Part shown: piece by piece, positions 1 through 64,000 of the stretch
Layout of the letters: each line of letters starts with the position of its first letter
How positions within the stretch are numbered: the stretch's first letter is position 1
DNA from: Planctomyces sp. SH-PL14
GTDB lineage: Bacteria; Planctomycetota; Planctomycetia; Planctomycetales; Planctomycetaceae
Direction: 5' to 3'
DNA length: 64,000 bases
Assembly: GCF_001610835.1 (NCBI RefSeq)
Contig: NZ_CP011270.1
Coordinates: 2,188,001 to 2,252,000, forward strand
Notes under the pieces: model-generated
What the model was told of the DNA's origin: nothing
Databases searched by the model: none
What the model saw: the letters and a program-made list of their open reading frames with translations, nothing else
Program-made: the position numbers and the translations under genes

Positions 1-107
1 AAGCGCCTCCGGCAGCAAGGGTCTGTGTTGTGCTTCTGGGCCCTTGACCCCGGCTGCCGTTGCAAGCTGGGTTGCGCGAATGGCCCGGTCCGGCAAAACG
101 GCGGTTC
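1..107 (+). repeat. Intergenic repeat family, copy A (right arm only, cut by window edge)
   Basis: Right-arm half of the ~320-bp dispersed repeat described under copy I. It begins inside the element at GCGCCTCCGG, carries the CCCTTGACCCCGGCTGCCGT block and ends at the GGCGGTTC 3' box. The loop of its arm hairpin is the long allele (CTGTGTTGTGCTTCTGGG) rather than the usual 3-5 nt. The remaining bases to 391 hold no gene that I can support; a weak TTGACA at 283-288 has no good -10 partner. Confidence 0.75.
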
Positions 108-391
108 ACGCACCTGAAGGCGGTCTCTTTTTCGCCTTATTTCTTTCGATGTCGTCAGTTTTCTGCGACTCAACTCCAGAGGCCGGTCTCCCTGTTGACC
201 TGCGCCAGCACGTCGCAACCGCCCCACGAAAAATACGCATCACCAATCACCACTTCATCTTAGAGAACATAAACCGAACAAGTTGACAAAATCGTAATGT
301 ACGCGGCATCATTTCAACTGACATTGCGTCTCAGTGTTCGCACACAAAACGGCGAATCGTTCGCCTTGGGTCTGACTCTCAACGACAGAAA

Positions 392-1405
392 ATGACCACC
401 ACTCATCCCTACCGCCGCGGTTTCACCCTCATCGAACTGCTCGTCGTCATCGCCATCATCGCGGTGCTCGTCGCCATTCTCCTGCCGGCGGTCCAGCAGG
501 CTCGGGAAGCGGCCCGGAAATCCCAGTGCCTCAACAACATGAAGCAGCTCGCCCTGGCAGCCCACAACTACCAGAGCACCTTCACGTTCTTCCCCCCCGC
601 CACCTGCGTCGCCGGAACGTCCGTCAGCCAGCCCTGGTCCGGACAGGCCTTCCTGCTCCCCTACATCGACGGCGGAAATCTCTACTCCAAGATCGACTTC
701 TCAAAAGGCTACGGGCAATCGCCGAATCTGGACGCCAACATCAAGACGCTCCGCGTCCCGGTCCTGATCTGCCCCAGCGACGTTAACGACCGCACCCGCC
801 TGACGACGACCGCCCCGATCGTTCCCGAGCACTACCCGCTCTGCTATGCCCTCAACATGGGAACCTACCTGATCTACGACCCGGTCACGAACCGCGACGG
901 CGGCGCCGGCTTCGGCCCCAACGCCAGCCTGAACCCGGGAAGCTACACGGACGGAATGAGCAACGTCCTCTGCATGGCGGAGGTCAAGGCCTTCACCCCC
1001 CGCTTCCACGACGCTCCGCCGCTCGGCTCCACGACGATCCCGACCTCCCCCGCCGACATCGCCACGCTCTTCGGCGGCGGAGCGTTCTCGAACGCCAACG
1101 GCCACACGGAATGGGTCTGCGGACGGGCCATTCACAACGGCGTCACGACGACCTTCACGCCGAACACCGTCGTCCCCTACACGACCGGCGGCGTGAAGTA
1201 CGACATATCGGCCTGCACGCACCGGGAAGGGGCCCACGCCACGAACCCGACCTACGCCGCCATCACCTCCCGCAGCTACCACACGGGGATCGTCAACGTC
1301 AGCCTCATGGACGGCTCGGCTCGCTCCGTCGGCGAGAACATCGCCCTGGAGACCTGGCGGGCCCTCGGCACGCGGGCCGCGGCAGATAAGACCGGCGAGT
1401 TCTGA
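392..1405 (+). CDS. DUF1559 domain protein with prepilin-type N-terminus
   Basis: A 337-aa pseudopilin-like protein of the DUF1559 (SBP_bac_10) family, which is massively expanded in Planctomycetes. The sequence shows a basic leader, then [20 protein letters not shown] (type III signal peptide; cleavage after the first Gly, methylated Phe, Glu5 present), then [20 protein letters not shown]. The C-terminus carries the family H-x9-DG motif in [14 protein letters not shown]. Members are thought to be inner-membrane or secreted pseudopilins processed by a prepilin peptidase; their cellular role is unknown. It stands alone: convergent with the UDPGP-family gene 30 bp downstream, with a truncated repeat copy upstream. 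The start is the first ATG before the leader; no strong Shine-Dalgarno is visible. Confidence 0.95.
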
Positions 1406-1435
1406 TCGCCGCCGCATCCGGGATCGCGGCGCCGG

Positions 1436-2863
1436 TCAGGCCGGGCCGAGGATGGTGTCCTGCTCGATCGCCGCGGAGCCCGGACGCCGCGTCCGGGCCT
1501 CCTGCGGATCCATCGCAAACAGCGGACTGATCTCGACCTTCACGCCGTCACGGACCGCCACACCCGCTTCCCGCAGCAGGTCGGCCGCGTTGCGGCAGAG
1601 AGCAGCGCGCGAGGTCTCGGGCGAGTCCTTGCCGGTGGCGTTCTTCACGGGATTGAACTCCCGCTTCCGGTCCCCTTCGACGACAAGGGCCACGTCGGTC
1701 AGCGGCAGGACGTCAAAGATGAACTGTTCGAACTTGTAGGCATTCTTCTGGTCCGGACGCGGTTCAACGCGACTGCCAGAGGCGTCGACATACGGAACCG
1801 GCTTGTGCGCGATGTGGAACGGCAGGGCGTTCTCAACACTCGTGATCCGGGCCAGGAACGCGCGATCGAAGGCGTGAACCGCCGTATTGCCGGCCCACAG
1901 GAGCAGTCCCCCGGCGGCATCGACCGCCTGCGCCCGCTCCAGCGGAAGATCGCTGTACTCGATGATCTGGGTCCGTCCGTCCAGGCTGACCAGGACCCCC
2001 ATCTTCTCCTCGGCCGACTCCTTGGCCACCACCTTCGTGGTCATCTGCGAGCCCAGCCGTTTGTGGAATCCCAGGAATGCCGGGTCGCACATCGGGGCGG
2101 TCGGATTGTCGACCTGATGGTAGTAGAGGACCTCGAGCCCGCGATGTTCCATGACATCGATCAGGCCGGAACGCTTCAGGGCCTTGAGGATCCCGCCGTG
2201 GCCGTCCGGACTCAGGCTGACCTGGTCCCTGGAAGCGAGCAGGACCCGCCCCGTGGCGTCGTCGACAGCGGGGAGCGCTCCCTGCTGGAAGAAGTAGACG
2301 TCCTTCGGGTCGAGCCCGAAGAATTTGTGCTCTTCAAAGAAGGCGACTGTGTCGGCGTGGGTCGCGTCGCTCGTCATCACGAAGTAGGGAATCGGCTTTC
2401 CGTACTTCCGGCCGAGAGCCAGGAGCTGCTCGCAGAAGATGTGGAACAGTGTCCGGTCCGACACCGGGCCGATCGGGAACATCCCCTTCGGCTTGTCGAA
2501 GCCGAGTCGGCTTCCCTGGCCGCCGGCGACGAGAATCGCTCCGACCCGGCCCCCCTGCAGCAGTTCCTCGCCGGTCTGGCGGGCCGCGTTCCACTCGGCG
2601 CGGTCGGCGTCGGTCTGCGGCTGCCGGATGACTTGGGCGGGCGGCGCCGCTCTCCCGGCCTTTGATGCAACCTCGGCCGCGTCCGACGCCTTCGCCCGCC
2701 CCTCGGCGGTCAGTCGGGAGACGAGCGGGAAGTCGATGCTGCGGAGCTGTCGCTCGAGCGACGCCTGCTGAGACGCGTCGAGTTCCTCCCACCGGGCGAG
2801 CAGATGCGCCTGACCTGCCCCCTCGACCAGGGCCTTCAAATCAGCGGGAGGAAAAGCAGCCAT
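1436..2863 (-). CDS. UDPGP-type nucleotidyltransferase (UDP-sugar pyrophosphorylase)
   Basis: A 475-aa protein of the UDPGP type 1 family, eukaryote-like UDP-GlcNAc/UDP-glucose pyrophosphorylases that make UDP-sugars from UTP and a sugar 1-phosphate. The N-terminal helical part (residues 1-100) is followed by the nucleotide-binding signature LVAGGQGSRLGFDKPKGMFP, and later by QVDNPTAPMCDPAFLG and the C-terminal EPRPDQKNAYKFEQFIFDVL stretch that shapes the sugar site. Length matches the AGX/UAP1 group. The motif set favours UDP-N-acetylhexosamine pyrophosphorylase over GalU, but specificity for GlcNAc-1-P or Glc-1-P cannot be fixed by eye. Cytoplasmic; would feed peptidoglycan, LPS or glycan synthesis. 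Convergent with the DUF1559 gene; no operon partner. Confidence 0.9.
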   Translation of the reverse strand: MAAFPPADLKALVEGAGQAHLLARWEELDASQQASLERQLRSIDFPLVSRLTAEGRAKASDAAEVASKAGRAAPPAQVIRQPQTDADRAEWNAARQTGEELLQGGRVGAILVAGGQGSRLGFDKPKGMFPIGPVSDRTLFHIFCEQLLALGRKYGKPIPYFVMTSDATHADTVAFFEEHKFFGLDPKDVYFFQQGALPAVDDATGRVLLASRDQVSLSPDGHGGILKALKRSGLIDVMEHRGLEVLYYHQVDNPTAPMCDPAFLGFHKRLGSQMTTKVVAKESAEEKMGVLVSLDGRTQIIEYSDLPLERAQAVDAAGGLLLWAGNTAVHAFDRAFLARITSVENALPFHIAHKPVPYVDASGSRVEPRPDQKNAYKFEQFIFDVLPLTDVALVVEGDRKREFNPVKNATGKDSPETSRAALCRNAADLLREAGVAVRDGVKVEISPLFAMDPQEARTRRPGSAAIEQDTILGPA

Positions 2864-3049
2864 ACCCTGGGGAACCTCGTTGTGCCGACGGAGCGGGAAA
2901 CGCGTTATGCGTTGCCGCCATCCGGTTTGACCGCCCGGAAGACAGTTCTCAAGCCGATTCGCCGTGCCGGAAGCGACTCGCCTCCGCTAAGCACGAGGCA
3001 TGCCGAATGGGGCGGCCTTGCGGTTCGCCCCTCACCGCGGCTGTGCTGT

Positions 3050-3358
3050 CTATTCCTTGGAGGCAGCCGGCTTCGATTTGGCCCCGCCCCCCTCCTTGCT
3101 TCCCCCGGATTCGGACTTGGCGGACGAGCCGCCGCCGGACGAGGAATCGGCCGCCGCGGCCTTCTTGTAGGAGTCGCTGCGGTAGTCGGTCAGGTAGAAC
3201 CCGGAGCCTTTGAACAGGATGCCGGCGCCGGCGCTGATCTGACGCTCGGCCGACTGTTTGCGGCAGGCGGGACACTTCTTGGACGGCGGGGCCTTGATCG
3301 ACTGGAATTCTTCCCAGACGTGGTCGCACTTTTTGCAGCGGTAGTCGTAAGTCGGCAT
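3050..3358 (-). CDS. FmdB-family zinc ribbon protein
   Basis: A 102-aa protein starting MPTYDYRCKKCDHVWEEFQS, the standard FmdB/CxxC_CxxC_SSSS opening. CKKC and CPAC form a zinc ribbon (residues ~8-41), followed by GILFKGSGFYLTDYRS, also typical. The last third is a low-complexity Ser/Gly/Lys tail (SSSGGGSSAKSESGGSKEGG). The family is widespread and often called a regulatory protein because of formamidase gene fmdB, but its function in most bacteria is unknown. The start is the internal ATG at 3358: the longer frame has 17 extra residues not seen in the family. Confidence 0.9.
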   Translation of the reverse strand: MPTYDYRCKKCDHVWEEFQSIKAPPSKKCPACRKQSAERQISAGAGILFKGSGFYLTDYRSDSYKKAAAADSSSGGGSSAKSESGGSKEGGGAKSKPAASKE

Positions 3359-3525
3359 AGCGTCGTCAGAAAAGCCAAAAGCTTCGCGGTCAGGAGCGCG
3401 GACGGCCATCCGCCCGACGGAGGATTATAGCCTGCTGGGCATCGTCGGGCACTGCGGCGGCGGCCATTCGCGGCAGTGCGAAGCCTGGCGAGTGGCCGAT
3501 GCGCCCCCTTCAGTTGTGGTCCCCA

Positions 3526-3748
3526 CCGGGTCCAGGGGCACCCTGGTGGGGGATGCAAGGGGGCAACGCCCTTTTGCCCGCCGGAGACCTGGCCGTCTCT
3601 CAACGCCGCCTCCACAAAGCGGACGTCCGCTGCATCCCACGGTTCCTCATGGAAGCGCCTCCGGCGGCAAGGGGTTGCCCCCTTGACCCCGGCTGCCGTC
3701 GCACGTTGGGATTGAGCTATGAGAACTGCGCCGGCAAGGACGCGGTTC
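3526..3748 (+). repeat. Intergenic repeat family, copy B (internal deletion)
   Basis: Has both arms (CCGGGTCCAGGGGCACC ... CCCTTGACCCCGGCTGCCG) and the 3' box ending CGCGGTTC, but lacks about 100 bp of the centre, jumping from GGCCGTC to CTCAACGCC. Its 3' end is 3 nt from the stop codon of the minus-strand gene at 3752. It fills most of the gap between that gene and the fmdB-like gene. Confidence 0.9.
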
Positions 3749-3751
3749 CGG

Positions 3752-5107
3752 TCAGCGGGACCGGCCCGGAGTCGGCGGCGTTAGCGAGACCGCATACGCC
3801 CCCTCATTGTTCCCACGGCTGCTGGGATGATCATTGATCCGCAGATACAGCGTCCCGGACCGGGCAGCGGTCACAGTTCCTGCGGCTCCAACGCGAACCT
3901 GCGCCGTTCTCTCCGGATGGTCCAGCACCTCAGGAGAGTCCGGAAGAATCCATCCGACCAGACAACCGATCGGCACGCCCCCCTCGTATTCGATCGTGAT
4001 CCCGCCCGGTTCGCTGATCCACGGCCGCGTCGTGGCGTTGAGCGTCACCCGCCCCTCGGCCGCTACGGCAATCGACTCCCCCTCCGCCAGCCGGACGCCG
4101 GTCGACTGCCAGCTCCCGCGCGAAGCAATCTGCACGGTCCGAGGTCCCTGCAACGGCTCCCCGTCCGCAAACGTCAGCCCCGCGTGCGAAAGCTCCAGGC
4201 CGTAACTCAAGTCCGTAATGAACCACTCCCAGTCCCATTCCAGCTGATCCGCGTCAGGCCCGTAGACCGACTCGAACGTCGCGGCGAACTCGCCATCGGT
4301 CCGATGGGCATGAAGCTGACGGAACCGCTCCCGGTAGCGCGGATGATTCCCCAGGAAGTGGCAAAGAGCCCAACCCCAGGCATAGGGATCCGACCGGGAC
4401 TCGGAGAATGCCTGCCCGCCCAGTTCGCGGACCTGCCGGACCGAGTGAAAATCCCCACGCCCGACCGCCTTCTCGATCATCTCAATCCGGCCGATCCCCA
4501 GCACCTCCTCGGTCGACTGAGGCATGATGTCGAACGTGAGCTTCCCGTTCCGATCGAGGCGGTGCGTCCCGAAGATCTCCGCCATCCCTTCCAGGTACCA
4601 CAGTTCCGGCCGGTCCTGCACTGTGGGACGCTCGGCCAGCATGAAACAGTGCGTGTACTCGTGCAGCAGAAGATGACGGCGGTAGTACGGCGACTCCTGG
4701 TCATCCATCCAGAACGCGTACCCCAAGTGCTGTCCGTGAAGGAATTTGCGGATGGCCGAAGGAATCAGCCCTTCGCCGAGAAACGTCTGCCGGTCCTTCA
4801 TCAGAAAGGCGGTCACTCCGAACGGTTTCCCGTCCGGGTCGGGCAACGGCGGGCCGAAGGTCGCGACGAGCTGGTCATAGAGCTGGTCGGCGAGCGGCGG
4901 GAGCGTCCGGGCAATCTCGGGGTCGATGTCGGCATAGAGCGACAGCCGCTCTGACGAGTAGCCGCGGATTCCAGCGCGAGCGAGTGCATCCGCCTGAACC
5001 GCGGGGCGATCATCCGGAGGTCGGAACCGCCGTTCGGCGGCAATGCCCGTCACAGCCAGAGCGAAGACGGCGGCGACAGCCGTCAGCGCCGCAGCGGAGG
5101 ACTGCAT
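3752..5107 (-). CDS. Secreted HExxH (gluzincin-like) protein with C-terminal beta domain
   Basis: About 451 aa from the ATG before MQSSAAALTAVAAVFALAVT, a clear signal peptide; ATGs at 5176 and 5215 give longer frames. The sequence shows HEYTH (around residue 150), the HExxH zinc site, then ELWYLEGMAEIFG, whose EGMAE Glu, ~20 residues on, fits the third zinc ligand of gluzincins. This layout is that of the DUF1570/peptidase MA-like group common in Planctomycetes. The C-terminal 150 residues look like a beta-sandwich. Predicted periplasmic or surface zinc hydrolase; substrate unknown. Its start region overlaps (long starts) or follows by 91 bp (chosen start) the SGNH-like gene, so the two are probably cotranscribed. 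Confidence 0.75.
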   Translation of the reverse strand: MQSSAAALTAVAAVFALAVTGIAAERRFRPPDDRPAVQADALARAGIRGYSSERLSLYADIDPEIARTLPPLADQLYDQLVATFGPPLPDPDGKPFGVTAFLMKDRQTFLGEGLIPSAIRKFLHGQHLGYAFWMDDQESPYYRRHLLLHEYTHCFMLAERPTVQDRPELWYLEGMAEIFGTHRLDRNGKLTFDIMPQSTEEVLGIGRIEMIEKAVGRGDFHSVRQVRELGGQAFSESRSDPYAWGWALCHFLGNHPRYRERFRQLHAHRTDGEFAATFESVYGPDADQLEWDWEWFITDLSYGLELSHAGLTFADGEPLQGPRTVQIASRGSWQSTGVRLAEGESIAVAAEGRVTLNATTRPWISEPGGITIEYEGGVPIGCLVGWILPDSPEVLDHPERTAQVRVGAAGTVTAARSGTLYLRINDHPSSRGNNEGAYAVSLTPPTPGRSR

Positions 5108-5198
5108 CGACGGCCGCGGAGATCGGGAACGGGCAGACCGCAGGGCAGAGACGGAGAAAACCACATCGACCTCCATCCCCGCGAGAGGCAACACCCTT

Positions 5199-6155
5199 TC
5201 AATTCCCGGCCGCACCGCTCGCCAGGTCGTGAATCTTGGTCTCGAGCTGTTCGACGAGCGGGTCGAACTGCGGGATCTCGACCGCGTTGTTCCCCTGCTC
5301 GTGCTTCCGGAACAGGAACAGGTAGGTCACGTTCTGCGGCCGCCAGCGGTGAAAGAAGAGTTCGTCCTTCCGCACGATGAGCTCCCGGATCTTTTCGCTC
5401 TGGCCGGACGAAGCCGCGCCCTGATCCGGAGTCGGCAACTCAACCGGCTTCGGTGTCGGAGCGAGAGCCTGCTGAACCTGCCCGGCCGTGGCCCAGTATC
5501 CCCAGCTGGTCAGATGCTGTCCGTTGTCGCTCGTCGGTTCCGGACGTCCGCCTGGTCCGGAAACCGTCGCGGCCGGGCGGGTCAGCGGAACGTAGACCCC
5601 GCCCCGCTCCGCGGCCAGCTTGCTGATCGCCTCGCCGTACAGAGCGGCGTTGACGTTGTAGGGAGCGGGATCCGGGAACGGCTTGCCCGGAGAGGAGATC
5701 GCCATCGGACCGAGGAAGACAAGCCGCGCACCGGTCGGCTTGAGATCGTCGAGGAGCTTCGCGTACTGCCGCAGGAACGAATCGAGTCCGGCCGCGCCGG
5801 CGAACGCCTCGTTTCCGCCATAAGCGAGCAGCAGGACGGTCGGCTTCTGCTCTTTGACGAGCTGGATCGTCCGGTCGTAGCCCGCCTGGGGCTGGTCGAA
5901 GATGCCGCGGGACTCGCACCAGACCGTGTCGCCGCTCCAGCCCAGGTTGCGGAAGGTCAGCTTCTTGTCGGGCCGGGCCAGCGTGAGGGCCAGTTCCCAA
6001 TAGCCGTAGGACTGCTCGCGTTCGATGAGCGTGTTTCCGAGGAGGACGACCCGATCCCCCGGCTTGAACTCGAATTTCGTCTCATCGGCCGCAGCGGGCC
6101 GCGTCACAACGACGAGTCCGGTCAGCAACATCCCCGCCCAGATCAATCCGCGCAT
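5199..6155 (-). CDS. Secreted SGNH/GDSL-hydrolase-like protein
   Basis: A 318-aa protein with signal peptide MRGLIWAGMLLTGLVVV...AAADE and an SGNH fold. Block I reads RVVLLGNTLIEREQSYGYWE, block III is AYGGNEAF, and block V is DNGQHLTSWGYW. In block I the usual GDS is GNT, so the nucleophilic Ser is replaced by Thr and the Asp by Asn; activity is therefore uncertain. The start at 6155 is supported by GAGGAGAGAACG just upstream; the longer frame to 6212 runs through this RBS. Planctomycete homologues are usually annotated as GDSL lipase/sialate esterase-like. Likely cotranscribed with the HExxH gene downstream. Confidence 0.8.
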   Translation of the reverse strand: MRGLIWAGMLLTGLVVVTRPAAADETKFEFKPGDRVVLLGNTLIEREQSYGYWELALTLARPDKKLTFRNLGWSGDTVWCESRGIFDQPQAGYDRTIQLVKEQKPTVLLLAYGGNEAFAGAAGLDSFLRQYAKLLDDLKPTGARLVFLGPMAISSPGKPFPDPAPYNVNAALYGEAISKLAAERGGVYVPLTRPAATVSGPGGRPEPTSDNGQHLTSWGYWATAGQVQQALAPTPKPVELPTPDQGAASSGQSEKIRELIVRKDELFFHRWRPQNVTYLFLFRKHEQGNNAVEIPQFDPLVEQLETKIHDLASGAAGN

Positions 6156-6248
6156 CGTTCTCTCCTCGTGTCTCCGAGAAGATAGCGGCCCCACCGACGT
6201 CCGGTCGAGCAACGACGCGATTGCGGCCTCAGGTGATACGGCATCCCA

Positions 6249-6482
6249 CCGGGGTCCAGGGGCACCCTGCTGGGGGATGCAGAGGGGCCTGTGTTGTTTT
6301 CTTGGCCCTTTGCCCGCCGGAGGCCTGGCCCGTCGAGAGATGTCTGAAGGAGTGAGTGTCCAAGCGCGGACAACGTGCCGGATGCCCCCTTACCAACCCG
6401 CGGGGAGCGCAGCGCAAGCGGCGTGATGTGAGGGAGTCCTCAACGCGGGTCCCACGAAGGGGACGTCCGTTGTGTCCCATTC
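6249..6482 (+). repeat. Intergenic repeat family, copy C (right arm missing, long loop)
   Basis: Begins CCGGGGTCCAGGGGCACCCT and runs through GTGTCCAAGCGCGGACAACG, CCTTACCAACCCGCGGGGA and GGACGTCCGTTGTGTCCC, then stops; the right arm and 3' box are absent. The left-arm hairpin has the long loop allele CCTGTGTTGTTTTCTTGG in place of the short CAACG loop. Confidence 0.9.
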
Positions 6483-6504
6483 ACGTTTCGACTCAAACTC
6501 TCCA

Positions 6505-6547
6505 CCAAAAAAGCAAAGACGCCGGTCCTCTTGCGAAGACCGGCGTC
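6505..6547 (-). terminator. Rho-independent terminator of the Cys-rich protein gene
   Basis: Perfect 10-bp stem GACGCCGGTC (6518-6527) / GACCGGCGTC (6538-6547); read on the minus strand it is followed by TTTGCTTTTTT. It lies 71 bp after the stop of the minus-strand gene at 6619 and just beyond the truncated end of repeat copy C. Confidence 0.85.
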
Positions 6548-6618
6548 CGAAGCTTTCACTTGAGGTGCCGGACTTCGTTCAGGAGAACTCCTGAGCGTTG
6601 TCCGTCACGCTACAAGAT

Positions 6619-7050
6619 TCAGTTGCAGGCGTTGCCGCAGGGAGCAGCGCACGTCGGGCCGCAAGGAGCGGCACACGTCGGGGCAGCCGGAGCGCAGCAG
6701 CTCGGAGCAGCCGCACAGCAGTCGGCCTTGTGGCCGCAGTGACGGTGCTTCTTGAACCAGCCGAGGAGGCTGTGACGCTTGCCGCAGCAGCCGTGGCTGA
6801 CCGGAGCACAGCAGTCGGCCGGAGCCGGAGCGCAGCAGGCCGGAGCACAGGCCGGAGCGGCACAAGCCGGGGCACAGGCCGGAGCGGCACAGGTCGGATC
6901 GCAAGGAGCCGCACAGGTCGGATCGCAAGGAGCGGCGCAGCTCGGGCCGCAGTCGTTGCAACCATGTCCGCCATGGTGCCGGAACAGGCCAGCCGAAGCG
7001 GTGTTCACGCCAGCACACAGAACGAGAGCGAGGGTCGTCCACTTCATCAT
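6619..7050 (-). CDS. Secreted Cys/Pro/Ala repeat protein (possible envelope structural protein)
   Basis: A 143-aa protein with signal peptide [20 protein letters not shown]; the ATG follows AGGAGA by 7 nt, which fixes the start. The mature ~123 residues hold 26 Cys, organised as short repeats: CAAPCDPT (twice), [26 protein letters not shown], and near the end [16 protein letters not shown] central basic patch [14 protein letters not shown] separates the repeats. No domain is recognised. Planctomycete cell walls have long been reported to be Cys- and Pro-rich protein, so a disulfide-linked envelope role is a reasonable inference; metal binding is the alternative. Monocistronic with its own terminator. 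GC-rich tandem codons suggest expansion by slippage. Confidence 0.8.
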
Positions 7051-7329
7051 CTTGAATTCTCCTAGACTTTCCCGGGTTGGAAACGTGGGGGACTTTGGTG
7101 GTCGTGGACCGTCCATCACTGCGGCCTCGACCGAAGTCCGCCACTCACTACAGTGTGGGTCCACACCCAAGGTATTCGGATTCAGGCCGAGGCAAAGTTC
7201 CGTCGTTCTGCGGTCGAATTCCGCGCCATCCCGTTCGCTCGCTCAACAAACAGGTTGTGCCGGATATGGCGAGCGGTTTCGAGAATCCGGTTCGGCGCCG
7301 CGGGTTTTGACTCAACCTTCACGCAGTCC

Positions 7330-8268
7330 ATGACGCCGCTGGGAACCCTTCTGCTGGCGGGAACACTGATTCCCGGCGTCGTCCTTGCGACCGCCCGTCC
7401 CGCGCTGCGTCAGACGACGCTCCTCACCGCCTGGTACTGGATGCTGGCCGCGTGGCTCCTGTGGGTGGCCAGCGCCGTCGCACTGGCGCGGGCCACGACC
7501 TCGCCCGAAGCCCGGGCCCAGTGGCTGTACGTCACGGCGGTCGTCTCGCTTTGCCCCGGGATTGCGGTCCTGGGAGCGAAGCGGCCCGGCAGCGGCGTGT
7601 GGGCCCTGTTCATTCTCGTTCCGCTCGTCTTCGTTCTCGGCTGGCCTGCCCTGACGGTGTGGCGATGGGATGGCCCGCGGCTCCTGGCGGTGGAGGCGCC
7701 GGTGCTCGTCGGCTTCGGCCTCGTCCTCGTGATGGGAACGGGGAACTATCTGGGAACGCGGTTCGGACTCGCGGCCGCCCTCTATGCCGCCGCGGTCGTG
7801 CTGCTGGCCCTGCCCGTCGCAGCCCACGGGCCGGGGTGGTTCCATTCGACCTGGAGGGGCGTGCCCGTAACGGTCCTGGCGGCCGTCCCGCTCTTCCTCG
7901 GCGCGAGTCTGTCCGCGCGGCAACGTGCAGCGGGCACGGTCGCAACAGATCCTCTCGACGGTCTGTGGGGGGAGTTTCGCGACCGTTTCGGGATCGTATG
8001 GTCCCGCCGCCTGCAGGAACGTCTGCATCAGGAGGCTCTGCGGGAAGGCTGGTCCGCCCAGGTCGGCCCGTTCGGTCTGGAATGGGCGGACGGGGTGACG
8101 GCGGAGCAGCGGTCCCGGACGCGGGAGCGGTTCGAGCATCATCTCCGCTGGCTGCTGCGGCGGTTCGTCGAGGAGCCGTGGATCGACGCCCGGCTGGCCG
8201 GCCCGGCTGAGGGGGCAGCAGACCCGAAGGCGGAATTTCCGCAGATCCCGCAGAGTCGCCCCAGCTGA
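7330..8268 (+). CDS. Hypothetical multi-pass membrane protein
   Basis: About 312 aa from the ATG of MTPLGTLLLAGTLIPGVVLA; the open frame continues upstream but has no hydrophobic start there. Roughly six or seven membrane segments occupy residues 1-210 (e.g. LLTAWYWMLAAWLLWVASAV, ALFILVPLVFVLGW, VLVGFGLVLVMG). After this comes a soluble tail containing GLWGEFRDRFGIVWSRRLQE and LRWLLRRFVEEPWID. I do not recognise the family. The following lipoprotein gene is on the same strand 175 bp downstream. Confidence 0.7.
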   Translation: MTPLGTLLLAGTLIPGVVLATARPALRQTTLLTAWYWMLAAWLLWVASAVALARATTSPEARAQWLYVTAVVSLCPGIAVLGAKRPGSGVWALFILVPLVFVLGWPALTVWRWDGPRLLAVEAPVLVGFGLVLVMGTGNYLGTRFGLAAALYAAAVVLLALPVAAHGPGWFHSTWRGVPVTVLAAVPLFLGASLSARQRAAGTVATDPLDGLWGEFRDRFGIVWSRRLQERLHQEALREGWSAQVGPFGLEWADGVTAEQRSRTRERFEHHLRWLLRRFVEEPWIDARLAGPAEGAADPKAEFPQIPQSRPS

Positions 8269-8443
8269 TTCCAGCGAGCGGAACGGTCTGTCATCGGCAG
8301 AAAACGCCTGATTCGCTTTCGAAGGGATTTGACAGACGCCGATCTCTAGGGACGGGCACATCGCCCGCAAGGGAATGCGAAGACTGTCCGAGGGACCGGA
8401 CCGAGCGTGTCTGCCAACGCGACCATTCGGGAGTCGGTCCTCC

Positions 8444-8953
8444 ATGCGGAAGAGCCTGCCCTGCCGTTCGACCCTTTTTCTTGCCGCCCTGAGCCTGAGC
8501 ACGCTCAGCGGGTGCGGCCTGGCCCGCCAGTGGGGTTGGTATCAACCCGCCGGTCAGCCGGTCCCGCAGGACTACGCGTCCCCCTCACCTGAGTACAACC
8601 CGGCTCCCCTGGCGACCGATCCGTTCCGGGATCTCGACCAGCAGACGCCGATGCCGGCCCCCGCCCCGGCCGATCCCCCGCCGCCGAGCTTCCAGAGCGG
8701 TCCCCCCGCGCCGCCGGTCTCGGAGTACCTCGCCCCGCCGGGCGACGGTCATTCGACCAGCCCGACGTCGAAGCCGGGGCTCATCGCTCCGCAGAACGCG
8801 CGGCGGCTCGCCCCGGGATTCGGAGCGGAGCGACCGACTTCCGCGGGCACGAAGAAGGGGGCGGAGCCGAACTTCGCTGACGGCCCGGTGGCGATGGTCC
8901 CCGGGGGCTACTCGGTGTTTCAGCCGGTGAGCCAGTCGACCGTGGGCGAGTGA
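8444..8953 (+). CDS. Pro-rich lipoprotein
   Basis: A 169-aa protein with a lipoprotein signal: basic start MRKSLPCRST, hydrophobic LFLAALSLSTL, and lipobox LSGC with the acylated Cys at residue 24. The rest is a low-complexity Pro/Ala/Ser-rich chain (PAPAPADPPPPSFQSGPPAP), probably extended. No domain recognised. A longer frame from 8375 would place the lipobox too deep, so the internal ATG is preferred. It ends 6 bp before the next gene, which is probably translated from the same mRNA. Confidence 0.75.
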   Translation: MRKSLPCRSTLFLAALSLSTLSGCGLARQWGWYQPAGQPVPQDYASPSPEYNPAPLATDPFRDLDQQTPMPAPAPADPPPPSFQSGPPAPPVSEYLAPPGDGHSTSPTSKPGLIAPQNARRLAPGFGAERPTSAGTKKGAEPNFADGPVAMVPGGYSVFQPVSQSTVGE

Positions 8954-8959
8954 GGCGTC

Positions 8960-9346
8960 GTGAAGCCAACTCTGCTTGTCCTTGAGGATGCCCCCTACTG
9001 GTTTCCGGAGTGCCAGCGGGCGTTCGGTCCGGCGGTCGAAGTTCTCGCGCGGCCGCTGGACCGCGCCGCGATTGCGGAGCTCACTCGCTCAAGGCCGAGC
9101 CTCGCGCTGGCCGATCTGTCGGGGGGTGGGTCGGGCGAAAGAGTGCCGACGCCGCATCTCGTCCGAAGCCTGCTCGATGGTGGCGCTCCGCTGATCGCGA
9201 TCGTTCCTGGGAACTCGCCCGGGGCTTCTGCGCCCGTCGACGAGTGGTGGCTGCGCGAACTGGGAACCGCAGCGGTCTTCGTTGATGACGTCCCGCGCGA
9301 GACGGTGATGAGTGCCTGTCGCCGGATTCTCTTCCCTGGCGGCTGA
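8960..9346 (+). CDS. Small hypothetical protein, possibly receiver-like
   Basis: 128 aa from a GTG that follows the lipoprotein stop by 6 nt. The pattern of strands and helices (TLLVLEDAPYWFPECQRAF ... PSLALADLSGG ... GAPLIAIVPG ... TAAVFVDDVPRETV) resembles a CheY-type alpha/beta fold with an Asp at strand 3, but the conserved Lys and the acidic pair are not convincing. I would call it an atypical receiver-like domain at best. The tight spacing argues for cotranscription with the lipoprotein. Confidence 0.6.
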   Translation: MKPTLLVLEDAPYWFPECQRAFGPAVEVLARPLDRAAIAELTRSRPSLALADLSGGGSGERVPTPHLVRSLLDGGAPLIAIVPGNSPGASAPVDEWWLRELGTAAVFVDDVPRETVMSACRRILFPGG

Positions 9347-9377
9347 AACCGATCTGACCTGCCGCTTCCCGGCTCAA

Positions 9378-9697
9378 TCCACGTTCTTGCCGGCGCAGCG
9401 ATGCTCGCTCAAACCCATCGTGCGACGGCCGCTGGGGTCAAGGGGGTCTCACCCCCTTGCCGCCGGAGGCACCTCCATGAGGAACCGTGAGACGTAACGG
9501 ACGTCCGTTTTGTGGAACCGGCGTCGAGGACTCACCGCTCGCTTTTTGATCCACGCGTCTTAGGTGAGGGGCATACGACACGGTGTCCGCGCTTGGACAC
9601 GTACTCCTTCCGATAGTGTCCGGCGAGACGGCCTCCGGCGGGCAAGAGGGCGTTGCCCCCTTGCATCCCCCACCAGGGGTGACCCCCTGGACGCCGG
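9378..9697 (-). repeat. Intergenic repeat family, copy D (full length)
   Basis: Read on the minus strand from 9697: CCGGCGTCCAGGGGGTCACC, left-arm hairpin, GTGTCCAAGCGCGGACACC, right arm CAAGGGGGTGAGACCCCCTTG, GACGGTTTGAGC-type tail and the 3' box (GGCAAGAACGTGG). Its 3' end is 31 bp after the stop of the plus-strand gene ending at 9346. Confidence 0.92.
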
Positions 9698-9745
9698 CTG
9701 GCCGTCGATGAATCAACGCTCGCTCGCGTTTCTTCCACGTTCCCT

Positions 9746-11617
9746 ATGATGCGCCCGGTCCCGGCCTCGTCCGTCTCCGGATCCCACGCGCGCGTCATGA
9801 CATCGCGACAAGCCCCTCCCCCCACATCGCCCTCCCTGACCGCGCCCCTCCAACCCGGGCCCGTCACCATCCGGGAATGGCTCGTTCTCGCCATCATCCT
9901 CGCCGCCGCCATCGCCGTGCGGTGCGCATGGCCCGCACGAATGGACGTCGAACACTTCGACGAAGGGGTCTACGCCGCCAACCTCTACGCCGCCGACACC
10001 GACGGCAAGTACCCCTACCGCGACCTCTACGCTCCCCCGCTCTTTCCCGGGATGGCCGAACTCGGCATCTCCTGGCTCGGCGCCCCCTCCGGCGCGGTCT
10101 GGGTTTCGCTCCTCGGAGGAATCCTGCTCGTCCCCGTCCTGTGGTGGACGACCCGCGAATGGTTCGGCCCCGCCGCCGCCATCCTCACCGCCGCGCTCGC
10201 GGCGACAAGCGACTACCACGCCTGGTTCTCCCGGGCCGCCCTCACCGATGCCTGGCTCTGCCTGTGGATGACCGCGGGGGCCTACTGCGGATGGCGGGCC
10301 ATGCTCTCCGGCCGGCCGCTCACTCTCCTGATGGCGGGAGGCTTCGCCGCGCTCGCCTGGTGGACGAAGTACAACGGCTGGCTCACGCTCGCCGTCATCG
10401 GCGGCGGATGGCTGACGTCGTGGGTGATCGGAAAGGGACTGAGACTTCCATCCACCCGACTCGTCTCCCCGCTCCGAGCGGCCCTCTGCCTCGTCGGAAT
10501 CGCCGCGATCGCCGGCGCACTCTGGTACCCCGTCTGGTCCGGGCTCCGGCCGATCGGCGGCTACGCGACCGTCGCTAAGAACCACGCCGGCTACTTCGTC
10601 GGCCTGTCGGGATGGTGGGGATCGTTCATCCAGCAGGCGAGCGCGCACGCCTACGCCACGGGGCCGCTTACCATTCTCGGCGCCGCGGGAGCGATCTCCG
10701 CCAGCCTGTGGCTGGCGGAAACGGAAGCCCCCCGAGGGCTCGGCCGCATCCTCCTCGCCACAATTCTCGGCCTCCTCCTCATCGCCCTCGGCGGGAGCGC
10801 GGCGCTCGCCGGGGGAGCCTTGGCGAGCCTGATCCTCGCCGCGCTCAAGGCCGCGGAGCCGACGATCGCTCGCCCGGACGACGAGCCCGACGAGCGCTGG
10901 CTGGCCTGGGGTTTCGCCGCCGCCTGGCTCGCGGGTCTTTCGCTCGCGGTGCCGATGTACCGCGCCTATCCCCGCCTCTCGCTCCCTTGGCTCGTCGGCG
11001 TCTGGCTGGCCCTCGCCTCCGGCTGGAGCCTTCTCACGCGGTCGACGGGATCCGCCGGGCGGGGCCGGTCTCTCGCGGCCATCGTCCTGATTCTCGTTCT
11101 CTCCCTCGCTACCAGCGGTCTGGGGATCACCCCCTTGCCGTCGCTGCTGAAGGGACGGACGGTCGCCTGGGAGAACCGGACGGCGATGCGGGCCGCCGCC
11201 GGTCAGGTCCGTTCGGCGATTCGAACCCACTTCGCCACGATCCCTCCCTCACGTATGCCAGAGCTGGACGCGGTCTACTACGTCGTTGGCGAGCCCGCGC
11301 TCTTCTGCCAACTTGCCGCGCAGCAGCCGCAGGACTCGCTGCGGTACGGCGTCCTGCCGGACGCGAGCCTGGGCGCCCTGGCTCCGGGAGAGAACGACGC
11401 CCGACTCCCGACCTACCTTCTGATCGGAGGCCGTTCCGCCATCGACCTGAAGCCGGACCTCGACCGCGCGGCAACGCGACTTGAGCGGGTGGCAACGGTC
11501 TCGGTCCCGGAGAGCTCGCTCGTCCTCCTGGACGAACTTCCGGCCTGGGAACTCGACCGCCTGCCGAAGCCCCCGACGAACGACATCGAGATCTACTACC
11601 TCAAAGCCGACCGCTAG
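9746..11617 (+). CDS. Glycosyltransferase family 39-like membrane protein
   Basis: A 623-aa polytopic protein of the GT-C superfamily (GT39/PMT_2, ArnT-like), which transfers sugars from polyprenyl phosphate carriers on the periplasmic side. After the first membrane segment (WLVLAIILAAAIAVRCAW) comes the catalytic first-loop motif HFDEGVYAANLYA, with the Asp-Glu pair near residue 70. Ten or more hydrophobic segments follow, and a C-terminal periplasmic domain starts around residue 470. The start is the ATG at 9746 or possibly 9797; neither has a clear RBS. Acceptor is unknown (protein or lipid glycosylation). No glycan cluster surrounds it, although an NAD-dependent epimerase lies 2.2 kb downstream. 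Confidence 0.85.
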   Translation: MMRPVPASSVSGSHARVMTSRQAPPPTSPSLTAPLQPGPVTIREWLVLAIILAAAIAVRCAWPARMDVEHFDEGVYAANLYAADTDGKYPYRDLYAPPLFPGMAELGISWLGAPSGAVWVSLLGGILLVPVLWWTTREWFGPAAAILTAALAATSDYHAWFSRAALTDAWLCLWMTAGAYCGWRAMLSGRPLTLLMAGGFAALAWWTKYNGWLTLAVIGGGWLTSWVIGKGLRLPSTRLVSPLRAALCLVGIAAIAGALWYPVWSGLRPIGGYATVAKNHAGYFVGLSGWWGSFIQQASAHAYATGPLTILGAAGAISASLWLAETEAPRGLGRILLATILGLLLIALGGSAALAGGALASLILAALKAAEPTIARPDDEPDERWLAWGFAAAWLAGLSLAVPMYRAYPRLSLPWLVGVWLALASGWSLLTRSTGSAGRGRSLAAIVLILVLSLATSGLGITPLPSLLKGRTVAWENRTAMRAAAGQVRSAIRTHFATIPPSRMPELDAVYYVVGEPALFCQLAAQQPQDSLRYGVLPDASLGALAPGENDARLPTYLLIGGRSAIDLKPDLDRAATRLERVATVSVPESSLVLLDELPAWELDRLPKPPTNDIEIYYLKADR

Positions 11618-12021
11618 ACAGCGTCCCGAATGCTCAGCCGGCCAAGAGGACGGGACCAATCGTGCGATTGCCGGGCACCCCGCCCACCAGAGGCGGAATC
11701 AAAGATCGCTTCACCGACGGCGTTGATTCGAGCCCGGAACGGCTCTCAACGCCCCTTTCGCCGAGTCGTTGCGGCGCCGGGCAAACTGCTTTTGGCTAAG
11801 CCCTCTCTCTTCGGTCTGCCATCGGGCCACACATCCAGCACGACCAAAAGAATCGCTACGTTCGGAAATCTTGGCTAAAAGAGAACCAGTTGCATCAGAA
11901 AGCTGCAGGATTCCTCTTTGACTCGACGTTGCGGAACCACATCGTTCCGCGTGATCTAGAGTTGGGCACCCCTCGATTCGCACGCTACGTGCGACGCAGT
12001 CCCGCGTCCGGAGTGTCCTGC
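11618..12021. other. Intergenic region without recognised features
   Basis: About 400 bp between the glycosyltransferase and the FHA-EAL gene. It is locally less GC-rich around 11780-11900, as expected for a promoter region, but I could not find a convincing -35/-10 pair, sigma-54 site, terminator or repeat copy. The open frame upstream of 12022 lacks an RBS and conserved residues. Confidence 0.5.
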
Positions 12022-13215
12022 ATGGTTTCCTCGGCAGTCGATCAAATCACGGGATCGCCTCCGACCCGCGCCCAATCCGCCTGGTTCCTCATCGGATGCA
12101 CGGGACCGGAGCGGAACCTGTCGGTCATCGAAGTCGATTCGGAGACGTTCAGCATCGGTCGTCGTCCGGGAGTGAACCTGCAGCTCTCTTCCATGCGGGT
12201 TTCGGGACGGCACGCTGAGCTCCTGAAGATCGGCGAACACCTCTTCATCCGCGACCTCGGAAGCACCAACGGGACCTTCGTCAACCGCCGCCGCGTCCGC
12301 CAGCCGACCCCTCTCGCCAGCGGCGACCATGTCGAGCTTGCCGACCTGGAGTTCCGGATCGAGCACCGCGTCACGCAGAGCCTCTCCGGCCTGACGAGCG
12401 TTCCGGGACTCAAGCAGACGATGCACTGCGTCGACTCCCTCGAGTCCGACTGGGTCATGAGCCAGTTCGACCGGCTCATCAAGGAGCAGGCGATCGTTCC
12501 GAACTATCAGCCGATCATCACGCTCTCGGACCGGGAGCGGATCGGTTACGAGGCCCTGGCCCGCAGCAGCATGGTCGGGCTCGAGACTCCCGCGACGATG
12601 TTCCAGACCGCGGAGCTGGTCTGCCGTCAGGTCGAGCTGAGCCTGATCTGCCGGAGCCGTGCGGTCGAGATGGCGGCGGATCTCAGCGGCAATCCGAAGC
12701 TCTTTGTGAACACGCACCCCCAGGAGTGTCTGGAGGTGGATGTCCTGCCGCAGCTCATCCGGCTGCGGGCGGCCTACCCGCGAATTAACCTCGTCGTCGA
12801 GATCCACGAAGGGACGGTCCAGCATCCGACGATCTTCCGGTCGTTCGCCGACAGTCTCCGGGAACACGGGATCGAGCTGGCTTACGACGACTTCGGTGCC
12901 GGGCAGGCTCGGCTGCTTGAGCTGGTGAAGGCTCCGCCCGACTATCTGAAGTTCGATTCGTGCCTGATCCGTAACGTCCATCGCTGCACTTCCAACCAGT
13001 GGAAGATGCTCAAGATGCTCGTCGACATGGCCCGCGACTTTCCGACCACGACGCTGGCGGAGGGGATCGAGACTGCCGAGGAGGCGGAGGCGTGCCGGGA
13101 TCTGGGCTTCGATCTGGGGCAGGGATTCTTCTTCGGCCTGCCGCAGGACGCGGGGACGATCGTTCGTGAAGAGGCCCGGAACCCGCAGATCTTCCGTTAT
13201 CGCAATGGGAGCTGA
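12022..13215 (+). CDS. FHA-EAL two-domain signalling protein
   Basis: 397 aa from the ATG of MVSSAVDQ. An N-terminal FHA domain (residues ~30-110) has the phosphothreonine-binding core FSIGRRPGVNLQLSSMRVSG, RHAEL and RDLGSTNGTFVNRRR. After a linker, an EAL domain (from ~160) shows YEALAR, LFVNTHP, VVEIHEG, YDDFGAGQAR, LKFDSCLI, LAEGIETAEE and DLGQGFFFGLP. These cover the Glu, Asn, Glu, Asp-Asp, Lys, Glu and Gln positions used for metal binding and c-di-GMP hydrolysis, so the phosphodiesterase is probably active. Cytoplasmic: no membrane segment. The FHA domain implies control by a Thr-phosphorylated partner, linking Ser/Thr kinase and c-di-GMP signalling. Monocistronic. Confidence 0.9.
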   Translation: MVSSAVDQITGSPPTRAQSAWFLIGCTGPERNLSVIEVDSETFSIGRRPGVNLQLSSMRVSGRHAELLKIGEHLFIRDLGSTNGTFVNRRRVRQPTPLASGDHVELADLEFRIEHRVTQSLSGLTSVPGLKQTMHCVDSLESDWVMSQFDRLIKEQAIVPNYQPIITLSDRERIGYEALARSSMVGLETPATMFQTAELVCRQVELSLICRSRAVEMAADLSGNPKLFVNTHPQECLEVDVLPQLIRLRAAYPRINLVVEIHEGTVQHPTIFRSFADSLREHGIELAYDDFGAGQARLLELVKAPPDYLKFDSCLIRNVHRCTSNQWKMLKMLVDMARDFPTTTLAEGIETAEEAEACRDLGFDLGQGFFFGLPQDAGTIVREEARNPQIFRYRNGS

Positions 13216-13240
13216 CCGCGGACCCGCGCTGTTTCGGGCC

Positions 13241-13553
13241 GCGTCCTTGCCGGCACGACTCCCATAGCTCAAACCCATCGTGCGACGGCCGCTGGGGTCA
13301 AGGGGGTCTCACCCCCTTGCCGCCGGAGGCACTTCCATGAGGAACCGTGGTACACAACGGGCGTCCGCTTTGTGGTACCAGCGTGGGACTCACCGCTCGC
13401 TTTGGACTCCTCACGGGTTGGTGTGGGGACATACGACACGTTGTCCGCGTTTGGACACGTACTCCTTCCGACGGTTTCCGACGAGACGGCCTCCGGCAGG
13501 CAAAGGGGCGTTGCCCCCCTTGCATCCCCCCACCAGGATGCCCCTGGCCCCGG
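13241..13553 (-). repeat. Intergenic repeat family, copy E (full length)
   Basis: Full minus-strand copy. Its 3' box (GCCGGCAAGGACGC on the minus strand) begins 25 bp after the stop of the FHA-EAL gene. The right-arm part is nearly identical to copy D (same GGTGAGACC loop and GATGGGTTTGAGC), suggesting a recent common source. The rest of the gap to 13824 shows nothing recognisable. Confidence 0.92.
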
Positions 13554-13824
13554 TTGGGCGTGAGGCGCAGTACGAACTGAGCGCCCTCCAGCGAAGGCAC
13601 CCGTACCCCAATTCCACGCCGGGCGACGCTTCGCGCCCGCACCCGTTTTCTTCAGACTGACAACTTCATCAACCTGGTGTGCGGCACTGCCCCCGCGGGA
13701 ACCGGAGCGACGTCCCCAACTCGCACCGTCGCTCCCCCCCTCCTGTCCCGCACGGGCACACCCTGGAGCATCACGCTCTGGAACAACTGCCCCCGCCATA
13801 GGGATGGAAGAAGGCTCAGTCGTC

Positions 13825-14808
13825 ATGCCCCATTGTCTCGTCACCGGCGGAGCCGGGTTCATCGGCAGCCACCTCGTCGAACGGCTCCTCGCCGCCGGTC
13901 ACCAGGTGACCGTCCTCGACAACCTCTCCACCGGCCGCTCGGAGAACCTTCAGGCGGTTGCCGACCACGAGCGGCTCCGGATCATCTCCGGCTCCATCAC
14001 CGACCAGCCGCTCCTGACCGATGCCGTCCGCGGAACGGACGTCATCTATCACCTCGCCGCGGCGGTCGGCGTGAAGCTCGTGGCGGAGAACCCCGTCCAC
14101 ACGATCGAGACCAACATCTACCCGACGGAGCTGTTGCTGCGGCTGGCGGTCCAGGGGGGACAGCGGTTCTTCCTGGCCTCGACGAGCGAGGTCTACGGGA
14201 AGAACGCCAAGGAGGTCTGGACCGAGGAGGACGACATCCACCTCGGCCCGACATCCCGGCCGCGGTGGGCCTACGGCTGCTCGAAGGCGATCGACGAATT
14301 TCTCGCCCTGGCCTACCACCGTAAGTACGACCTCCAGGTGGTCATCGGCCGGTTCTTCAACGTCGTCGGTCCGCGGCAGGTCGGGAACTACGGGATGGTC
14401 GTCCCGCGGTTCGTGGACCAGGCGCTCTCCGGCGGGCCGCTCCAGGTTTATGACGACGGCTCGCAGGTCCGCTGTTTCGCCCATGTCAGTGAGGTCGTCG
14501 ACAGCGTCATCGCCCTCACGGAGTCTCCGGCCGGTCCGGGGCGGATCTTCAATATCGGGGGGGATCAGCCGGTCTCGATCCGGGAGCTGGCGGAGGAGGT
14601 GATCCGCCGGACCGATCCTTCCGTTTCGATCCGGTACCTCCCGTACAGCCAGGCGTATGGCGACGACTTCGAGGATGTCCGCCGGCGGGTTCCGTGTGTC
14701 GACCGGTTGGCCGAGACGATCGGTCGGAAGCCGGGGATGACGCTCGGGGCGATCCTGGACGACATCATCCGATGGAAGCAGGAGGTCCGATCGCGGGCCG
14801 GCAGCTGA
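13825..14808 (+). CDS. NAD-dependent epimerase/dehydratase (extended SDR)
   Basis: A 327-aa extended SDR acting on nucleotide sugars. It begins [20 protein letters not shown], with the GxxGxxG dinucleotide site at residues ~8-14. DNLSTG and STSEVYGKN follow, and the catalytic YGCSK (Tyr150, Lys154), then [10 protein letters not shown] and the sugar-binding C-terminal part. The closest groups by motif are UDP-glucuronate decarboxylase / UDP-glucose 4-epimerase-like and GDP-mannose 4,6-dehydratase-like SDRs; the exact substrate cannot be told. The internal ATG at 13825 fits the family N-terminus; 13804 adds seven residues. The small membrane protein gene follows after 32 bp. Confidence 0.88.
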
Positions 14809-14840
14809 CCCGCCTGGGTGGTGGGGCGGGGAGAACAAAG

Positions 14841-15023
14841 ATGCAGACACGCGACTATGCCGTTGGTTGGTTCACGCTGGCGATGATCAACGGCGGTCTG
14901 GCTCAGGCCAAGAACCGGAGCGCGGTGGGGTGGTCGTTCGCCTCGTTGTTCCTGGGTCCGATCGCGACATTCGTGATCGTGTTCTTACTGGACGCGCTCC
15001 CGCCGCGAATCGAGCGCTATTGA
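14841..15023 (+). CDS. Small membrane protein (60 aa)
   Basis: A 60-aa frame, MQTRDYAVGWFTLAMINGGL ... PPRIERY, preceded by GGGGAGAACAAAG (GGAGA, 6-8 nt spacing). It contains a hydrophobic segment WSFASLFLGPIATFVIVFLL and a short amphipathic start with GLAQAKNRSAVGW, a pattern seen in small bacterial membrane proteins of unknown function. It follows the epimerase gene by 32 bp on the same strand and is likely cotranscribed. A frame starting at 14694 covers it but has no support. Confidence 0.7.
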   Translation: MQTRDYAVGWFTLAMINGGLAQAKNRSAVGWSFASLFLGPIATFVIVFLLDALPPRIERY

Positions 15024-15033
15024 GCTAGCCCCT

Positions 15034-15525
15034 CACCGGGTCCAGGGGCAGCCTGGTCAGCGGATGCAAGGGGGAGAATCCCCCTTGCCCGCCGGAGGCC
15101 TGGCCTTCGAAGGATATCTGAAGGAGTGAGTGTCCAAGCGCGGACAACGCGCCGGATGCCCCCTCACCAACCCGCAGGGCTTCCAAAGCGAGCGGGGCGT
15201 TCTCACCGCCGGAAGTCCCGCAGGGACGGCCGAAAGTAGCCCACCCTTTCCAAGGGTGGGTCCACGCCCCCCGGCCGACCGCGCAGTCCCGTCAGGGACG
15301 AAAGAACCTGCCCTGCTCCCAGCACGCCCAACAGGACAAGACACAGACTGCACCCTGGAGAGGGAAACCTCTTCCACGCCGGTCTCCTCAAGGCGTACTC
15401 ATCGCCTGCCACGGTTCCTCACCGGAGCGCCTCCGGCGGCAAGGGGGCGTGGCCCCCTTGACCCCCAGGCTGCCGTGGCATGTTGGGTTTGAGCTATGGA
15501 AGCCGCGCCGGCGAGGCCGCGGTTC
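15034..15525 (+). repeat. Intergenic repeat family, copy F, interrupted by a second hairpin-rich repeat
   Basis: The 5' end lies 11 bp after the small membrane protein stop. Left half matches the family to CCAAAGCGAGCGGGG (~15197). Foreign sequence then runs to ~15370, and the element resumes at CCACGCCGGTC..., CCACGGTTCCTC, and the right arm CAAGGGGGCGTGGCCCCCTTG, ending CGCGGTTC. The central hairpin is replaced by AGGCGTACTCATCGCCT. Total length is therefore ~490 bp instead of ~320. Confidence 0.92.
15198..15370. repeat. Second repeat-like element nested inside copy F
   Basis: About 170 bp with no match to the host repeat. It has three perfect small hairpins: GTCCCGCAGGGAC (15215-15227), CCCACCCTTTCCAAGGGTGGG as stem-loop 15240-15260, and GTCCCGTCAGGGAC (15286-15299), the first and last sharing the same stem. 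It is the only copy in the window. The repeated GTCCC/GGGAC stems and clean boundaries point to an inserted repeat unit rather than drift. Strand is arbitrary. Confidence 0.6.
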
Positions 15526-15545
15526 GACCGGGCCGACCTGCGTCG

Positions 15546-15561
15546 CGTTTCACGTGAAACA
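15546..15561. other. parS-like site (ParB binding), 15/16
   Basis: CGTTTCACGTGAAACA, one mismatch to the canonical bacterial parS TGTTTCACGTGAAACA. It lies intergenically, 20 bp beyond repeat copy F and 87 bp past the tilS stop. Paired with a second site 99 bp away. Confidence 0.8.
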
Positions 15562-15644
15562 TTCCCCCAACTCACCAGCCGGTGCTGATGGGAGACTCTT
15601 CGCGCGAAGCACATCGTCCGCAAGCGGAGTCCCCCTCCCGATCC

Positions 15645-15660
15645 CGTTTCACGTGAAACG
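15645..15660. other. parS-like site overlapping the tilS stop codon, 14/16
   Basis: CGTTTCACGTGAAACG, a perfect palindrome with the 14-bp parS core intact and both outer bases changed. It spans the last codons and stop of tilS, encoding Arg-Phe-Thr-stop on the minus strand. Start-to-start distance to the neighbouring site is 99 bp. Confidence 0.8.
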
Positions 15661-16779
15661 CGAATCCGCCTGCCCAGGTTCCGGAAGCCCCACTTCGCCG
15701 CGTGTGATCCGGACCCACTTCTGCCGCCGGCGGGCCTGGATTCCCTCCGGCAGTTCGACCGCCCGGTGAACCCGGACGAGGACATCCACCAGCCGCTCCC
15801 AGTGGCCAAACGTCATCCGCTGCCGCGGCCAGCCCCGGTCGGTCCAGAGCTCGACCATCGCTTCCCGCACCAAGACCCGCGGCGCCAGCTCCAGGGTGCG
15901 GGTCTTCAGAACCACCTCCCCCTCCCCCTCCCCCTCCCCGGTCTCTACGAGCGCCCCCGCGAGAAGCTGCCGGGCCTCCCCTCGGAGGTAGTCCGAGACC
16001 TCCCGCGCCTGCGCCCCGAGCTGACGAAGTTTGCTGTCGATGTCAGGCTGATGCTCGCCGCGAAGGAGAGGGAGCAGGTCGCGGCGGAGACGGTTCCGGG
16101 TGTAGACCGCGCTCTCGTTGGACGAGTCGGTCCGCCACGGCTGGCCAAGCTCCGTGAGCCAGGCGGTGATCTCGGCCCGCGAGACGTCGAGGAACGGGCG
16201 GACCAGAAGCAGGCCAGATGACGGTGAAAGAAGCCTACAGGCGGGAATCCCTCCAAGACCGCGAAGCCCCGTTCCCCGCAGGAGATGGTGCAGAATCGTC
16301 TCGGCCTGGTCGTCCGCCGTGTGGGCGGTCAGAACAACCGGGGCGCCGGCGACCGCGGCAGTCCTCTCGAGAAAGCGATATCGCTCCCTCCTCAGCGCCT
16401 CCTCCGAGGGGGACGCGCTCCCCTCGTCACCGCTTCCAGCCGTCCGCGGCGAGGGAGCGGGTGCCGACTCCCCGACAAACCGGATCCCGTGGGACGTCGC
16501 CAGTGCCCGGACGAAGGCCGCGTCGCCATCGGACTCCGCCCCCCGCAGCCGGTGGTTGAAGTGGGCCGCGATGAGGTCGCCTCCGGGGCGAAGCTCGCCC
16601 ATCGCCCTCAAGAGTGCGGTGCTGTCCGCTCCACCGGAGACCGCCACCACGATCGGCGCCCCCTCGATGCCGTGACGCTGGACGGCTGCCTCGACCGCCC
16701 GGACGATCGGTCCGCGTCGCGGGGCGGACGGCGGGCGTAGCGGCAGCGGCGGAGACACGGTGTGAATCCGTTCCGTCAC
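15649..16779 (-). CDS. tilS: tRNA(Ile)-lysidine synthase TilS
   Basis: A 376-aa N-type ATP pyrophosphatase that attaches lysine to C34 of tRNA-Ile(CAU), changing AUG reading to AUA. The PP-loop VVAVSGGADSTALL lies near residues 43-56, followed by HFNHRLRGAESDGDAAFV, LTAHTADDQAETILHHLLRG and the LVRPFLDVSR stretch, all TilS hallmarks; substrate-binding and C-terminal domains follow. The start is a GTG at 16779 whose GTGA overlaps the stop of the EamA gene by 4 bp, indicating translational coupling. The long frame upstream to 17274 is out of register with the EamA gene and is not real. The stop codon sits inside a parS-like site. Confidence 0.93.
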   Translation of the reverse strand: MTERIHTVSPPLPLRPPSAPRRGPIVRAVEAAVQRHGIEGAPIVVAVSGGADSTALLRAMGELRPGGDLIAAHFNHRLRGAESDGDAAFVRALATSHGIRFVGESAPAPSPRTAGSGDEGSASPSEEALRRERYRFLERTAAVAGAPVVLTAHTADDQAETILHHLLRGTGLRGLGGIPACRLLSPSSGLLLVRPFLDVSRAEITAWLTELGQPWRTDSSNESAVYTRNRLRRDLLPLLRGEHQPDIDSKLRQLGAQAREVSDYLRGEARQLLAGALVETGEGEGEGEVVLKTRTLELAPRVLVREAMVELWTDRGWPRQRMTFGHWERLVDVLVRVHRAVELPEGIQARRRQKWVRITRGEVGLPEPGQADSRFT

Positions 16780-17729
16780 GAGGGGGAAGCGGGACCGGCG
16801 GCGGGCTCGACCGCCGGGGGGAGTTCGCGGTCGCGGAAGAGAGTGTAGCGCAGCACCAGCCCGGTGAGAATCAGTCCTCCGCCGACGATCGTCGTCAGAG
16901 GCGTCGTCTCGCCGATCAGCAGGTAGACCCAGATCGGGTTCAGCAGCGCCTCCAGGATCGTGATCAGGATCCCGTCCGACGCCGAGACGGTCTTCATCCC
17001 CCACCCGAGCAGCAGGTACGGGATCCCCATCTGAAGGACTCCCAGTCCGGCGATCAGCCCCCACTGCGTCGGGTCGAGCGACACCGGGAACGTCGCGACC
17101 CACGGCAGGAGGACAAGGCCGCTCACCACGTTCATGCACAGGACCACCCACGGGGCCTGCTCGTGCCGCAGCGCCCGCATCCCGATCACGACCCCGGCAT
17201 AGGCCAGGCCGCTGGCGAGAGCGAGCAGGTTCCCCAGCCAGTTCGCCCCCTCCCACTCGCTGGTGACGATCCACCCGATCCCGAGCCCGGCGAAGACGAT
17301 CGCCACCAGGCTCCCCAGCGACGGCCGCTCACGGAGCAGCAGCCACGCCAGCAGATAGCTCCAGCCAGTGCTCGTGTACTGGAGGAAGATCGCCGCAGCC
17401 GCCGTCGTCCGGGTCACGGCCGAGACGTAGAGGACGTTCATCAGGGTGTAGGCGACCGCGGTCGCCAGCAGCGGCCCGGTCCAGCAGAGACGGTTCCACC
17501 GGATCAGCGGCAGGACGCAGACCGCGGCGAACAGGACGCGGTAGCAGGCCAGCAGCGGCCCCCGGTAGTCGAGCGGGATCGCCTGGAGCGCGGGCGCCTT
17601 CATGAACAGCCCCCCGGTGCTCCACAGGAGCGCGGCCAGCAGCAGCAGGACGCGCCCATCCAGCACGGGCGAACGCCTCGTTGCCTGAGCGGTCGCGGGG
17701 GGAGCGGCAGGGGGATCGACGGTGCTCAT
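16776..17729 (-). CDS. EamA/DMT-family transporter
   Basis: 317 aa with ten predicted membrane segments in two EamA repeats (residues ~25-155 and ~170-300). It opens DGRVLLLLAALLWSTGGLFMK, the repeat-1 hallmark, and repeat 2 contains IPYLLLGWGMKTVSASDGIL and LNPIWVYLLIGETTPLTTIV, the standard second-repeat signature. Drug/metabolite transporter superfamily; substrate cannot be inferred. Its last 4 bp overlap tilS, so the two form an operon that appears to begin here, after the terminator of the PpiD-like gene. Confidence 0.92.
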   Translation of the reverse strand: MSTVDPPAAPPATAQATRRSPVLDGRVLLLLAALLWSTGGLFMKAPALQAIPLDYRGPLLACYRVLFAAVCVLPLIRWNRLCWTGPLLATAVAYTLMNVLYVSAVTRTTAAAAIFLQYTSTGWSYLLAWLLLRERPSLGSLVAIVFAGLGIGWIVTSEWEGANWLGNLLALASGLAYAGVVIGMRALRHEQAPWVVLCMNVVSGLVLLPWVATFPVSLDPTQWGLIAGLGVLQMGIPYLLLGWGMKTVSASDGILITILEALLNPIWVYLLIGETTPLTTIVGGGLILTGLVLRYTLFRDRELPPAVEPAAGPASPS

Positions 17730-17844
17730 GGAGAGGGAACGACCGCGGACGACGAATTCGGAGGATCGCTGACGCGGATCGGTTCAGGCAACGGCGGCCG
17801 GGGACGGGGGGCGGGGGCGGGGGCGGAACGAACGCGGCGAGCGC

Positions 17845-17876
17845 AAAAAAAGACGGGGACGAACCTTCGTCCCCGT
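17845..17876 (-). terminator. Rho-independent terminator of the PpiD-like gene
   Basis: Perfect 11-bp stem ACGGGGACGAA (17853-17863) / TTCGTCCCCGT (17866-17876) with a 2-nt loop; on the minus strand it is followed by CTTTTTTT. It sits 27 bp after the stop of the minus-strand gene at 17903 and separates it from the EamA-tilS operon. Confidence 0.93.
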
Positions 17877-17902
17877 TCATGACACCGCGTGACCGGACCG
17901 GG

Positions 17903-20527
17903 TTACTCCTCGACGAGTTCCGGTTCCCCCTGGGGGATCAACCGGGTGAACGGGTTCCCCCGGTACATCGAGGTCTCGGCTTCCGCCATCGCCTGGGCCG
18001 AGGTGGAGGACATCCGGTCCTTCACCATCCGCTCGCGGAGGGCCATGACCTCTTCCGGCTTGGCGTCGTCCCGGGTCTCGACCTGGACCACGTAGTAGAC
18101 CGACTTGTCGGCGTTCGTGGCGACCCCCACGTCGCCCACCTTGATGTCCTTGAAGACGGTCTTCATGAAGCTCTCGCCCGGCTTATCCACGCCGGCGACG
18201 GTCGAGATCCGCGGGGGCGGAGTCTGGAAGCCACCGCCGAAGAAGAAGAAGGTCATCCAGGAGAACGACCCGGTCGGCTTCACGTCGACGAGGAGCGTGT
18301 CCTTCTGACCGGTGACGGTCTCGTTCTGCAGGGCCTCACCCAGCGGCTTCGCGGCTTCCTTGGCCTTGGCCGCCAGCTCCTTGGCGCGGGCTTCGGCGAG
18401 CTTGCGGGCCTGCTGCGAACGCCAGGCGGTCGCGACCTGATCGCGGATCTCCTCGACCGACTTCGGCTCGTGGGCGTCGACCTGCTCCGACTTCCAGATG
18501 GCGAACTCGAGACCGTCCTGCGGGCTCGAGGCCAGGACCATCGTGTTGAGCGGCGTCCCCGGAGTGAACAGGGCTTCCACCACGCGGCCGCCCGTCCGCC
18601 AGTCGCCCCCTGCGACGGAGGCGTTCTTGAAGGGGTGATCCTTCCCTTCGATGATGTCCCGCGCGGCCACGGCCGGCAGTTCGATTACCTCGAGCTTGAG
18701 ATCCTGGGCCGCCTTGGCGATCGCCGCCTTGGCCTCTTCCGCGGTCAGGTAGTCCGAATCCTCTTCCTTGGTCGGCGGCGCGGGAGGAGTCTCGCCCGGC
18801 TTCGGGGCGACCTTCGGTGCCCGGTTCCGGTTGAGGAACGACTGGACCAGTCCGCTTCCCTGCTGGATGTTCTTCTTCGCCAGCTCCTCGGCGCGATCGC
18901 GGATGATCTGCTCCTTGATCGTCTGCCGGAGATCGTCGTCCAGGGGACGGACGGTCGACGAGGGGGGCGCCGGATCGTCGGTCGCGCCGCCGACGGTCGA
19001 GGCCGCCGGAGGGGGCGGGGGAACCGCCGGATCGTCACCCTTGGCGGCGGCGGGAGTCTCCGTTGCGGGCTTCGCATCGTCGGTCTTCGGCGCGTCCGTT
19101 TTCGGGGCGTCTGCCTTCGGAGCTTCGGCGGCCGGCTTGGCTTCCTCGGCCGGCTTAGCCTCGGCAGCGGGAGCCGCGGCGGGCTTCGCCTCGCCATCGG
19201 TCGCCTTGGCGGCGTCGTCAACGAGGGCGACGTCCACCGTTCCATCCGCGCGGCGGTTCAGGCTCGACTTCGGGTCCTGAGCGGCGGCGTCCGGCTTCTT
19301 CTCTTCCGGCTTGGCTTCCGGGGCGGGCTTGGCTTCCGTGGCGGACTTCGCGTCCTCGGTCGGCTTGTCTTCGGGCTTCTTCTCTTCAGCGGTCGGCTTG
19401 GGAGCATCGGCAGCCGGCTTCGGAGCGTCAGCCGCGGGATCCTTCTTCTCCGGCGCGGCAGGCTGGTCGGCCGGCTTGGCGGGGGCTTCCGCGCCCGGCT
19501 CTCCCTTCGGAGCGCCCGGCTTCGGCATGTCGAGTTCCGGAAGGACCGGAGGATCCAGCGATGGGAGAGCGGGGCCGCCCGGGATCATCCCGCCCTTCGG
19601 AGGAAGCGGCTGGGCGTAGCTCTGCTTGTAGCGGGCCTCGATCTCCTCCTTCGTCGGCTCGGGAACGAGCTTCTCGAAGTCCTCGATGTTGGCGACCAGG
19701 TAGCTCGCCTTCACGCGCGGCGGCTGGAGGAAGCCGGGACGCCCCTCTTCGAGCCGCCCCTCGATCGTCAGGTTGGGATAGTTCTTCTTGTGCTCCTCGA
19801 ACAGGGAGATCAGGTCCGCTTCCTTCGGCGCGGCCATGGCGTCGACGAACGACTCGACCGGTACCGCGGCGACCAGGGCCGACTCGCGGACGTTGAGCTT
19901 CTGATAGGCATCCCACCAGTCGAGGGGGGACGCCATGACGTCGCCCTGCCCGTAGAGCCGGAGCATGATGTCGACTTCGGCGGCGTTCTTGAGGGCCGAG
20001 GTGATCAACGAGTCCGACACGCCGAGCTGGCGCTTCATCGCGTCGTAGTCTTCGCGGGTCATCCCGGCCGCCTTGAGCTGCGACAGGCCGACGTCGTCGC
20101 GAAGCTGGACCCCGTGCTGCGCCGCCTCGTCGAGAAGCAGGTGACGGAAGTTGAGGTTGTCGATCACCCGCTCGCCGCGGCGCTGGGCGACGGTCCCGGC
20201 GACATAGATCTCCTTCATGGCCCGCTGCTGCTCACCGCGCGACACCCCCCGCGCCTCGGGCCGGTAGGCGTTCACGACGAAGCCGAGCAGCAGGCCGATC
20301 ACCGCTCCGACGAGTCCGAACTCGGAGGCCTTGTCCTTCGACAGCCCGACGATCCAGGCCGCCCCGCCGACGAGGATCGTGGCGGTCACGACCACCAGCA
20401 TCGGCGGCATATTCTGGATCTGGCCGTTCGTGGAGTCGGAGACGACGAACGACAGGATCGCCAGCCCGGTGAGCACGGCCAGAAACACCTTCTGGTTCCG
20501 GCGAAAAAATTCAGCAGGACCTCGCAT
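17903..20527 (-). CDS. PpiD/SurA-like membrane-anchored protein with long Pro/Ala/Lys insert
   Basis: An 874-aa protein starting MRGPAEFFRRNQKVFLAVLT, with one N-terminal membrane anchor (LAVLTGLAILSFVVS) as in PpiD, then a second hydrophobic stretch and a SurA_N-like helical domain. That domain shows ERVIDNLNFRHLLLDEAAQH, LGVSDSLITSALKNA and EEIEARYKQSY. Residues ~335-525 are low-complexity repeats of Ala, Pro, Lys, Asp and Glu (KPAADAPKPTAEEKKPEDKP). A C-terminal part with KSVEEIRDQVATAWRSQQAR and YYVVQVETRDDAKPEEV matches the PpiD/SurA tail. No parvulin active site is obvious. Likely a periplasm-facing foldase or chaperone for exported proteins. Own terminator; divergent from topA. Confidence 0.78.
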   Translation of the reverse strand: MRGPAEFFRRNQKVFLAVLTGLAILSFVVSDSTNGQIQNMPPMLVVVTATILVGGAAWIVGLSKDKASEFGLVGAVIGLLLGFVVNAYRPEARGVSRGEQQRAMKEIYVAGTVAQRRGERVIDNLNFRHLLLDEAAQHGVQLRDDVGLSQLKAAGMTREDYDAMKRQLGVSDSLITSALKNAAEVDIMLRLYGQGDVMASPLDWWDAYQKLNVRESALVAAVPVESFVDAMAAPKEADLISLFEEHKKNYPNLTIEGRLEEGRPGFLQPPRVKASYLVANIEDFEKLVPEPTKEEIEARYKQSYAQPLPPKGGMIPGGPALPSLDPPVLPELDMPKPGAPKGEPGAEAPAKPADQPAAPEKKDPAADAPKPAADAPKPTAEEKKPEDKPTEDAKSATEAKPAPEAKPEEKKPDAAAQDPKSSLNRRADGTVDVALVDDAAKATDGEAKPAAAPAAEAKPAEEAKPAAEAPKADAPKTDAPKTDDAKPATETPAAAKGDDPAVPPPPPAASTVGGATDDPAPPSSTVRPLDDDLRQTIKEQIIRDRAEELAKKNIQQGSGLVQSFLNRNRAPKVAPKPGETPPAPPTKEEDSDYLTAEEAKAAIAKAAQDLKLEVIELPAVAARDIIEGKDHPFKNASVAGGDWRTGGRVVEALFTPGTPLNTMVLASSPQDGLEFAIWKSEQVDAHEPKSVEEIRDQVATAWRSQQARKLAEARAKELAAKAKEAAKPLGEALQNETVTGQKDTLLVDVKPTGSFSWMTFFFFGGGFQTPPPRISTVAGVDKPGESFMKTVFKDIKVGDVGVATNADKSVYYVVQVETRDDAKPEEVMALRERMVKDRMSSTSAQAMAEAETSMYRGNPFTRLIPQGEPELVEE

Positions 20528-20918
20528 CCGGGACTCTCGCGATCGTTGAGTTCTGACTCGAAATTGGCCCCGTAACCGGCGACGGCCGGGAGGGCGGCGC
20601 TCCCCGACTCGCTTGACAAGGCTTCCGCAGACTCCGTATGGAAGTCCGCACCCACCAGCCGGGAACGGGAAAAGCAAGCCGCATTTTAGCTCACCCCCCC
20701 GGAGTGACAAGGCGAGGTTCCGCCGCCAAAGCGCGCGGCAACTCCGCTGGGGGAAATGAGTTCAGAGGGCGGGATGCCGCCTCGGCCGCGGAGCGGTCCG
20801 GACGTTTGGAAGTGGGAGAGCGGAGCGAGCCCGGAAAGGGGCGACCGGCTTCCCGGTCGCGACGACGCAGTGAACAAAAGTGAACATCTCCTGCCGAGCG
20901 GGGGATGACGGAGGACTT
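20528..20918. other. Divergent intergenic region between the PpiD-like gene and topA
   Basis: Should hold promoters for both genes; none can be placed with confidence. There is an 8-bp hairpin GCGACCGG (20841-20848) / CCGGTCGC (20853-20860) 59 bp upstream of the topA start, which would lie in its leader. No repeat copy is present. Confidence 0.5.
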
Positions 20919-23558
20919 GTGGCAGGCAAGAAGAAAAAGGGACTGGTGATCGTCGAGTCTCCCGCGAAGGCCAAGAAGATTGGCGGCTTCCTGGGGAAGG
21001 ACTACGAAGTCCGCGCCAGCATGGGGCACATCCGCGACCTCCCCGAGAAGGCGGCCGACATCCCGGCGGAGGTCAAGAAGCAGGGATGGTCCACCCTGGG
21101 GGTGAACGTCCGTGAGAACTTCGCTCCTCTTTATATTGTCCCCAGCGGGAAGAAGGCCCTCGTCAAGGAACTGAAGGGGCTGCTCAAGGACTCCGAAGAA
21201 CTCATCCTCGCGACCGACGAAGACCGCGAAGGAGAGAGCATCGGCTGGCACCTCATGGAGCTCCTCGAGCCCAAGGTCCCGGTCAAGCGGATGGTGTTCT
21301 CCGAAATCACGAAGGACGCGATCCTCGACGCGCTCGACCACACCCGCCAGCTCGACATGAACCTGGTCCGGGCCCAGGAGACGCGGCGGATCGTCGACCG
21401 CCTCTACGGCTACACCCTGAGCCCCCTCCTCTGGAAGAAGATCCGTCCGCGGCTCTCCGCCGGCCGGGTCCAGAGCGTCGCGGTCCGGGTTCTCGTCCAG
21501 CGCGAGCTGGAGCGGCTCGCGTTCCGCAGCGGTACCTACTGGGACCTGAAGGCCGACCTGGCGACCGCCAAGAGCGAAAAGTTCGCGGCGGAGCTGACCG
21601 CCCTCGGCGGGAAGCGGATCGCCAGCGGGAAGGACTTCGACGAGCAGACCGGCCGGATCAAGGCGGGGTCGGACGTCCTGCTCCTCGACGAGAAGACGGC
21701 CAAGGACCTCCAGACCCGGCTGCAGTCGACCGGCTGGGCGGTGACCGCCATCGAGCACCGCCAGCAGGTCCGCCGCCCTCCCCCGCCCTTCACGACGAGT
21801 ACCCTCCAGCAGGAGGCGAACCGCAAGCTCGGCATGTCGGCCCGGGAGACAATGCAGACCGCCCAGCGGCTGTACGAAGACGGCCTCATCACCTACATGC
21901 GTACCGACAGCGTGACCCTCTCCCAGGAGGCGATCTCGGCGACGCGGAAGCGGATCGGCGACAGCTACGGCGACAGCTTCCTGAGTCCGCAGGTCCGGCA
22001 GTACAGCACCAAGACCAAGAACGCCCAGGAGGCCCACGAGGCGATCCGTCCCGCGGGCAAGGAGATGAAGACCGCCGACGAGCAGGGGCTCGGCGGGCGG
22101 GAGAGCTCGCTGTACGACATGATCTGGAAGCGGACGATGGCTTGCCAGATGGCCGACGCCCAGCTCCGGTTCACGACTGCGGTCATCACCGCCGGCGACG
22201 CGGAGTTCCGCGCGACCGGCCGGCAGATCGAGTTCGCCGGTTACTTCCGGGCCTACGTTGAAGGGCATGACGATCCGGAGTCCGCCCTCGAAGACCAGGA
22301 GTCGTCGCTCCCCCTGATGCAGGAGCGGGACAAGCTCGACTGCCAGAAGGTCGACGCGATCAGCCACGAGACGAAGCCCCCCGCCCGCTACACGGAGGCG
22401 ACGCTCGTCCGGAAGATGGAAGCGGAGGGGATCGGCCGCCCCAGTACGTACGCCAGCATCATCGGGACGATCCAGGACCGGGGGTACGTCCGCAAGGCGA
22501 GCAACCAGCTCATCCCGACGTTCACGGCGCTGGCGGTCAACAAGCTCCTCGAGAACCACTTCTCGAACCTGGTCGACTACCAGTTCACGGCCCAGATGGA
22601 GCAGTCGCTGGACGACATCTCAAACGGGCAGGTCGAGTTCGTCCCGTACCTCTCGAACTTCTTCCTCGGGGACGACGGTCTCGAGAACCAGGTGAAGACC
22701 CGCGAGGAGGGGATCGATCCCCGCTCCGCCTGCACCCTGGAGCTGGACGGGCTGACCTCCGCGGTCCGGGTCGGGAAGTTCGGGCCGTACCTCGAAAAGA
22801 AGGAAGGGGAAGCGACCGTCACCGCCTCGCTGCCGGACGACATCTCGCCCGCCGACCTCAACGACGAGATGGCGACGAAGCTCCTCGAAACGAAGAAGCA
22901 GGGGCCGCAGGCGCTGGGGATGCACCCGGACGAAGGGGTGCCGGTCCTGGTCCTGATCGGGCCCTTCGGTCCGTACGTGCAGCTCGGCGAAGTGACCGAC
23001 GAGAACCCCAAGCCGAAGCGGGTTTCGATTCCGCGCGGGACGGCGGTGGAGTCGGTCGACCTCGACATGGCCCTCAAGCTGCTGACCCTGCCGCGGACGC
23101 TGGGCGAGCACCCGGTCAACGGGAAGCCGGTCCTCGCCGGGATCGGGCGGTTCGGTCCGTACGTGCAGAACGAGAAGACGTACAAGTCGCTCCAGAAGAC
23201 GGACGACGTCCTGACGGTCGGTTTCGACCGGGCGCTGGAGCTCTTGAGCCAGGCCCGCGTGAAGACGGGACCGACGCCGATCCGCGAGCTCGGCAAGCAT
23301 CCCGAGGACGAGGAGCCGGTCAACGTCTATGAGGGGCGGTACGGCCAGTACGTGAAGCACGGGGATGTGAACGCGACGATCCCGAAGGACAAGACGGCGG
23401 AGTCGATCACGCTGGAAGAGGCGATCGCTCTGCTGAAGGAGCGGGAGGCATCGGGCAAGCCGTCCAAGAAGAAGAAGGTCGCGAAGAAGAAGGCGGCTCC
23501 GAAGGCGGCGAAGAAGAAGTCCCCCAAGAAGAAGCCCAAGTCCGGCGAAGCCGAATAA
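20919..23558 (+). CDS. topA: DNA topoisomerase I (type IA)
   Basis: An 879-aa enzyme that relaxes negative supercoils through a 5'-phosphotyrosine. The TOPRIM domain opens GLVIVESPAKAKKIGGFLG and includes LATDEDREGESIGWHL. The catalytic Tyr is in the YMRTDSVTLS motif, near residue 326. HEAIRPAG and EGIGRPSTYASIIGTIQDRG are also canonical. The C-terminus lacks the zinc fingers of the E. coli enzyme; instead it has four FGPY-type repeats (KFGPYLEKKEGE, GPFGPYVQLGE, GRFGPYVQNEK, GRYGQYVKHGD) and ends in a Lys/Ala/Pro tail like histone H1. The GTG at 20919 with GGAGG just upstream fits better than a GTG at 20880, which has no RBS. Confidence 0.97.
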   Translation: MAGKKKKGLVIVESPAKAKKIGGFLGKDYEVRASMGHIRDLPEKAADIPAEVKKQGWSTLGVNVRENFAPLYIVPSGKKALVKELKGLLKDSEELILATDEDREGESIGWHLMELLEPKVPVKRMVFSEITKDAILDALDHTRQLDMNLVRAQETRRIVDRLYGYTLSPLLWKKIRPRLSAGRVQSVAVRVLVQRELERLAFRSGTYWDLKADLATAKSEKFAAELTALGGKRIASGKDFDEQTGRIKAGSDVLLLDEKTAKDLQTRLQSTGWAVTAIEHRQQVRRPPPPFTTSTLQQEANRKLGMSARETMQTAQRLYEDGLITYMRTDSVTLSQEAISATRKRIGDSYGDSFLSPQVRQYSTKTKNAQEAHEAIRPAGKEMKTADEQGLGGRESSLYDMIWKRTMACQMADAQLRFTTAVITAGDAEFRATGRQIEFAGYFRAYVEGHDDPESALEDQESSLPLMQERDKLDCQKVDAISHETKPPARYTEATLVRKMEAEGIGRPSTYASIIGTIQDRGYVRKASNQLIPTFTALAVNKLLENHFSNLVDYQFTAQMEQSLDDISNGQVEFVPYLSNFFLGDDGLENQVKTREEGIDPRSACTLELDGLTSAVRVGKFGPYLEKKEGEATVTASLPDDISPADLNDEMATKLLETKKQGPQALGMHPDEGVPVLVLIGPFGPYVQLGEVTDENPKPKRVSIPRGTAVESVDLDMALKLLTLPRTLGEHPVNGKPVLAGIGRFGPYVQNEKTYKSLQKTDDVLTVGFDRALELLSQARVKTGPTPIRELGKHPEDEEPVNVYEGRYGQYVKHGDVNATIPKDKTAESITLEEAIALLKEREASGKPSKKKKVAKKKAAPKAAKKKSPKKKPKSGEAE

Positions 23559-23588
23559 GCAGCCAGCCAGCGTCCCGCTGGACCGGGT

Positions 23589-23640
23589 GGCCGTGGCACG
23601 ATGGGATTGAGGTAGCAGCGTCCGTCCGGCGAGAGCGCGG
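23589..23640 (+). repeat. Remnant of a repeat-family 3' end
   Basis: GGCCGTGGCACGATGGGATTGAGGTA... matches the family tail (GCCGTGGCACGTTGGGTTTGAGC) and is followed by a decayed CCGGCGAGAGCGCGGGC box. No arms remain. It lies directly upstream of full copy G, so two elements once sat in tandem or one was replaced. Confidence 0.6.
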
Positions 23641-23709
23641 GCGCGAGGGTGCTTGGAAATCGCGCCCGGCCGACGGGTGTCCTTCGCGCCGCCCACCACC
23701 GTTGGCCCA

Positions 23710-24040
23710 CCGGGTCCAGGGGCACCCTGGTCAGGGGGTGCAGGGGGCAGAATGCCCCTTGCCCGCCGGAGGCTGGCCGTCGGACACTGTCTGAAGGAGC
23801 ACGTGTCCAAGCGCGGACACCGTGCCGTATGCCCCCTCACCAACCCGCCGGGATTGCTAAGCCAGCCGTGTGGGGTGAAGGAGTCCTCAACGCCGGTGCC
23901 ACAAAGCGGACGCCCGTTGCGTCCCACGGTTCCTCGTGGAAGTGCCTCCGTCGGCAAGGGGGCATCGCCCCCTTGCCGACGGAGGCTGCCGTGGCACGTT
24001 GGGTCTGAGCTATGCGCGCCGCGCCGGCCAGGACGGTCTT
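23710..24040 (+). repeat. Intergenic repeat family, copy G (full length, extended perfect palindrome)
   Basis: Complete copy. Its right-arm hairpin is unusually perfect: 23944-23963 and 23967-23986 form a 20-bp stem with no mismatch around a 3-nt ATC loop, starting GCCTCCGTCGGCAAGGGGGC. In other copies the outer part of this stem is not self-complementary. Confidence 0.93.
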
Positions 24041-24192
24041 TCGGCGGAATGCCGGTCAGGAAAACCGGAGCGGCGGACCGCTCACAGCGACCCCGGAAAT
24101 CCCCCTCCGCAGCCAACGGACCACCGTCCGGGCTACCGGATGAGGTAGGTTTGAGGTGCGAACGACCGCGCCCCCGACCCGGACACGCCGCA

Positions 24193-25482
24193 ATGGTCTG
24201 CCTCCGCCCCCTCTTCTGCCTCCTGATCCTCGCCGCAACGAGTCAGGCCGGAGCTCCCCTCGTCCAGCTCACCACGCCCCAGCGGACGTACGAAGGCCGG
24301 ATCCTCGTCGGGGACGACGTCCGCTGCTGGCTCGCCGAAAGCGACGGACAGGTCCACCAGCTCCTCCTCGGAACCGTCAGCTCCTTCAAGAGACTCCCCG
24401 GCGAGTTCCGTCCCGACACACCAGCCCAACTTCGCGAGAAGCTCCGAGCCGAGTTCTCCGGGAAGTGGGAGTTCGAACTGGTCGGCAATCAGGTCATCTG
24501 CGCCGGACAGAAGCGGGCGAAACCGTTCGCCGCAATTCTCGATTCTACTTCGAGGGCCTTCGCCGGATACGTCAGCCGCCGCTCCTTCCCCGTCCAGAAG
24601 GCGGAGTTCCCGCAGGCGACGATCGTCTTCCCGAGCTTCGAGCTGTTCCGGACCTACGCCGAATCGGAAGGGGTCAACGCGACACCGATCCTGCGGGGCT
24701 ACTACAACCCGGGCACGAACCGCGTTGTCCTCTATGAAGGGACGCCGGTGACGGGACAGGCGGAGACCGCGTCGCATCGGACGGCTCTGCTGACTCGCCT
24801 GGACCGGTCGTCGCGCCCGGGACGCATCGCGGCGCCAACTCCGTTCGATCCTCCGCAGTCTCCGCCGACCTCCCTGTTTCACGTGAAACATTCCTGGCTC
24901 GATCGCCGGGAGGAAATGGTCGGGACGCCGAGCGAGGCTGGGTCCATCGCCTCGTTTGGAGCGGTCGCGGGGGCGTCATTGAAGGACACGCTCGTCCACG
25001 AAACGATCCATCAGCTGGCGTTCAACGCCGGTCTGCACAGCCGGCTGGGGAGCGAGCCGCGTTGGGTCGTGGAGGGATTCGCGATGCTGCTCGAAGCGGA
25101 GTCGACTCTCCGGGACGACCGGGGGGGCGGCGCTGGGGATCGCGTCGATGTCGAGCGGTACACCACGTTCCAGAACGCCCGTCCTTCCCGCCCCAAGACC
25201 ATGCTGCGGGACATCGTGACGGGCGACGGCGTCTTTTTGACGAACCCGTTGAACGCCTATGCGGAGGCGTGGGCGACGACCTTCTTTCTGTCGGAGACGC
25301 GGTCCTCTCAGTACGCCGACTACCTCAAGCGGCTGTCGAAGCGAAACCGTCTGGACGAGTACCCTGCCGATGCCCGCCAGCGGGATTTCGAGCAGTCGTT
25401 CGGGAAGGACTTCGTGATGCTGGACGTGCAGCTGCGGGAGTTCATGGACCGGCTCAAGGTCCGAACGTCAGGCGGCAAGTGA
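24193..25482 (+). CDS. Secreted DUF1570-like HExxH protein; coding region contains a perfect parS
   Basis: 429 aa with signal peptide MVCLRPLFCLLILAATSQAG. An N-terminal domain handles residues 20-90 (TPQRTYEGRILVGDDVRCWL). A DUF1570-like region has FELFRTYAESEGVNA, GYYNPGTNRVVLYEG, then LVHETIHQLAFNAGLHSRLG (His269) and PRWVVEGFAMLLEAE, so HExxH and the distal Glu zinc ligand are both present. C-terminal NAYAEAWATTFFLSE is also typical. Predicted exported zinc-dependent protein; no substrate known. Between the strand motif and HETIH lies a Pro/Ser-rich linker (residues ~205-250) that contains the 16-bp parS site, read as LFHVKH. The long frame upstream is read-through of repeat copy G. Confidence 0.85.
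   Translation: MVCLRPLFCLLILAATSQAGAPLVQLTTPQRTYEGRILVGDDVRCWLAESDGQVHQLLLGTVSSFKRLPGEFRPDTPAQLREKLRAEFSGKWEFELVGNQVICAGQKRAKPFAAILDSTSRAFAGYVSRRSFPVQKAEFPQATIVFPSFELFRTYAESEGVNATPILRGYYNPGTNRVVLYEGTPVTGQAETASHRTALLTRLDRSSRPGRIAAPTPFDPPQSPPTSLFHVKHSWLDRREEMVGTPSEAGSIASFGAVAGASLKDTLVHETIHQLAFNAGLHSRLGSEPRWVVEGFAMLLEAESTLRDDRGGGAGDRVDVERYTTFQNARPSRPKTMLRDIVTGDGVFLTNPLNAYAEAWATTFFLSETRSSQYADYLKRLSKRNRLDEYPADARQRDFEQSFGKDFVMLDVQLREFMDRLKVRTSGGK
24875..24890. other. Perfect parS site inside a coding region
   Basis: TGTTTCACGTGAAACA, identical to the canonical chromosomal parS sequence. It lies in codons 228-233 of the DUF1570-like gene, within a low-conservation linker, 9.2 kb from the pair at 15546/15645. 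Confidence 0.9.
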
Positions 25483-25496
25483 CGCTCGCAGTCCCA

Positions 25497-25818
25497 CTGG
25501 GTCCAGGGGCACCCTGGTCGGGGGGGGCAGGGGGGCGAAGCCTCCTTGCCCACCGGAGGCCTGGCCGTCGAGAGATGTCCGAAGGAGCCCGTGTCCAAAC
25601 GCGGACACCGTGTCGTATGCCCCCTCACCAACCCGCGCGGATTCCGAAGCCAGTGGTGAGTCCTCAACGCCGCCTCAACAAAGGGAACATCCGTTGTGTC
25701 CCACGGTTCCGCTACAAAAATGCCTCCGGCGGCAAGGGGGCGTGGCCCCCTTGACCCCAGCCTGCCGTGGCACATTGGGTTTGAGCGAGCACCGCCGTGC
25801 CGGCAAGGACGGCGTTCG
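25497..25818 (+). repeat. Intergenic repeat family, copy H (full length)
   Basis: Complete but somewhat diverged copy (CTGGGTCCAGGGGCACCC start; CAACAAAGGGAACATCCGTT at the central hairpin). The 5' end is 15 bp after the stop of the DUF1570-like gene. The 3' box ends about 25 bp before the presumed tRNA promoter. Confidence 0.92.
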
Positions 25819-25842
25819 AACGCCCCGACCGGACGCTGGGGG

Positions 25843-25870
25843 TTGCAGCGGGAAACGGAACTCGTAGAAT
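25843..25870 (+). promoter_or_regulatory. Probable promoter of the tRNA gene
   Basis: TTGCAG (25843-25848), 16-bp spacer, TAGAAT (25865-25870; 5 of 6 to the -10 consensus), 33 bp upstream of the tRNA. It lies outside repeat copy H. Confidence 0.45.
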
Positions 25871-25903
25871 CTCGCGTCCCGGCAAACCTCGTTCGCCGGA
25901 CCG

Positions 25904-25977
25904 GCCGGAGTAGCTCAGTTGGTTAGAGCAGCGGATTCATAAGCCGCGGGTCGGGGGTTCAAGTCCCTCCTCCGGTA
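25904..25977 (+). tRNA. tRNA-Met (anticodon CAT), probably elongator
   Basis: A 74-nt cloverleaf: acceptor GCCGGAG/CTCCGGT (G1-U72), D arm GCTC-AGTTGGTTA-GAGC, anticodon arm GCGGA-TTCATAA-GCCGC, variable GGGTC, T arm GGGGG-TTCAAGT-CCCTC, discriminator A. The pair closing the anticodon loop is an A31.G39 mismatch. The CCA end is not encoded, and a run of seven T follows (25979-25985). The anticodon stem lacks the three G-C pairs of initiators. CAT could also be tRNA-Ile2, the TilS substrate, but the overall sequence resembles elongator Met. Confidence 0.92.
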
Positions 25978-26074
25978 CTTTTTTTACCCGCCTCCCCGGC
26001 TGCCCCCCTCGGGCGAAAAACGGTCAACACCCGTCCGGCCACGGGCTCGCTGACTTGGACCGCAGGGCGAAATC

Positions 26075-28345
26075 TCACTGCGAGTCGGCCGTCTCTCCCA
26101 GCCGCGCCCGCTCGGCCGCGATGACCACCCGAATGACGTTGTAGCTGACCTGCTCTTCGAGGTGCAGAAAGATCGGCTTGAGCCGCGCCAGGCCGACGAC
26201 TTCGATCGCCCCCCGCACGCGGACAACGTCGGCCTCGTCCACCCACGGGCTCAGGTCAGACGAGTTCTTGAACGCCAGGTACTGCTCCAGATAGTCCAGC
26301 ACCGTCGACTGGACGCGCCCCAGTTTCGACGCGATCTCCGCCAGCGGCAGCCGCTGATCGAAAAACGGGAACGCCTGAAGCGCGTTCGACGTCGGAGCCT
26401 TTCTCGCGGAACCGCTCTCCGAGTCCACCCGCGAAGCGGGCCGAAGCGGCGTCGGCTCGTCGCTGACGTCCACCCCCACGCCGGTCTCGCTGCAATAGCC
26501 CACGATCTCGGAGACGAAGGCGGCCCCGAAATCCTCCTGCTTCTTCCGACCGACACCGCTCACGAGCAGGAACCGGTCGACGGAGGAGGGCCGCTGCCGG
26601 GCCATATCGCGGAGCGCGGAGTCCGAGAAGATCGTGAAGGCCGGCACGCTTCGCTCCGCCGCGAATCGGGCCCGAACCTCCCGCAGCCGTTCAAAGAGGT
26701 CCCGATCGACCCCCGCCCACGACTCGGGAGAGGTCGCCGGCGACCGGCGGCGCTCCCGTCCCGCGCTGGGCTCCGGATCGTCATTGTCGGAAGCGAGGTT
26801 CCCGACGACAAGACGCGGGATGACCTCCCCCTTCAGGAGCCGGCGTCCTTCCGCCGTGATCCTCAGAACGTCGAATTCCCCTTCCTTGAGGAGGAACCCC
26901 TGCTCGACGAGTTGGGCGATCCATGACACAACGGCTTCCTTCGGCTCCGACCGCAGCAGGCCGAACGTCGAGAGCCGGTCGTGTCCGTTCTCCAGGATCC
27001 GCTTCCCGCGCGCGCCGACGAGAACCTTCGCCGTGTACTCGGGCCCGAACCGCTGCTCCTGGCGATGGACCGACGAGAGGATCTTCTGCCCCAGAACCAG
27101 CGGTTCGGTCACGGGCTGAAGCTCGGCCTGACAGATGTCGCAGTTCTTCCCGCAGTCCTCCTCCAGCTCCTGCCCGAAGAAACGGACCAGCGCGCGGTGC
27201 CGGCAGAAGGTCCCCTCGCAGTAGGTCTGGACGCGCTTGAGGGCATCGAGCGACGCCTGCCGCAGATCGGGAGGCTGGGCCTCGTGGATCCGCTTCCAGG
27301 TCATGAGGTCGTCGCCCCCCCAGAAGAGGCAGCACTCCGCCTCCAGCCCGTCGCGCCCCGCGCGGCCGCTCTCCTGCTGGTAGTGCTCGATCGACTGCGG
27401 CATCCCGGCGTGGATGACGTAGCGGACGTTCGACTTGTCGATCCCCATCCCGAAGGCGACGGTCGCCACGATGATCGAGACGCGGTCCTGGATGAAATCC
27501 TCCTGGCTCTTCTGCCGCGCCCCGTCGTCCATCCCCGCGTGATACGGCGCGACGGAGTAGTTGAGGCTCGCCAACGCCGCCGCCACCCGTTCGACCTCCT
27601 TGCGAGTCACGCAATAGATGACGCCGCTCTCACCCGGATGCCGGTCGATGAACCGCTGAATCTGGCCGAGGAGGCGGTCCTTCCGCTCGACACGGTACTG
27701 AAGATTGGGTCGGTCGAAGCTCCCGACGAGGACTTCGGGATCGCGAAGCTGAAGCTGGTCGCAGATGTCGCCCCGGACGCGATCGGTCGCGGTGGCGGTG
27801 AAGGCATGAACCGCGACGTCGGGGAATCGGTCCCGGAGCTCGGACAGCATGCGGTAGTGCGGGCGAAAGTCGTGGCCCCACTGGCTGACGCAGTGCGCTT
27901 CGTCGATGGCGAAGAACGAGATCGGCACGTCCGCGATGGTCTCGAGGAACTGCGGCGCCATGAGCCGCTCTGGAGCGACGTAGAGCAGTTTGAGTTCGCC
28001 GGCGCGGAGCCGGCGCATGACCTGGGTCTTCTCGGGCCCGGTGAGCGAGCTGTTGAGGAGAGCGGCGGCGATGCCGGACGTGCAGGCGGCGTCGACCTGG
28101 TCCTTCATCAGGGAGATCAGGGGGGAGACGACGATCGCCGTTCCCGGGACGCAGAGGGCGGGAGCCTGGTAGCAAATCGACTTTCCGCCGCCGGTCGGCA
28201 TGACGACGAGGGAGTCCCGTTGCCGGAGGCAGGCGAGCATCGCCTCCCGCTGGAGGGGGCGGAATTCGGTGTACCCCCAGTCGCGTTGGAGGACTTCTCT
28301 GAGGGTCCGTGTCTGCTCGTCCTCCTTCAGGTGTGTGGCTGCCAT
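26075..28345 (-). CDS. recQ: ATP-dependent DNA helicase RecQ
   Basis: A 756-aa 3'-5' helicase for recombination and fork repair. Helicase motifs are [28 protein letters not shown] (Walker A), [15 protein letters not shown]-type motif Ia ([15 protein letters not shown]), [63 protein letters not shown] and [12 protein letters not shown] RecQ-Ct zinc site follows ([12 protein letters not shown] ... [11 protein letters not shown]), then winged helix, an HRDC domain (residues ~540-620, [20 protein letters not shown]) and a C-terminal helix-turn-helix-like region. GGAG lies 6 nt before the ATG at 28345; ATG 28348 and TTG 28351 are too close. Divergent from the DUF4291 gene, with repeat copy I between. 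Confidence 0.96.
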
Positions 28346-28519
28346 CATCAACTCCGGCCCGAAAACTCAGTTCCGAATCGAAGGTACCGGACTCCGCCGA
28401 TGTGAACAAGAATACACCTGCACTTTGTACTCTCATTAGCAGTGTTGTCTGGTCGAGGCGTGTCATCGCCGGTACGACCGAACGAGTGGCTGAAGGTGCC
28501 CATTACCGGCACCGCCCGA

Positions 28520-28841
28520 CCGGGTCCAGGGGCACCCTGGTCAGGGGATGCAAGGGGGAGAATCCCCCTTGCCCGCCGGAGGCCTGGCCGTCGAGCGATA
28601 TCTGAAGGAGCACGTGTCCAAGCGCGGACACCGTGCCGGATGCCCCTCGCCAACCCGCGGGGACTACGGAGCGAGCGTGGAGTCCTCAACGCCGGCCGGT
28701 ACCACAAAGCGGACGTCCGTGGTGTACCACGGTTCCTCATGGAAGCGCCTCCGGCGGCAAGGGGGCGAGACCCCCTTGACCCCGGCTGCCGTCGCACGTT
28801 GGGGTTGAGCGATGGAGGTCGCGCCGGCGAGGACGCGGTTC
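28520..28841 (+). repeat. Intergenic repeat family, copy I (full length, type example)
   Basis: Order of blocks: CCGGGTCCAGGGGCACC; left-arm hairpin GGGGGAGAATCCCCC; TTGCCCGCCGGAGGCCTGGC; CTGAAGGAG; hairpin GTGTCCAAGCGCGGACAC; CCAACCCGCGGGG; GAGTCCTCAACGCCGG; hairpin CACAAAGCGGACGTCCGTGG; CCACGGTTCCTCATGGAAG; GCCTCCGGCGGCAAGGGGG; loop; CCCCCTTGACCCCGGCTGCC; GCACGTTGGGGTTGAGC; about 12 variable nt; GCCGGCGAGGACGCGGTTC. The left-arm block CCCCCTTGCCCGCCGGAGGC is nearly the reverse complement of the right-arm block, so the whole element can fold back. Found between two divergent genes. Confidence 0.95.
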
Positions 28842-28997
28842 GAGTGCCCCTCACCGAACTCATCCGCGGCACACGGTGTCGAACGAGTGACACCTATATA
28901 TAAGGAGAACACTCGCCAACCGATCACACGCCGCTCCACCACCGGCGACAGCGCCGCGACGGGTCGAATCCGAGATCCACCGCCACGGCAAGCCACC

Positions 28998-29642
28998 ATG
29001 CCTCTACTGACCGAGAGCTACCAGGAGCAGACCCAGATCTGGCCCGCAGACGGCCGCCACATCCTCGCGCAGTTCGACGACGAATCGATCGTCCTCTACC
29101 AGGCCTACACGCCGGCGATCGGCCACTTCGCCGCGGCGAACGGCGTCCTCGGCGGCCCGTTCCGCTACACCCGGATGAGCTGGGTGAAGCCGAACTTCCT
29201 GTGGATGATGTTCCGCTCCGGCTGGGGAACGAAACCGAACCAGGAAGTGACACTCTCCCTCCGGGTCCGTCGGACCTTCTTCGACGCCCTGCTCGGGGAA
29301 GCGGTCCCCTCGACATGGAACCACGACCTTCACCCGTCGCGCGAAGCGTGGTCTCAGGAGGTCGAGCGATCCGACGTCCGGCTACAATGGGATCCTGATC
29401 ACCACCCCAGCGGAGCCAAGCTGGAACGACGCGCGATCCAGCTGGGACTGCGCGGTCTGACCCTCGAGGCCTTCGGACAGAGGGAACTGCTGGAGGTCCA
29501 GGACATCTCAGAGTTCGTGGCGGAGCAACGCCACGCACTCGCCTCGCGCGGGGTCACCGCGCTGCAGACTCCCCGCGAGCGCGTCTACCGCCCGGCCGAT
29601 CCCGCCATCGCGGCGCGCATCCGGCTCGCCGACCTTCCGTAG
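28998..29642 (+). CDS. DUF4291 domain protein
   Basis: A 214-aa protein matching DUF4291 from end to end: IWPADGRHILAQFDDESIVL, YQAYTPAIGHFAAANG, YTRMSWVKPNFLWMMFRSGW and LQWDPDHHPSGAKLERRAIQ are the family hallmarks. Function is unknown; homologues are scattered through bacteria and fungi, with conserved Arg, Trp and Asp-His residues suggesting an enzyme. No signal peptide, so cytoplasmic. The ATG at 28998 fits the family start (MPLLTESYQEQTQIWP); the frame from 28812 runs back into repeat copy I. Convergent with the Gfo/Idh gene 76 bp away. Confidence 0.93.
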   Translation: MPLLTESYQEQTQIWPADGRHILAQFDDESIVLYQAYTPAIGHFAAANGVLGGPFRYTRMSWVKPNFLWMMFRSGWGTKPNQEVTLSLRVRRTFFDALLGEAVPSTWNHDLHPSREAWSQEVERSDVRLQWDPDHHPSGAKLERRAIQLGLRGLTLEAFGQRELLEVQDISEFVAEQRHALASRGVTALQTPRERVYRPADPAIAARIRLADLP

Positions 29643-29718
29643 TCAGTCGCGGTCCGATGGCAGCCGTCCCCAATGGCACGGCCATCAGAGCCGAACGCGA
29701 ACCCGGTCGCCCGTTCGA

Positions 29719-30792
29719 TCAGGCCGCGGCCTTCGCGGCCGGGCTGAACAGAGCCTGAATGCCCATCGGCCCGGCAGCGGTGCCGTTCCAGGCGTGGGCT
29801 TCCATCGACTGGAGAATCCCCTCGGCGACCTCGACCGCCTTGAGAGCGTCTTCGCCATTGACCACCGGACGGCGGCCCGTCCGCACGCAGTCGAGGAAAC
29901 TGGAGAGCTCGAGCGTCAGCGCGTCCCCTTCGGTGACGGAGACCGTCTCCATCGGGAAGAACTTCGTGAACATCTCTTCTTTGAGCTGGGCGATGTTCGC
30001 ACCCTTCTGGAGCGAGAGGTCGAACGGCAGCTGGCCGGCCAGGACCGGAACACCCGGCTTGATGCGGGTCACCGAACGGGCCTGCAGGTCGGCGGTCGCC
30101 CACCCCTCCGCGGACCACGCCTGGATCGACCGCTTCGTCTGCGGGCAGAGCCGGCTCGCCGAGAGGTCGGCGATGCAGCCGTTCTCGAACCGGAGGCGGG
30201 CCTGGACGCAGTCCTCATGGCCGCCGACGAGACAGAGTCCGAACGCCTCGATCCCCGCGACGGGGGAAGCCGCCAGGTGGAGCACCAGCTCGATGTCGTG
30301 AATCAGGAGATCGTGCACCGCGCCGATGTCGGTCGACCGGAACGGATAGGGGCTGTGCCGCTCGGTGCGGATATAGCGAGGAGAGCCGACGCTGTTCGCC
30401 AGCTCGACGAAGGCCGGATTGAACCGTTCGATGTGCCCGACCTGGAGCGGGATCTTCTTTTCGTTGGCCAGCCGGACGAGCGCGCGGGCTTCGACCGCCG
30501 TCTTCGCCAGGGGCTTTTCGATCAGGACCGGGACGCCGCGCTGGAGAAACTCCTCGGCGACCTTCTGGTGGAGGAACGTCGGGACGACGATCGATGCGGC
30601 GTCGACCTGGCCGGCCAACGTACGGAAGTCCGGAGTCCATTCGCACCGGCAGGCATCGGCAACCGCCTGTCCCTGGGTCGGATTCGGGTCCGCCACGGCG
30701 ACGAGTTCGACACCCGGCATCGTCGAAAGAATCCGGGCGTGATGCCGTCCGAGAGCTCCGACACCCACCACCGCCACGCGCAGCCGATCCAT
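29719..30792 (-). CDS. Gfo/Idh/MocA-family oxidoreductase, GnnA-like
   Basis: A 357-aa NAD(P)-dependent dehydrogenase. It starts MDRLRVAVVGVGALGRHHAR (Rossmann fold), with LIEKPLAKT (the family EKP) near residue 95 and VGHIERFNPAFVEL, a motif typical of UDP-GlcNAc 3-dehydrogenases; HDLLIHDIELVLHL holds the catalytic His region. The start at 30792 has GAGGAACAGGTC upstream. It lies 201 bp downstream of lpxA on the same strand, separated by a terminator-like hairpin. In Acidithiobacillus and Leptospira, the oxidoreductase GnnA next to lpxA makes the 3-keto intermediate for UDP-GlcNAc3N and amide-linked lipid A. The same role is plausible here but no GnnB aminotransferase is in the window. Confidence 0.85.
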   Translation of the reverse strand: MDRLRVAVVGVGALGRHHARILSTMPGVELVAVADPNPTQGQAVADACRCEWTPDFRTLAGQVDAASIVVPTFLHQKVAEEFLQRGVPVLIEKPLAKTAVEARALVRLANEKKIPLQVGHIERFNPAFVELANSVGSPRYIRTERHSPYPFRSTDIGAVHDLLIHDIELVLHLAASPVAGIEAFGLCLVGGHEDCVQARLRFENGCIADLSASRLCPQTKRSIQAWSAEGWATADLQARSVTRIKPGVPVLAGQLPFDLSLQKGANIAQLKEEMFTKFFPMETVSVTEGDALTLELSSFLDCVRTGRRPVVNGEDALKAVEVAEGILQSMEAHAWNGTAAGPMGIQALFSPAAKAAA

Positions 30793-30924
30793 GACCTGTT
30801 CCTCGAGAATCCGCTCCGGTCCATCGGAGTGGGAGGAAATGTCGCGTGGCAGGCGCATACGGAGCAAGAGCAGTTTTCGCGCGGTGAATCCGGCCCCCCC
30901 CTTCTCCCCGCCAGGAGACGGCCC

Positions 30925-30960
30925 GGAAAACGAGAAAGGCGGCCGTTCACGGCCGCCTTT
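30925..30960 (-). terminator. Terminator-like hairpin after lpxA
   Basis: Perfect 11-bp stem AAAGGCGGCCG (30935-30945) / CGGCCGCCTTT (30950-30960), loop TTCA; the minus strand continues CTCGTTTTCC. It lies 33 bp past the lpxA stop and before the Gfo/Idh gene. The T-tract is short, so termination may be partial. Confidence 0.7.
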
Positions 30961-30993
30961 CCGAAGTCCTTTGTCGCCGCATTGAGCAGGCCG

Positions 30994-31851
30994 TTACGCC
31001 GCTTCCCGCTCTTCTTTCGGAGCGGCGGGAGCCATCCGGACCGCCTCGCGGCCGCGGCCCATCTTCCCCTTCCGCTGGGTCTCGATGAAGCTCAGCAGGT
31101 TCGCCAGCTCGATCGGGAAGACGCCGTCGCACTCCTCGGCCAAGAGCGCCCGGGCCTCGTCGATCTGCTTGTGCTCGCGGAAGAAGAGCCGATGGGCCCG
31201 CTTGATGATCCCGATCGTCTCCCGGCTGATGCCGGACCGCTGCATCCCGACGATGTTGATCGTCTTGATTTCGGGATTGTCGCTCCCGGCGGCGAGCATG
31301 AACGGCGGGATGTCGTGCGGCACGCGGCAGCCGCCGCTCACAAAGGCCAGGGTGCCGATCGTCGAGAAGTGGTGGACGACGGTGTTCCCCGAGACGATCG
31401 CCCGGTCCTGGACGTGGACGTGCCCGCCGAGCAGGACGCCGTTCACCAGGATCGTGTCGTTGAAGATGTGGCAGTTGTGGGCGATGTGGGCGTTCGACAT
31501 CACCAGGTTGCGGTGCCCAACTCGTGTGACGCCGTCTTCCTTGTCCGCCCCGCGGTTGATCGTCACACCCTCGCGGAACTGGTTGTCGTCGCCGATTTCG
31601 ACCCGCGTCGTCGAGTTGTGGTAGGTCTTGTCCTGCGGCTCGCCGCCGATGACCGTGTTCGGCCAGAAGTGGTTCCGCTGACCGATCGTCGTGTGGCCGC
31701 AGAGCACGACGTGCGAATCGAGACGGCAGCCATCGCCGATCGTGACGTCGGGGCCGACGAGACAGAAGGGGCCAATGTAGACATCGCGGCCAACGCGGGC
31801 GCGAGGATCAAGGTGAGCGAGCGGTGATACGTAGGTTGCCATTGGAGACAT
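30994..31851 (-). CDS. lpxA: Acyl-ACP--UDP-N-acetylglucosamine O-acyltransferase LpxA
   Basis: A 285-aa left-handed beta-helix enzyme for the first step of lipid A synthesis (or an N-acyl transfer if the substrate is UDP-GlcNAc3N). Hexapeptide repeats run through residues ~10-195 (VGRDVYIGPFCLVGPDVTIG, TVIGGEPQDKTY). The active-site segment SNAHIAHNCHIFNDTILVNG holds the catalytic His equivalent to E. coli His125. The acyl-chain ruler Gly (E. coli Gly173) appears kept in FVSGGCRVPHDIPPF; VVHHF replaces AVHQF. The C-terminal helical domain is normal. The start at 31851 has AAGGA upstream; 31842 is the alternative. Follows lpxC by 179 bp. Confidence 0.95.
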   Translation of the reverse strand: MSPMATYVSPLAHLDPRARVGRDVYIGPFCLVGPDVTIGDGCRLDSHVVLCGHTTIGQRNHFWPNTVIGGEPQDKTYHNSTTRVEIGDDNQFREGVTINRGADKEDGVTRVGHRNLVMSNAHIAHNCHIFNDTILVNGVLLGGHVHVQDRAIVSGNTVVHHFSTIGTLAFVSGGCRVPHDIPPFMLAAGSDNPEIKTINIVGMQRSGISRETIGIIKRAHRLFFREHKQIDEARALLAEECDGVFPIELANLLSFIETQRKGKMGRGREAVRMAPAAPKEEREAA

Positions 31852-32030
31852 CCCATCCTTCACACGGACCGATGCGCTGAACTCAGTCCGACAGCCTCCA
31901 TCGGCGGCGGGCGGCGCGACCCGGGTCCGTCGAATCTATTCGTCCACTCCTGACTGTTTCTTGCGAACAACCGTTCAATTTTGCCAATTCCGACTCTCCG
32001 GACCATCCGGAACCTTCGGAACGCCGCCGA

Positions 32031-32921
32031 TCAGGCCGCCGCAGTGGCAGAATCGGCCGCACCCCGGAGGAGCTGCCTGACGACTTCGTGATTCGCGTGG
32101 TGTCCCGAGCGGTCGGCCCGGAAGTCCCCGGAGAGCCCCGAACCGATCAGCGCGAAGTCGCCGATGCAGTCGAGGACCTTATGCCGCGCGCACTCGTCGG
32201 GAGCCCGCAGGCGGTTGTCGATCACGCCGCCGGGGCCAAAGACCAGCAGGCTTTGCGGCGTCGCCCGCAGACCGATCCCTTGCGCCTGGAGAAACTTTAC
32301 CTCCTCTTCCAGGATAAATGTTCGCGCAAAGGCGACCTGTTCGATGAAGGATTCCGGCGTCAGGACGACGTCGAACGACTGCGGGGGAATGGCACACGCC
32401 CCGTAGTCGAGCGAGTAGCTGACCCGATAGGACCCATCCCGCGTCGGAGCGACGGAGATCCGGCTTCCGGACCGCTCCTCGACCACGACCGACTGCTGCA
32501 CGGCGTGGATCGACCGCGGCGCGGACTGGGACTCAAAGCCGGCTTCCCAGAGGGCGTCCGCCAGGAAGAGGGCGGAGCCGTCCCCGCCCGGGGGTTCCGG
32601 GGCGTCGAGCTGCACGAGGCAGTTGTCGACCTGCAGGCCCGCCAGGGCCGCCATGACGTGTTCGATCATCTGGACGCTCGCCCCGCCGGAGGCGATGGCC
32701 GTCCGCCGCGGCATTTTGACCAGGGAGGCGATCGTCGCCGGAATGCGGACCGGCGCAGCGAGGTCGACACGCTCGAAGACGATGCCGTGGTTCTCGTCCG
32801 CCGGAAGGAACCGGAGGGTGACGTCGGCGCCGCCGAAGAGTCCATGACCGTGGACCACCGCGGGGCGGCGGAGCGTGCGCTGTGAGCGGAAGGAGTGAGG
32901 GACCACGAGGAGGGATTCCAT
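32031..32921 (-). CDS. lpxC: UDP-3-O-acyl-N-acetylglucosamine deacetylase LpxC
   Basis: A 296-aa zinc amidase, the committed step of lipid A synthesis. It opens FRSQRTLRRPAVVHGHGLFG, and zinc and catalytic motifs are present: IEHVMAALAGLQVDNCLVQL (His ligand, near residue 86), AFARTFILEEEVKFLQAQGI, HKVLDCIGDFALIG (His and Asp ligands, near 249) and GHHANHEVVRQL (catalytic His). Unlike some planctomycete and Bacteroidetes forms it is not fused to FabZ. The start at 32921 is the ATG before MESLLVVPHS with GGAGG upstream; the open frame extends further but is unconserved. Lies between an OmpH/Skp-like gene and lpxA on the same strand. Confidence 0.95.
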   Translation of the reverse strand: MESLLVVPHSFRSQRTLRRPAVVHGHGLFGGADVTLRFLPADENHGIVFERVDLAAPVRIPATIASLVKMPRRTAIASGGASVQMIEHVMAALAGLQVDNCLVQLDAPEPPGGDGSALFLADALWEAGFESQSAPRSIHAVQQSVVVEERSGSRISVAPTRDGSYRVSYSLDYGACAIPPQSFDVVLTPESFIEQVAFARTFILEEEVKFLQAQGIGLRATPQSLLVFGPGGVIDNRLRAPDECARHKVLDCIGDFALIGSGLSGDFRADRSGHHANHEVVRQLLRGAADSATAAA

Positions 32922-32999
32922 TCCGTTGCGAGTCGACCGCGGAGGGTCCCGGAGGAGGGAGACCGGCCTGCGGCGACTGCGGCCTATGACATGCAACGA

Positions 33000-33029
33000 A
33001 CACGGATGATCGTCGGCGATCACCCGTGT
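33000..33029 (-). terminator. Hairpin between ompH-like gene and lpxC
   Basis: ACACGGATGATCG (33000-33012) pairs with CGATCACCCGTGT (33017-33029) at 12 of 13 positions, loop TCGG. It lies 118 bp past the stop of the OmpH-like gene and 79 bp before the lpxC start. No T-run follows, so it may be a leader hairpin or processing site rather than a terminator. Confidence 0.4.
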
Positions 33030-33146
33030 CCGGAGACGATCAGTGGAGTCAGGCCCGTTGGGGCGAGGCCCGGGCGGAGCCGGGGACTCGTCGCCCTGAA
33101 CGGAGAACGCGGCTGGCCGCGTCCTCCGCCAGAGCTTGTTCACGGA

Positions 33147-33830
33147 CTAGCGGGGAGCGCCAGCCGGGGCGGAGGCGGACCGGGCCGGGGCGGCCGCGGG
33201 GGTGGCGACGCCGCCGTTCTTCTTGAACTCGTCGTTGAGGTAGCTGAGGATCGGCTCCGTGACGTCGTCCTGCTTCTTGTAGTAGACGACCTGGCGGCCG
33301 AGGTTGTTGAGGATCTGCTGGGGATTCTCAGCTTCGGCGACTTCCTGGCGGTTGAACCGCAGGATCAGGGTGTACTTGTAGTAGTTGGCGTAGTCGTTGA
33401 CCGCCTGCTGGACTTCCAGATAGATGGTCTTGTAGATGTCGGCTTCCTTGCGGAGGAAGTCGCGCTGCGAGACCTTGCGGTAGGTTTCGAGGTCGGTCTG
33501 CATCTTGAGGAGCTGACTCTCGATGCGGACGTAGTCCGGGCTCCCTTCCTGGAGGTCGCCGCTGGTGATCTTGGCCTGGAGACTCTTCATCTCCTCGATC
33601 ATCGCGTCGGCCTTCTTCTGGGCTCCCTGGGCTTCTTCCTGGAGGGACTTGGTCATCGTCTTGAACTTGTCGTAGTTCTTGAAGACGTGGGCCATGTCGA
33701 TGAGGCCGACCTGGTGCTGGACCGCGCTCTTGGCAGCGGCCGCCGGCTGTTGAGCCGAGGCCGGCGCCAGCGACAGGGCGACGCTGGCACAGAGGGCGGC
33801 AGCGGAAACGGACATCAAGAGCTTCTTCAC
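33147..33830 (-). CDS. OmpH/Skp-family periplasmic chaperone
   Basis: 227 aa from a GTG with AAGGAG upstream. Signal peptide VKKLLMSVSAAALCASVALSLAPASA, then a short Ala/Gln stretch and the OmpH core: QVGLIDMAHVFKNYDKFKTM, a long coiled coil (residues ~60-150, SLQEEAQGAQKKADAMIEEM and LLKMQTDLETYRKVSQRDFL) and the returning strand YYKYTLILRFNRQ. Trimeric holdase for outer-membrane proteins in the periplasm. The Ala/Pro tail (ATPAAAPARSASAPAG) is extra. Its place upstream of lpxC-lpxA matches the usual skp-lpxD-fabZ-lpxA neighbourhood of diderm bacteria, although lpxD and bamA are not here. Confidence 0.9.
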   Translation of the reverse strand: MKKLLMSVSAAALCASVALSLAPASAQQPAAAAKSAVQHQVGLIDMAHVFKNYDKFKTMTKSLQEEAQGAQKKADAMIEEMKSLQAKITSGDLQEGSPDYVRIESQLLKMQTDLETYRKVSQRDFLRKEADIYKTIYLEVQQAVNDYANYYKYTLILRFNRQEVAEAENPQQILNNLGRQVVYYKKQDDVTEPILSYLNDEFKKNGGVATPAAAPARSASAPAGAPR

Positions 33831-34201
33831 GGCGTTTGCACTCCTTTGCGGTGCCGATTTGTCCCGCCGCGAATGGGCTGGGGAACGGGGGACGGTATTC
33901 ACCGAACAGTGTTTTGAGCGAGTTGTCGTCGCATTGGTGCTCGCCAATCCTGGGCGAGTGGGTCGGAATGTCTCACAAATTCGCGAGATGGGTCAATACG
34001 ACTGTTTTGGGGAATTGTTTTGGCCGAGGGGGGTGCGGGTGATGATCAGGATGCACTGCAACGGACTGCCCGTTAATCACTTACGGGAAATTGCCCAGTG
34101 GGTAGGAGTCCGTTTTGACCGCATGTTGGGGCCCTTCCCAGCGGCGGAAGCTGCCGATGGGCCCCATCGGGTGGCCCTTGCGGCGGTACTCTCGAAAGCT
34201 C
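33831..34201. other. Upstream region of the OmpH-like gene
   Basis: Leader and presumed promoter region of the minus-strand ompH-like gene. It is less GC-rich (33940-34030). TTGACC (minus strand, 33991-33996) is a possible -35 but the -10 is weak. A 7-bp inverted repeat GGGGCCC (34128-34134) / GGGCCCC (34159-34165) lies near repeat copy J. No gene. Confidence 0.45.
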
Positions 34202-34522
34202 GAACCGCCCGCTTGCCGGCACGGCTCTGCCAGCTCAAACCCAACGTGCCACGGCAGCCTGGGGTCAAGGGGGCCACCCCTTGCCGCCGGAGGCGCTTCT
34301 ATGAGGAGCCCGGGGGACACAACGGACGTCCGCTTTGTGGAACCGGCGTCGAGGACTCACCGTTCGCTTTGCAATCCCCACGGGTTGGTGAGGGGGCATA
34401 CGAAACCGTGTCCGCGCTTGGACACGCTCTCCTTCAGGCATCTCTCGAAAGCCAGGCCTCCGGCGGGCAAAGGGGCGCTGCCCCTCTGCACTCCCCACCA
34501 GGGACGAGCCCCTGGACCCCGG
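34202..34522 (-). repeat. Intergenic repeat family, copy J (full length)
   Basis: Full minus-strand copy. Its 5' end (34522) is 52 bp after the stop of the minus-strand plsX gene, in the same orientation as that transcript. The right arm has a shortened loop (CAAGGGGTGGCCCCCTTG on the minus strand). Confidence 0.92.
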
Positions 34523-34573
34523 TCAGCCCATCACGAGCGAACGAATCTTGCCCCAGAACACCCGCCGCAGCCC

Positions 34574-35563
34574 TCAGCCGCCCAGATGCTCCGTGATCCG
34601 CTCATTGATCTTCCGAGCATGCAACATCACCGCCGTCGCCAACGCATTGTTGATCGCCCGGGCATCGCTCGACCCATGACAGATCAGACAAATCCCGTCG
34701 ACACCCAACAGCGGAGCCCCACCGACTTCGTTGTACTCGAACCGCTTCTTGATGCCGTGGAACGCCTTCGCCGCGTGGTGCTTCTCCGTCTCCAGCGACT
34801 CCATCACGGTCGACGAGATGGTCGTCATCATCATCGACGCCATCCCCTCACTGACCTTCAGCACCACATTCCCGACAAACCCTTCGCAGATAATGACATC
34901 CGCTTCGCCAAGGTACAGCCCGCGCCCCTCGACATTGCCGACGTACCGGCCGGGAATCGTCGACTTCGAAATCAGCTCGTGAGTCTCGAGGACGTCCTGC
35001 GTCCCCTTCCCCTCTTCGCTGCCGATGTTCATCAGCCCGTAACGGGGATTCTCAATCCCCAGCACATGCTCGGCAAAGACCGAGCCCATGATCGCATACT
35101 GGTGCAGGTGCTCCGGACGCGCGCCGGGATTCGCCCCGACATCCATCAGCACAGCCCGTCCCCCCATCGTCGGCAGGACCACCGCAATCCCGGGGCGCTT
35201 GACCCCCTTGAGAAAGAGCCGCGTCCGCAGCCCCGACGCGACAACGCCGCCGGTGTGGCCAGCGCTGACCACCGCATCGACTTCCCGATCGGCCATCAGC
35301 TTCCAGCAGACGGCAATGGAGCAGCCCGGTTTCTTGCGAAGGGCGTCCATCGGCTTCTCGTCCATGCCGATGTAGCCGTCGGACGGCACGATCCGCAGCC
35401 GCTCGCCCGAGTAACCGGCCGCCGCAATCTGGGCATCAATGGCCGCGACGTCTCCGACCAGGAAGACTTCCAGGTTCGGATTGGAGCGCACCGCCTCAAT
35501 CGCCCCCAGGACGTTGACGCTCGGCGCATGATCTCCACCCATCGCGTCCAGTGCGATGCGCAT
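34574..35563 (-). CDS. plsX: Phosphate acyltransferase PlsX
   Basis: 329 aa; converts acyl-ACP to acyl-phosphate, the first step of phospholipid synthesis in most bacteria. It starts MRIALDAMGGDHAPSVNVLG, the invariant PlsX opening, followed by AVVSAGHTGGVVASG, VLPTMGGRAVLMDVGANPGA, GLMNIGSEEGKGTQ, EADVIICEGFVGNVVLKVSEG and EVGGAPLLGVDGICLICHGSS, all family motifs. Length is normal. It begins 5 bp after the rpmF stop, the conserved rpmF-plsX pair that couples membrane and ribosome synthesis in many bacteria. No fabH/fabD follows; repeat copy J does. Confidence 0.97.
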   Translation of the reverse strand: MRIALDAMGGDHAPSVNVLGAIEAVRSNPNLEVFLVGDVAAIDAQIAAAGYSGERLRIVPSDGYIGMDEKPMDALRKKPGCSIAVCWKLMADREVDAVVSAGHTGGVVASGLRTRLFLKGVKRPGIAVVLPTMGGRAVLMDVGANPGARPEHLHQYAIMGSVFAEHVLGIENPRYGLMNIGSEEGKGTQDVLETHELISKSTIPGRYVGNVEGRGLYLGEADVIICEGFVGNVVLKVSEGMASMMMTTISSTVMESLETEKHHAAKAFHGIKKRFEYNEVGGAPLLGVDGICLICHGSSDARAINNALATAVMLHARKINERITEHLGG

Positions 35564-35568
35564 CGTCC

Positions 35569-35748
35569 TTATTCCTCAGGAGTGACCATCGCGCGGCCCT
35601 GGTACGAGCCGCAGTTCGGACAGACGACGTGCGAGGGGACCGCGGTGCCGCACTGGGGACAATACTGGAGCTTCATCGGCTTCACGCCGTCGTGGCTCCG
35701 CCGCATGTTGCGGCGTGACTTGGACTTCCGTCGCTTGGGAACGGCCAT
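35569..35748 (-). CDS. rpmF: 50S ribosomal protein L32
   Basis: A 59-aa protein too short for usual ORF cut-offs. It starts MAVPKRRKSKSRRNMRRSHD, then LQYCPQCGTAVPSHVVCPNC with the two CxxC zinc-binding pairs of the C+ form of L32, and ends GRAMVTPEE. Stop TAA at 35569-35571, 5 bp before the plsX start. The GAGGAA in its last codons serves as RBS for plsX. Confidence 0.97.
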   Translation of the reverse strand: MAVPKRRKSKSRRNMRRSHDGVKPMKLQYCPQCGTAVPSHVVCPNCGSYQGRAMVTPEE

Positions 35749-35848
35749 GGCTCAAGATTCCTGTCTACGTCTATTACCGTGCGCGACGGCGGAACACTCC
35801 GCAACTCGGACCACTACCCGGCAATTTCACCGCCAAAACGGATCGAAG

Positions 35849-35878
35849 ATGGTACGGAAGACTGATTTTGAAAGTCAA
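35849..35878 (-). promoter_or_regulatory. Candidate promoter of rpmF-plsX
   Basis: On the minus strand TTGACT (35878-35873; 5/6), 18-bp AT-rich spacer, TACCAT (35854-35849; 4/6), about 100 bp upstream of the rpmF start. This is one of the few AT-rich pockets in the window. Confidence 0.45.
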
Positions 35879-36024
35879 GCAAAGCGCCTTACGGTCGCCG
35901 CCTGCCTCCAATCGCCGTCTCTCTCGGCGTTCCACGATCGTTGGCGTTAGCCCGACGACCGGAAACGCGTCGCACGTTCGCCCCTCACCATAACAGTTTA
36001 CGCAAACGGATGTTACCGACCGTC

Positions 36025-36831
36025 TCACGGACTTTTCCGCGATCGCGTCCCGGACGCCGGCGGGAGCAGCCCCAGGGCGAGAAAGTGGGGATCGAGCCGC
36101 CGCGCCAGCGCCTTCCAGTGGTGGTGCGGGACCGCCGGATAGAGGTGATGCTCCAGGTGATAGAGGTGGTCGAGCGCGATCCACTGGACAAAAGGACCGC
36201 GGAAGAGCCGCGTGCGGGAGAGCGCGGAGCCGCCGCGGCCGTCGTGAGGGATGTAGGCGGTCACAAGCGGAAAGACCCAGCTCCCCGCGACGGCGAGCCC
36301 GACGTAGACGATCGGAATCGCGCTCCACCGAACGGCGAAAGCCGCCCCAGCAATCAGCGCCAGAACCCCCGCCGCCTCCCCCGCGAGCTGCGTCCGCGCG
36401 GCGGGATGCCTCTTCCAGGCCCATCGCCAGAGCCGAAGCTGCATCGGCGGTCCGCTCGCCAGCGCCTGCCAGAACGTCCCGTGGGCCGCCGCCCCTTCCA
36501 GGTCGTCCTCCGCGAGCAGGTGGCGATGGTGGTGCAGGTGCGAGAGCCGGTACGCCGTCCCGCTCCGCAACGACAGGAGCTCGATCAGGCTCAGGAGAGC
36601 ATCGTTGACGCGCCGCGGCAGGTGCAGGGAGCGATGGACCAGATCGTGTGACGTCGAGCCGTAAGTGACGAAGGAGAGCCCCATCATCGACAGAACGGCG
36701 AGGTGCCACCAACCGCATGCCGCGAACAGGACGTAGGATCCCATCGCCAGAAAAGGGGCGGACAGAGTCGCAACCAGCCGGGTGGGCGAGACCGTCAGAA
36801 GGTCCGGCCCCAGCCCCTGGAGCGACGGCAG
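36025..36831 (-). CDS. Fatty acid desaturase (membrane di-iron); start uncertain
   Basis: About 268 aa. Three His boxes of acyl-lipid/acyl-CoA desaturases are present: HDLVHRSLH, SHLHHHRH and LYHLEHHLYP, with membrane segments LAMGSYVLFAACGWWHLAVL, VLALIAGAAFAVRW and VYVGLAVAGSWVFPLV between. They bind two irons and insert a double bond in the membrane. The frame is open far upstream but no ATG/GTG/TTG fits: GGAGGACG is followed by an ATG in the wrong frame, and 4 nt later by an in-frame CTG at 36831, taken here as start. The first in-frame ATG (in FLAMGSYV) would remove part of the first membrane segment. Either a CTG start or a 1-bp frameshift is possible. Upstream secreted protein gene ends 86 bp away. 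Confidence 0.8.
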   Translation of the reverse strand: MPSLQGLGPDLLTVSPTRLVATLSAPFLAMGSYVLFAACGWWHLAVLSMMGLSFVTYGSTSHDLVHRSLHLPRRVNDALLSLIELLSLRSGTAYRLSHLHHHRHLLAEDDLEGAAAHGTFWQALASGPPMQLRLWRWAWKRHPAARTQLAGEAAGVLALIAGAAFAVRWSAIPIVYVGLAVAGSWVFPLVTAYIPHDGRGGSALSRTRLFRGPFVQWIALDHLYHLEHHLYPAVPHHHWKALARRLDPHFLALGLLPPASGTRSRKSP

Positions 36832-36917
36832 ACATCGTCCTCCAGACGAAACGTCCGGTCGTCCCGCCGCCTGTCGTGCGCCGGAGAACTCCGTGTCCGT
36901 TGGTCCGCCCCTCGCCC

Positions 36918-37760
36918 CTACGGCTTGGGCGCCCGCTCCAGCCTCGTCCCGACGTAGTGCCCGCCGTTGCGGACCTCCTGGGACTTGAGAGTGAACACCC
37001 CCTCGGCGAACTGCCAGGACAGGTCGTCGATTCCCCCGACCGGCTCGACGAGCTGCAACCGGTCCCCCTGGAGCGCATAGGCCCCGAGCAGCACCAGTCC
37101 CGCCTTGGACGACCGCATCTCCAGCAGACCGTCCTCGCGCTGGGCGATGGTGATGTCGTAGACGAAGTTCCGCGGGAGCGTCATCGTCCACGCGCCGACG
37201 AACTCGCTGGCGGGCCCCTTCTCGTTCGCTTTGCCCCGGGCCGCCCGGATCACGTTCCACGCCTCCGCGGGAAGCTCGCGCGGCAGCCTTTCCACCCGTT
37301 CTTCTCCCAGTGCTCTCGCCCCACCGAGCAGCTTGATTCCAGGCATCCCCTCTCCGCCGGGTCCGTTCCAGCGAATGAACGGGGCGAACTGCCCCGGAAG
37401 ACTCCCCGGGACGCTCCCCGCCGGAAGCGAAGCGACCCCCGCCTGCCAGCCTTCGATAAATCCGCGGACCGCCGCCGGATTCGAGACCTCGGGCTCCGCC
37501 ATCCGGTCCGCCTGTCCCTCCGGCGTCCGCGCCCGCCGGTAGCCCCCCAGATATCCGCGGCGATAGGAGTTGCGCCGCTCGGGATCGTTCTCGAACGGCG
37601 TCTGCGGCGGCAGCGGGACGGCCGCGTCGTCGGCTGCCGCTGCCCCCGGCGCGAGAGTCTCTGCGCCGACGGGCGCTGCGGGACGGGAGGGGGCGTCGGC
37701 CAGGAGGCCGCCGGCGGCCAACAGGAAAAGACATGGCATCGTGATCCGGAGCCGCCGCAT
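36918..37760 (-). CDS. Secreted hypothetical protein
   Basis: 280 aa; the ATG at 37760 has AAGGAGG 5 nt upstream. Signal peptide MRRLRITMPCLFLLAAGGLLADA, then an Ala/Pro linker, a helical YRRGYLGGYRRART segment and a C-terminal beta-rich part (residues ~180-280) of lipocalin-like look (FVGAWTMTLPRNFVYDITIA, LVLLGAYALQGDRLQLVEPV, SWQFAEGVFTLKS). I do not recognise the family. Downstream of the alpha-2-macroglobulin gene on the same strand, with a strong inverted repeat (37793-37821) in its leader. Confidence 0.7.
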   Translation of the reverse strand: MRRLRITMPCLFLLAAGGLLADAPSRPAAPVGAETLAPGAAAADDAAVPLPPQTPFENDPERRNSYRRGYLGGYRRARTPEGQADRMAEPEVSNPAAVRGFIEGWQAGVASLPAGSVPGSLPGQFAPFIRWNGPGGEGMPGIKLLGGARALGEERVERLPRELPAEAWNVIRAARGKANEKGPASEFVGAWTMTLPRNFVYDITIAQREDGLLEMRSSKAGLVLLGAYALQGDRLQLVEPVGGIDDLSWQFAEGVFTLKSQEVRNGGHYVGTRLERAPKP

Positions 37761-37792
37761 GGGAACCTCCTTCAACCACGTGTGGCACTATG

Positions 37793-37821
37793 ACGTTTCG
37801 AACACTCGAGCTTCGAAACGT
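37793..37821 (-). promoter_or_regulatory. 10-bp perfect inverted repeat in the leader of the secreted protein gene
   Basis: ACGTTTCGAA (37793-37802), 9-nt spacer, TTCGAAACGT (37812-37821), centred 47 bp before the start codon at 37760. A second hairpin, CCGGATGG (37835-37842) / CCATCCGG (37855-37862), lies between it and the alpha-2-macroglobulin stop. The pair could be an operator plus a terminator without T-run, or RNA leader structure. Confidence 0.55.
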
Positions 37822-37880
37822 CCTCTCGGCCATACCGGATGGCCCGCGAGCGGACCATCCGGGGAGAAAACCCCTGCAGC

Positions 37881-40800
37881 TTACTCCCGATCCGCAATCC
37901 GGACCTTCATTTCATCCGAATTCGCCTTCAATTCCGGAGCATACATCGCCTCGGCCTTCGTCGGCAGGGCGCTGAACTGGCCGGGGATCTCCGCCCGGAG
38001 ACGGTAGCTGACGCTGTGCTTGCCCCGCTTCAACTGCCGGACAAAGAACGCCACCTTCTCATCCCGGAACTCGACATAAGCTCCCAGGCCGCTCGGCAGG
38101 TACCCGCTCTGGAGGTCCACCGGCTCAAAGCCGGCCGCCTTGAAGTCCTCGAACACGAGATACTCGTAGTCGTTCTTCGAGTCGATCTCGAGCTCGATTT
38201 CGATCAGGTCTCCGCTCTTCACGATATCGAGGTTCGCCAGCTCGTGGCGGTCGTACTTGACCACCTTCTGCTCGACGACCTGACCGCGAGCCCCCTGGAC
38301 GGTCGCCGTCGCGTCCTTCTGCTCGGTGAGCTTGTAGAACTTCCGCCCGACCTTGACCTCCAGGCCCGCGGCCTTGATGTCGTCCTCCAGCGAGAAGTTC
38401 GTCAGGTAGGCGTTCCAGTAGACCGGCCCCTTGCCGGACTTCCGCAGCTCGATCTTGTGCTCGCCCGTTTCGACCGCGTCGCCGACGAGCGTGAAGGCGT
38501 TGTCGAAGCTGAAGAGGTTCTCGGCCGTGACCTTCACCTCCTTGTGCTTCTTACCGTCGATCCAGACCTCGATCGTCATGTCCGGCTTGTCTTCGCCGCT
38601 GGCGGTGAGGTAACCGGCCAGGGCTTCGATGCAGACCGCCGTGTCGCGGGTGCTGTTCCAGTACGTCGCATTTTTGCGGTTGTTGAGCAGGTACTTGACG
38701 AGCCCCGCCGCCTTCGGATCCTGCGGATTCACCTGCGTCAGGAGCTTCAGGTAGTAGGCGTTCGCCTCGACCCGGTCGCCGTACCAGCACCACCAGTAGC
38801 CGGCATGGTTCGGCAGGTCGATGTAGGTCGTCTGGTTCTCGTTGTCCGTGACGACGAACTGTTCGATGTTGCGGAGGATCATGTCCCGCTGCTCGACCTG
38901 CTGCTGCTTGTGCAGCGCCAGGCCGAACATCGCCGCGCTGTAGAGCGAGAGCTTCGTCCGGTCGCGGTAGAGGAACCGCTGCATCTCCGGCCCCGCGACG
39001 TCGGAGTCGACGAGCATCATGTAGACGAGAGCATCGAGATCGTCCGCCTGGCTGCGATACCGCTCACCGGACTTCGCCTCCCGTTTCTTCGCCGCGATCT
39101 CCTCGCCGATCTTGAGGAGCTGGATCTGCTCGTCCTGGTACTGCTTGAGCCACGCGATGCCGCGCTCAAGCGTTCCGGGGACGAGAGCCACGCCGTTCTG
39201 CTGCGCGATCTGGAGGCCGTGGACGACGACCGCGGTCGTGTGCGGATAGGAGTGTTCCCCGAAGCCGCTGAACCAGCCCCAGCCGCCGTCGGAGAGCTGC
39301 ATCTCGGTCAGGTCTTTCACGCCCACCTTGACCATCCGCTCGACCTCGGCCTCGTCGAAGACCGGGTTCCACGAGGGGTCGTGCCAGTTCTTCGTCCCCC
39401 GCCGCCAGTCCTCCGCCCGCTTCTGTCCGTCGCCGAGTTCCTGGGCGTTGAGGTTCGTCCGCTTGGCCTGGATCGCCTTGAGGTCGAGCTTCATCCGCTT
39501 GAGGATGTTCTGCGTGATGACCGTCGGCAGGAACCGGTTCAGGGTCTGCTCGGTACAACCGTACGGGTAGTCGACGAGGTACGGCAGCGCATCGACCATC
39601 GCCCCCGCCAGCGTCGGCGAGTAGCGGATCTCCAGCAGGCTGTCGTTGATCCGCCGCTCCGCCGGGACCTTGACGGTCAGGGCTCCGGCCTCTTCGCCCG
39701 GCCGGACGACGCCGGTGAACGACTCGGTCTTGAGCATCCCGTGGACATAGACCGGGAACTTCATCTGCATGGCGTCGGACTCTTCGTCCGTCAGCGCCTT
39801 GACCGTGATGACCGCCTCGCCCGCCTGCTTCACGCTGACGATGAAGTCGACCTTGATCTCGCCGTCCGCGGGGATCACGACCTTCTGCGGATTGAGCGTC
39901 CGGTCCGCCTTCTCGAGGCACGGACCATCGAGAACGAGCTCGACGACCCCCGCCTTCTCGGTCTTGAGGTAGTTGTGGACGTTGGCGGTGATGAAGACCT
40001 GGTCCTTCTCGACGAAGAACCGCGGCGCCTGCAGCCGGACGAGCAGGTTCTTGGAGGTCACGACCTCCGTCGAGCCTTCACCGACGCGGGTCCCCTTCCC
40101 GATCGCCCACGCCCGGAGCTTCCAGGCGGTGAGGTTCTCGGGCATCGTCAGCGCGACTTCCGCGATCCCGTCCGCACCGGTCGTGATGTCCCCCTTCCAG
40201 AAGGCGGAATCGGCGAAGTTCGTCCGGACCGTCGGCTGAACCATCTCCGCTCCGCCGTCACCTCCCGCAGGTCCTCCCGGCGCCGCCCCCGACGACTTCG
40301 CCATCAAGGCATCCGCCGCCATCGGGGCGGCCGAGGCCGGCGCCGGGGGAGCGGCCGCTCCCTCCATCATCTCACCGCCGAGTGAGAAGCGGCGACCGCG
40401 TGCGGCCTGCATCTTCGTCGCACCCGCTCCTCGCTGGGCCACCTCGGCTTCGACAACGAGCCCGCCGAAGGCGCCGAGATCCTGCATCGTCGCTTCGCCG
40501 CTCTTCACAAGCTGCTGGAACCAGCGGTTGAGGCTGCTGTCGGTGGCGGGATTGTGATGCCGCCGCCACTTCCAGAAGAACTCGCGGATCTCCGGAACAT
40601 TCGAGCCGCCCGAGATGTACTCGACGGCGCGGTCATACATCGTCAGCGCCATGGAACCGACGAACGGCTTTCCGTCGTTGTCGGTCAGCTTGAGCTTCAC
40701 GGTCGCCGGCTGGCCCGGCTTGTACTCGCTCGCCGAGGGATCGACCTCGACGTTGATGACCCGCTTCTCCGGCGGGACGACCAGTTCCCTGGCCACGGTG

Positions 40801-43800
40801 TGGACCTTGCCGTCCGCGACCGTCACCGCCTCGACGAAGAAGTTCGGCATGTCCTTCTGGATGACCTCGATCTCCTCCGTGACGCTCTTCCCTTCCAGCC
40901 GGAGAATCCGCGGCTTGCCGTCGTAGATCCCGTTGACCGGCCGGACGAAGAACAGCACCGTCCCCTTGGCCTTGTCGACGTTCACCATGACCCGGGCCTT
41001 CTCGCCCGGGGCGTACTCCGCCTTCTCCGGGATCAGTTCGAGATCATTGAACCGGAAACTCTTCCCGTCAAAACCTTCGCCGGCGACGACGAAGAGGTAG
41101 CCCCCTTCGATCGTGTGCCGCTCGGCGTCGGTCACCTTGTAGGAGAGCCGGTACTGTCCGGGCTGGGCCGCTTTCACTTCCTGCGCGGCGTGCCCCTCCG
41201 CGTCGGTGTCGAGGTTCCACTCCTCGACCGTCTCCTCCTTCGGCACGCCGTCGGCGTCATAGCTCACCTTGAGGAGCAGCAGTTTCCCGCTCCCCTTCAC
41301 CCCCTTGCCGCTGACCGTCCGGGCCTGGAACTCCGCCTTCACGGTGCTCCCGGCGCGGTAGTGGCCCCGGTCCGTCCAGGCGAAGACCTTAAACGGCTCG
41401 CGGGCGACCATCACGTTCCCGGTCCCGACGATGACCCGGCGGGAATTGTCCACGACTTCCGCGGTGATCGTGTACGAGTGGTCCTGGTCTCCGTGGAGCT
41501 CCTGCGCCAGGGCGGTGTCGATCTCGACCTCGACCGTCCCGTCCTTTCCGATCTCGACTTCCTGCTCCGCGACGAGCTCCGGCGGCTCCGGATTCCAGCC
41601 GATCCAGAAGGGAATCGGCGCGAGACAGCCCCAGCGGCCGTAGCCGGGATACCAGTTCGCCTCGCTGGCGAACCACCAGTAGCCGGGACCGTAGAACCAG
41701 TCCCACGGCCGGGCGGGATACCACCGCGCGTTGTGCGGCGAGCGTTCGACCTTGTACTTGACGGTCCCCTCGACGACCGGGGCTCCGAAGTAGTATTTCG
41801 CCTTGATCGTGGCGGTGATCTTCTCGCCGAGCATCACCGGCTTGTCCGGCGCATCGACGGTCACTTCGAACTCCGGCTTCTTGTACTCCTCGACCCGGAA
41901 CGAGACGCTGCCGCCGTAGCGGTTCGGCTTTTCCAGCGTGAGGTTGTACTGGCCGAGCTTGGCCTCGTCCGGGAGAGCGTATTCGCCCAGGACTCCACCG
42001 AACTCGTCCGCCTTGAGGTCGAGCTTCTGGACCTCCTGCCCCTGCGGGTCGTGGATGCGGACGGTCACCTGATCCCCCGCGAACAGCGACTTGTCGTCCT
42101 TGTCGTACTTCGCCTGCCCAATCCAGAACTTGAACTTCACGGGCTGGGCCGGCCGGTAGACCGGGCGGTCGGTGATACCGTAAACCTTGGTCTCGTTGTA
42201 CTCCTCGTCATGGCGCTGGCCGTACCAGACGTGGCTGAAGCCCTGGTGCGCGAACCGGCCGTCCGCGGTGCGGACCGTCGTCAGCCACTGGTAGTTGCCA
42301 TCCATCAGCTTGGGATCGGCCAGCGTGATCCCGTCGGCGTCGGTCGCCTCGGCGAAGTTGGCGGTGAAGAGCTCTTGCTGGTTGGGCTTGCGGTTGTATT
42401 CCATCCGCCAGCCGAAGAACTCCATGTTGGCCCGGGGAATCGGTGTTCCGGACGCGGCGTCCGCCACGTAGTAGATCGTCTTCCCGTTCCCCGGCTTGCG
42501 GACGATGACCGTGTCGTCGATCCAGATCAGGACGCGGCTCATGTTGCCGTCACTCATCCTGGCCGTCACCAGATAGGCCCCCGCTTTTTCCAGCGGCGTC
42601 TCGACCGTGACCCGCCGGTGGAAGTGTTTCTCTCGGGGCTCGACAGCCAGCGTCCAACTGGCGACCGTCTCGCCGAGGTACTTTCGATTGTCCTGCTCGA
42701 CGATCTGCCAGCCGATGTTGTCGATCTGGATCTTCTGCCAGTCGAGCTGCCGTGGCTTCGACTGGAGATACGTCTTGATGTCCTTCAGGAGTTCCGGAAT
42801 CTTGACCGCGTGCGCCTCGAAGCGGACCTCCTTGCCGTTGCGGAAGCGGTACTCCAGCGTCGCTTTCTTCCCCGCCGGCAGCGATGAGCCCCCTTCGAAA
42901 CGGCCCCAGTTCTTGACGATCTGATCGAGACTGTTCTGCCGGAACCCGCTGGGTCCCGGGCCGAATTTCTCGATCCCTGTCCGCCACCACTGGGCGGCAG
43001 TCTCGTACTGCTGACGGTTCTCGAAGATCGAAGCGAGCTGATTGACCGACAGTTCGGCCACCCCGAGGTTCGGATCGCTGAGATCCTGGTCGTTCACCAG
43101 CCGTTTGAAGATCCGGATCCAGTTGAATTCGTCCGGGACCTTGAACCGCTTGATGCCGGTTGCGAGGCGGGCGATCGTCTCGTCCTCGCCGAGCCCCGGC
43201 AGGGCAAAGGGACCGATCTCGTCCTTTCCATCGTTCCCGCCGGGGAGGACGACTCCCCACTGCCGCATGGTCTGGACGTCGAACTGCTGCATCAGGAAGT
43301 TCGCGAACCGCCAGTCGACGTCCGCCTGCTGCCGCGCCCCGCGTTTCCCCTCCTGCGCGAGAGCCCACCGCCACCGCTCGCCATCGCTCTTCGCCGCCTC
43401 CCAGCTCTCGGGAACGGTGTAGTAGACCGGGTTCCCGTCGGCGTCGACGGGAGCGCCCTTCGGCTGTCCCCCGCCTCCCCACATCCGGCCGCGGCCCCGA
43501 CCTCGCCCCTGCCAGCCGAACTGGCCCTCCTGGTAGTCCGGCAGAGTCTCCAGGTCCGTCAGTTCCTGCAGCCGCCACGCCTCGGTCCCTTCGCGGCCGG
43601 ACATCACCGCGTCGCCGAGCTGCCGGTAGAACTGATAGCGATCGTTCTGGTCTTTATCTGCCGCGACGAGCGGCATCGCTTTCACAAGGAGCTGGAGAGC
43701 CTCGACCCGATCCCGGTCGATCGTGCCGACGTACTCGCCTCCGCCGCGGTTGTTCCCCCGCTGGAACTTCCCGGCCACGACAAAGCCCCAGTGGTCCCCG

Positions 43801-44174
43801 TGCAGGAACGCCTGGGCCGCGGCGGCAAGGACTTCGTGGTGTGTCTCGTGCGCCGCGACGACATCGTGGCGAAACGCGTCGACATCGGCCTGCCGCTGGA
43901 GCGACTGCAGGCACTGCACGGCCCGGTTCATCGCGTCCGCGGCGACCCGGCCGGCGGTGTCGGGATCCTTGGCGTACCGGGCGAAGACGTCATACGCCTC
44001 CTTGAAGTTCCCCTGCTCCTGGAGCTTGACCGCATCTGCAAAGCGGGCTGGTTCGCCGGTCGCCGGTTGAGCCGCCATGAGGTACACCAGTCCTGAGCCG
44101 AGGAGGCCAAAGGCCATGAGGCCGACCATCAGGGCCAGCGGGCCGACCAGTCGAAGCGAGCGCGAGCGGCGCAT
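37881..44174 (-). CDS. Alpha-2-macroglobulin family protein, thioester type
   Basis: A 2097-aa bacterial alpha-2-macroglobulin, a protease trap thought to protect the envelope. The N-terminus MRRSRSLRLVGPLALMVGLM is a signal/anchor. Residues 40-330 contain helical repeat-like sequence and a Gly/Arg-rich loop (GQGRGRGRGRMWGGGGQP). MG domains follow (VYGITDRPVYRPAQPVKFKF, the MG2 hallmark, and VFAWTDRGHYRAGSTVKAEF). The thioester motif DYPYGCTEQT is near residue 1538, followed by the alpha/alpha thioester domain (DGGWGWFSGFGEHSYPHTTA). The C-terminal receptor-like domain ends the protein. AAGGA 8 nt upstream selects 44174; 44183 is possible. It is longer than the usual ~1600 aa, and the common partner PBP1C is absent. 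Confidence 0.93.
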   Translation of the reverse strand: MRRSRSLRLVGPLALMVGLMAFGLLGSGLVYLMAAQPATGEPARFADAVKLQEQGNFKEAYDVFARYAKDPDTAGRVAADAMNRAVQCLQSLQRQADVDAFRHDVVAAHETHHEVLAAAAQAFLHGDHWGFVVAGKFQRGNNRGGGEYVGTIDRDRVEALQLLVKAMPLVAADKDQNDRYQFYRQLGDAVMSGREGTEAWRLQELTDLETLPDYQEGQFGWQGRGRGRGRMWGGGGQPKGAPVDADGNPVYYTVPESWEAAKSDGERWRWALAQEGKRGARQQADVDWRFANFLMQQFDVQTMRQWGVVLPGGNDGKDEIGPFALPGLGEDETIARLATGIKRFKVPDEFNWIRIFKRLVNDQDLSDPNLGVAELSVNQLASIFENRQQYETAAQWWRTGIEKFGPGPSGFRQNSLDQIVKNWGRFEGGSSLPAGKKATLEYRFRNGKEVRFEAHAVKIPELLKDIKTYLQSKPRQLDWQKIQIDNIGWQIVEQDNRKYLGETVASWTLAVEPREKHFHRRVTVETPLEKAGAYLVTARMSDGNMSRVLIWIDDTVIVRKPGNGKTIYYVADAASGTPIPRANMEFFGWRMEYNRKPNQQELFTANFAEATDADGITLADPKLMDGNYQWLTTVRTADGRFAHQGFSHVWYGQRHDEEYNETKVYGITDRPVYRPAQPVKFKFWIGQAKYDKDDKSLFAGDQVTVRIHDPQGQEVQKLDLKADEFGGVLGEYALPDEAKLGQYNLTLEKPNRYGGSVSFRVEEYKKPEFEVTVDAPDKPVMLGEKITATIKAKYYFGAPVVEGTVKYKVERSPHNARWYPARPWDWFYGPGYWWFASEANWYPGYGRWGCLAPIPFWIGWNPEPPELVAEQEVEIGKDGTVEVEIDTALAQELHGDQDHSYTITAEVVDNSRRVIVGTGNVMVAREPFKVFAWTDRGHYRAGSTVKAEFQARTVSGKGVKGSGKLLLLKVSYDADGVPKEETVEEWNLDTDAEGHAAQEVKAAQPGQYRLSYKVTDAERHTIEGGYLFVVAGEGFDGKSFRFNDLELIPEKAEYAPGEKARVMVNVDKAKGTVLFFVRPVNGIYDGKPRILRLEGKSVTEEIEVIQKDMPNFFVEAVTVADGKVHTVARELVVPPEKRVINVEVDPSASEYKPGQPATVKLKLTDNDGKPFVGSMALTMYDRAVEYISGGSNVPEIREFFWKWRRHHNPATDSSLNRWFQQLVKSGEATMQDLGAFGGLVVEAEVAQRGAGATKMQAARGRRFSLGGEMMEGAAAPPAPASAAPMAADALMAKSSGAAPGGPAGGDGGAEMVQPTVRTNFADSAFWKGDITTGADGIAEVALTMPENLTAWKLRAWAIGKGTRVGEGSTEVVTSKNLLVRLQAPRFFVEKDQVFITANVHNYLKTEKAGVVELVLDGPCLEKADRTLNPQKVVIPADGEIKVDFIVSVKQAGEAVITVKALTDEESDAMQMKFPVYVHGMLKTESFTGVVRPGEEAGALTVKVPAERRINDSLLEIRYSPTLAGAMVDALPYLVDYPYGCTEQTLNRFLPTVITQNILKRMKLDLKAIQAKRTNLNAQELGDGQKRAEDWRRGTKNWHDPSWNPVFDEAEVERMVKVGVKDLTEMQLSDGGWGWFSGFGEHSYPHTTAVVVHGLQIAQQNGVALVPGTLERGIAWLKQYQDEQIQLLKIGEEIAAKKREAKSGERYRSQADDLDALVYMMLVDSDVAGPEMQRFLYRDRTKLSLYSAAMFGLALHKQQQVEQRDMILRNIEQFVVTDNENQTTYIDLPNHAGYWWCWYGDRVEANAYYLKLLTQVNPQDPKAAGLVKYLLNNRKNATYWNSTRDTAVCIEALAGYLTASGEDKPDMTIEVWIDGKKHKEVKVTAENLFSFDNAFTLVGDAVETGEHKIELRKSGKGPVYWNAYLTNFSLEDDIKAAGLEVKVGRKFYKLTEQKDATATVQGARGQVVEQKVVKYDRHELANLDIVKSGDLIEIELEIDSKNDYEYLVFEDFKAAGFEPVDLQSGYLPSGLGAYVEFRDEKVAFFVRQLKRGKHSVSYRLRAEIPGQFSALPTKAEAMYAPELKANSDEMKVRIADRE

Positions 44175-44507
44175 CGGAGTCATCCTTTCCGAGCCCCCTT
44201 CCCGGGCCGAATGGCCCTCGTTCCGGGAAGAGGAAGAATCCTGTGAGTGACGTGGCGACTGGATCATAACGGAGGCACTTCTCAACGGCGACGACCCCGG
44301 AGAGGACCCCAAGCGGGCTTCTTCGGGCGCCGAATGGACGCCGCCCCGCCGCAGAGAGTTCCCGCGAATTCGCCCCGCGCCGACTGCCGATGCCGACGCA
44401 GGCCGTCAGGGCAATCTGGCGGGACTGAGCGTTCCGGGCCCGACCCTGTTGATCGAATTCGGCTCGCATTGGCCGCGGCAGATGGCTTCACGGCAACATG
44501 GCTCTAC
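44175..44507. other. Intergenic region upstream of the alpha-2-macroglobulin gene
   Basis: About 330 bp ending at the terminator of the next Cys-rich gene. No repeat copy, conserved ORF or convincing promoter seen. Confidence 0.4.
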
Positions 44508-44552
44508 CGCAAAACAACACGTCCCCGGAGAACGAGATCGTTCTCCGGGGAC
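44508..44552 (-). terminator. Terminator of the small Cys-rich protein gene pair
   Basis: Perfect 15-bp stem GTCCCCGGAGAACGA (44521-44535) / TCGTTCTCCGGGGAC (44538-44552) with a 2-nt loop; the minus strand continues GTGTTGTTTTGCGG. It is 51 bp past the stop at 44604. Confidence 0.8.
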
Positions 44553-44603
44553 GGCGAGTTCCATCAGCAGCGGATCATCCGTCGGCCAGCGACGGAGAGC
44601 CGA

Positions 44604-44873
44604 CTACTTCTTGGCGCAGCAGGTCTTGGCCGCAGCGTGGGCTGCGGTTCCGCAGCCCCCGTCGGAGCAGCAATCCGCCTTGCCGAAGTTGCAGCAGACG
44701 CAGTCCGCGCAGGAGGTGCAGTCGCAGTTCGGGCATCCCCCGCCGCCGCTGCAGCAGGCTCCGCCGCAGAGGGCGGCGCAGGAGGCGGGCGTGGCGGCGG
44801 ACGAGAGAGCCATGCCGGCTCCGGTCATGGCGAATAGCGACAGCGCAGCAGCAAACAGTTTCGTACGAGACAT
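44604..44873 (-). CDS. Small Cys-rich secreted protein
   Basis: 89 aa with signal peptide MSRTKLFAAALSLFAMTGAG; GGAGA lies upstream of the ATG at 44873. The mature part has 16 Cys in about 60 residues, mostly as CC or CxxC (CGGACCSGGG, CPNCDCTSCADCVCC, ADCCSDGGC, KTCCAKK). No family recognised; metal binding (copper, zinc) or disulfide-rich envelope role is possible. It follows another Cys-rich gene by 100 bp on the same strand and shares the KTCCA motif with it, so the two may be an operon of related proteins. Confidence 0.78.
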   Translation of the reverse strand: MSRTKLFAAALSLFAMTGAGMALSSAATPASCAALCGGACCSGGGGCPNCDCTSCADCVCCNFGKADCCSDGGCGTAAHAAAKTCCAKK

Positions 44874-44973
44874 TGTGAAGAATCTCCGATTGAAGGATTC
44901 AGGAACGTCCGCGAGGGCGGACACGGGTGTGAACGGGCCGGGACGGAAATCGTCCCGCGGCGAAGCCAGGCGT

Positions 44974-45396
44974 TCACGCCGCAATCGGAGGGGGCACACA
45001 GGGGGGATGCGTCAGCCCGCAGAAGGAATCGCTGACGAGGTCCAGCCTCTCAAGGAGGGGGACTTCGATCTGGAGTCCGCGGACCGCGAGGGCGACCACG
45101 GGAATCGAAACGGTGGTGCAGCAGACGCACCCGGAGCAGTTGGTTCCGCAGTGTGAGGAGCCGACGTGGGGGGCTTTGCCGTCGTGGCGATGTGCGGCGG
45201 TGGCAGCACAGCAGGTTTTTGCGCCTGATGCGTGATCCGCGGCACAGCATCCGGAGGAGCAGGTCGCACCGCAGCAGGAGTGCTTCACTTGTTCTGTCGT
45301 GCCTTGGCCGGCACAGACGCTTGCTCCCGGGACGTGTGCAAATGGCACCGCGAGGGCGATGCAGCAGAGCACAACGATGGCGGGGATGCGGAACAT
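44974..45396 (-). CDS. Cys/His-rich secreted protein
   Basis: 140 aa. Signal peptide MFRIPAIVVLCCIALAVPFA. The middle is rich in Cys and His: KHSCCGATCSSGCCAADHAS, AKTCCAATAAHRHDGKAPHV and SHCGTNCSGCVCC. The C-terminal 45 residues (VSIPVVALAVRGLQIEVPLL ... CGLTHPPCVPPPIAA) are a hydrophobic tail with two more Cys, possibly a second membrane segment. A metal-binding or metal-efflux accessory role is suggested by the Cys/His pattern, but this is inference. First gene of the pair with the 89-aa protein; repeat copy K lies upstream. Confidence 0.75.
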   Translation of the reverse strand: MFRIPAIVVLCCIALAVPFAHVPGASVCAGQGTTEQVKHSCCGATCSSGCCAADHASGAKTCCAATAAHRHDGKAPHVGSSHCGTNCSGCVCCTTVSIPVVALAVRGLQIEVPLLERLDLVSDSFCGLTHPPCVPPPIAA

Positions 45397-45452
45397 GGCG
45401 ACTCCATTATCCGCGCAGTGTCGAACTCCGGCAAGCGCATTTCCCGCCTCAT

Positions 45453-45774
45453 CCGGGTCCAGGGGTCACCCTGGTGGGGAGTGCAGAGGGGCAACGCCCC
45501 TTTGCCCGCCGGAGGCCTGGCCTGTCTCGATCTCACTGAAGGAGCGCGTGTCCAAACGCGGACAACGTGCCGGATGCTCCCTTACCAACCCGCAGGGATT
45601 CCGAAGGCGAGCAGTGAGTCCTCAACGCCGGTTCCACAAAGGGGACGTCCTTTGTGTCCCACGGTTCCTCATGGAAGTGCCTCCGGCGGCAAGGGGGCGT
45701 GGCCCCCTTGACCCCAGGCTGCCGTGGCACGTTGGGTTTGACGTGGCATAGCCGAGCCGGCCAAGACGCGGTTC
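45453..45774 (+). repeat. Intergenic repeat family, copy K (full length)
   Basis: Complete copy (CCGGGTCCAGGGGTCACCCT ... GACGCGGTTC). Its 3' end is 1 bp from the stop codon of the minus-strand 7TMR-HD gene at 45776, so that gene's mRNA would carry the whole element in antisense orientation. Confidence 0.93.
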
Positions 45775-45775
45775 T

Positions 45776-48124
45776 TTAGGCCCGCTTTGCGTCCGCCGAC
45801 GGATACCGGACCCGACCGTGATATATCCCAATCAACGACTTGATCAACGACTGCTCAATCTGATGAATATCCGTCAGACGCAGCGAACACTCGTCGAACT
45901 GACCATCCATGAGCTTCTTCATGGTGATCTTCTCAACCAGGTTCTCAATCCGACCCGGCGTCGGCTCCTCCAGCGTCCGGCTCGCACTCTCCACCGCGTC
46001 CGCCAGCATCAACACCCCCGCCTCGCGGGTCTGCGGCTTCGGCCCCGGATATCGGAACGAATGCTCTTCCGCATCGGTCCGGTGATCCGGGTCCTTCTCG
46101 GCATCCTTCCGGGCCTCATGGAAGAAGTACTCCACCAGCGTCGTCCCGTGATGCTGCTGGATGAAGTCAATGATCTGCTGCGGCAAGTGATGCTGCCGCC
46201 CCAGCTCCACCCCGTCTTTCACATGCCCAATGATGATCAGCGTGCTCATCGCCGGGTTCAGCGACTCATGGAGGTTCCCCTCCCCCGCCCGGCAGTTCTC
46301 GATGAAATACTGCGGCTTCAGCATCTTCCCGATGTCGTGGAAGTAAGCCCCCACGCGGACCAGAAGCCCGTTCGCCCCGATCGACTCCGCCGCCGCCTCG
46401 CCAATGCTCCCCACCGCAATCGAGTGGTTGTAAGTCCCCGGCGCCCGCCGGACGAGTTCCTGCAGCAACGGGTGCGACGGGTCGCACAGTTCCAGCAGCT
46501 TGATATCGGTCACGACCCCGAAGGTCGACTCAATGAACGGCAAGCTCCCGGCCACCAGATAACCGGCCGCCACACACCAAGCTGCTCCCTTGAGACAGTG
46601 GATCAGGAGCGCGTGATTGGACACCACCTCGACAAAGGATTCTGACGCCAGCAGCCCAATCCCCGCGCGAATGAACAGATGCGCCGCCGCCGTCCCAAAC
46701 CCGATTTTCACGAGCGACGACCGGGAGGCGACCCGCTTGAGGGGCAGCACCGCCGCCCCGCAGGTGGCGATCAGAGTCACGAATTCATCGAGCTGCACCC
46801 GCGTGGCGAGCGTCAGGATCAGGCACAGCGAGAACGCCGTCAGCATCGCGACGTCCTGGTTGTAGGCGATGGCGACCACCATCACGAACGTCAGGACCGG
46901 GAGGATCTCCCCTCGCAAAGGATCGAGCGACATCCAGCGGGCGACAAAGGCGGTGAACACCACCCCGCCCAGCAAAACCCCCAGCCGATGCGTGCTCTGC
47001 GCCAGCCGCGGCTCGTTGAGAACGATATAGAAGCCGCCGATGACGACGAACACGCACAGCATCAGCAGCACGACCGCCATCCGGGCCAGTCGCATCGCCC
47101 ACGGCACCGTCCGCTCGTTGGCGTCGTATTCATCGTGAAGAACCTGCAGCATCTCGGCGTCGAGCGTCACCCCCGGCGGAACCAGGAGGTCGCCGCGGAG
47201 GAACCGCTGCATGAGCTGCGGCACGGCATCGCGGGCCTTGCTCTGGGCCAGACGGGTCTCGCGCTGGTCGAACCGCAGCGTCGGCTCGATGCTGCGGATC
47301 AGCCACAGCGAGACCGCCGGGCGGAGTTCGTCCTTGAGGCTGGGATAGGAGAGCCAGGCCTTCCCCAGGTCCCCGGCGTCGTTGAGCTGATCCGCCAGCG
47401 TCACCTGCGGCAGCAGGAGGTCGAGGGCCGGGTCTTCTTTGCGTTCGGTCAGAACCCGGATGCGGCTGTCGCGCTGGATGCGGCCCGTGCGGATGTCGTC
47501 TTCGGAAATGACCCCGTTGCGCTCGAGAGGACGGATGAACTTGAGGAAGTCGTCCCCGATGTCCTCGATCCGCGTCTGGACGCTCTGCATCCCCTCGGCC
47601 ACCAGCGTCGCCTTGAGCTGCTCGTACCGGAAAGCGGGGTCGTTGGCCTCAAAGAGCGCCGAGCCGTCGCTGGCGGGAAGGCTCGTCGTGTCCTTCACCA
47701 GACCAAAGGCCCGCTGGGTCGCGGGGCTCACCTGGTCGACGGTTGAGGACTGGGCGATTTCACCCAGGGCCGCGCGCAACTGTTGCGGAAGGTCGCGGAG
47801 CCGTTCGGGCTCATTGCGGAAGATGAACGGGACTTTCTCTTCGGCCTTGGCCCGTTCGCGGTCGGTCCCCTTTTCGTCGACCCGTTCGAAGTCGATCTTG
47901 GCGGCGATCCCGTGCGGAATCTGGTCGCCATTGCGGTAGGAAAAGGGGGCCTTCCAGCTTTCCAGGAGAACCAGGAGCAGGAGCACTGCGCCCACGCACA
48001 GGCCCGCCCGCTCGAGGGAGTCCCCCTCCTGCAGAGAGTCAATCAGGCGTTCCCAGAACTTCTGGCGGGGGCGAATCGTTGCCCTGGCCGGAACCCGGGA
48101 CCGCTTTTGTCCAAAACCGAACAT
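45776..48124 (-). CDS. 7TMR-HD family protein, PgpH-like c-di-AMP phosphodiesterase
   Basis: 782 aa. One membrane segment (LCVGAVLLLLVLLESW, ~residue 45), an extracytoplasmic 7TMR-HDED domain (~60-300; starts FSYRNGDQIPHGIAAKIDFE), seven membrane segments (~330-530), then an HD domain. HD residues are TYNHSIAVGSIGEAAAESIG, GAYFHDIGKMLKPQYFIEN (His-Asp near 595), IIGHVKDGVELGRQH and DFIQQHHGTTLVEYF. This matches Listeria PgpH, which hydrolyses c-di-AMP to pApA, so c-di-AMP signalling is likely here. The phoH-like gene is 93 bp upstream on the same strand, the order phoH-pgpH seen in Firmicutes; ybeY, normally next, is missing and repeat copy K follows instead. Confidence 0.92.
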   Translation of the reverse strand: MFGFGQKRSRVPARATIRPRQKFWERLIDSLQEGDSLERAGLCVGAVLLLLVLLESWKAPFSYRNGDQIPHGIAAKIDFERVDEKGTDRERAKAEEKVPFIFRNEPERLRDLPQQLRAALGEIAQSSTVDQVSPATQRAFGLVKDTTSLPASDGSALFEANDPAFRYEQLKATLVAEGMQSVQTRIEDIGDDFLKFIRPLERNGVISEDDIRTGRIQRDSRIRVLTERKEDPALDLLLPQVTLADQLNDAGDLGKAWLSYPSLKDELRPAVSLWLIRSIEPTLRFDQRETRLAQSKARDAVPQLMQRFLRGDLLVPPGVTLDAEMLQVLHDEYDANERTVPWAMRLARMAVVLLMLCVFVVIGGFYIVLNEPRLAQSTHRLGVLLGGVVFTAFVARWMSLDPLRGEILPVLTFVMVVAIAYNQDVAMLTAFSLCLILTLATRVQLDEFVTLIATCGAAVLPLKRVASRSSLVKIGFGTAAAHLFIRAGIGLLASESFVEVVSNHALLIHCLKGAAWCVAAGYLVAGSLPFIESTFGVVTDIKLLELCDPSHPLLQELVRRAPGTYNHSIAVGSIGEAAAESIGANGLLVRVGAYFHDIGKMLKPQYFIENCRAGEGNLHESLNPAMSTLIIIGHVKDGVELGRQHHLPQQIIDFIQQHHGTTLVEYFFHEARKDAEKDPDHRTDAEEHSFRYPGPKPQTREAGVLMLADAVESASRTLEEPTPGRIENLVEKITMKKLMDGQFDECSLRLTDIHQIEQSLIKSLIGIYHGRVRYPSADAKRA

Positions 48125-48217
48125 CCAGTGCCCATACAGGCGGATCGACGAGACCCGGATACCGTCCCCTCATCCTCAGGGGCCTCTTCCGGGGTGGCCT
48201 ACTCTCCCTGGCCAGTC

Positions 48218-49177
48218 TTAACTTCCGTGCCGTCCCTTTCTTCGTCGCGCTTCGTCATCATACGCCTCCACAATTTCGCGTACGAGCCGATGCCTGACAA
48301 TATCGAGTCCGGTCAGGGCAACTACGCCGACTCCGTCGATATGTTTGAGTCGGGCGATCGCGTCGTTGAGTCCAGACGGAACGTGAGGCGGCAGATCGGT
48401 TTGCGTCGTGTCGCCCGTCACGACCACCTTGGCTCCCTCGCCCATCCGGGTCAGGAACATTTTCATCTGGGTCGTGGTCGTGTTCTGTCCTTCGTCGAGG
48501 ATGATGAAGGTGGAGTTCAGGGTCCGGCCCCGCATGAAAGCGAGGGGGACGATCTCGATGACGTCCGATTCCATGTACCGGCGGACCTGCTCGTAGTCGA
48601 GCATGTCGTTCATGGAGTCGAGGAGCGGGCGGAGGAACGGGTTGACCTTGGCCAGGAGGTCGCCGGGGAGGAAGCCGAGGCGTTCGCCGGCTTCGACGGC
48701 GGGGCGGACGAGGACGATTTTCCGGACCTGTTGTCGCCGGAGGGCGTTCACCGCCATGGCGACGGCGAGGTAGGTCTTGCCGCATCCAGCCGGCCCCGTG
48801 CAGAAGACGAGGTCATGTTTGCGGATGGCGTCGACGTATTCTTCCTGGCCCCGGGTCTTGGGGGTGACCTTCTTGGCCTTTTCGAGGAGGTCGATGGTGG
48901 GGGCGTCGGGCGTCTTGGCGCCGGGGCTGCCTCCGAGGACGCGGGAGAGGTCGTCGTCTTTGAGGATTCCTTTGCGGCGGACGAGGGGGAGGAGTTCGTT
49001 GATGACTTCCTGGGCGCGGGGGAGTCGGTCCTCGGGTCCGTCGAGGATGAGTTGTTCGCCGCGGAGGACGATGTTGACGCCGAGGTTCTCGCGCATGCGC
49101 CGCACGTGAACGTCCTGGGCTCCGAAGAGGAGGCTGGGATCGTCGTCGGGTGTGAGGGGGATGTTGGCTTGGGGCAT
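48218..49177 (-). CDS. PhoH-family ATPase (YbeZ-like)
   Basis: A 319-aa P-loop protein. N-terminal KH-like part (residues 1-110; NIPLTPDDDPSLLFGAQDVH), then the PhoH domain: TRGQEEYVDAIRKHDLVFCT, GPAGCGKTYLAVAMAVNAL (Walker A), RPAVEAGERLGFLPGDL, STFIILDEGQNTT (Walker B) and TGDTTQTDLP. Thought to be an RNA-acting ATPase that works with the endoribonuclease YbeY in rRNA and mRNA quality control. The start is the ATG at 49177 (MPQANIPLTPDDDPS); frames from 49423 run into repeat copy L. Probably cotranscribed with the 7TMR-HD gene. Confidence 0.93.
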   Translation of the reverse strand: MPQANIPLTPDDDPSLLFGAQDVHVRRMRENLGVNIVLRGEQLILDGPEDRLPRAQEVINELLPLVRRKGILKDDDLSRVLGGSPGAKTPDAPTIDLLEKAKKVTPKTRGQEEYVDAIRKHDLVFCTGPAGCGKTYLAVAMAVNALRRQQVRKIVLVRPAVEAGERLGFLPGDLLAKVNPFLRPLLDSMNDMLDYEQVRRYMESDVIEIVPLAFMRGRTLNSTFIILDEGQNTTTTQMKMFLTRMGEGAKVVVTGDTTQTDLPPHVPSGLNDAIARLKHIDGVGVVALTGLDIVRHRLVREIVEAYDDEARRRKGRHGS

Positions 49178-49275
49178 GGGCGGTCCGGTGTGGGGGGGCG
49201 TGGGGATTCTAGCAGGACGCGGACCACCAGCGCAGGTTCGCCGCGTTGCGTTAAGCAGAGCTGCCATCCCATCAA

Positions 49276-49606
49276 CCGGGTCCAGGGGGTACCCCTGGTG
49301 GGGAGTGCAGAGGGGCCTGTGTTGTTTTTCTGGCCCTTTGCCCGCCGGAGGCCTGGCCGTCGAGAGATATCTGAAGCGCGCCGTGTCCAAGCGCGGACAC
49401 CGCGTCGTATGCCCCCTCACCAACCCGCGGGGAATTCAAAGCGAGCGGTGAGTCCTCATCGCCGGTCCCACAAGGCGGACGCCCGTTGTGTCCCACGGTT
49501 CCGCATGGAAGCGCCTCCGGCGGCAAGGGGGTGAGACCCCCTTGACCCCGGCTGCCGTGGCACGTTGGGTTTAGCAAATAGAGCCGTACCGGAAAGGACG
49601 GTCTTC
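49276..49606 (+). repeat. Intergenic repeat family, copy L (full length, long left loop)
   Basis: Complete copy with the long loop allele (GGGGCCTGTGTTGTTTTTCT then GGCCC) in the left arm but the short GTGAGAC loop in the right arm. Its 3' box overlaps the stop codon (49605-49607) of the minus-strand DUF1080 gene. Confidence 0.93.
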
Positions 49607-50261
49607 AGAGCGGCTTGATCCGGATGTTGCGCCAAGCGACCTGGTAAGGCCCGGCCCCCTTCGCAATCCCATGCACCTGCAACCCAAGGAATCCCTTCGG
49701 ATGCGTCTTGTAGATCTCCTCATGCGTCAGGTCCGCCACCGGCTGACCATTGATCCACGTCTGAATCCGCGGCCCCTTCGCCACCACACGGTACTTGTTC
49801 CACTCCCCGTCCTTGATGTGCTTGTGGAACTTCCGGTCCTCGTCCTTCACCAGCCAGCCGTACTTCGTCGCCTCGCCATAAATGTAACCCGCCTCCGGAG
49901 CCGGATTGTCGCTCGCCTCAATCTCCACCTGCGGACCATTCACCCGGCCGTCGTTCGTCCCGCCGACCGTCTGCGAGCGGATCTGAACACCGGAGTTCAG
50001 CTCCTTGTCGCATTTCACCTCGAACTCCAGTTCGAAGTCCCCGAACTCCTCCTTCGAACACAGGAACGAGTTCGGGCTCCCCTCATTCGTCTTGCCGAGA
50101 ATCGTGCCATCCTCGACGCGATAGGTCGCGGTGCCGTTCTTCTGCTCCCAGCCATCGAGGGACTTCCCGTCGAAGAGCGACTTCCAGCCGTCTTCAGCGG
50201 CGAAGACCGGAAGCGCAAGAGCCAGGGCGAGACCAGCGGCAAAACGTGCGAGCGTTTTCAT
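49605..50261 (-). CDS. Secreted DUF1080 (3-keto-disaccharide hydrolase) protein
   Basis: 218 aa with signal peptide MKTLARFAAGLALALALPVF. The whole mature chain is a single DUF1080 domain (concanavalin-like jelly roll): GWKSLFDGKSLDGWEQKNGT, LCSKEEFGDFELEFEVKCDK, ELNSGVQIRSQ, INGQPVADLTHEEIY and KGFLGLQVHG. Related proteins act on 3-keto-glucosides, and the fold is greatly expanded in Planctomycetes. Exported, probably glycan degradation; exact substrate unknown. Its stop codon is overlapped by repeat copy L. The SDR gene lies 66 bp upstream on the same strand. Confidence 0.92.
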   Translation of the reverse strand: MKTLARFAAGLALALALPVFAAEDGWKSLFDGKSLDGWEQKNGTATYRVEDGTILGKTNEGSPNSFLCSKEEFGDFELEFEVKCDKELNSGVQIRSQTVGGTNDGRVNGPQVEIEASDNPAPEAGYIYGEATKYGWLVKDEDRKFHKHIKDGEWNKYRVVAKGPRIQTWINGQPVADLTHEEIYKTHPKGFLGLQVHGIAKGAGPYQVAWRNIRIKPL

Positions 50262-50327
50262 AGGGAGGTCGCAAGTGTGTGGTTGTGGGTGGCAAGAAGG
50301 ACGAGTCCGTTTTCCAGACCGGTCTGG

Positions 50328-51059
50328 TCAGCAGAACTCCTGCGTCGTCGGCTTGATGACGAGGTCCGGCACATGCGCCCGCGGCGGCAGCGCCGCGACC
50401 GCCAGGATCATCGAGGCAATGTCGTCCGGCTGCAGGATCCGCGCCCGGTGCTCGACCGAAACCGGAACAGGCCGTGCATCGAGAATCGGAGTTTCGACTT
50501 CGCCCGGATAGACGTTCGTCACCCGGATCCCGTTGTTCCGCTCCTCGAGAGCCACGCAGGTTCCGAGCGCCGTCATGGCAAACTTCGAGGCGCTGTAGGC
50601 CACACCGCCGAGAGGACTCGCCCGCAACCCGGCGACCGACGAAATATTGATGATCAGTCCGTCCTTCCGCTCCCGCATCTGCGGCAGGACATAGTGAATC
50701 GTGTTGAACGCCCCGGTGACGTTCACCTGCATCAGCTTGTCCCAGTCCGCGGGATCGAGCGCCGCCATCGTCCGCTTCGGAACGTTGATCCCGGCACTGT
50801 TGAGAAGGATGTCGACGCGCCCCATCTCCCGCGTCGCCCACGCCACGACCTCGTCGGCGTTCGCGCGGACCGAGACGTCCCCCGCAAAGGTCAGGATCGG
50901 CGGATCCTTCGGTCCCTTGGCCGCCACTTCCTTGAGCTTGTCTTCCCGCCGCCCGGTAATGGCCACGCGGCATCCCGCCTTGGCGAAGGCCAGCGCACAA
51001 CCGGCGCCGATCCCTGTCCCCCCTCCGGTCACCAGGACCGTCTTTCCTGCGAGCGACAT
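50328..51059 (-). CDS. Short-chain dehydrogenase/reductase
   Basis: A 243-aa classical SDR. TGGGTGIG cofactor loop (residues 11-18), NSAG (87-90), INISSVAG with the catalytic Ser (~140), YSASK with Tyr155 and Lys159, and YPGEVETPIL after it. TGRRE after strand 2 suggests NADP preference. Substrate unknown. The ATG at 51059 fits the family; an upstream extension is not conserved. It may form a two-gene unit with the DUF1080 gene, which would fit sugar oxidoreduction, but this is inference. Confidence 0.9.
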   Translation of the reverse strand: MSLAGKTVLVTGGGTGIGAGCALAFAKAGCRVAITGRREDKLKEVAAKGPKDPPILTFAGDVSVRANADEVVAWATREMGRVDILLNSAGINVPKRTMAALDPADWDKLMQVNVTGAFNTIHYVLPQMRERKDGLIINISSVAGLRASPLGGVAYSASKFAMTALGTCVALEERNNGIRVTNVYPGEVETPILDARPVPVSVEHRARILQPDDIASMILAVAALPPRAHVPDLVIKPTTQEFC

Positions 51060-51180
51060 CACTGCACTTTCTCTGAGATTCAGATGAGCACGGACCTTGT
51101 GGGCGCGACCAATGGCTTGGCGACGGCGTCCGATTTCTCCATACGGTAGGGCCGCCACCTGCGGACGCAACCGAACCCAC

Positions 51181-51398
51181 CGTTCCCGTCCGCCCTGGAA
51201 CCAGCGTTGCGACCTTCCTCACACCTTAGCACGTGCTTTGCAATCGTCGCGGATTGGTGAGGGGCATACGGCACGTTGTGCGAGTTTGGACACTCACTCC
51301 TTCAGACATCTCCCGACGGTCAGGCCTCCGGCGGGCAAGGGGCTAACAAAACGACACAGGCCCCCTTGCATCCCCCACCAGGGTGCCCCTGGCCCCGG
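51181..51398 (-). repeat. Intergenic repeat family, copy M (right arm missing, decayed, long loop)
   Basis: On the minus strand from 51398: CCGGGGCCAGGGGCACCCTG, the long loop allele (CCTGTGTCGTTTTGTTAGCC), TTGCCCGCCGGAGGCCTGAC, CTGAAGGAG, a decayed GTGTCCAAACTCGCACAACG hairpin, and then weak similarity that fades near 51181. The right arm is absent, as in copy C. The rest of the gap to 51651 shows nothing recognisable. Confidence 0.85.
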
Positions 51399-51651
51399 TC
51401 GACCTGCGACGGCACTCGAACTCGCGGCACAACAGGCATAGACAGCGCATCCGACATCCCCGGCACCTCCCACCCCGGCCAGCCAAACCCGCAGAACTCC
51501 GCCCGCCTCCCCACCGCTCCCCGGAATTCCCCGGCAGCGCGCTATCTAACACCCTCGTCATCCAGCCACACGTGCCATGTTCATCGTGGGCCGTTGTCTT
51601 TCGTGAACAGGGCGGTGGAACTCCCCCCCGCGAACGACGACTCACGGTTTC

Positions 51652-53589
51652 ATGGCATCACTCCTCATGGTTGGCTGGGATCAACTCCGACTCGCCGCAT
51701 TCCAGGAGGCCCCCGAGTGTCAATTCACCGGGCAGGTCAAGCTCCCGGTCGTCCCCCAATGCGTCATCCGCTTCACCCATGAAGCCGACCGCCGCGAAGC
51801 CGACGTCTACAAGCTCTCCCAGATCCTCGAATCGGACTCGGCTCTCACCGCGGAACTCCTCCGCCACGTCAACTCCGCCCTCACCGGACTCCGCGCCCGC
51901 GTCCAGTCGGTCCGCAGCGCCCTGATGGCCGTCGGCATCCGCCGCTCCAAGGCCCTGGTCCTCACCGCCGCCCTCCGCAACGCCACCAAGAGCGTCAAGT
52001 CCCCCCTCATCCCGGCCAACCGGTTCCAGGAAGAGAACGTCGAACGGGCCCTCTTCGCCCTCGAAACCGCCCGTGTCCTCGGACGCGACATGGAACTGGC
52101 ATACCTCGGCGGGATGGTCCAGGACCTGATTCTCCCGCACCTGACCGCCATCCACCGCGACGCCTACCAGCACTTCTCCCACGACATCCCCCTCGCGTCG
52201 TTCGAGCGATCGACGTTCAACTGGGACCACGCCGTGGCCGCCGCCCGGCTGCTGAACCAGTGGGGCTTCCCGGACGAACTCACCCTGGGAGTCCTGTACC
52301 ACCACGACCTCGAGCGGATCCTCGCCCGGGACGAACTGAAGAACTCCGCCATCCTGCCGATCGCCGCGGCCGCTCTCCTCCCCGACTGCCTCGGGCAGTC
52401 GCCGGACGGGCTGATGATGCTGCTCACCCTGCAGGAGGAGCTCCCCGGCTTTCAGTTCCTGGAGATCGCGGCGGCGGTGGACGACGCCATCTCGGCCTTC
52501 GAGACGACCGACGAGAACCGCGTCCCGCTGTGCGAGCGGCTCGGCAACCTGGCGATGCAGCATCTCGAGCAGCACCGCCAGGACACGGTCGTGATGCAGA
52601 AGCACATCGGCCACTACTTCCTGGAGGGAGAGATCGGCCGGGGAGGGATGGGGGTCGTCTACCGCGCCCGCCACGACATGCTCAAGCGGCCCGCCGCCCT
52701 CAAGCTCCTGCTCTCGCCCGACCTGACCCCCAACATGATCCAGCGGTTCGAGGAGGAGGTTCAGCGGACGAGCCAGCTCACGAACCCCAACACGATCGGG
52801 ATCTACGACTACGGCGTCACCCCCGCCGGGCTCTTCTACTACGCGATGGAATTCATCGACGGCATCACGCTGATGCGGCTCGTGCAGCAGTACGGACCGC
52901 AGCGCGAGGGGCGGGTGATCCACCTCCTGCTCCAGGCCTGCCACTCGATCGCCGACGCCCACGCGAACGGCCTGATCCACCGGGACATCAAGCCGGAAAA
53001 CATCATGGTCGCCAGCCGCGGCGGCGTGAACGACATGGTCAAGGTCCTCGACTTCGGCCTCGCCAAGCCGGCCAAAGCCCTGTCGCAGGCGGACAGCGCC
53101 TACGGCATGAGCGGCACACCGCTCTACATGGCTCCGGACGCCATGACGCCCCCCTTCATCGTCGACGCCCGCACGGACATTTACAGCCTGGGGGCGGTCG
53201 CTTATTTCCTGCTGACCGGAGAGCCGGTCTTCACCGGGGACGACGTCCGGGAGATCCTGACCCAGCACGCCACCGTGGCCCCCATGCCCCCGTCGCTCCG
53301 GTCGGGGCGGACCGTCGCCGACGATCTGGAACAGATCATTCTCAAGTGCCTGGCCAAGCGCCCCGCGGAACGGTTCCAGAGCGCAAGCGAACTGATCGAC
53401 GCGCTGCACGCCTGCCGGTCGGCCAAGGAGTGGACGCTCCGCGACGCCGCCGCCTGGTGGGGCGAACACAAGGACGTCGTCGCCTCCAGCAGCATCGCGC
53501 CGCTGCATCCCTCGGATGTGGAGACGATGCTCGTCCCCAAGGCGCTCCTCGAAGAGATCAGCAAGCGCGCGGTCGCCACCGCGAAGTAG
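51652..53589 (+). CDS. HDOD-Ser/Thr protein kinase fusion
   Basis: 645 aa, soluble. Residues ~20-300 are an HDOD domain (LPVVPQCVIRFTHEADRREA, LSQILESDSALTAELLRHVN, LMAVGIRRSKALVLTAALRN, AYLGGMVQDLILPHL, FNWDHAVAAARLLNQWGFPD). Residues ~320-600 are a Hanks-type kinase: GEIGRGGMGVVYRARHD, ALKLLLS (catalytic Lys), LIHRDIKPENIM near 441, LDFGLAKP near 466 and GTPLYMAPD in place of APE. All key catalytic residues are present. HDOD proteins act in stress and c-di-GMP/type IV pilus signalling, and kinase fusions with HDOD recur in Planctomycetes. The FHA-EAL protein at 12022 is the kind of partner such kinases phosphorylate. Monocistronic. Confidence 0.93.
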   Translation: MASLLMVGWDQLRLAAFQEAPECQFTGQVKLPVVPQCVIRFTHEADRREADVYKLSQILESDSALTAELLRHVNSALTGLRARVQSVRSALMAVGIRRSKALVLTAALRNATKSVKSPLIPANRFQEENVERALFALETARVLGRDMELAYLGGMVQDLILPHLTAIHRDAYQHFSHDIPLASFERSTFNWDHAVAAARLLNQWGFPDELTLGVLYHHDLERILARDELKNSAILPIAAAALLPDCLGQSPDGLMMLLTLQEELPGFQFLEIAAAVDDAISAFETTDENRVPLCERLGNLAMQHLEQHRQDTVVMQKHIGHYFLEGEIGRGGMGVVYRARHDMLKRPAALKLLLSPDLTPNMIQRFEEEVQRTSQLTNPNTIGIYDYGVTPAGLFYYAMEFIDGITLMRLVQQYGPQREGRVIHLLLQACHSIADAHANGLIHRDIKPENIMVASRGGVNDMVKVLDFGLAKPAKALSQADSAYGMSGTPLYMAPDAMTPPFIVDARTDIYSLGAVAYFLLTGEPVFTGDDVREILTQHATVAPMPPSLRSGRTVADDLEQIILKCLAKRPAERFQSASELIDALHACRSAKEWTLRDAAAWWGEHKDVVASSSIAPLHPSDVETMLVPKALLEEISKRAVATAK

Positions 53590-53671
53590 GCCACCGGCGA
53601 GCGGGGAACGTCAGTCCCCTGATCCCCCTCGATACTGCACGCAGCCGGAACCGCCTCCCCGCACGCCCCGG

Positions 53672-55048
53672 TCACGCCCCCCGCAGGTCGTGACTCCCCT
53701 TCTCTTCCACCGTCAAAAAACCCCATCGCAGGGCCCGGTCCTGCTGGTACTGCTTCCCGAGCGTCAGCGCGGTGACCGCCTTCGCCAGCTCATACCCCAG
53801 ATAGAAGGCGTGCGCGGCATCGACCGGCGACGCCTGCTGAAACGCTTCGAACAGCTCGAACGCATCGCGGCCCCGCCAGTAACCGTCGCGGTTCATGACG
53901 TGGATCTCCCCCCGCTCGACGAAGATCCGGAAGTTCGGATCCTGAATTTGCCGCGCGATCCCCTCCAGCTCCGCCGCGCCAAGCTCCTTGACCCGCGAGT
54001 CCCGCAGGAGCACCAGCGACGAGTCGACGTGCTTCGGAAGCGTCCGCTGGTCGACCGCGAACTTCACCAGCCGGCGGGCGGCATCGAACTCGCGAACCGC
54101 CGAGCGGGCCCACCCGATGACCTCCGTCGTCAGGACCGAGGTGACGCCGATCTCCTGGCAGATCCCCGCCAGCAGCAGGCTCATCCCCGCCGTATCGGCC
54201 TCCGCCAGTTCAGTGACGTTGCCGATCCCCATCATCATCGGCAGATCGGGCCACCGTCGACGGGCCTCGAAGTAGCGGGCCAGTGACGCCGAGAACCCGA
54301 ACGCGATCGGCTCGAGAATCGGATCGATCCGGAACCGGGCTCCCGCGGTCCGCAGCGCGTCGATGGTGCGATCGAGCGAGTCGAGATCGCTCGGAGTGTC
54401 GGGGATCGCCACGACCTCCGCCGACAGCCGCGACGCCCACTCGATATTGGTCGAGTTCACACTGAGAACCAGATCCGCCCCCGCGGCGACAGCCGCCTCA
54501 ACCTCCGCCCGGTCGAAACTGTCGATCGAGACCCGGTGCCCTTCCCGCACGAGCGCGGCCACGCACGCCCCGGTGCCGCTCCACGACTCCCCCGGAATGC
54601 ACCCGACGTCGATCCGGTCCGCGCCGCTCTCGCGAAAGTGCTCCGCCATCCGCAGGACCGCCTCGGGGGCCATTCGCGGAGCGTGATTGACCTCGGCCAG
54701 GATCTCGATGTCGTACCGGCTCAAGTCCGCCTGCTTCCGGCCCCCCAGGCCAAAGTATTCGGGAAGGTCCAGGATATCCTTCGGCCCCCGCTCGAACGGC
54801 ACCTGGAAGGACTCCTGCAGCGCCCCCAGGTCTCCCTGCACCCACCCCGGCACAACGACCCGGTCGACCTGCTCGGGGACCGAAAGCCGCCGCCGGATCA
54901 GGTCGACGTGCATCAGGGCCGCCACGCTCAGGCCCAGGACCGCCACTTCTCCTTCGAACCCCGCCCGCTCCGAGACGTCCGAGACGACGCGGCGCACGAC
55001 ATCTTCCGCCAGACGGCCGGTGACGAAGAGAAGGCGGGAAGGAGACAC
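53672..55048 (-). CDS. Dihydropteroate synthase-like protein (DUF6513; H4MPT C1 pathway)
   Basis: About 458 aa from a GTG (VSPSRLLFVTGRLAEDVVRR). The N-terminal DUF6513-type domain (to ~residue 125) is followed by a TIM barrel like DHPS: EILAEVNHAPRMAPEAVLRM, GADRIDVGCIPGESWSG, VSIDSFDRAEVEAAVAAGAD, LVLSVNSTNIEWA, IDPILEPIAFGFSASLARY and MGIGNVTELAEADTAGMSLL. Related archaeal and methylotroph proteins (DHPS-related) belong to tetrahydromethanopterin synthesis or C1 transfer. Planctomycetes are known to carry these archaeal-type C1 genes. No other H4MPT gene is in the window. Start 55078 (GTG) is an alternative. Confidence 0.87.
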   Translation of the reverse strand: MSPSRLLFVTGRLAEDVVRRVVSDVSERAGFEGEVAVLGLSVAALMHVDLIRRRLSVPEQVDRVVVPGWVQGDLGALQESFQVPFERGPKDILDLPEYFGLGGRKQADLSRYDIEILAEVNHAPRMAPEAVLRMAEHFRESGADRIDVGCIPGESWSGTGACVAALVREGHRVSIDSFDRAEVEAAVAAGADLVLSVNSTNIEWASRLSAEVVAIPDTPSDLDSLDRTIDALRTAGARFRIDPILEPIAFGFSASLARYFEARRRWPDLPMMMGIGNVTELAEADTAGMSLLLAGICQEIGVTSVLTTEVIGWARSAVREFDAARRLVKFAVDQRTLPKHVDSSLVLLRDSRVKELGAAELEGIARQIQDPNFRIFVERGEIHVMNRDGYWRGRDAFELFEAFQQASPVDAAHAFYLGYELAKAVTALTLGKQYQQDRALRWGFLTVEEKGSHDLRGA

Positions 55049-55322
55049 GGGTTCCTGGGCTCGTGGGAGGCTCGTCACGCACGATACTCGCGCGGCGTCG
55101 AATGCGATACTTGGCCGCGCCGGGCGTCTCCGTCCTGATGGTCTTCGCGCCATCACGGCCGCTCGCCGCTGGCTCCGCCCCCGGGAATCGGCGCCGGGGT
55201 CCCCCCATTGCGGTGATCCGAAAAGATAACACTTTCGTTATCTTCGGTTTGGCAAGTCTCTTGCAGAATGACCTGCTCGGGACCGACAACAGTGGGATCT
55301 GGACCAGGGAGCCGAGTGAACC

Positions 55323-57956
55323 ATGCCGGAAGTCTCGTGGAAAGTCGATGCACCCCATGCACTTCCAGCCGACGAACTCTCGCGGACGCTGAAGACGGAC
55401 CTCTCCAAGGGGCTGACCGATGACGAAGCCCGCCGCCGGCTCGAGCAAGTCGGGCCGAACCGGATCGCCGATGCCCGGAAACGGACACCGTGGCAGATCC
55501 TCGTCGCCCAGTTCCTGGAGTTCATGTCCCTGCTCCTGGCCGGCGCGGGGCTCCTCAGCCTTCTCGTCGGCGAATGGATCGACGCGGTCCTGATCTTCCT
55601 GATCGTCATCGCCAACGGGCTCCTCGGCTTCTCGCAGGAATGGCGGGCGGACAACGCCATCGACTCGCTGAAGAAGCTCACCGTCCCCAAGGCCCGTGTC
55701 CATCGCGGCGGCCGGATCCAGGAGGTCCCTGCCGAGGACCTCGTTCCCGGGGACGTCGTCGACGTCAAAGCGGGGGACGTCGTCCCCGCCGATGCCCGGC
55801 TGATCACGGCGGTCGATCTGGAAGCGGAGGAGTCGGCTCTCACCGGCGAATCGCTCCCCTCCGAGAAGGCGACCGACCCCCTCGATCCCCGCAGCTCGAT
55901 CGGGGACCGGCACAATATGCTCCACATGGGGACCGCGGTCGCCCGCGGCCGCGGCGTGGCGATCGTCACCGCCACGGCGATGCAGACCGAACTCGGTCAG
56001 ATCGCCCACATGCTGGAGTCGACGAAAGCCCAGGCCACCCCGCTGGAGGAGCGGCTCGAAAAGTTGACCCGGACCCTGGCGCTAGCGGTCTGCCTGATCG
56101 CGGTCGCGGTGTTCGTGATCGGCGTTGTCCGGGAGCGGTCGTCGGACTGGAACCGGGACCTCATCGCGCGAATGCTCCTGACCGCGGTCAGCCTCGGCGT
56201 GGCGGCGATTCCCGAAGGTCTCCCGGCGGTGATCACGATCTCGCTCGCCCTGGGAGCTCAGCGGATGGCGAAGCGGAACGCGATCATCCGCAAGCTGGCG
56301 GCGGTCGAAACGCTCGGCACGATCGACGTCATCTGCACCGACAAGACCGGCACGCTGACGCAGAACATCATGACCCTGGCCGACCTCAAGCCGGCCAACG
56401 ACTCACCGGAAGGAAAGACGCAGCTCCTGGAGGCGATGGCGCTCTGCAACGACGCCGAGTTCTCCGGCGAGAAGGTGGTCGGCTCCGGGACCGAAGCGGC
56501 CCTCCTGCAGGGAGCGGTGAAGCAGAGCTTCGACGTCGGCAAGGCGCGGAAGGAACGCCCCCGCGTGGCGGAGATCCCGTTCTCGTCCGACCGCAAGCGG
56601 ATGAGCACCCTGCATCGCCGCGGCGACAGCTGGGAGCTGATCGTCAAAGGGGCCTCGGACCGGATCCTGCCGCAATGCGCAAACGCGGCCGGCGTGTCGA
56701 CCGACGAGTGGGTTCGCCGGAGCGAAGAGCTGGCGGGGCGTGGCCAGCGGGTGCTCGCCTTCGCCCGGCGGTCCTGGAGTTCCGAGACGCTCCCCGATCC
56801 GCCGCACGAAGCCGAGAAGGACCTCGAATTCCTCGGGCTCGTCGGCCTCGTCGATCCGGTCCGTCCCGAGGCGAAAGCGGCCATCGAACGCTGCCTCGCG
56901 GCCGGAATCACCCCTGTCATGATCACCGGCGACCATCCCGGCACGGCCCGGGCGATCGCCGACGGCGTGGGCATCCTCAAGACGAACGGCAAGGTCATGG
57001 ACGGCCCCACGCTGGACGACCTGTCGCAGGAAGACCTGGAGAAGCAGGTTCACGAAATCGCGGTCTACGCCCGCGTCTCCCCCGCCCACAAGCTGCGGAT
57101 CGTTCAGGCGCACCAGGCCCGGGGCCGGACCGCGGCGATGACCGGCGACGGCGTGAACGATGCCCCCGCTCTCAAGCAGGCGGACATCGGGATCGCGATG
57201 GGGATCACGGGGACGGATGTCTCCCGCGAAGCGTCGGCGATGGTCCTGGCGGACGACAACTTCGCGACGATCATCCGCGCCATCGAGGAAGGCCGCGTCG
57301 TCTACGACAACCTCCGGAAGTTCATCGCCTACCTGTTGACGACGAACGCCGCGGAGGTCTTCGTCATCCTCTCGGCGCTCATCGCCGGGATGCCGATGCC
57401 GCTCCTGCCGATTCACATCCTGTGGATCAACCTCGTGACGGACGGCCTTCCCGCCCTCGCGCTCGCCTTCGAGCCGGCGGAGGAGAACACGATGACGCGC
57501 CCGCCGCGGGGACGGAACGAGAGCCTGTTCTCAGGAGGGGTCGGCCGGTCCATCATCGTGATGGGGGCCGTGATGGCGCTGACGTGTTTCATCCTGTTTG
57601 TGGTCGCGCTGGGAGGGATTCAGACGGGACCGGTCGAGAGCGAGACGCTTTCGCGGGGCCGGACGCTGGTCTTCTCGGTCCTCTCGGTCACGCAGCTCTT
57701 TTATGTCCTGGGGATGCGGTCGCTGACGGAGTCGATCTGGACGCGGGGCGTGTTTGCGAACCGTCGGCTCATCGGCGCGGTCGTCATCGCGTTGGTGCTG
57801 CAGGTGGCGATCGTCTACATCCCGTTCTTCCAGAACATCTTCCACACGGCGCACCTGACGGTGCCGGACCTGCTGCTGGTCGCGCTCCTGTCGGCCATTC
57901 CGCTGGCGGCTCTCGAAGTCTGGAAGGTGATCGCCCGCCGGCGGACCGCCGCCTGA
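55323..57956 (+). CDS. P-type cation ATPase, Ca2+ (type II) class
   Basis: 877 aa. Cation_ATPase_N domain (LPADELSRTLKTDLSKGLTD), membrane pair M1-M2, actuator domain (LVPGDVVDVKAGDVVPADAR, ALTGES), M3-M4 with IPEGLPAVITISLALG, phosphorylation motif CTDKTGTLTQN with Asp340, nucleotide domain (KGASDRILPQC), MITGDHPGTA, TGDGVNDAPALKQADIGIAMG and M5-M10 with NLVTDGLPALALAFEP. The IPEG and NLVTDGLPA sequences match SERCA/PMR1-like calcium pumps rather than Na/K pumps. Exports a divalent cation (probably Ca2+, perhaps Mn2+). Monocistronic. Confidence 0.95.
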   Translation: MPEVSWKVDAPHALPADELSRTLKTDLSKGLTDDEARRRLEQVGPNRIADARKRTPWQILVAQFLEFMSLLLAGAGLLSLLVGEWIDAVLIFLIVIANGLLGFSQEWRADNAIDSLKKLTVPKARVHRGGRIQEVPAEDLVPGDVVDVKAGDVVPADARLITAVDLEAEESALTGESLPSEKATDPLDPRSSIGDRHNMLHMGTAVARGRGVAIVTATAMQTELGQIAHMLESTKAQATPLEERLEKLTRTLALAVCLIAVAVFVIGVVRERSSDWNRDLIARMLLTAVSLGVAAIPEGLPAVITISLALGAQRMAKRNAIIRKLAAVETLGTIDVICTDKTGTLTQNIMTLADLKPANDSPEGKTQLLEAMALCNDAEFSGEKVVGSGTEAALLQGAVKQSFDVGKARKERPRVAEIPFSSDRKRMSTLHRRGDSWELIVKGASDRILPQCANAAGVSTDEWVRRSEELAGRGQRVLAFARRSWSSETLPDPPHEAEKDLEFLGLVGLVDPVRPEAKAAIERCLAAGITPVMITGDHPGTARAIADGVGILKTNGKVMDGPTLDDLSQEDLEKQVHEIAVYARVSPAHKLRIVQAHQARGRTAAMTGDGVNDAPALKQADIGIAMGITGTDVSREASAMVLADDNFATIIRAIEEGRVVYDNLRKFIAYLLTTNAAEVFVILSALIAGMPMPLLPIHILWINLVTDGLPALALAFEPAEENTMTRPPRGRNESLFSGGVGRSIIVMGAVMALTCFILFVVALGGIQTGPVESETLSRGRTLVFSVLSVTQLFYVLGMRSLTESIWTRGVFANRRLIGAVVIALVLQVAIVYIPFFQNIFHTAHLTVPDLLLVALLSAIPLAALEVWKVIARRRTAA

Positions 57957-58004
57957 TCGCCCGGACGCGGCGCGGACGAGAGGCGGCGCACGTCGCCTCA
58001 GTAA

Positions 58005-58868
58005 TCAACGCTTCGAAGGCGACTCGCCCGGACTCGCGGCCGAAGTCGTCCTCGAAGCGGACGATTCGGGCCGGGCCGAGGATCGTTCCGCCGCCAGGGT
58101 TCTCGAGGCGGCGACGAGCTGCACCGCGGCCATGAGGTGCTCCCGGGAGAAGTAGGGGGTATCGGCCGCCCCGGCCTGATCGAAGGTCTTTCGCGCGAGA
58201 TCGTCCCAGCTCATCCCACTGCCGATGTGCCACGCCGCCGCCTGCGCCACCGAGGAATTCACGGTGCCGCTCGCGACGGCCTCGCAGAGCGTCGCCAGCT
58301 CGGGCTGAGCGCTGTAGCGCTCCACGGCCACGACCGTGTAGCTGTTCCGGCTGGTCGGCGATCGCTTGCCGTGCTCCAGGCAGACCGAGCGAAAGGGAAC
58401 CCGGACCGTCTCCGCCGGAGGAATGGAGAAGAAGCCCCCTCCGGCTCCACCCCCCTGGCCGCCGAGTCCGCCGCCGCCGCCAAGCCCTCCTCCCCCCACT
58501 CCGCCGCCGACCGCCTGGTTCTGCCCGCCGAGCCCGCCCCCTCCCTGTCCACCCCCCAGACCCCCTTGCCCTCCCCCCAGTCCGCCGCCGCCGAACTGCG
58601 GATGGATCTGAACGCCGACCATCGCCGCCGGCATGAGGACCGTGAGCGGCTTGTCGGTCCGGTTCCGGACGAACAGGTTTCCGCCGAACTCATTCTTGAG
58701 CCGCAGCGTCACCTCCAGCGACTCTCCCTCCATGCCGGCGAACAGCTCCACCCGTCCGGCCGCCGGGTCGTACTTCGGATTCGTGATCGGCTTCCGGAAC
58801 GGTTCCGCCACGACGGCCGAGGTCGACAGGAGGACCAGCAACAGACTCAACGCAGCACGGCGAATCAT
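58005..58868 (-). CDS. Secreted protein with Gly-rich insert
   Basis: 287 aa with signal peptide MIRRAALSLLLVLLSTSAVVA. Residues ~35-95 look like a beta-strand domain (RVELFAGMEGESLEVTLRLK, NLFVRNRTDKPLTVLMPAAM). Then comes ~55 residues of almost pure Gly with Leu and Gln (GGGGLGGGQGGLGGGQGGGG), the domain resumes with FFSIPPAETVRVPFRSVCLEH, and a helical part follows (LATLCEAVASGTVNSSVAQA, AAWHIGSGMSWDDLA). The last part appears in other planctomycete secreted proteins; function unknown. The Gly stretch probably loops out of the beta domain. Convergent with the ATPase gene (48 bp gap). Confidence 0.78.
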   Translation of the reverse strand: MIRRAALSLLLVLLSTSAVVAEPFRKPITNPKYDPAAGRVELFAGMEGESLEVTLRLKNEFGGNLFVRNRTDKPLTVLMPAAMVGVQIHPQFGGGGLGGGQGGLGGGQGGGGLGGQNQAVGGGVGGGGLGGGGGLGGQGGGAGGGFFSIPPAETVRVPFRSVCLEHGKRSPTSRNSYTVVAVERYSAQPELATLCEAVASGTVNSSVAQAAAWHIGSGMSWDDLARKTFDQAGAADTPYFSREHLMAAVQLVAASRTLAAERSSARPESSASRTTSAASPGESPSKR

Positions 58869-59162
58869 GGTCGGACTTTCGTGAAGAGGGGCGGGGGCCG
58901 GGGACCGGAACCCACTGCAGGCGCGAGATCACGCGCTCCGCCGGATGCCAGGAGCCCGCGAGACTACGCCGGTCTCGTGAGCCCGGTCTGTGACCTGGCT
59001 CACGTTCGCCACCGGAGGCCAACGCGCCGTTCGAACCCGATCGACCCCACGGTGCGACAGCTCACAGAATCGCCCGGCCGCACCGGCGTAATCTCGCCAC
59101 TCCACAGCAGGAGATCCGCAGTCGGATCCCCGCCACACTCTTTTCGCTGTCCGGAGAACCCC

Positions 59163-59759
59163 ATGCTCTGCGTTCCCACTTCCCTCCGCCTCACCGCTCC
59201 AGCGCTGTTCGTCATGGCGGCAATCAGCCTCGTCGCGGGTCCCGCTCGGGCCGGCGAGCGGATTCCCCGCGTCGGCGAGACGGCAAAGGACTTCCAGCTC
59301 TCGTCCGTCCTCGGCACTCCCACGCGACTGTCGGACAAGCTCGCGGCCGGTCCGGTGGTCCTGGTCGTGCTGCGGGGCTACCCCGGCTACCAGTGCCCCG
59401 CCTGCCACAAGCAGGTCCAGGAGCTGATCCAGTCGGCCGGGAAGCTGGACAGTGCCCAGGCACAGGTCCTTCTCGTCTATCCCGGCCCCTCGAAGGGTCT
59501 GGCGGACAAGGCCAGGGAGTTCCAGGGACGAGGAGAGATCCCCAAGCACTTCACGCTCCTGCTCGATCCCGACTACGCCTTCACAACCGCCTACGGGCTG
59601 CGCTGGGACGAGCCGGGGGAGACCGCCTATCCGTCCACCTTTGTCCTTCAGCCGAAGACCGGAGAGATCGTCTTTGCCAAGATCGCCAAGGAACACGGCG
59701 GCCGAGCCCGCACGTCCGACGTTCTCGAAGCGCTCAAGCCGTTGGCGCGGACCAGGTAG
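59163..59759 (+). CDS. Secreted peroxiredoxin/thioredoxin-fold protein
   Basis: 198 aa with signal peptide LFVMAAISLVAGPARA. An AhpC/TSA-Redoxin domain follows: GETAKDFQLSSVLGTPTRLS, VVLVVLRGYPGYQCPACHKQ with the CPAC pair, KHFTLLLDPDYAFTTAYGLR and AYPSTFVLQPKTGEIVFAK. The active Cys is in the position of the peroxidatic Cys of Prx-Q-like enzymes, with a second Cys at +3, so it may be a thiol peroxidase or a disulfide reductase in the periplasm. Convergent with the zinc-finger gene; the stops are 1 bp apart. No RBS is obvious before the ATG. Confidence 0.85.
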   Translation: MLCVPTSLRLTAPALFVMAAISLVAGPARAGERIPRVGETAKDFQLSSVLGTPTRLSDKLAAGPVVLVVLRGYPGYQCPACHKQVQELIQSAGKLDSAQAQVLLVYPGPSKGLADKAREFQGRGEIPKHFTLLLDPDYAFTTAYGLRWDEPGETAYPSTFVLQPKTGEIVFAKIAKEHGGRARTSDVLEALKPLARTR

Positions 59760-59760
59760 C

Positions 59761-60177
59761 TCACGCGTTCCGCCGCGTCCGCAGCCGCGCCAGGTCCCGG
59801 GTGCAGTGCTCGCAGGTCCGCAGATGCCGGTCGATCCGCTCCCGGTCCCCCGCCGGGAGCGTCCCGGCCAGATACGACGGAAGTAACCGCACAACGTCGT
59901 GACACTCGATCGGCGCGGCGGCGTCCACGAGAGTCGCGTCCGGTCCCGGACCCAGGTTTGGCGCTGACGCGGGAACGACGGGAGCCTTATCGGCCAGCCC
60001 CTGGTCCTGCGACCGCTTCCACAGCAGCCCTCCAACGACCACGGCGCCGCTCGCCAAGCCCAGTTGCAGCAACGCCCGGCGCCGCGTAATCCGCGCACGG
60101 GCGGACCGGCCGGTCTCCCGGAGCAGTCCGGGAGGGCACGTCTGCCATTCCGTCGAGGATGGATCGGGTGTGTTCAT
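59761..60177 (-). CDS. Tat/TM-anchored protein with C-terminal zf-HC2-like motif
   Basis: 138 aa. N-terminal basic segment with TRRRALLQLGLASGAVVVGG (twin-arginine-like plus one membrane segment), a Pro-rich linker, then ECHDVVRLLPSYLAGTLPAG and RIDRHLRTCEHCTRDLARL. The Cys...H-x3-C-x2-C pattern is that of zf-HC2, the zinc anti-sigma domain. In ordinary anti-sigma factors this domain is cytoplasmic and precedes the membrane segment; here the order is reversed, which would place it outside the membrane if the N-terminus is exported. No sigma factor gene is adjacent. 135 bp downstream of the Crp/Fnr-like gene on the same strand. Confidence 0.7.
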   Translation of the reverse strand: MNTPDPSSTEWQTCPPGLLRETGRSARARITRRRALLQLGLASGAVVVGGLLWKRSQDQGLADKAPVVPASAPNLGPGPDATLVDAAAPIECHDVVRLLPSYLAGTLPAGDRERIDRHLRTCEHCTRDLARLRTRRNA

Positions 60178-60312
60178 CGGTCGGGCCTGTCGCTCCGGAA
60201 GGTCAGGATTCCGGTTTCGGAGCCGGGGGTCTGCGATCTGGCATACACATTGGAGGATTTGCGTGCTCCGGGCGGGGATCCGTCCCGCGTCGAATCTCCA
60301 TCGGCGAGATGC

Positions 60313-61116
60313 TCATGGTGGAGCCTCTCCCAGAACACGCGGCGCAGGGGCAGACGAGGGAGGAACCGCGACCGTGCCCGCTGAGCGACGTTTGGAAGGA
60401 GATTCAACCGCCTCGGACGGCGACAGCGGCGGAAGGCCCGCCAGATCCCGCAGCCGGGTTATCGAGGTGACGCGGATCCGCTGTCGTCCCAGCTGGACGA
60501 GCCCCTCGTTCTGAAGGTCCCCGAGCGCCAGCGTCACCGACTCCCGCGTGGCGCCGATCAGGTTCGCGATCTCCTGGTGTGACAGCCGGATCGCGAGTTC
60601 GGCCGCTCCTCCGTCGCGGCGTCCGTAGTGCTCCAGGAGGTCCGCCAGCAGGAACAGGACCCGTTCGCGGGTCGTGCGGAAGAGCAGGCTCCGCAGCCGC
60701 CGCTCGATCCGCTGCCGCTGCCAGCCGATGAACTTCCAGATCCCGAGCGCCAGCCGTCCGTTCCGGTTCATGAGGTCCTCGAGCGAGGCCCGCGACAGGG
60801 AGGCCACGGTCGACCGGCCGGCCGATTCCGCGTGCTCCTCGCGGGAGCCGCTCGCCACGAGCGCCAGCTCTCCGAACAGTTCTCCGGGCTCGATCAGGGC
60901 CAGGACCGCCTCTTTCCCTTCCGCGGTCACGCTCAGGAGGCGGACGCGGCCCGCCACCACGAGGAAGACCGAATCGGCCCGGTCGAGCGGCGAGTAGACG
61001 ATTTCCCGCGAACGGAACTCCCGGATCCGCGCGTGCGACTCCAGCAGGCCGAGCTCCGCTTCGGAGAGCTGCTCGAACAGCCGCGATTGTTTCAGATACC
61101 AGAGGCGCTCGGGCAT
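60313..61116 (-). CDS. Crp/Fnr-family transcription regulator
   Basis: 267 aa. Cyclic-nucleotide-binding-like domain (residues 10-130; SRLFEQLSEAELGLLESHAR, FLVVAGRVRLLSVTAEGKEA, LIEPGELFGELAL), dimerisation helix (RLALGIWKFIGWQRQRIERR), then the HTH_Crp domain: LSHQEIANLIGATRESVTLALGDL with recognition helix RESVTLALGDL, and LGRQRIRVTS wing. No Cys cluster of Fnr is visible, so the effector is probably not an FeS cluster. The C-terminal 40 residues (SEAVESPSKRRSAGTVAVPP) are a Ser/Pro/Ala-rich extension. The start at 61116 fits the family. Possibly regulates the genes next to it. Confidence 0.92.
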   Translation of the reverse strand: MPERLWYLKQSRLFEQLSEAELGLLESHARIREFRSREIVYSPLDRADSVFLVVAGRVRLLSVTAEGKEAVLALIEPGELFGELALVASGSREEHAESAGRSTVASLSRASLEDLMNRNGRLALGIWKFIGWQRQRIERRLRSLLFRTTRERVLFLLADLLEHYGRRDGGAAELAIRLSHQEIANLIGATRESVTLALGDLQNEGLVQLGRQRIRVTSITRLRDLAGLPPLSPSEAVESPSKRRSAGTVAVPPSSAPAPRVLGEAPP

Positions 61117-61261
61117 GCGAAGAACGTGTTCAGAGGGCGGCGACCGTGCCGCGTTGGGGTTCCCGCTCCAGTCCCGTTGAGGAGCTCCCGCGTTCGCCGC
61201 CAATCATACCCAAGCCGCGAGGGCTTCGTGTCGCTTTCCGTACGGATTCTCTTGCAAGAAT

Positions 61262-61575
61262 CGCCTCCTCGCCGGCAGAGCGCTGATCGCTCAAACCCAA
61301 TGTGCCATGGCCACTGGGGTCAAGGGGGTCTCACCCCCTTGCCGCCGGAGGCACTTCCATGAGGAACCGTGGCAAACAACGGGCGTCCGCTTTGTGGTAC
61401 CAGCGTTGAGGACTCACCGCTCGCTTTGGACTCCCCACGGGTTGGTGTGGGGGCATACGACACGTTGTCCGCGTTTGGACACACTCTCCTTCAGACATCT
61501 CTCGACGGACAGGCCTCCGGCGGGCAAAGGGGCGTTGCCCCTCTGCACTCCCCACCAGGGTGCCCCTGGACCCGG
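61262..61575 (-). repeat. Intergenic repeat family, copy N (full length)
   Basis: Full minus-strand copy between the divergent Crp-like and histidine kinase genes. Central part nearly identical to copy E (CCACAAAGCGGACGCCCGTT with GTTTGCCAC instead of GTGTACCAC). 3' end about 145 bp upstream of the Crp-like start. Confidence 0.93.
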
Positions 61576-61761
61576 CGAGCCAGAGATGTTGGGGTGCATC
61601 CGCGCCCGTCGGCCGCTCCGGCGCCATGAAACTCCCTCGCCCCGGAACTATACTGATCACACGACCCGCTAAGGCCATCGACTCGCGCCGGCCGGGTTCC
61701 GGTCGAGACCGCCGCACGTGGCGCCGGACTCACCGGGTGATCACAGGAGTGAGGGACTGCG

Positions 61762-62748
61762 TTGGACGACCGCGTGACCGACATGACGAAATTCTTCCGT
61801 CGGCGGAGCACGCTACACCTCCCCATCACGCTGAGCGCCTGCCTCATCGCGCTCAACGTCACCCTCATGGTCTGCTGGATCATCGTCCTCGCCCGCGGAG
61901 CCCAGTGGACCGCCCTCACCGTCGGCGTCCTCGCCTTCACCCTCGCCCTCGCCGGCATGATCGTCTGGCTCGTCCTGACGATCAAAGAAATCCGCCTCAA
62001 CAATCGCCAGGCCAACTTCGTCGACAGCGTCACCCACGAACTCAAATCCCCCATCGCGGCCCTGCAGCTTTATCTCCAAACCCTCCGGATGCGGAACCTC
62101 GACGCCGAACGGCGTGAAGAGTTCCACGCCACCATGGAGGCCGAACTCCACCGGCTCGACCAGCTCATCAACCAGCTCCTCGAAGTCGGCCGACTCGACG
62201 CCATCGGCCAGAACGAGATGCCCGAAGACGTCGACATCCCCCGCCTGATCGCCGAATGCGCCGATGGAGCCGCCCTCCACCACCAGGTCCGGGTCGCCGA
62301 CACGTTCGAATTCGACCTAGCCCCCGTCGCGGTCCACACACAGCAGATCGTCGTCCGGATGATCCTCTCCAACCTCCTCGACAACGCGGTCAAGTACGGC
62401 GGCGAGCCCCCCAAGGTTCACGTCTCGCTCCAACTCAACGGCACCCGGGCCCGCCTGCGGATCACCAACAACGGAGCATCGGTCCCGTTCGACGACCGGA
62501 AGAAGATCTTCCGCATCTTCTACCGCGGCGGAAACGAACTCCAGCGGACCCGCAAAGGGACCGGCCTGGGCCTCTACATCGTCCACACGCTCGTCCGCCG
62601 CCTGAAAGGCTGGATCCACGTGACCGACCGCCTCGACGGCAAGCCCGGCTGCACGTTCGAAGCGGACATCCCGGACGCCCGCCCCCTGACCCCGGCAGCG
62701 GAAACCGCTCCCTCCCCGCCCCGCGCCCCGGCGGAGGTCCGCCGCTGA
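61762..62748 (+). CDS. Sensor histidine kinase
   Basis: 328 aa from a TTG with GAGGGA upstream; the ATG at 61783 is an alternative. Two membrane segments (ITLSACLIALNVTLMVCWII and LTVGVLAFTLALAGMIVWLV) with almost no periplasmic loop, so the signal is probably within the membrane or cytoplasm. HisKA domain FVDSVTHELKSPIAALQLYL (His92), then HATPase_c: ILSNLLDNAVKYGG (N box), LRITNNGASVPFDDRKKIFR (G1), RTRKGTGLGLYIVHTLVRR (G2). Phosphorylates the response regulator encoded next, whose ATG overlaps the kinase stop (TGATG). Confidence 0.95.
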   Translation: MDDRVTDMTKFFRRRSTLHLPITLSACLIALNVTLMVCWIIVLARGAQWTALTVGVLAFTLALAGMIVWLVLTIKEIRLNNRQANFVDSVTHELKSPIAALQLYLQTLRMRNLDAERREEFHATMEAELHRLDQLINQLLEVGRLDAIGQNEMPEDVDIPRLIAECADGAALHHQVRVADTFEFDLAPVAVHTQQIVVRMILSNLLDNAVKYGGEPPKVHVSLQLNGTRARLRITNNGASVPFDDRKKIFRIFYRGGNELQRTRKGTGLGLYIVHTLVRRLKGWIHVTDRLDGKPGCTFEADIPDARPLTPAAETAPSPPRAPAEVRR

Positions 62749-63542
62749 TGGAGACCCGCAAACGGATCCTCGTCGTCGAGGACGAAGAGGCCATCGCCCG
62801 CGGCCTGCGGTTCAACTTCGAGCAGGAGGGCTACCTCGCGATCGTCTGCCGCGACGGCCCGACCGCGCTGACGCACTTCGCCTCCGGCGCCCCGGCGATC
62901 GACCTCGTGGTCCTCGACCTGATGCTGCCGGGCATGAGCGGCTACGAGATCTGCCGCGAGATCCGGGGCAAGAGCCGGCACGTCCCGATCCTGGTCCTGA
63001 GCGCCCGCACCCTGAGCGAGGACCGGGCCCACGCCTTCGACGTCGGCGTGGACCAGTACATGACCAAGCCGTTCGCCCTGCCTGAGCTCCTCAGCCGCTG
63101 CCGCAACCTCCTCGACCGCAACGAACGCCTCGGACTGGGAGCCGCCGCCCCCGTCGCGCCCGCCGTCCCGGCCGGCCCGTACCGCTTCCGGAACGTCGAA
63201 GTCGATCCCCGGACGTTTGAAGTCCGCGCCGGCGAGACGGTCTACCAGCTCACGACGATGGAGATGCAGCTCCTGCGGTACTTCCTCGACCATCCGGGGG
63301 AAGTCCTTCCGCGGGCACAGATCCTTCGCGACGTGTGGGACCAGAGCGCCGAGATCACGACCCGTTCGATCGACAACTTCGTGATGCGGCTCCGGAAGTA
63401 CATCGAACTCGACGCCGCCAACCCCCGCCACCTGCTGTCCGTCCGGGGGACCGGCTACCGCTTCATTCCCGACCTCGGAGACACGAATGGCCACGGATCA
63501 GTCCCTCCTTCCAGTGATCGCGACGAGCCAGCCGGCGCCTAG
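62748..63542 (+). CDS. OmpR/PhoB-family response regulator
   Basis: 264 aa. Receiver domain RILVVEDEEAIARGLRFNFE with phospho-acceptor Asp57 in VVLDLMLPGMSGYEIC, the switch Ser in ILVLSARTLSED and Lys in YMTKPFALPELL. An Ala/Pro linker, then the winged-helix DNA-binding domain (YQLTTMEMQLLRYFLDHPGE, LRDVWDQSAEITTRSIDNFV, LRKYIELDAANPRHLLSVRG, TGYRF). ATG overlaps the kinase stop by 1 bp (translational coupling). Its last 56 bp overlap the DUF423 gene start. Confidence 0.96.
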   Translation: METRKRILVVEDEEAIARGLRFNFEQEGYLAIVCRDGPTALTHFASGAPAIDLVVLDLMLPGMSGYEICREIRGKSRHVPILVLSARTLSEDRAHAFDVGVDQYMTKPFALPELLSRCRNLLDRNERLGLGAAAPVAPAVPAGPYRFRNVEVDPRTFEVRAGETVYQLTTMEMQLLRYFLDHPGEVLPRAQILRDVWDQSAEITTRSIDNFVMRLRKYIELDAANPRHLLSVRGTGYRFIPDLGDTNGHGSVPPSSDRDEPAGA

Positions 63543-64000
63543 CGCCTGCGCCGCCGGAGGCTGCGGAGGAACGGCCTGGATCCGGATCGGTGCGATCCTG
63601 GCGGGATTGGCGGTCGCCCTCGGAGCATTCGGCGCGCACGGCCTCGACGGGGTGCTGACGGCGAACTACGCCGGCAAGACGAAAGTCGTCGCCGGCGAGA
63701 CGGTCGCCGCGGCGACCAAGTACCTCGGCGACTTCAAGACGGCGGCGGAGTACCAGATGTACCACGCCCTCGGCATCCTGCTTCTCGGCGTCCTGATGCA
63801 GGGAAGCGCCTGCCGCGGGCTGCGGATCGCCGCCTGGTGCCACGCCCTCGGGATCCTGCTCTTCAGCGGCAGCCTTTACGTCCTCGTCCTGACCGGCCGG
63901 ACCTGGCTGGGGGCGATCACTCCGTTCGGCGGAACGCTGTTCCTCGCCGGCTGGGGAATCGCCGCGATGTCATCGATCAACAAACCGGCCACGGCGGCGG
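63487..64000 (+). CDS. DUF423 (YgdD/TMEM256-like) membrane protein, partial at window end
   Basis: 171 codons from the ATG at 63487 with no stop before the edge. Family motifs: AILAGLAVALGAFGAHGLDG, YQMYHALGILLLGVL, AAWCHALGILLFSGSLYVLV and TPFGGTLFLAGWGIAA; four membrane segments. An insert of about 25 residues (LTANYAGKTKVVAGETVAAA) follows GAHGL and the N-terminus has an extra Cys-rich GCGG stretch. Function unknown. It starts inside the response regulator gene (56-bp overlap), so it is likely in the same operon. Confidence 0.9.
   Translation, partial: MATDQSLLPVIATSQPAPSACAAGGCGGTAWIRIGAILAGLAVALGAFGAHGLDGVLTANYAGKTKVVAGETVAAATKYLGDFKTAAEYQMYHALGILLLGVLMQGSACRGLRIAAWCHALGILLFSGSLYVLVLTGRTWLGAITPFGGTLFLAGWGIAAMSSINKPATAA

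Follow-up and report, generated by a model that had tools for sequence, protein, structure and literature searches.

Does a dehydrogenase gene lying directly after lpxA in a planctomycete point to a lipid A whose acyl chains are amide-linked? The question is raised by a stretch of 64,000 nucleotides from Planctomyces sp. SH-PL14, called the window here, which corresponds to positions 2188001-2252000 of an 8.44 Mb genome held in one contig. In Acidithiobacillus and Leptospira, gnnA and gnnB presumably stand beside lpxA. In the window, gene order predicts amide-linked lipid A, and the phylum is one whose cell envelope has been debated for a long time. If the prediction is true, the outer membrane would gain stability towards alkali and esterases from its amide bonds. 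The GnnA-GnnB pathway to UDP-GlcNAc3N is described for Acidithiobacillus ferrooxidans in passages of three papers (PMC8036547, PMC5644692, PMC3342949), and the GnnA/GnnB papers that we found concern, judging by their titles, other bacteria. No structure of a planctomycete lipid A was found in the excerpts of literature searched, and PMC3422733 lists among its references a study from 1988 on the long-chain hydroxy fatty acids of planctomycete lipid A. In the cultured relative Planctopirus limnophila, a transposon study (PMC10632474) reports nearly every lipid A gene to be essential. A term search of the accessible portions of PMC3422733 and PMC3087551 gave no mention of GnnA, and no text pairing "GlcN3N" with "planctomycet" was found in a literature from which subscription journals were mostly absent.

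The features of the window considered here are the following:

29719-30792, minus strand: gnnA-like Gfo/Idh gene, probably encoding a UDP-GlcNAc 3-dehydrogenase (Pfam GFO_IDH_MocA, NF040723 below its cut-off, and tree)

30933-30962, minus strand: 13-pair hairpin in the lpxA-gnnA gap (folding, shuffles and relatives)

30994-31851, minus strand: lpxA, copy 1 of 2 in the genome, coding for a UDP-GlcNAc / UDP-GlcNAc3N 3-acyltransferase (TIGR01852)

32031-33143, minus strand: lpxC, longest open reading frame with an approximate start, named from sequence reading

33147-33947, minus strand: Skp/OmpH-like periplasmic chaperone gene, upstream in the cluster, longest open reading frame, named from sequence reading

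On the minus strand, the gene order is thus Skp-like, lpxC, lpxA and dehydrogenase. The lpxA reading frame extends over 30994-31863, with an ATG start at 31851. Its product scores 299 bits against NCBIfam PRK05289 (cut-off 226) and 270.9 bits against TIGR01852 (cut-off 231), and it retains all the sites of the E. coli enzyme, Q73, D74, H122, H125, H144, N198 and R204. Both the curated family cut-off and the catalytic residues therefore identify it as an LpxA. The reading frame of the next gene, 29719-30867, starts with TTG. Because the homologous part begins at the ATG at 30792, just preceded by GAGGAA, we take the gene as 29719-30792, with a product of 357 amino acids. The initial annotation had placed a Gfo/Idh gene with a VGHIERFNP motif after lpxA, and this holds. 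The protein carries QVGHIERFNP and matches three Gfo/Idh Pfam models, with 95 bits for GFO_IDH_MocA (cut-off 24). In an alignment with 12 relatives, its EKP and HD residues are invariant, as expected of a Gfo/Idh/MocA protein of the GnnA type, whereas VGHIERFNP varies (VGHSERCNP, VGYSERFNP, VGHLERFNA).

Among family models, NF040723 (UDP-GlcNAc 3-dehydrogenase) is the best NCBIfam match, at E 1.1e-58, and GnnA does not appear in the name of any of the nine models listed for the protein. The closest solved relative is PDB 7bvj. The window protein thus resembles the archaeal UDP-GlcNAc 3-dehydrogenase in its top family model and its solved relative. It differs from it in gene context and in its score of 199 bits, far under the cut-off of 450 set for this archaeal equivalog.

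The adjacency to lpxA is conserved in the phylum. A GnnA homologue was found in 117 of the 149 genomes of the phylum by a search (E up to 1e-30) that scored at most 13 candidates per genome. The place of lpxA is listed for all but 14 of the 117. In the 103 that remain, lpxA lies within 2.5 kb of gnnA in 69, at 3.3-4.0 kb in four more, and further off or on another contig in 30. The linkage to lpxA or lpxB that goes with GnnA is therefore seen in the window as well as in these 69 genomes. Both genes are present in 55 of 70 fetched loci (53 genomes, G088 and G133 being counted twice). With gene starts guessed by a script, the gap from lpxA to gnnA has a median of 28 nt in these 55 loci; it is 50 nt or less in 30, and the genes overlap in 17. 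Genes for lpxC homologues also lie beside LpxA or GnnA genes in other genomes. One Planctomycetota bacterium (L169) shares the whole order Skp-LpxC-LpxA-GnnA, with identities of 43%, 49%, 59% and 53%, respectively. From these sequence comparisons, what seems new is the likely presence across the phylum of a conserved lpxA-gnnA pair for a biochemistry already described in other bacteria. In another planctomycete (G057; L092, 4802-6530), two tandem lpxA genes directly precede gnnA, another possible gene set for a hybrid lipid A.

With a median gap of 28 nt in the phylum, the gap of 201 nt in the window, with its strong hairpin, is unusual. The hairpin, noted in the initial annotation, is real: it has a stem of 13 pairs, the folded gap gives z = -2.8, and its core occurs once in the window and in none of 100 shuffles. 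A terminator scan of the window gives it no score. A comparable stem is absent from all six family relatives, three of which have a stem of at most 8 pairs with no T run and three none. The hairpin is hence a local feature, and a role as a conserved regulator is rejected from the comparison with these six relatives.

Similar dehydrogenases cluster with lpx genes outside the phylum, as had been stated for Acidithiobacillus and Leptospira. A scan of GTDB genomes with alignment A1 gave a sample of at least 80 loci in 17 named phyla. Among the 80 loci listed, the fetched stretch holds an lpxA or lpxB match in 36, and a DegT aminotransferase gene adjoins the dehydrogenase gene in 15 (12 of 24 in Pseudomonadota, 2 of 4 in Thermodesulfobacteriota and 1 in Atribacterota). 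Ten of these 15 read gnnA-degT-lpxB on a single strand. Among the loci listed, Gammaproteobacteria other than Acidithiobacillus, and also Geobacter, have a DegT gene and then lpxB after gnnA, and none of the 29 Bacteroidota loci listed has an lpx or DegT match nearby.

A tree of the dehydrogenases places 52 GnnA-type sequences, the window protein included, on one side (SH-aLRT 100) of six sequences of another Gfo/Idh type; its loci were picked by hand and it is rooted on the other type, so that the split itself is the test. Like all the trees used here, it is a quick one with SH-aLRT support only. The window protein groups with its own family, and its side of the tree includes Legionella, Flavobacterium and proteins of gnnA-degT-lpxB operons. 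Flavobacteriaceae include Capnocytophaga canimorsus, which itself is outside the scan loci. Because of this split, the window gene is filed with the lpx-linked GnnA group, which includes those of GlcN3N makers.

Does the genome also encode a GnnB? The DegT family matches 12 places in the genome, of which five reach at least 194 bits, and none of the 12 falls inside the window, in line with the earlier remark that gnnB is not seen there. The best candidate lies elsewhere:

Genome 2742314-2743525: P0003, DegT aminotransferase, candidate GnnB (PF01041, 400 bits)

The gene is unlinked to gnnA, and no lipid A genes were recognised by eye near it. Lysine K200 of P0003, which we take to be the PLP lysine, is invariant in alignment A2. 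For all 15 gnnA-adjacent DegT proteins of the loci listed, P0003 is the top match of the four DegT proteins of the genome that were tried. It is also the best of six for the 13 operon DegTs that could be extracted (L110 and L118, with 3-4 letters each, are in the HMM file and outside these 13 comparisons). An HMM of the operon DegTs gives 451 bits for P0003 vs. 400 for the runner-up of the genome. Identities to the operon partners are 42-47% for 12 of the 13 and 38% for L129. As for the other DegT proteins, P0005 and P0006 were set aside as GnnB since they pass the curated cut-offs of the WecE/RffA and LegC aminotransferases. The runner-up P0004 was also rejected, being long-branched and unstable in trees; its gene adjoins reading frames that, read by eye, resemble an NDP-sugar epimerase and a methyltransferase. 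A genome without any GnnB homologue had been named in the initial annotation as the finding that would speak against amide linkage, and this is not the situation here, P0003 being present. The expected GnnB-type aminotransferase has a candidate that is the best match of the genome, even if it stands outside the main clade of operon GnnBs (see below).

Together, these observations suggest a pathway. The window dehydrogenase, using NAD, would oxidise the 3-hydroxyl of UDP-GlcNAc. An unlinked DegT enzyme, most likely P0003, would then transaminate the 3-keto sugar to give UDP-GlcNAc3N, and the adjacent LpxA would attach a 3-hydroxyacyl chain to the 3-amine. UDP-GlcNAc3N would supply at least the window LpxA, so that acyl chains would be joined by amide bonds at the 3-position of one or both sugars. 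We consider it fairly probable that the window gene is a GnnA-type dehydrogenase and that lipid A is amide-linked at one or both 3-positions. The amide-linked reading proposed for the locus has gained from the protein family, the adjacency, its conservation, the clustering with lpx genes and the DegT candidate; the position of P0003 outside the operon GnnB clade weakens it.

The system has likenesses to three described elsewhere. As in A. ferrooxidans, going by the published description, a Gfo/Idh gene is tied to lpx genes and a candidate DegT 3-aminotransferase is present in the genome. In contrast with A. ferrooxidans, this candidate is unlinked and belongs to a different clade from the operon GnnBs. 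Lipid A of Legionella pneumophila contains GlcN3N with amide-linked hydroxy fatty acids, according to passages of PMC10572746 and PMC7956469. In the Legionella loci listed, gnnA lies beside lpxB with no adjacent DegT gene; two of the three genomes have one strong DegT match and the third has two, and these group with WbpE. The window is like Legionella in that its gnnA belongs to an lpx cluster and has no DegT gene beside it. It differs in that gnnA adjoins lpxA here and lpxB there, and in that the chemistry is known for Legionella where we have genes alone. The third system, C. canimorsus, bears on whether one or both sugars are amide-linked. A passage of PMC3342949 gives this bacterium two copies of lpxA besides gnnA and gnnB, and describes its backbone as a GlcN3N-GlcN hybrid. 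The genome of the window likewise combines gnnA with a candidate aminotransferase gene distant from lpxA, and it has two lpxA genes. The second is:

Genome 6481031-6481783: second LpxA (275.4 bits, over the LpxA cut-off in the family search)

The genome-wide family search finds these two LpxAs over the cut-off and one LpxB. The two lpxA genes are about 4.3 Mb apart, whereas lpxA and lpxA' of C. canimorsus are clustered, and the backbone structure is known in C. canimorsus while the genes alone are at hand here. The second LpxA apparently represents a new observation, from sequence data. Since the hybrid backbone of C. canimorsus is explained by a pair of LpxAs together with gnnA and gnnB, a hybrid or mixed lipid A could also occur here. 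The window LpxA would use UDP-GlcNAc3N and the second LpxA UDP-GlcNAc, giving one amide-linked and one ester-linked sugar. Such a molecule is a form of the amide-linkage explanation and not its opposite: with a second, diverged LpxA in the genome, either one or both sugars may carry the amide.

The LpxA sequences allow this form of lipid A but also weigh on it. Besides both exceeding the family cut-off, the two proteins belong to separate clades of the LpxA tree, the window copy to one of 55 sequences (SH-aLRT 99) and the second copy to one of 14 (SH-aLRT 97). In the former, 46 sequences belong to GnnA-positive loci and one more to L169, next to six of GnnA-negative genomes and two second copies; the latter consists of second copies exclusively. 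The second LpxA retains Q73, D74, H122, H125, N198 and R204 and has tyrosine in place of H144 (a change seen in 3 of the 14 of its clade), and may do something else. No lipid A gene was recognised in its neighbourhood, either by eye or with seven queries. Of the seven genomes of the family, just two were counted with a second match (that of G087 by count only), so this copy looks accessory. We regard the hybrid form as possible, though less likely than not.

The substrate of the window LpxA may not be legible from its sequence. None of 237 LpxA columns separates 56 LpxAs of GnnA-positive loci from 20 of GnnA-negative loci. Columns 99, 161 and 164 differ between the clades and are not common to the GnnA-linked LpxAs of other phyla. 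Selectivity of the Leptospira enzyme is reportedly due to a backbone carbonyl, so that selectivity of this type would not show in the LpxA sequence.

A further reading, which we judge unlikely, is that P0003 is not a GnnB: it would make a 3-amino sugar for a surface polysaccharide, like WbpE, and the GnnA-like enzyme would work with another aminotransferase or on another sugar. The solved relatives of P0003 are in keeping with this reading: 7b0d, named an inositol transaminase, comes first and is followed by the sugar aminotransferases QdtB and WbpE, which act at C3. Trees of the DegT proteins leave room for it too. The operon GnnBs mostly form one clade (SH-aLRT 99), with L108, L129 and L176 outside it. 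P0003 belongs to a separate clade of 47 sequences (SH-aLRT 96) with many planctomycete DegTs. Gene-adjacent partners of gnnA join the P0003 clade rarely: L176 in the first tree, none in the second (built without L225, L222, L048, L054 and two DegTs of the genome), and one in a later tree that includes the DegTs of G002, G034 and G095 and leaves out four sequences. On the other side, the P0003 clade also contains one DegT each from genomes of Aminicenantes, Eisenbacteria, Cloacimonadota, Ignavibacteria, Desulfobacterales and Verrucomicrobia that were found in the GnnA scan. In genomes of WOR-3 and Omnitrophota with an lpx-linked gnnA, the sole strong DegT is in neither clade and lies near QdtB, which slightly lowers our confidence in the GnnA reading.

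The distribution of P0003-like proteins was compared with that of GnnA. Homologues at E 1e-60 are found in 134 of the 149 genomes. A P0003-like DegT is present in 112 of the 117 genomes with GnnA and in 22 of the 32 scored negative for it (Fisher p 8e-5, kinship ignored), with a DegT threshold that admits WbpE types. A profile re-search found GnnA matches in 16 of the 32 "negatives", several of them generic-looking; in G143 the match is a fragment that lies next to lpxA, which makes it a missed GnnA. Because kinship is ignored, the GnnA search was limited, negatives were matched again and WbpE types are admitted, this co-occurrence is not proof. The trees include 20 DegTs of genomes that were initially scored as GnnA-negative, and 14 of these are in the P0003 clade, a count that includes L225 and L222, duplicates of L056 and L061 (L056 of G145 and L061 of G114 are labelled GnnA-positive in the DegT trees, their genomes being scored GnnA-negative). 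Eight of those 14 genomes were also without a match in the re-search. As P0003-clade DegTs persist in these eight genomes, the clade has another use too.

Also in favour of the surface-sugar reading, a different Gfo/Idh gene lies close to the DegT gene in nine of the 50 DegT loci of planctomycetes (eight genomes out of 48), those of L048-L077 having flanks of 1.5 kb only. In L058 and L061/L222, this Gfo/Idh is fused, as read by eye, to a WbpD-like hexapeptide acetyltransferase beside the DegT, which makes a compact gene set suited to a 3-acetamido sugar. A profile of this other Gfo/Idh type was tried on 22 genomes and gives strong matches, at E 1e-130 or better, in five. In the remaining 17, at 1e-40, it finds only GnnA itself in nine, the genome of the window included, and nothing in eight; the six family relatives all belong to this group of 17. 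Since the other type was not found here, GnnA is the sole dehydrogenase of these two types found in this genome that could feed P0003, which argues against the surface-sugar reading and for P0003 as the partner of GnnA. The unlinked DegT clade is, as far as comparison of the proteins can tell, an apparently new candidate GnnB.

GnnA homologues without a close GnnB-like DegT occur in near-complete genomes (L087, 5957-7102; G002, G034 and G095). The DegTs of G002, G034 and G095 are only 28-35% identical to P0003 and lie outside both clades, and G034 is the one of the three whose GnnA was placed in the dehydrogenase tree. It is quite unlikely that the window GnnA is a relic, or has moved to a different reaction, in a cell with ordinary ester-linked GlcN: these three genomes and an LpxA active site that appears ordinary would agree with this, but the gene is open and conserved, its EKP and HD residues are invariant, and it is kept beside lpxA in many genomes of the phylum.

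Under the preferred reading of an amide-linked lipid A, the distribution of the genes can be given a history, which we offer tentatively and which may well prove wrong. Amide linkage would be the old state of Planctomycetota, based on an lpxA-gnnA core and an unlinked aminotransferase from a clade that has so far not been named GnnB, to which some lineages, this one among them, would have added an ancient second LpxA, giving a hybrid amide/ester lipid A. Because the same dehydrogenase is found in lpx clusters of several other phyla, the comparison points to a wider occurrence of amide-linked lipid A than the species studied chemically would indicate.

Finally, two sets of repeats were observed elsewhere in the window. 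Three copies of a repeat of about 270-290 bases, at 23705-23991, 25493-25761 and 28516-28794, have blocks that are 65-93% alike. At least two of the copies are intergenic, with a G+C-rich palindrome-like stretch, and the repeat may be an interspersed element. At 22904-23357, three direct repeats of 79 bases, 62-80% alike, are spaced by 186 and 189, both multiples of three, and perhaps correspond to repeated domains of a protein gene.
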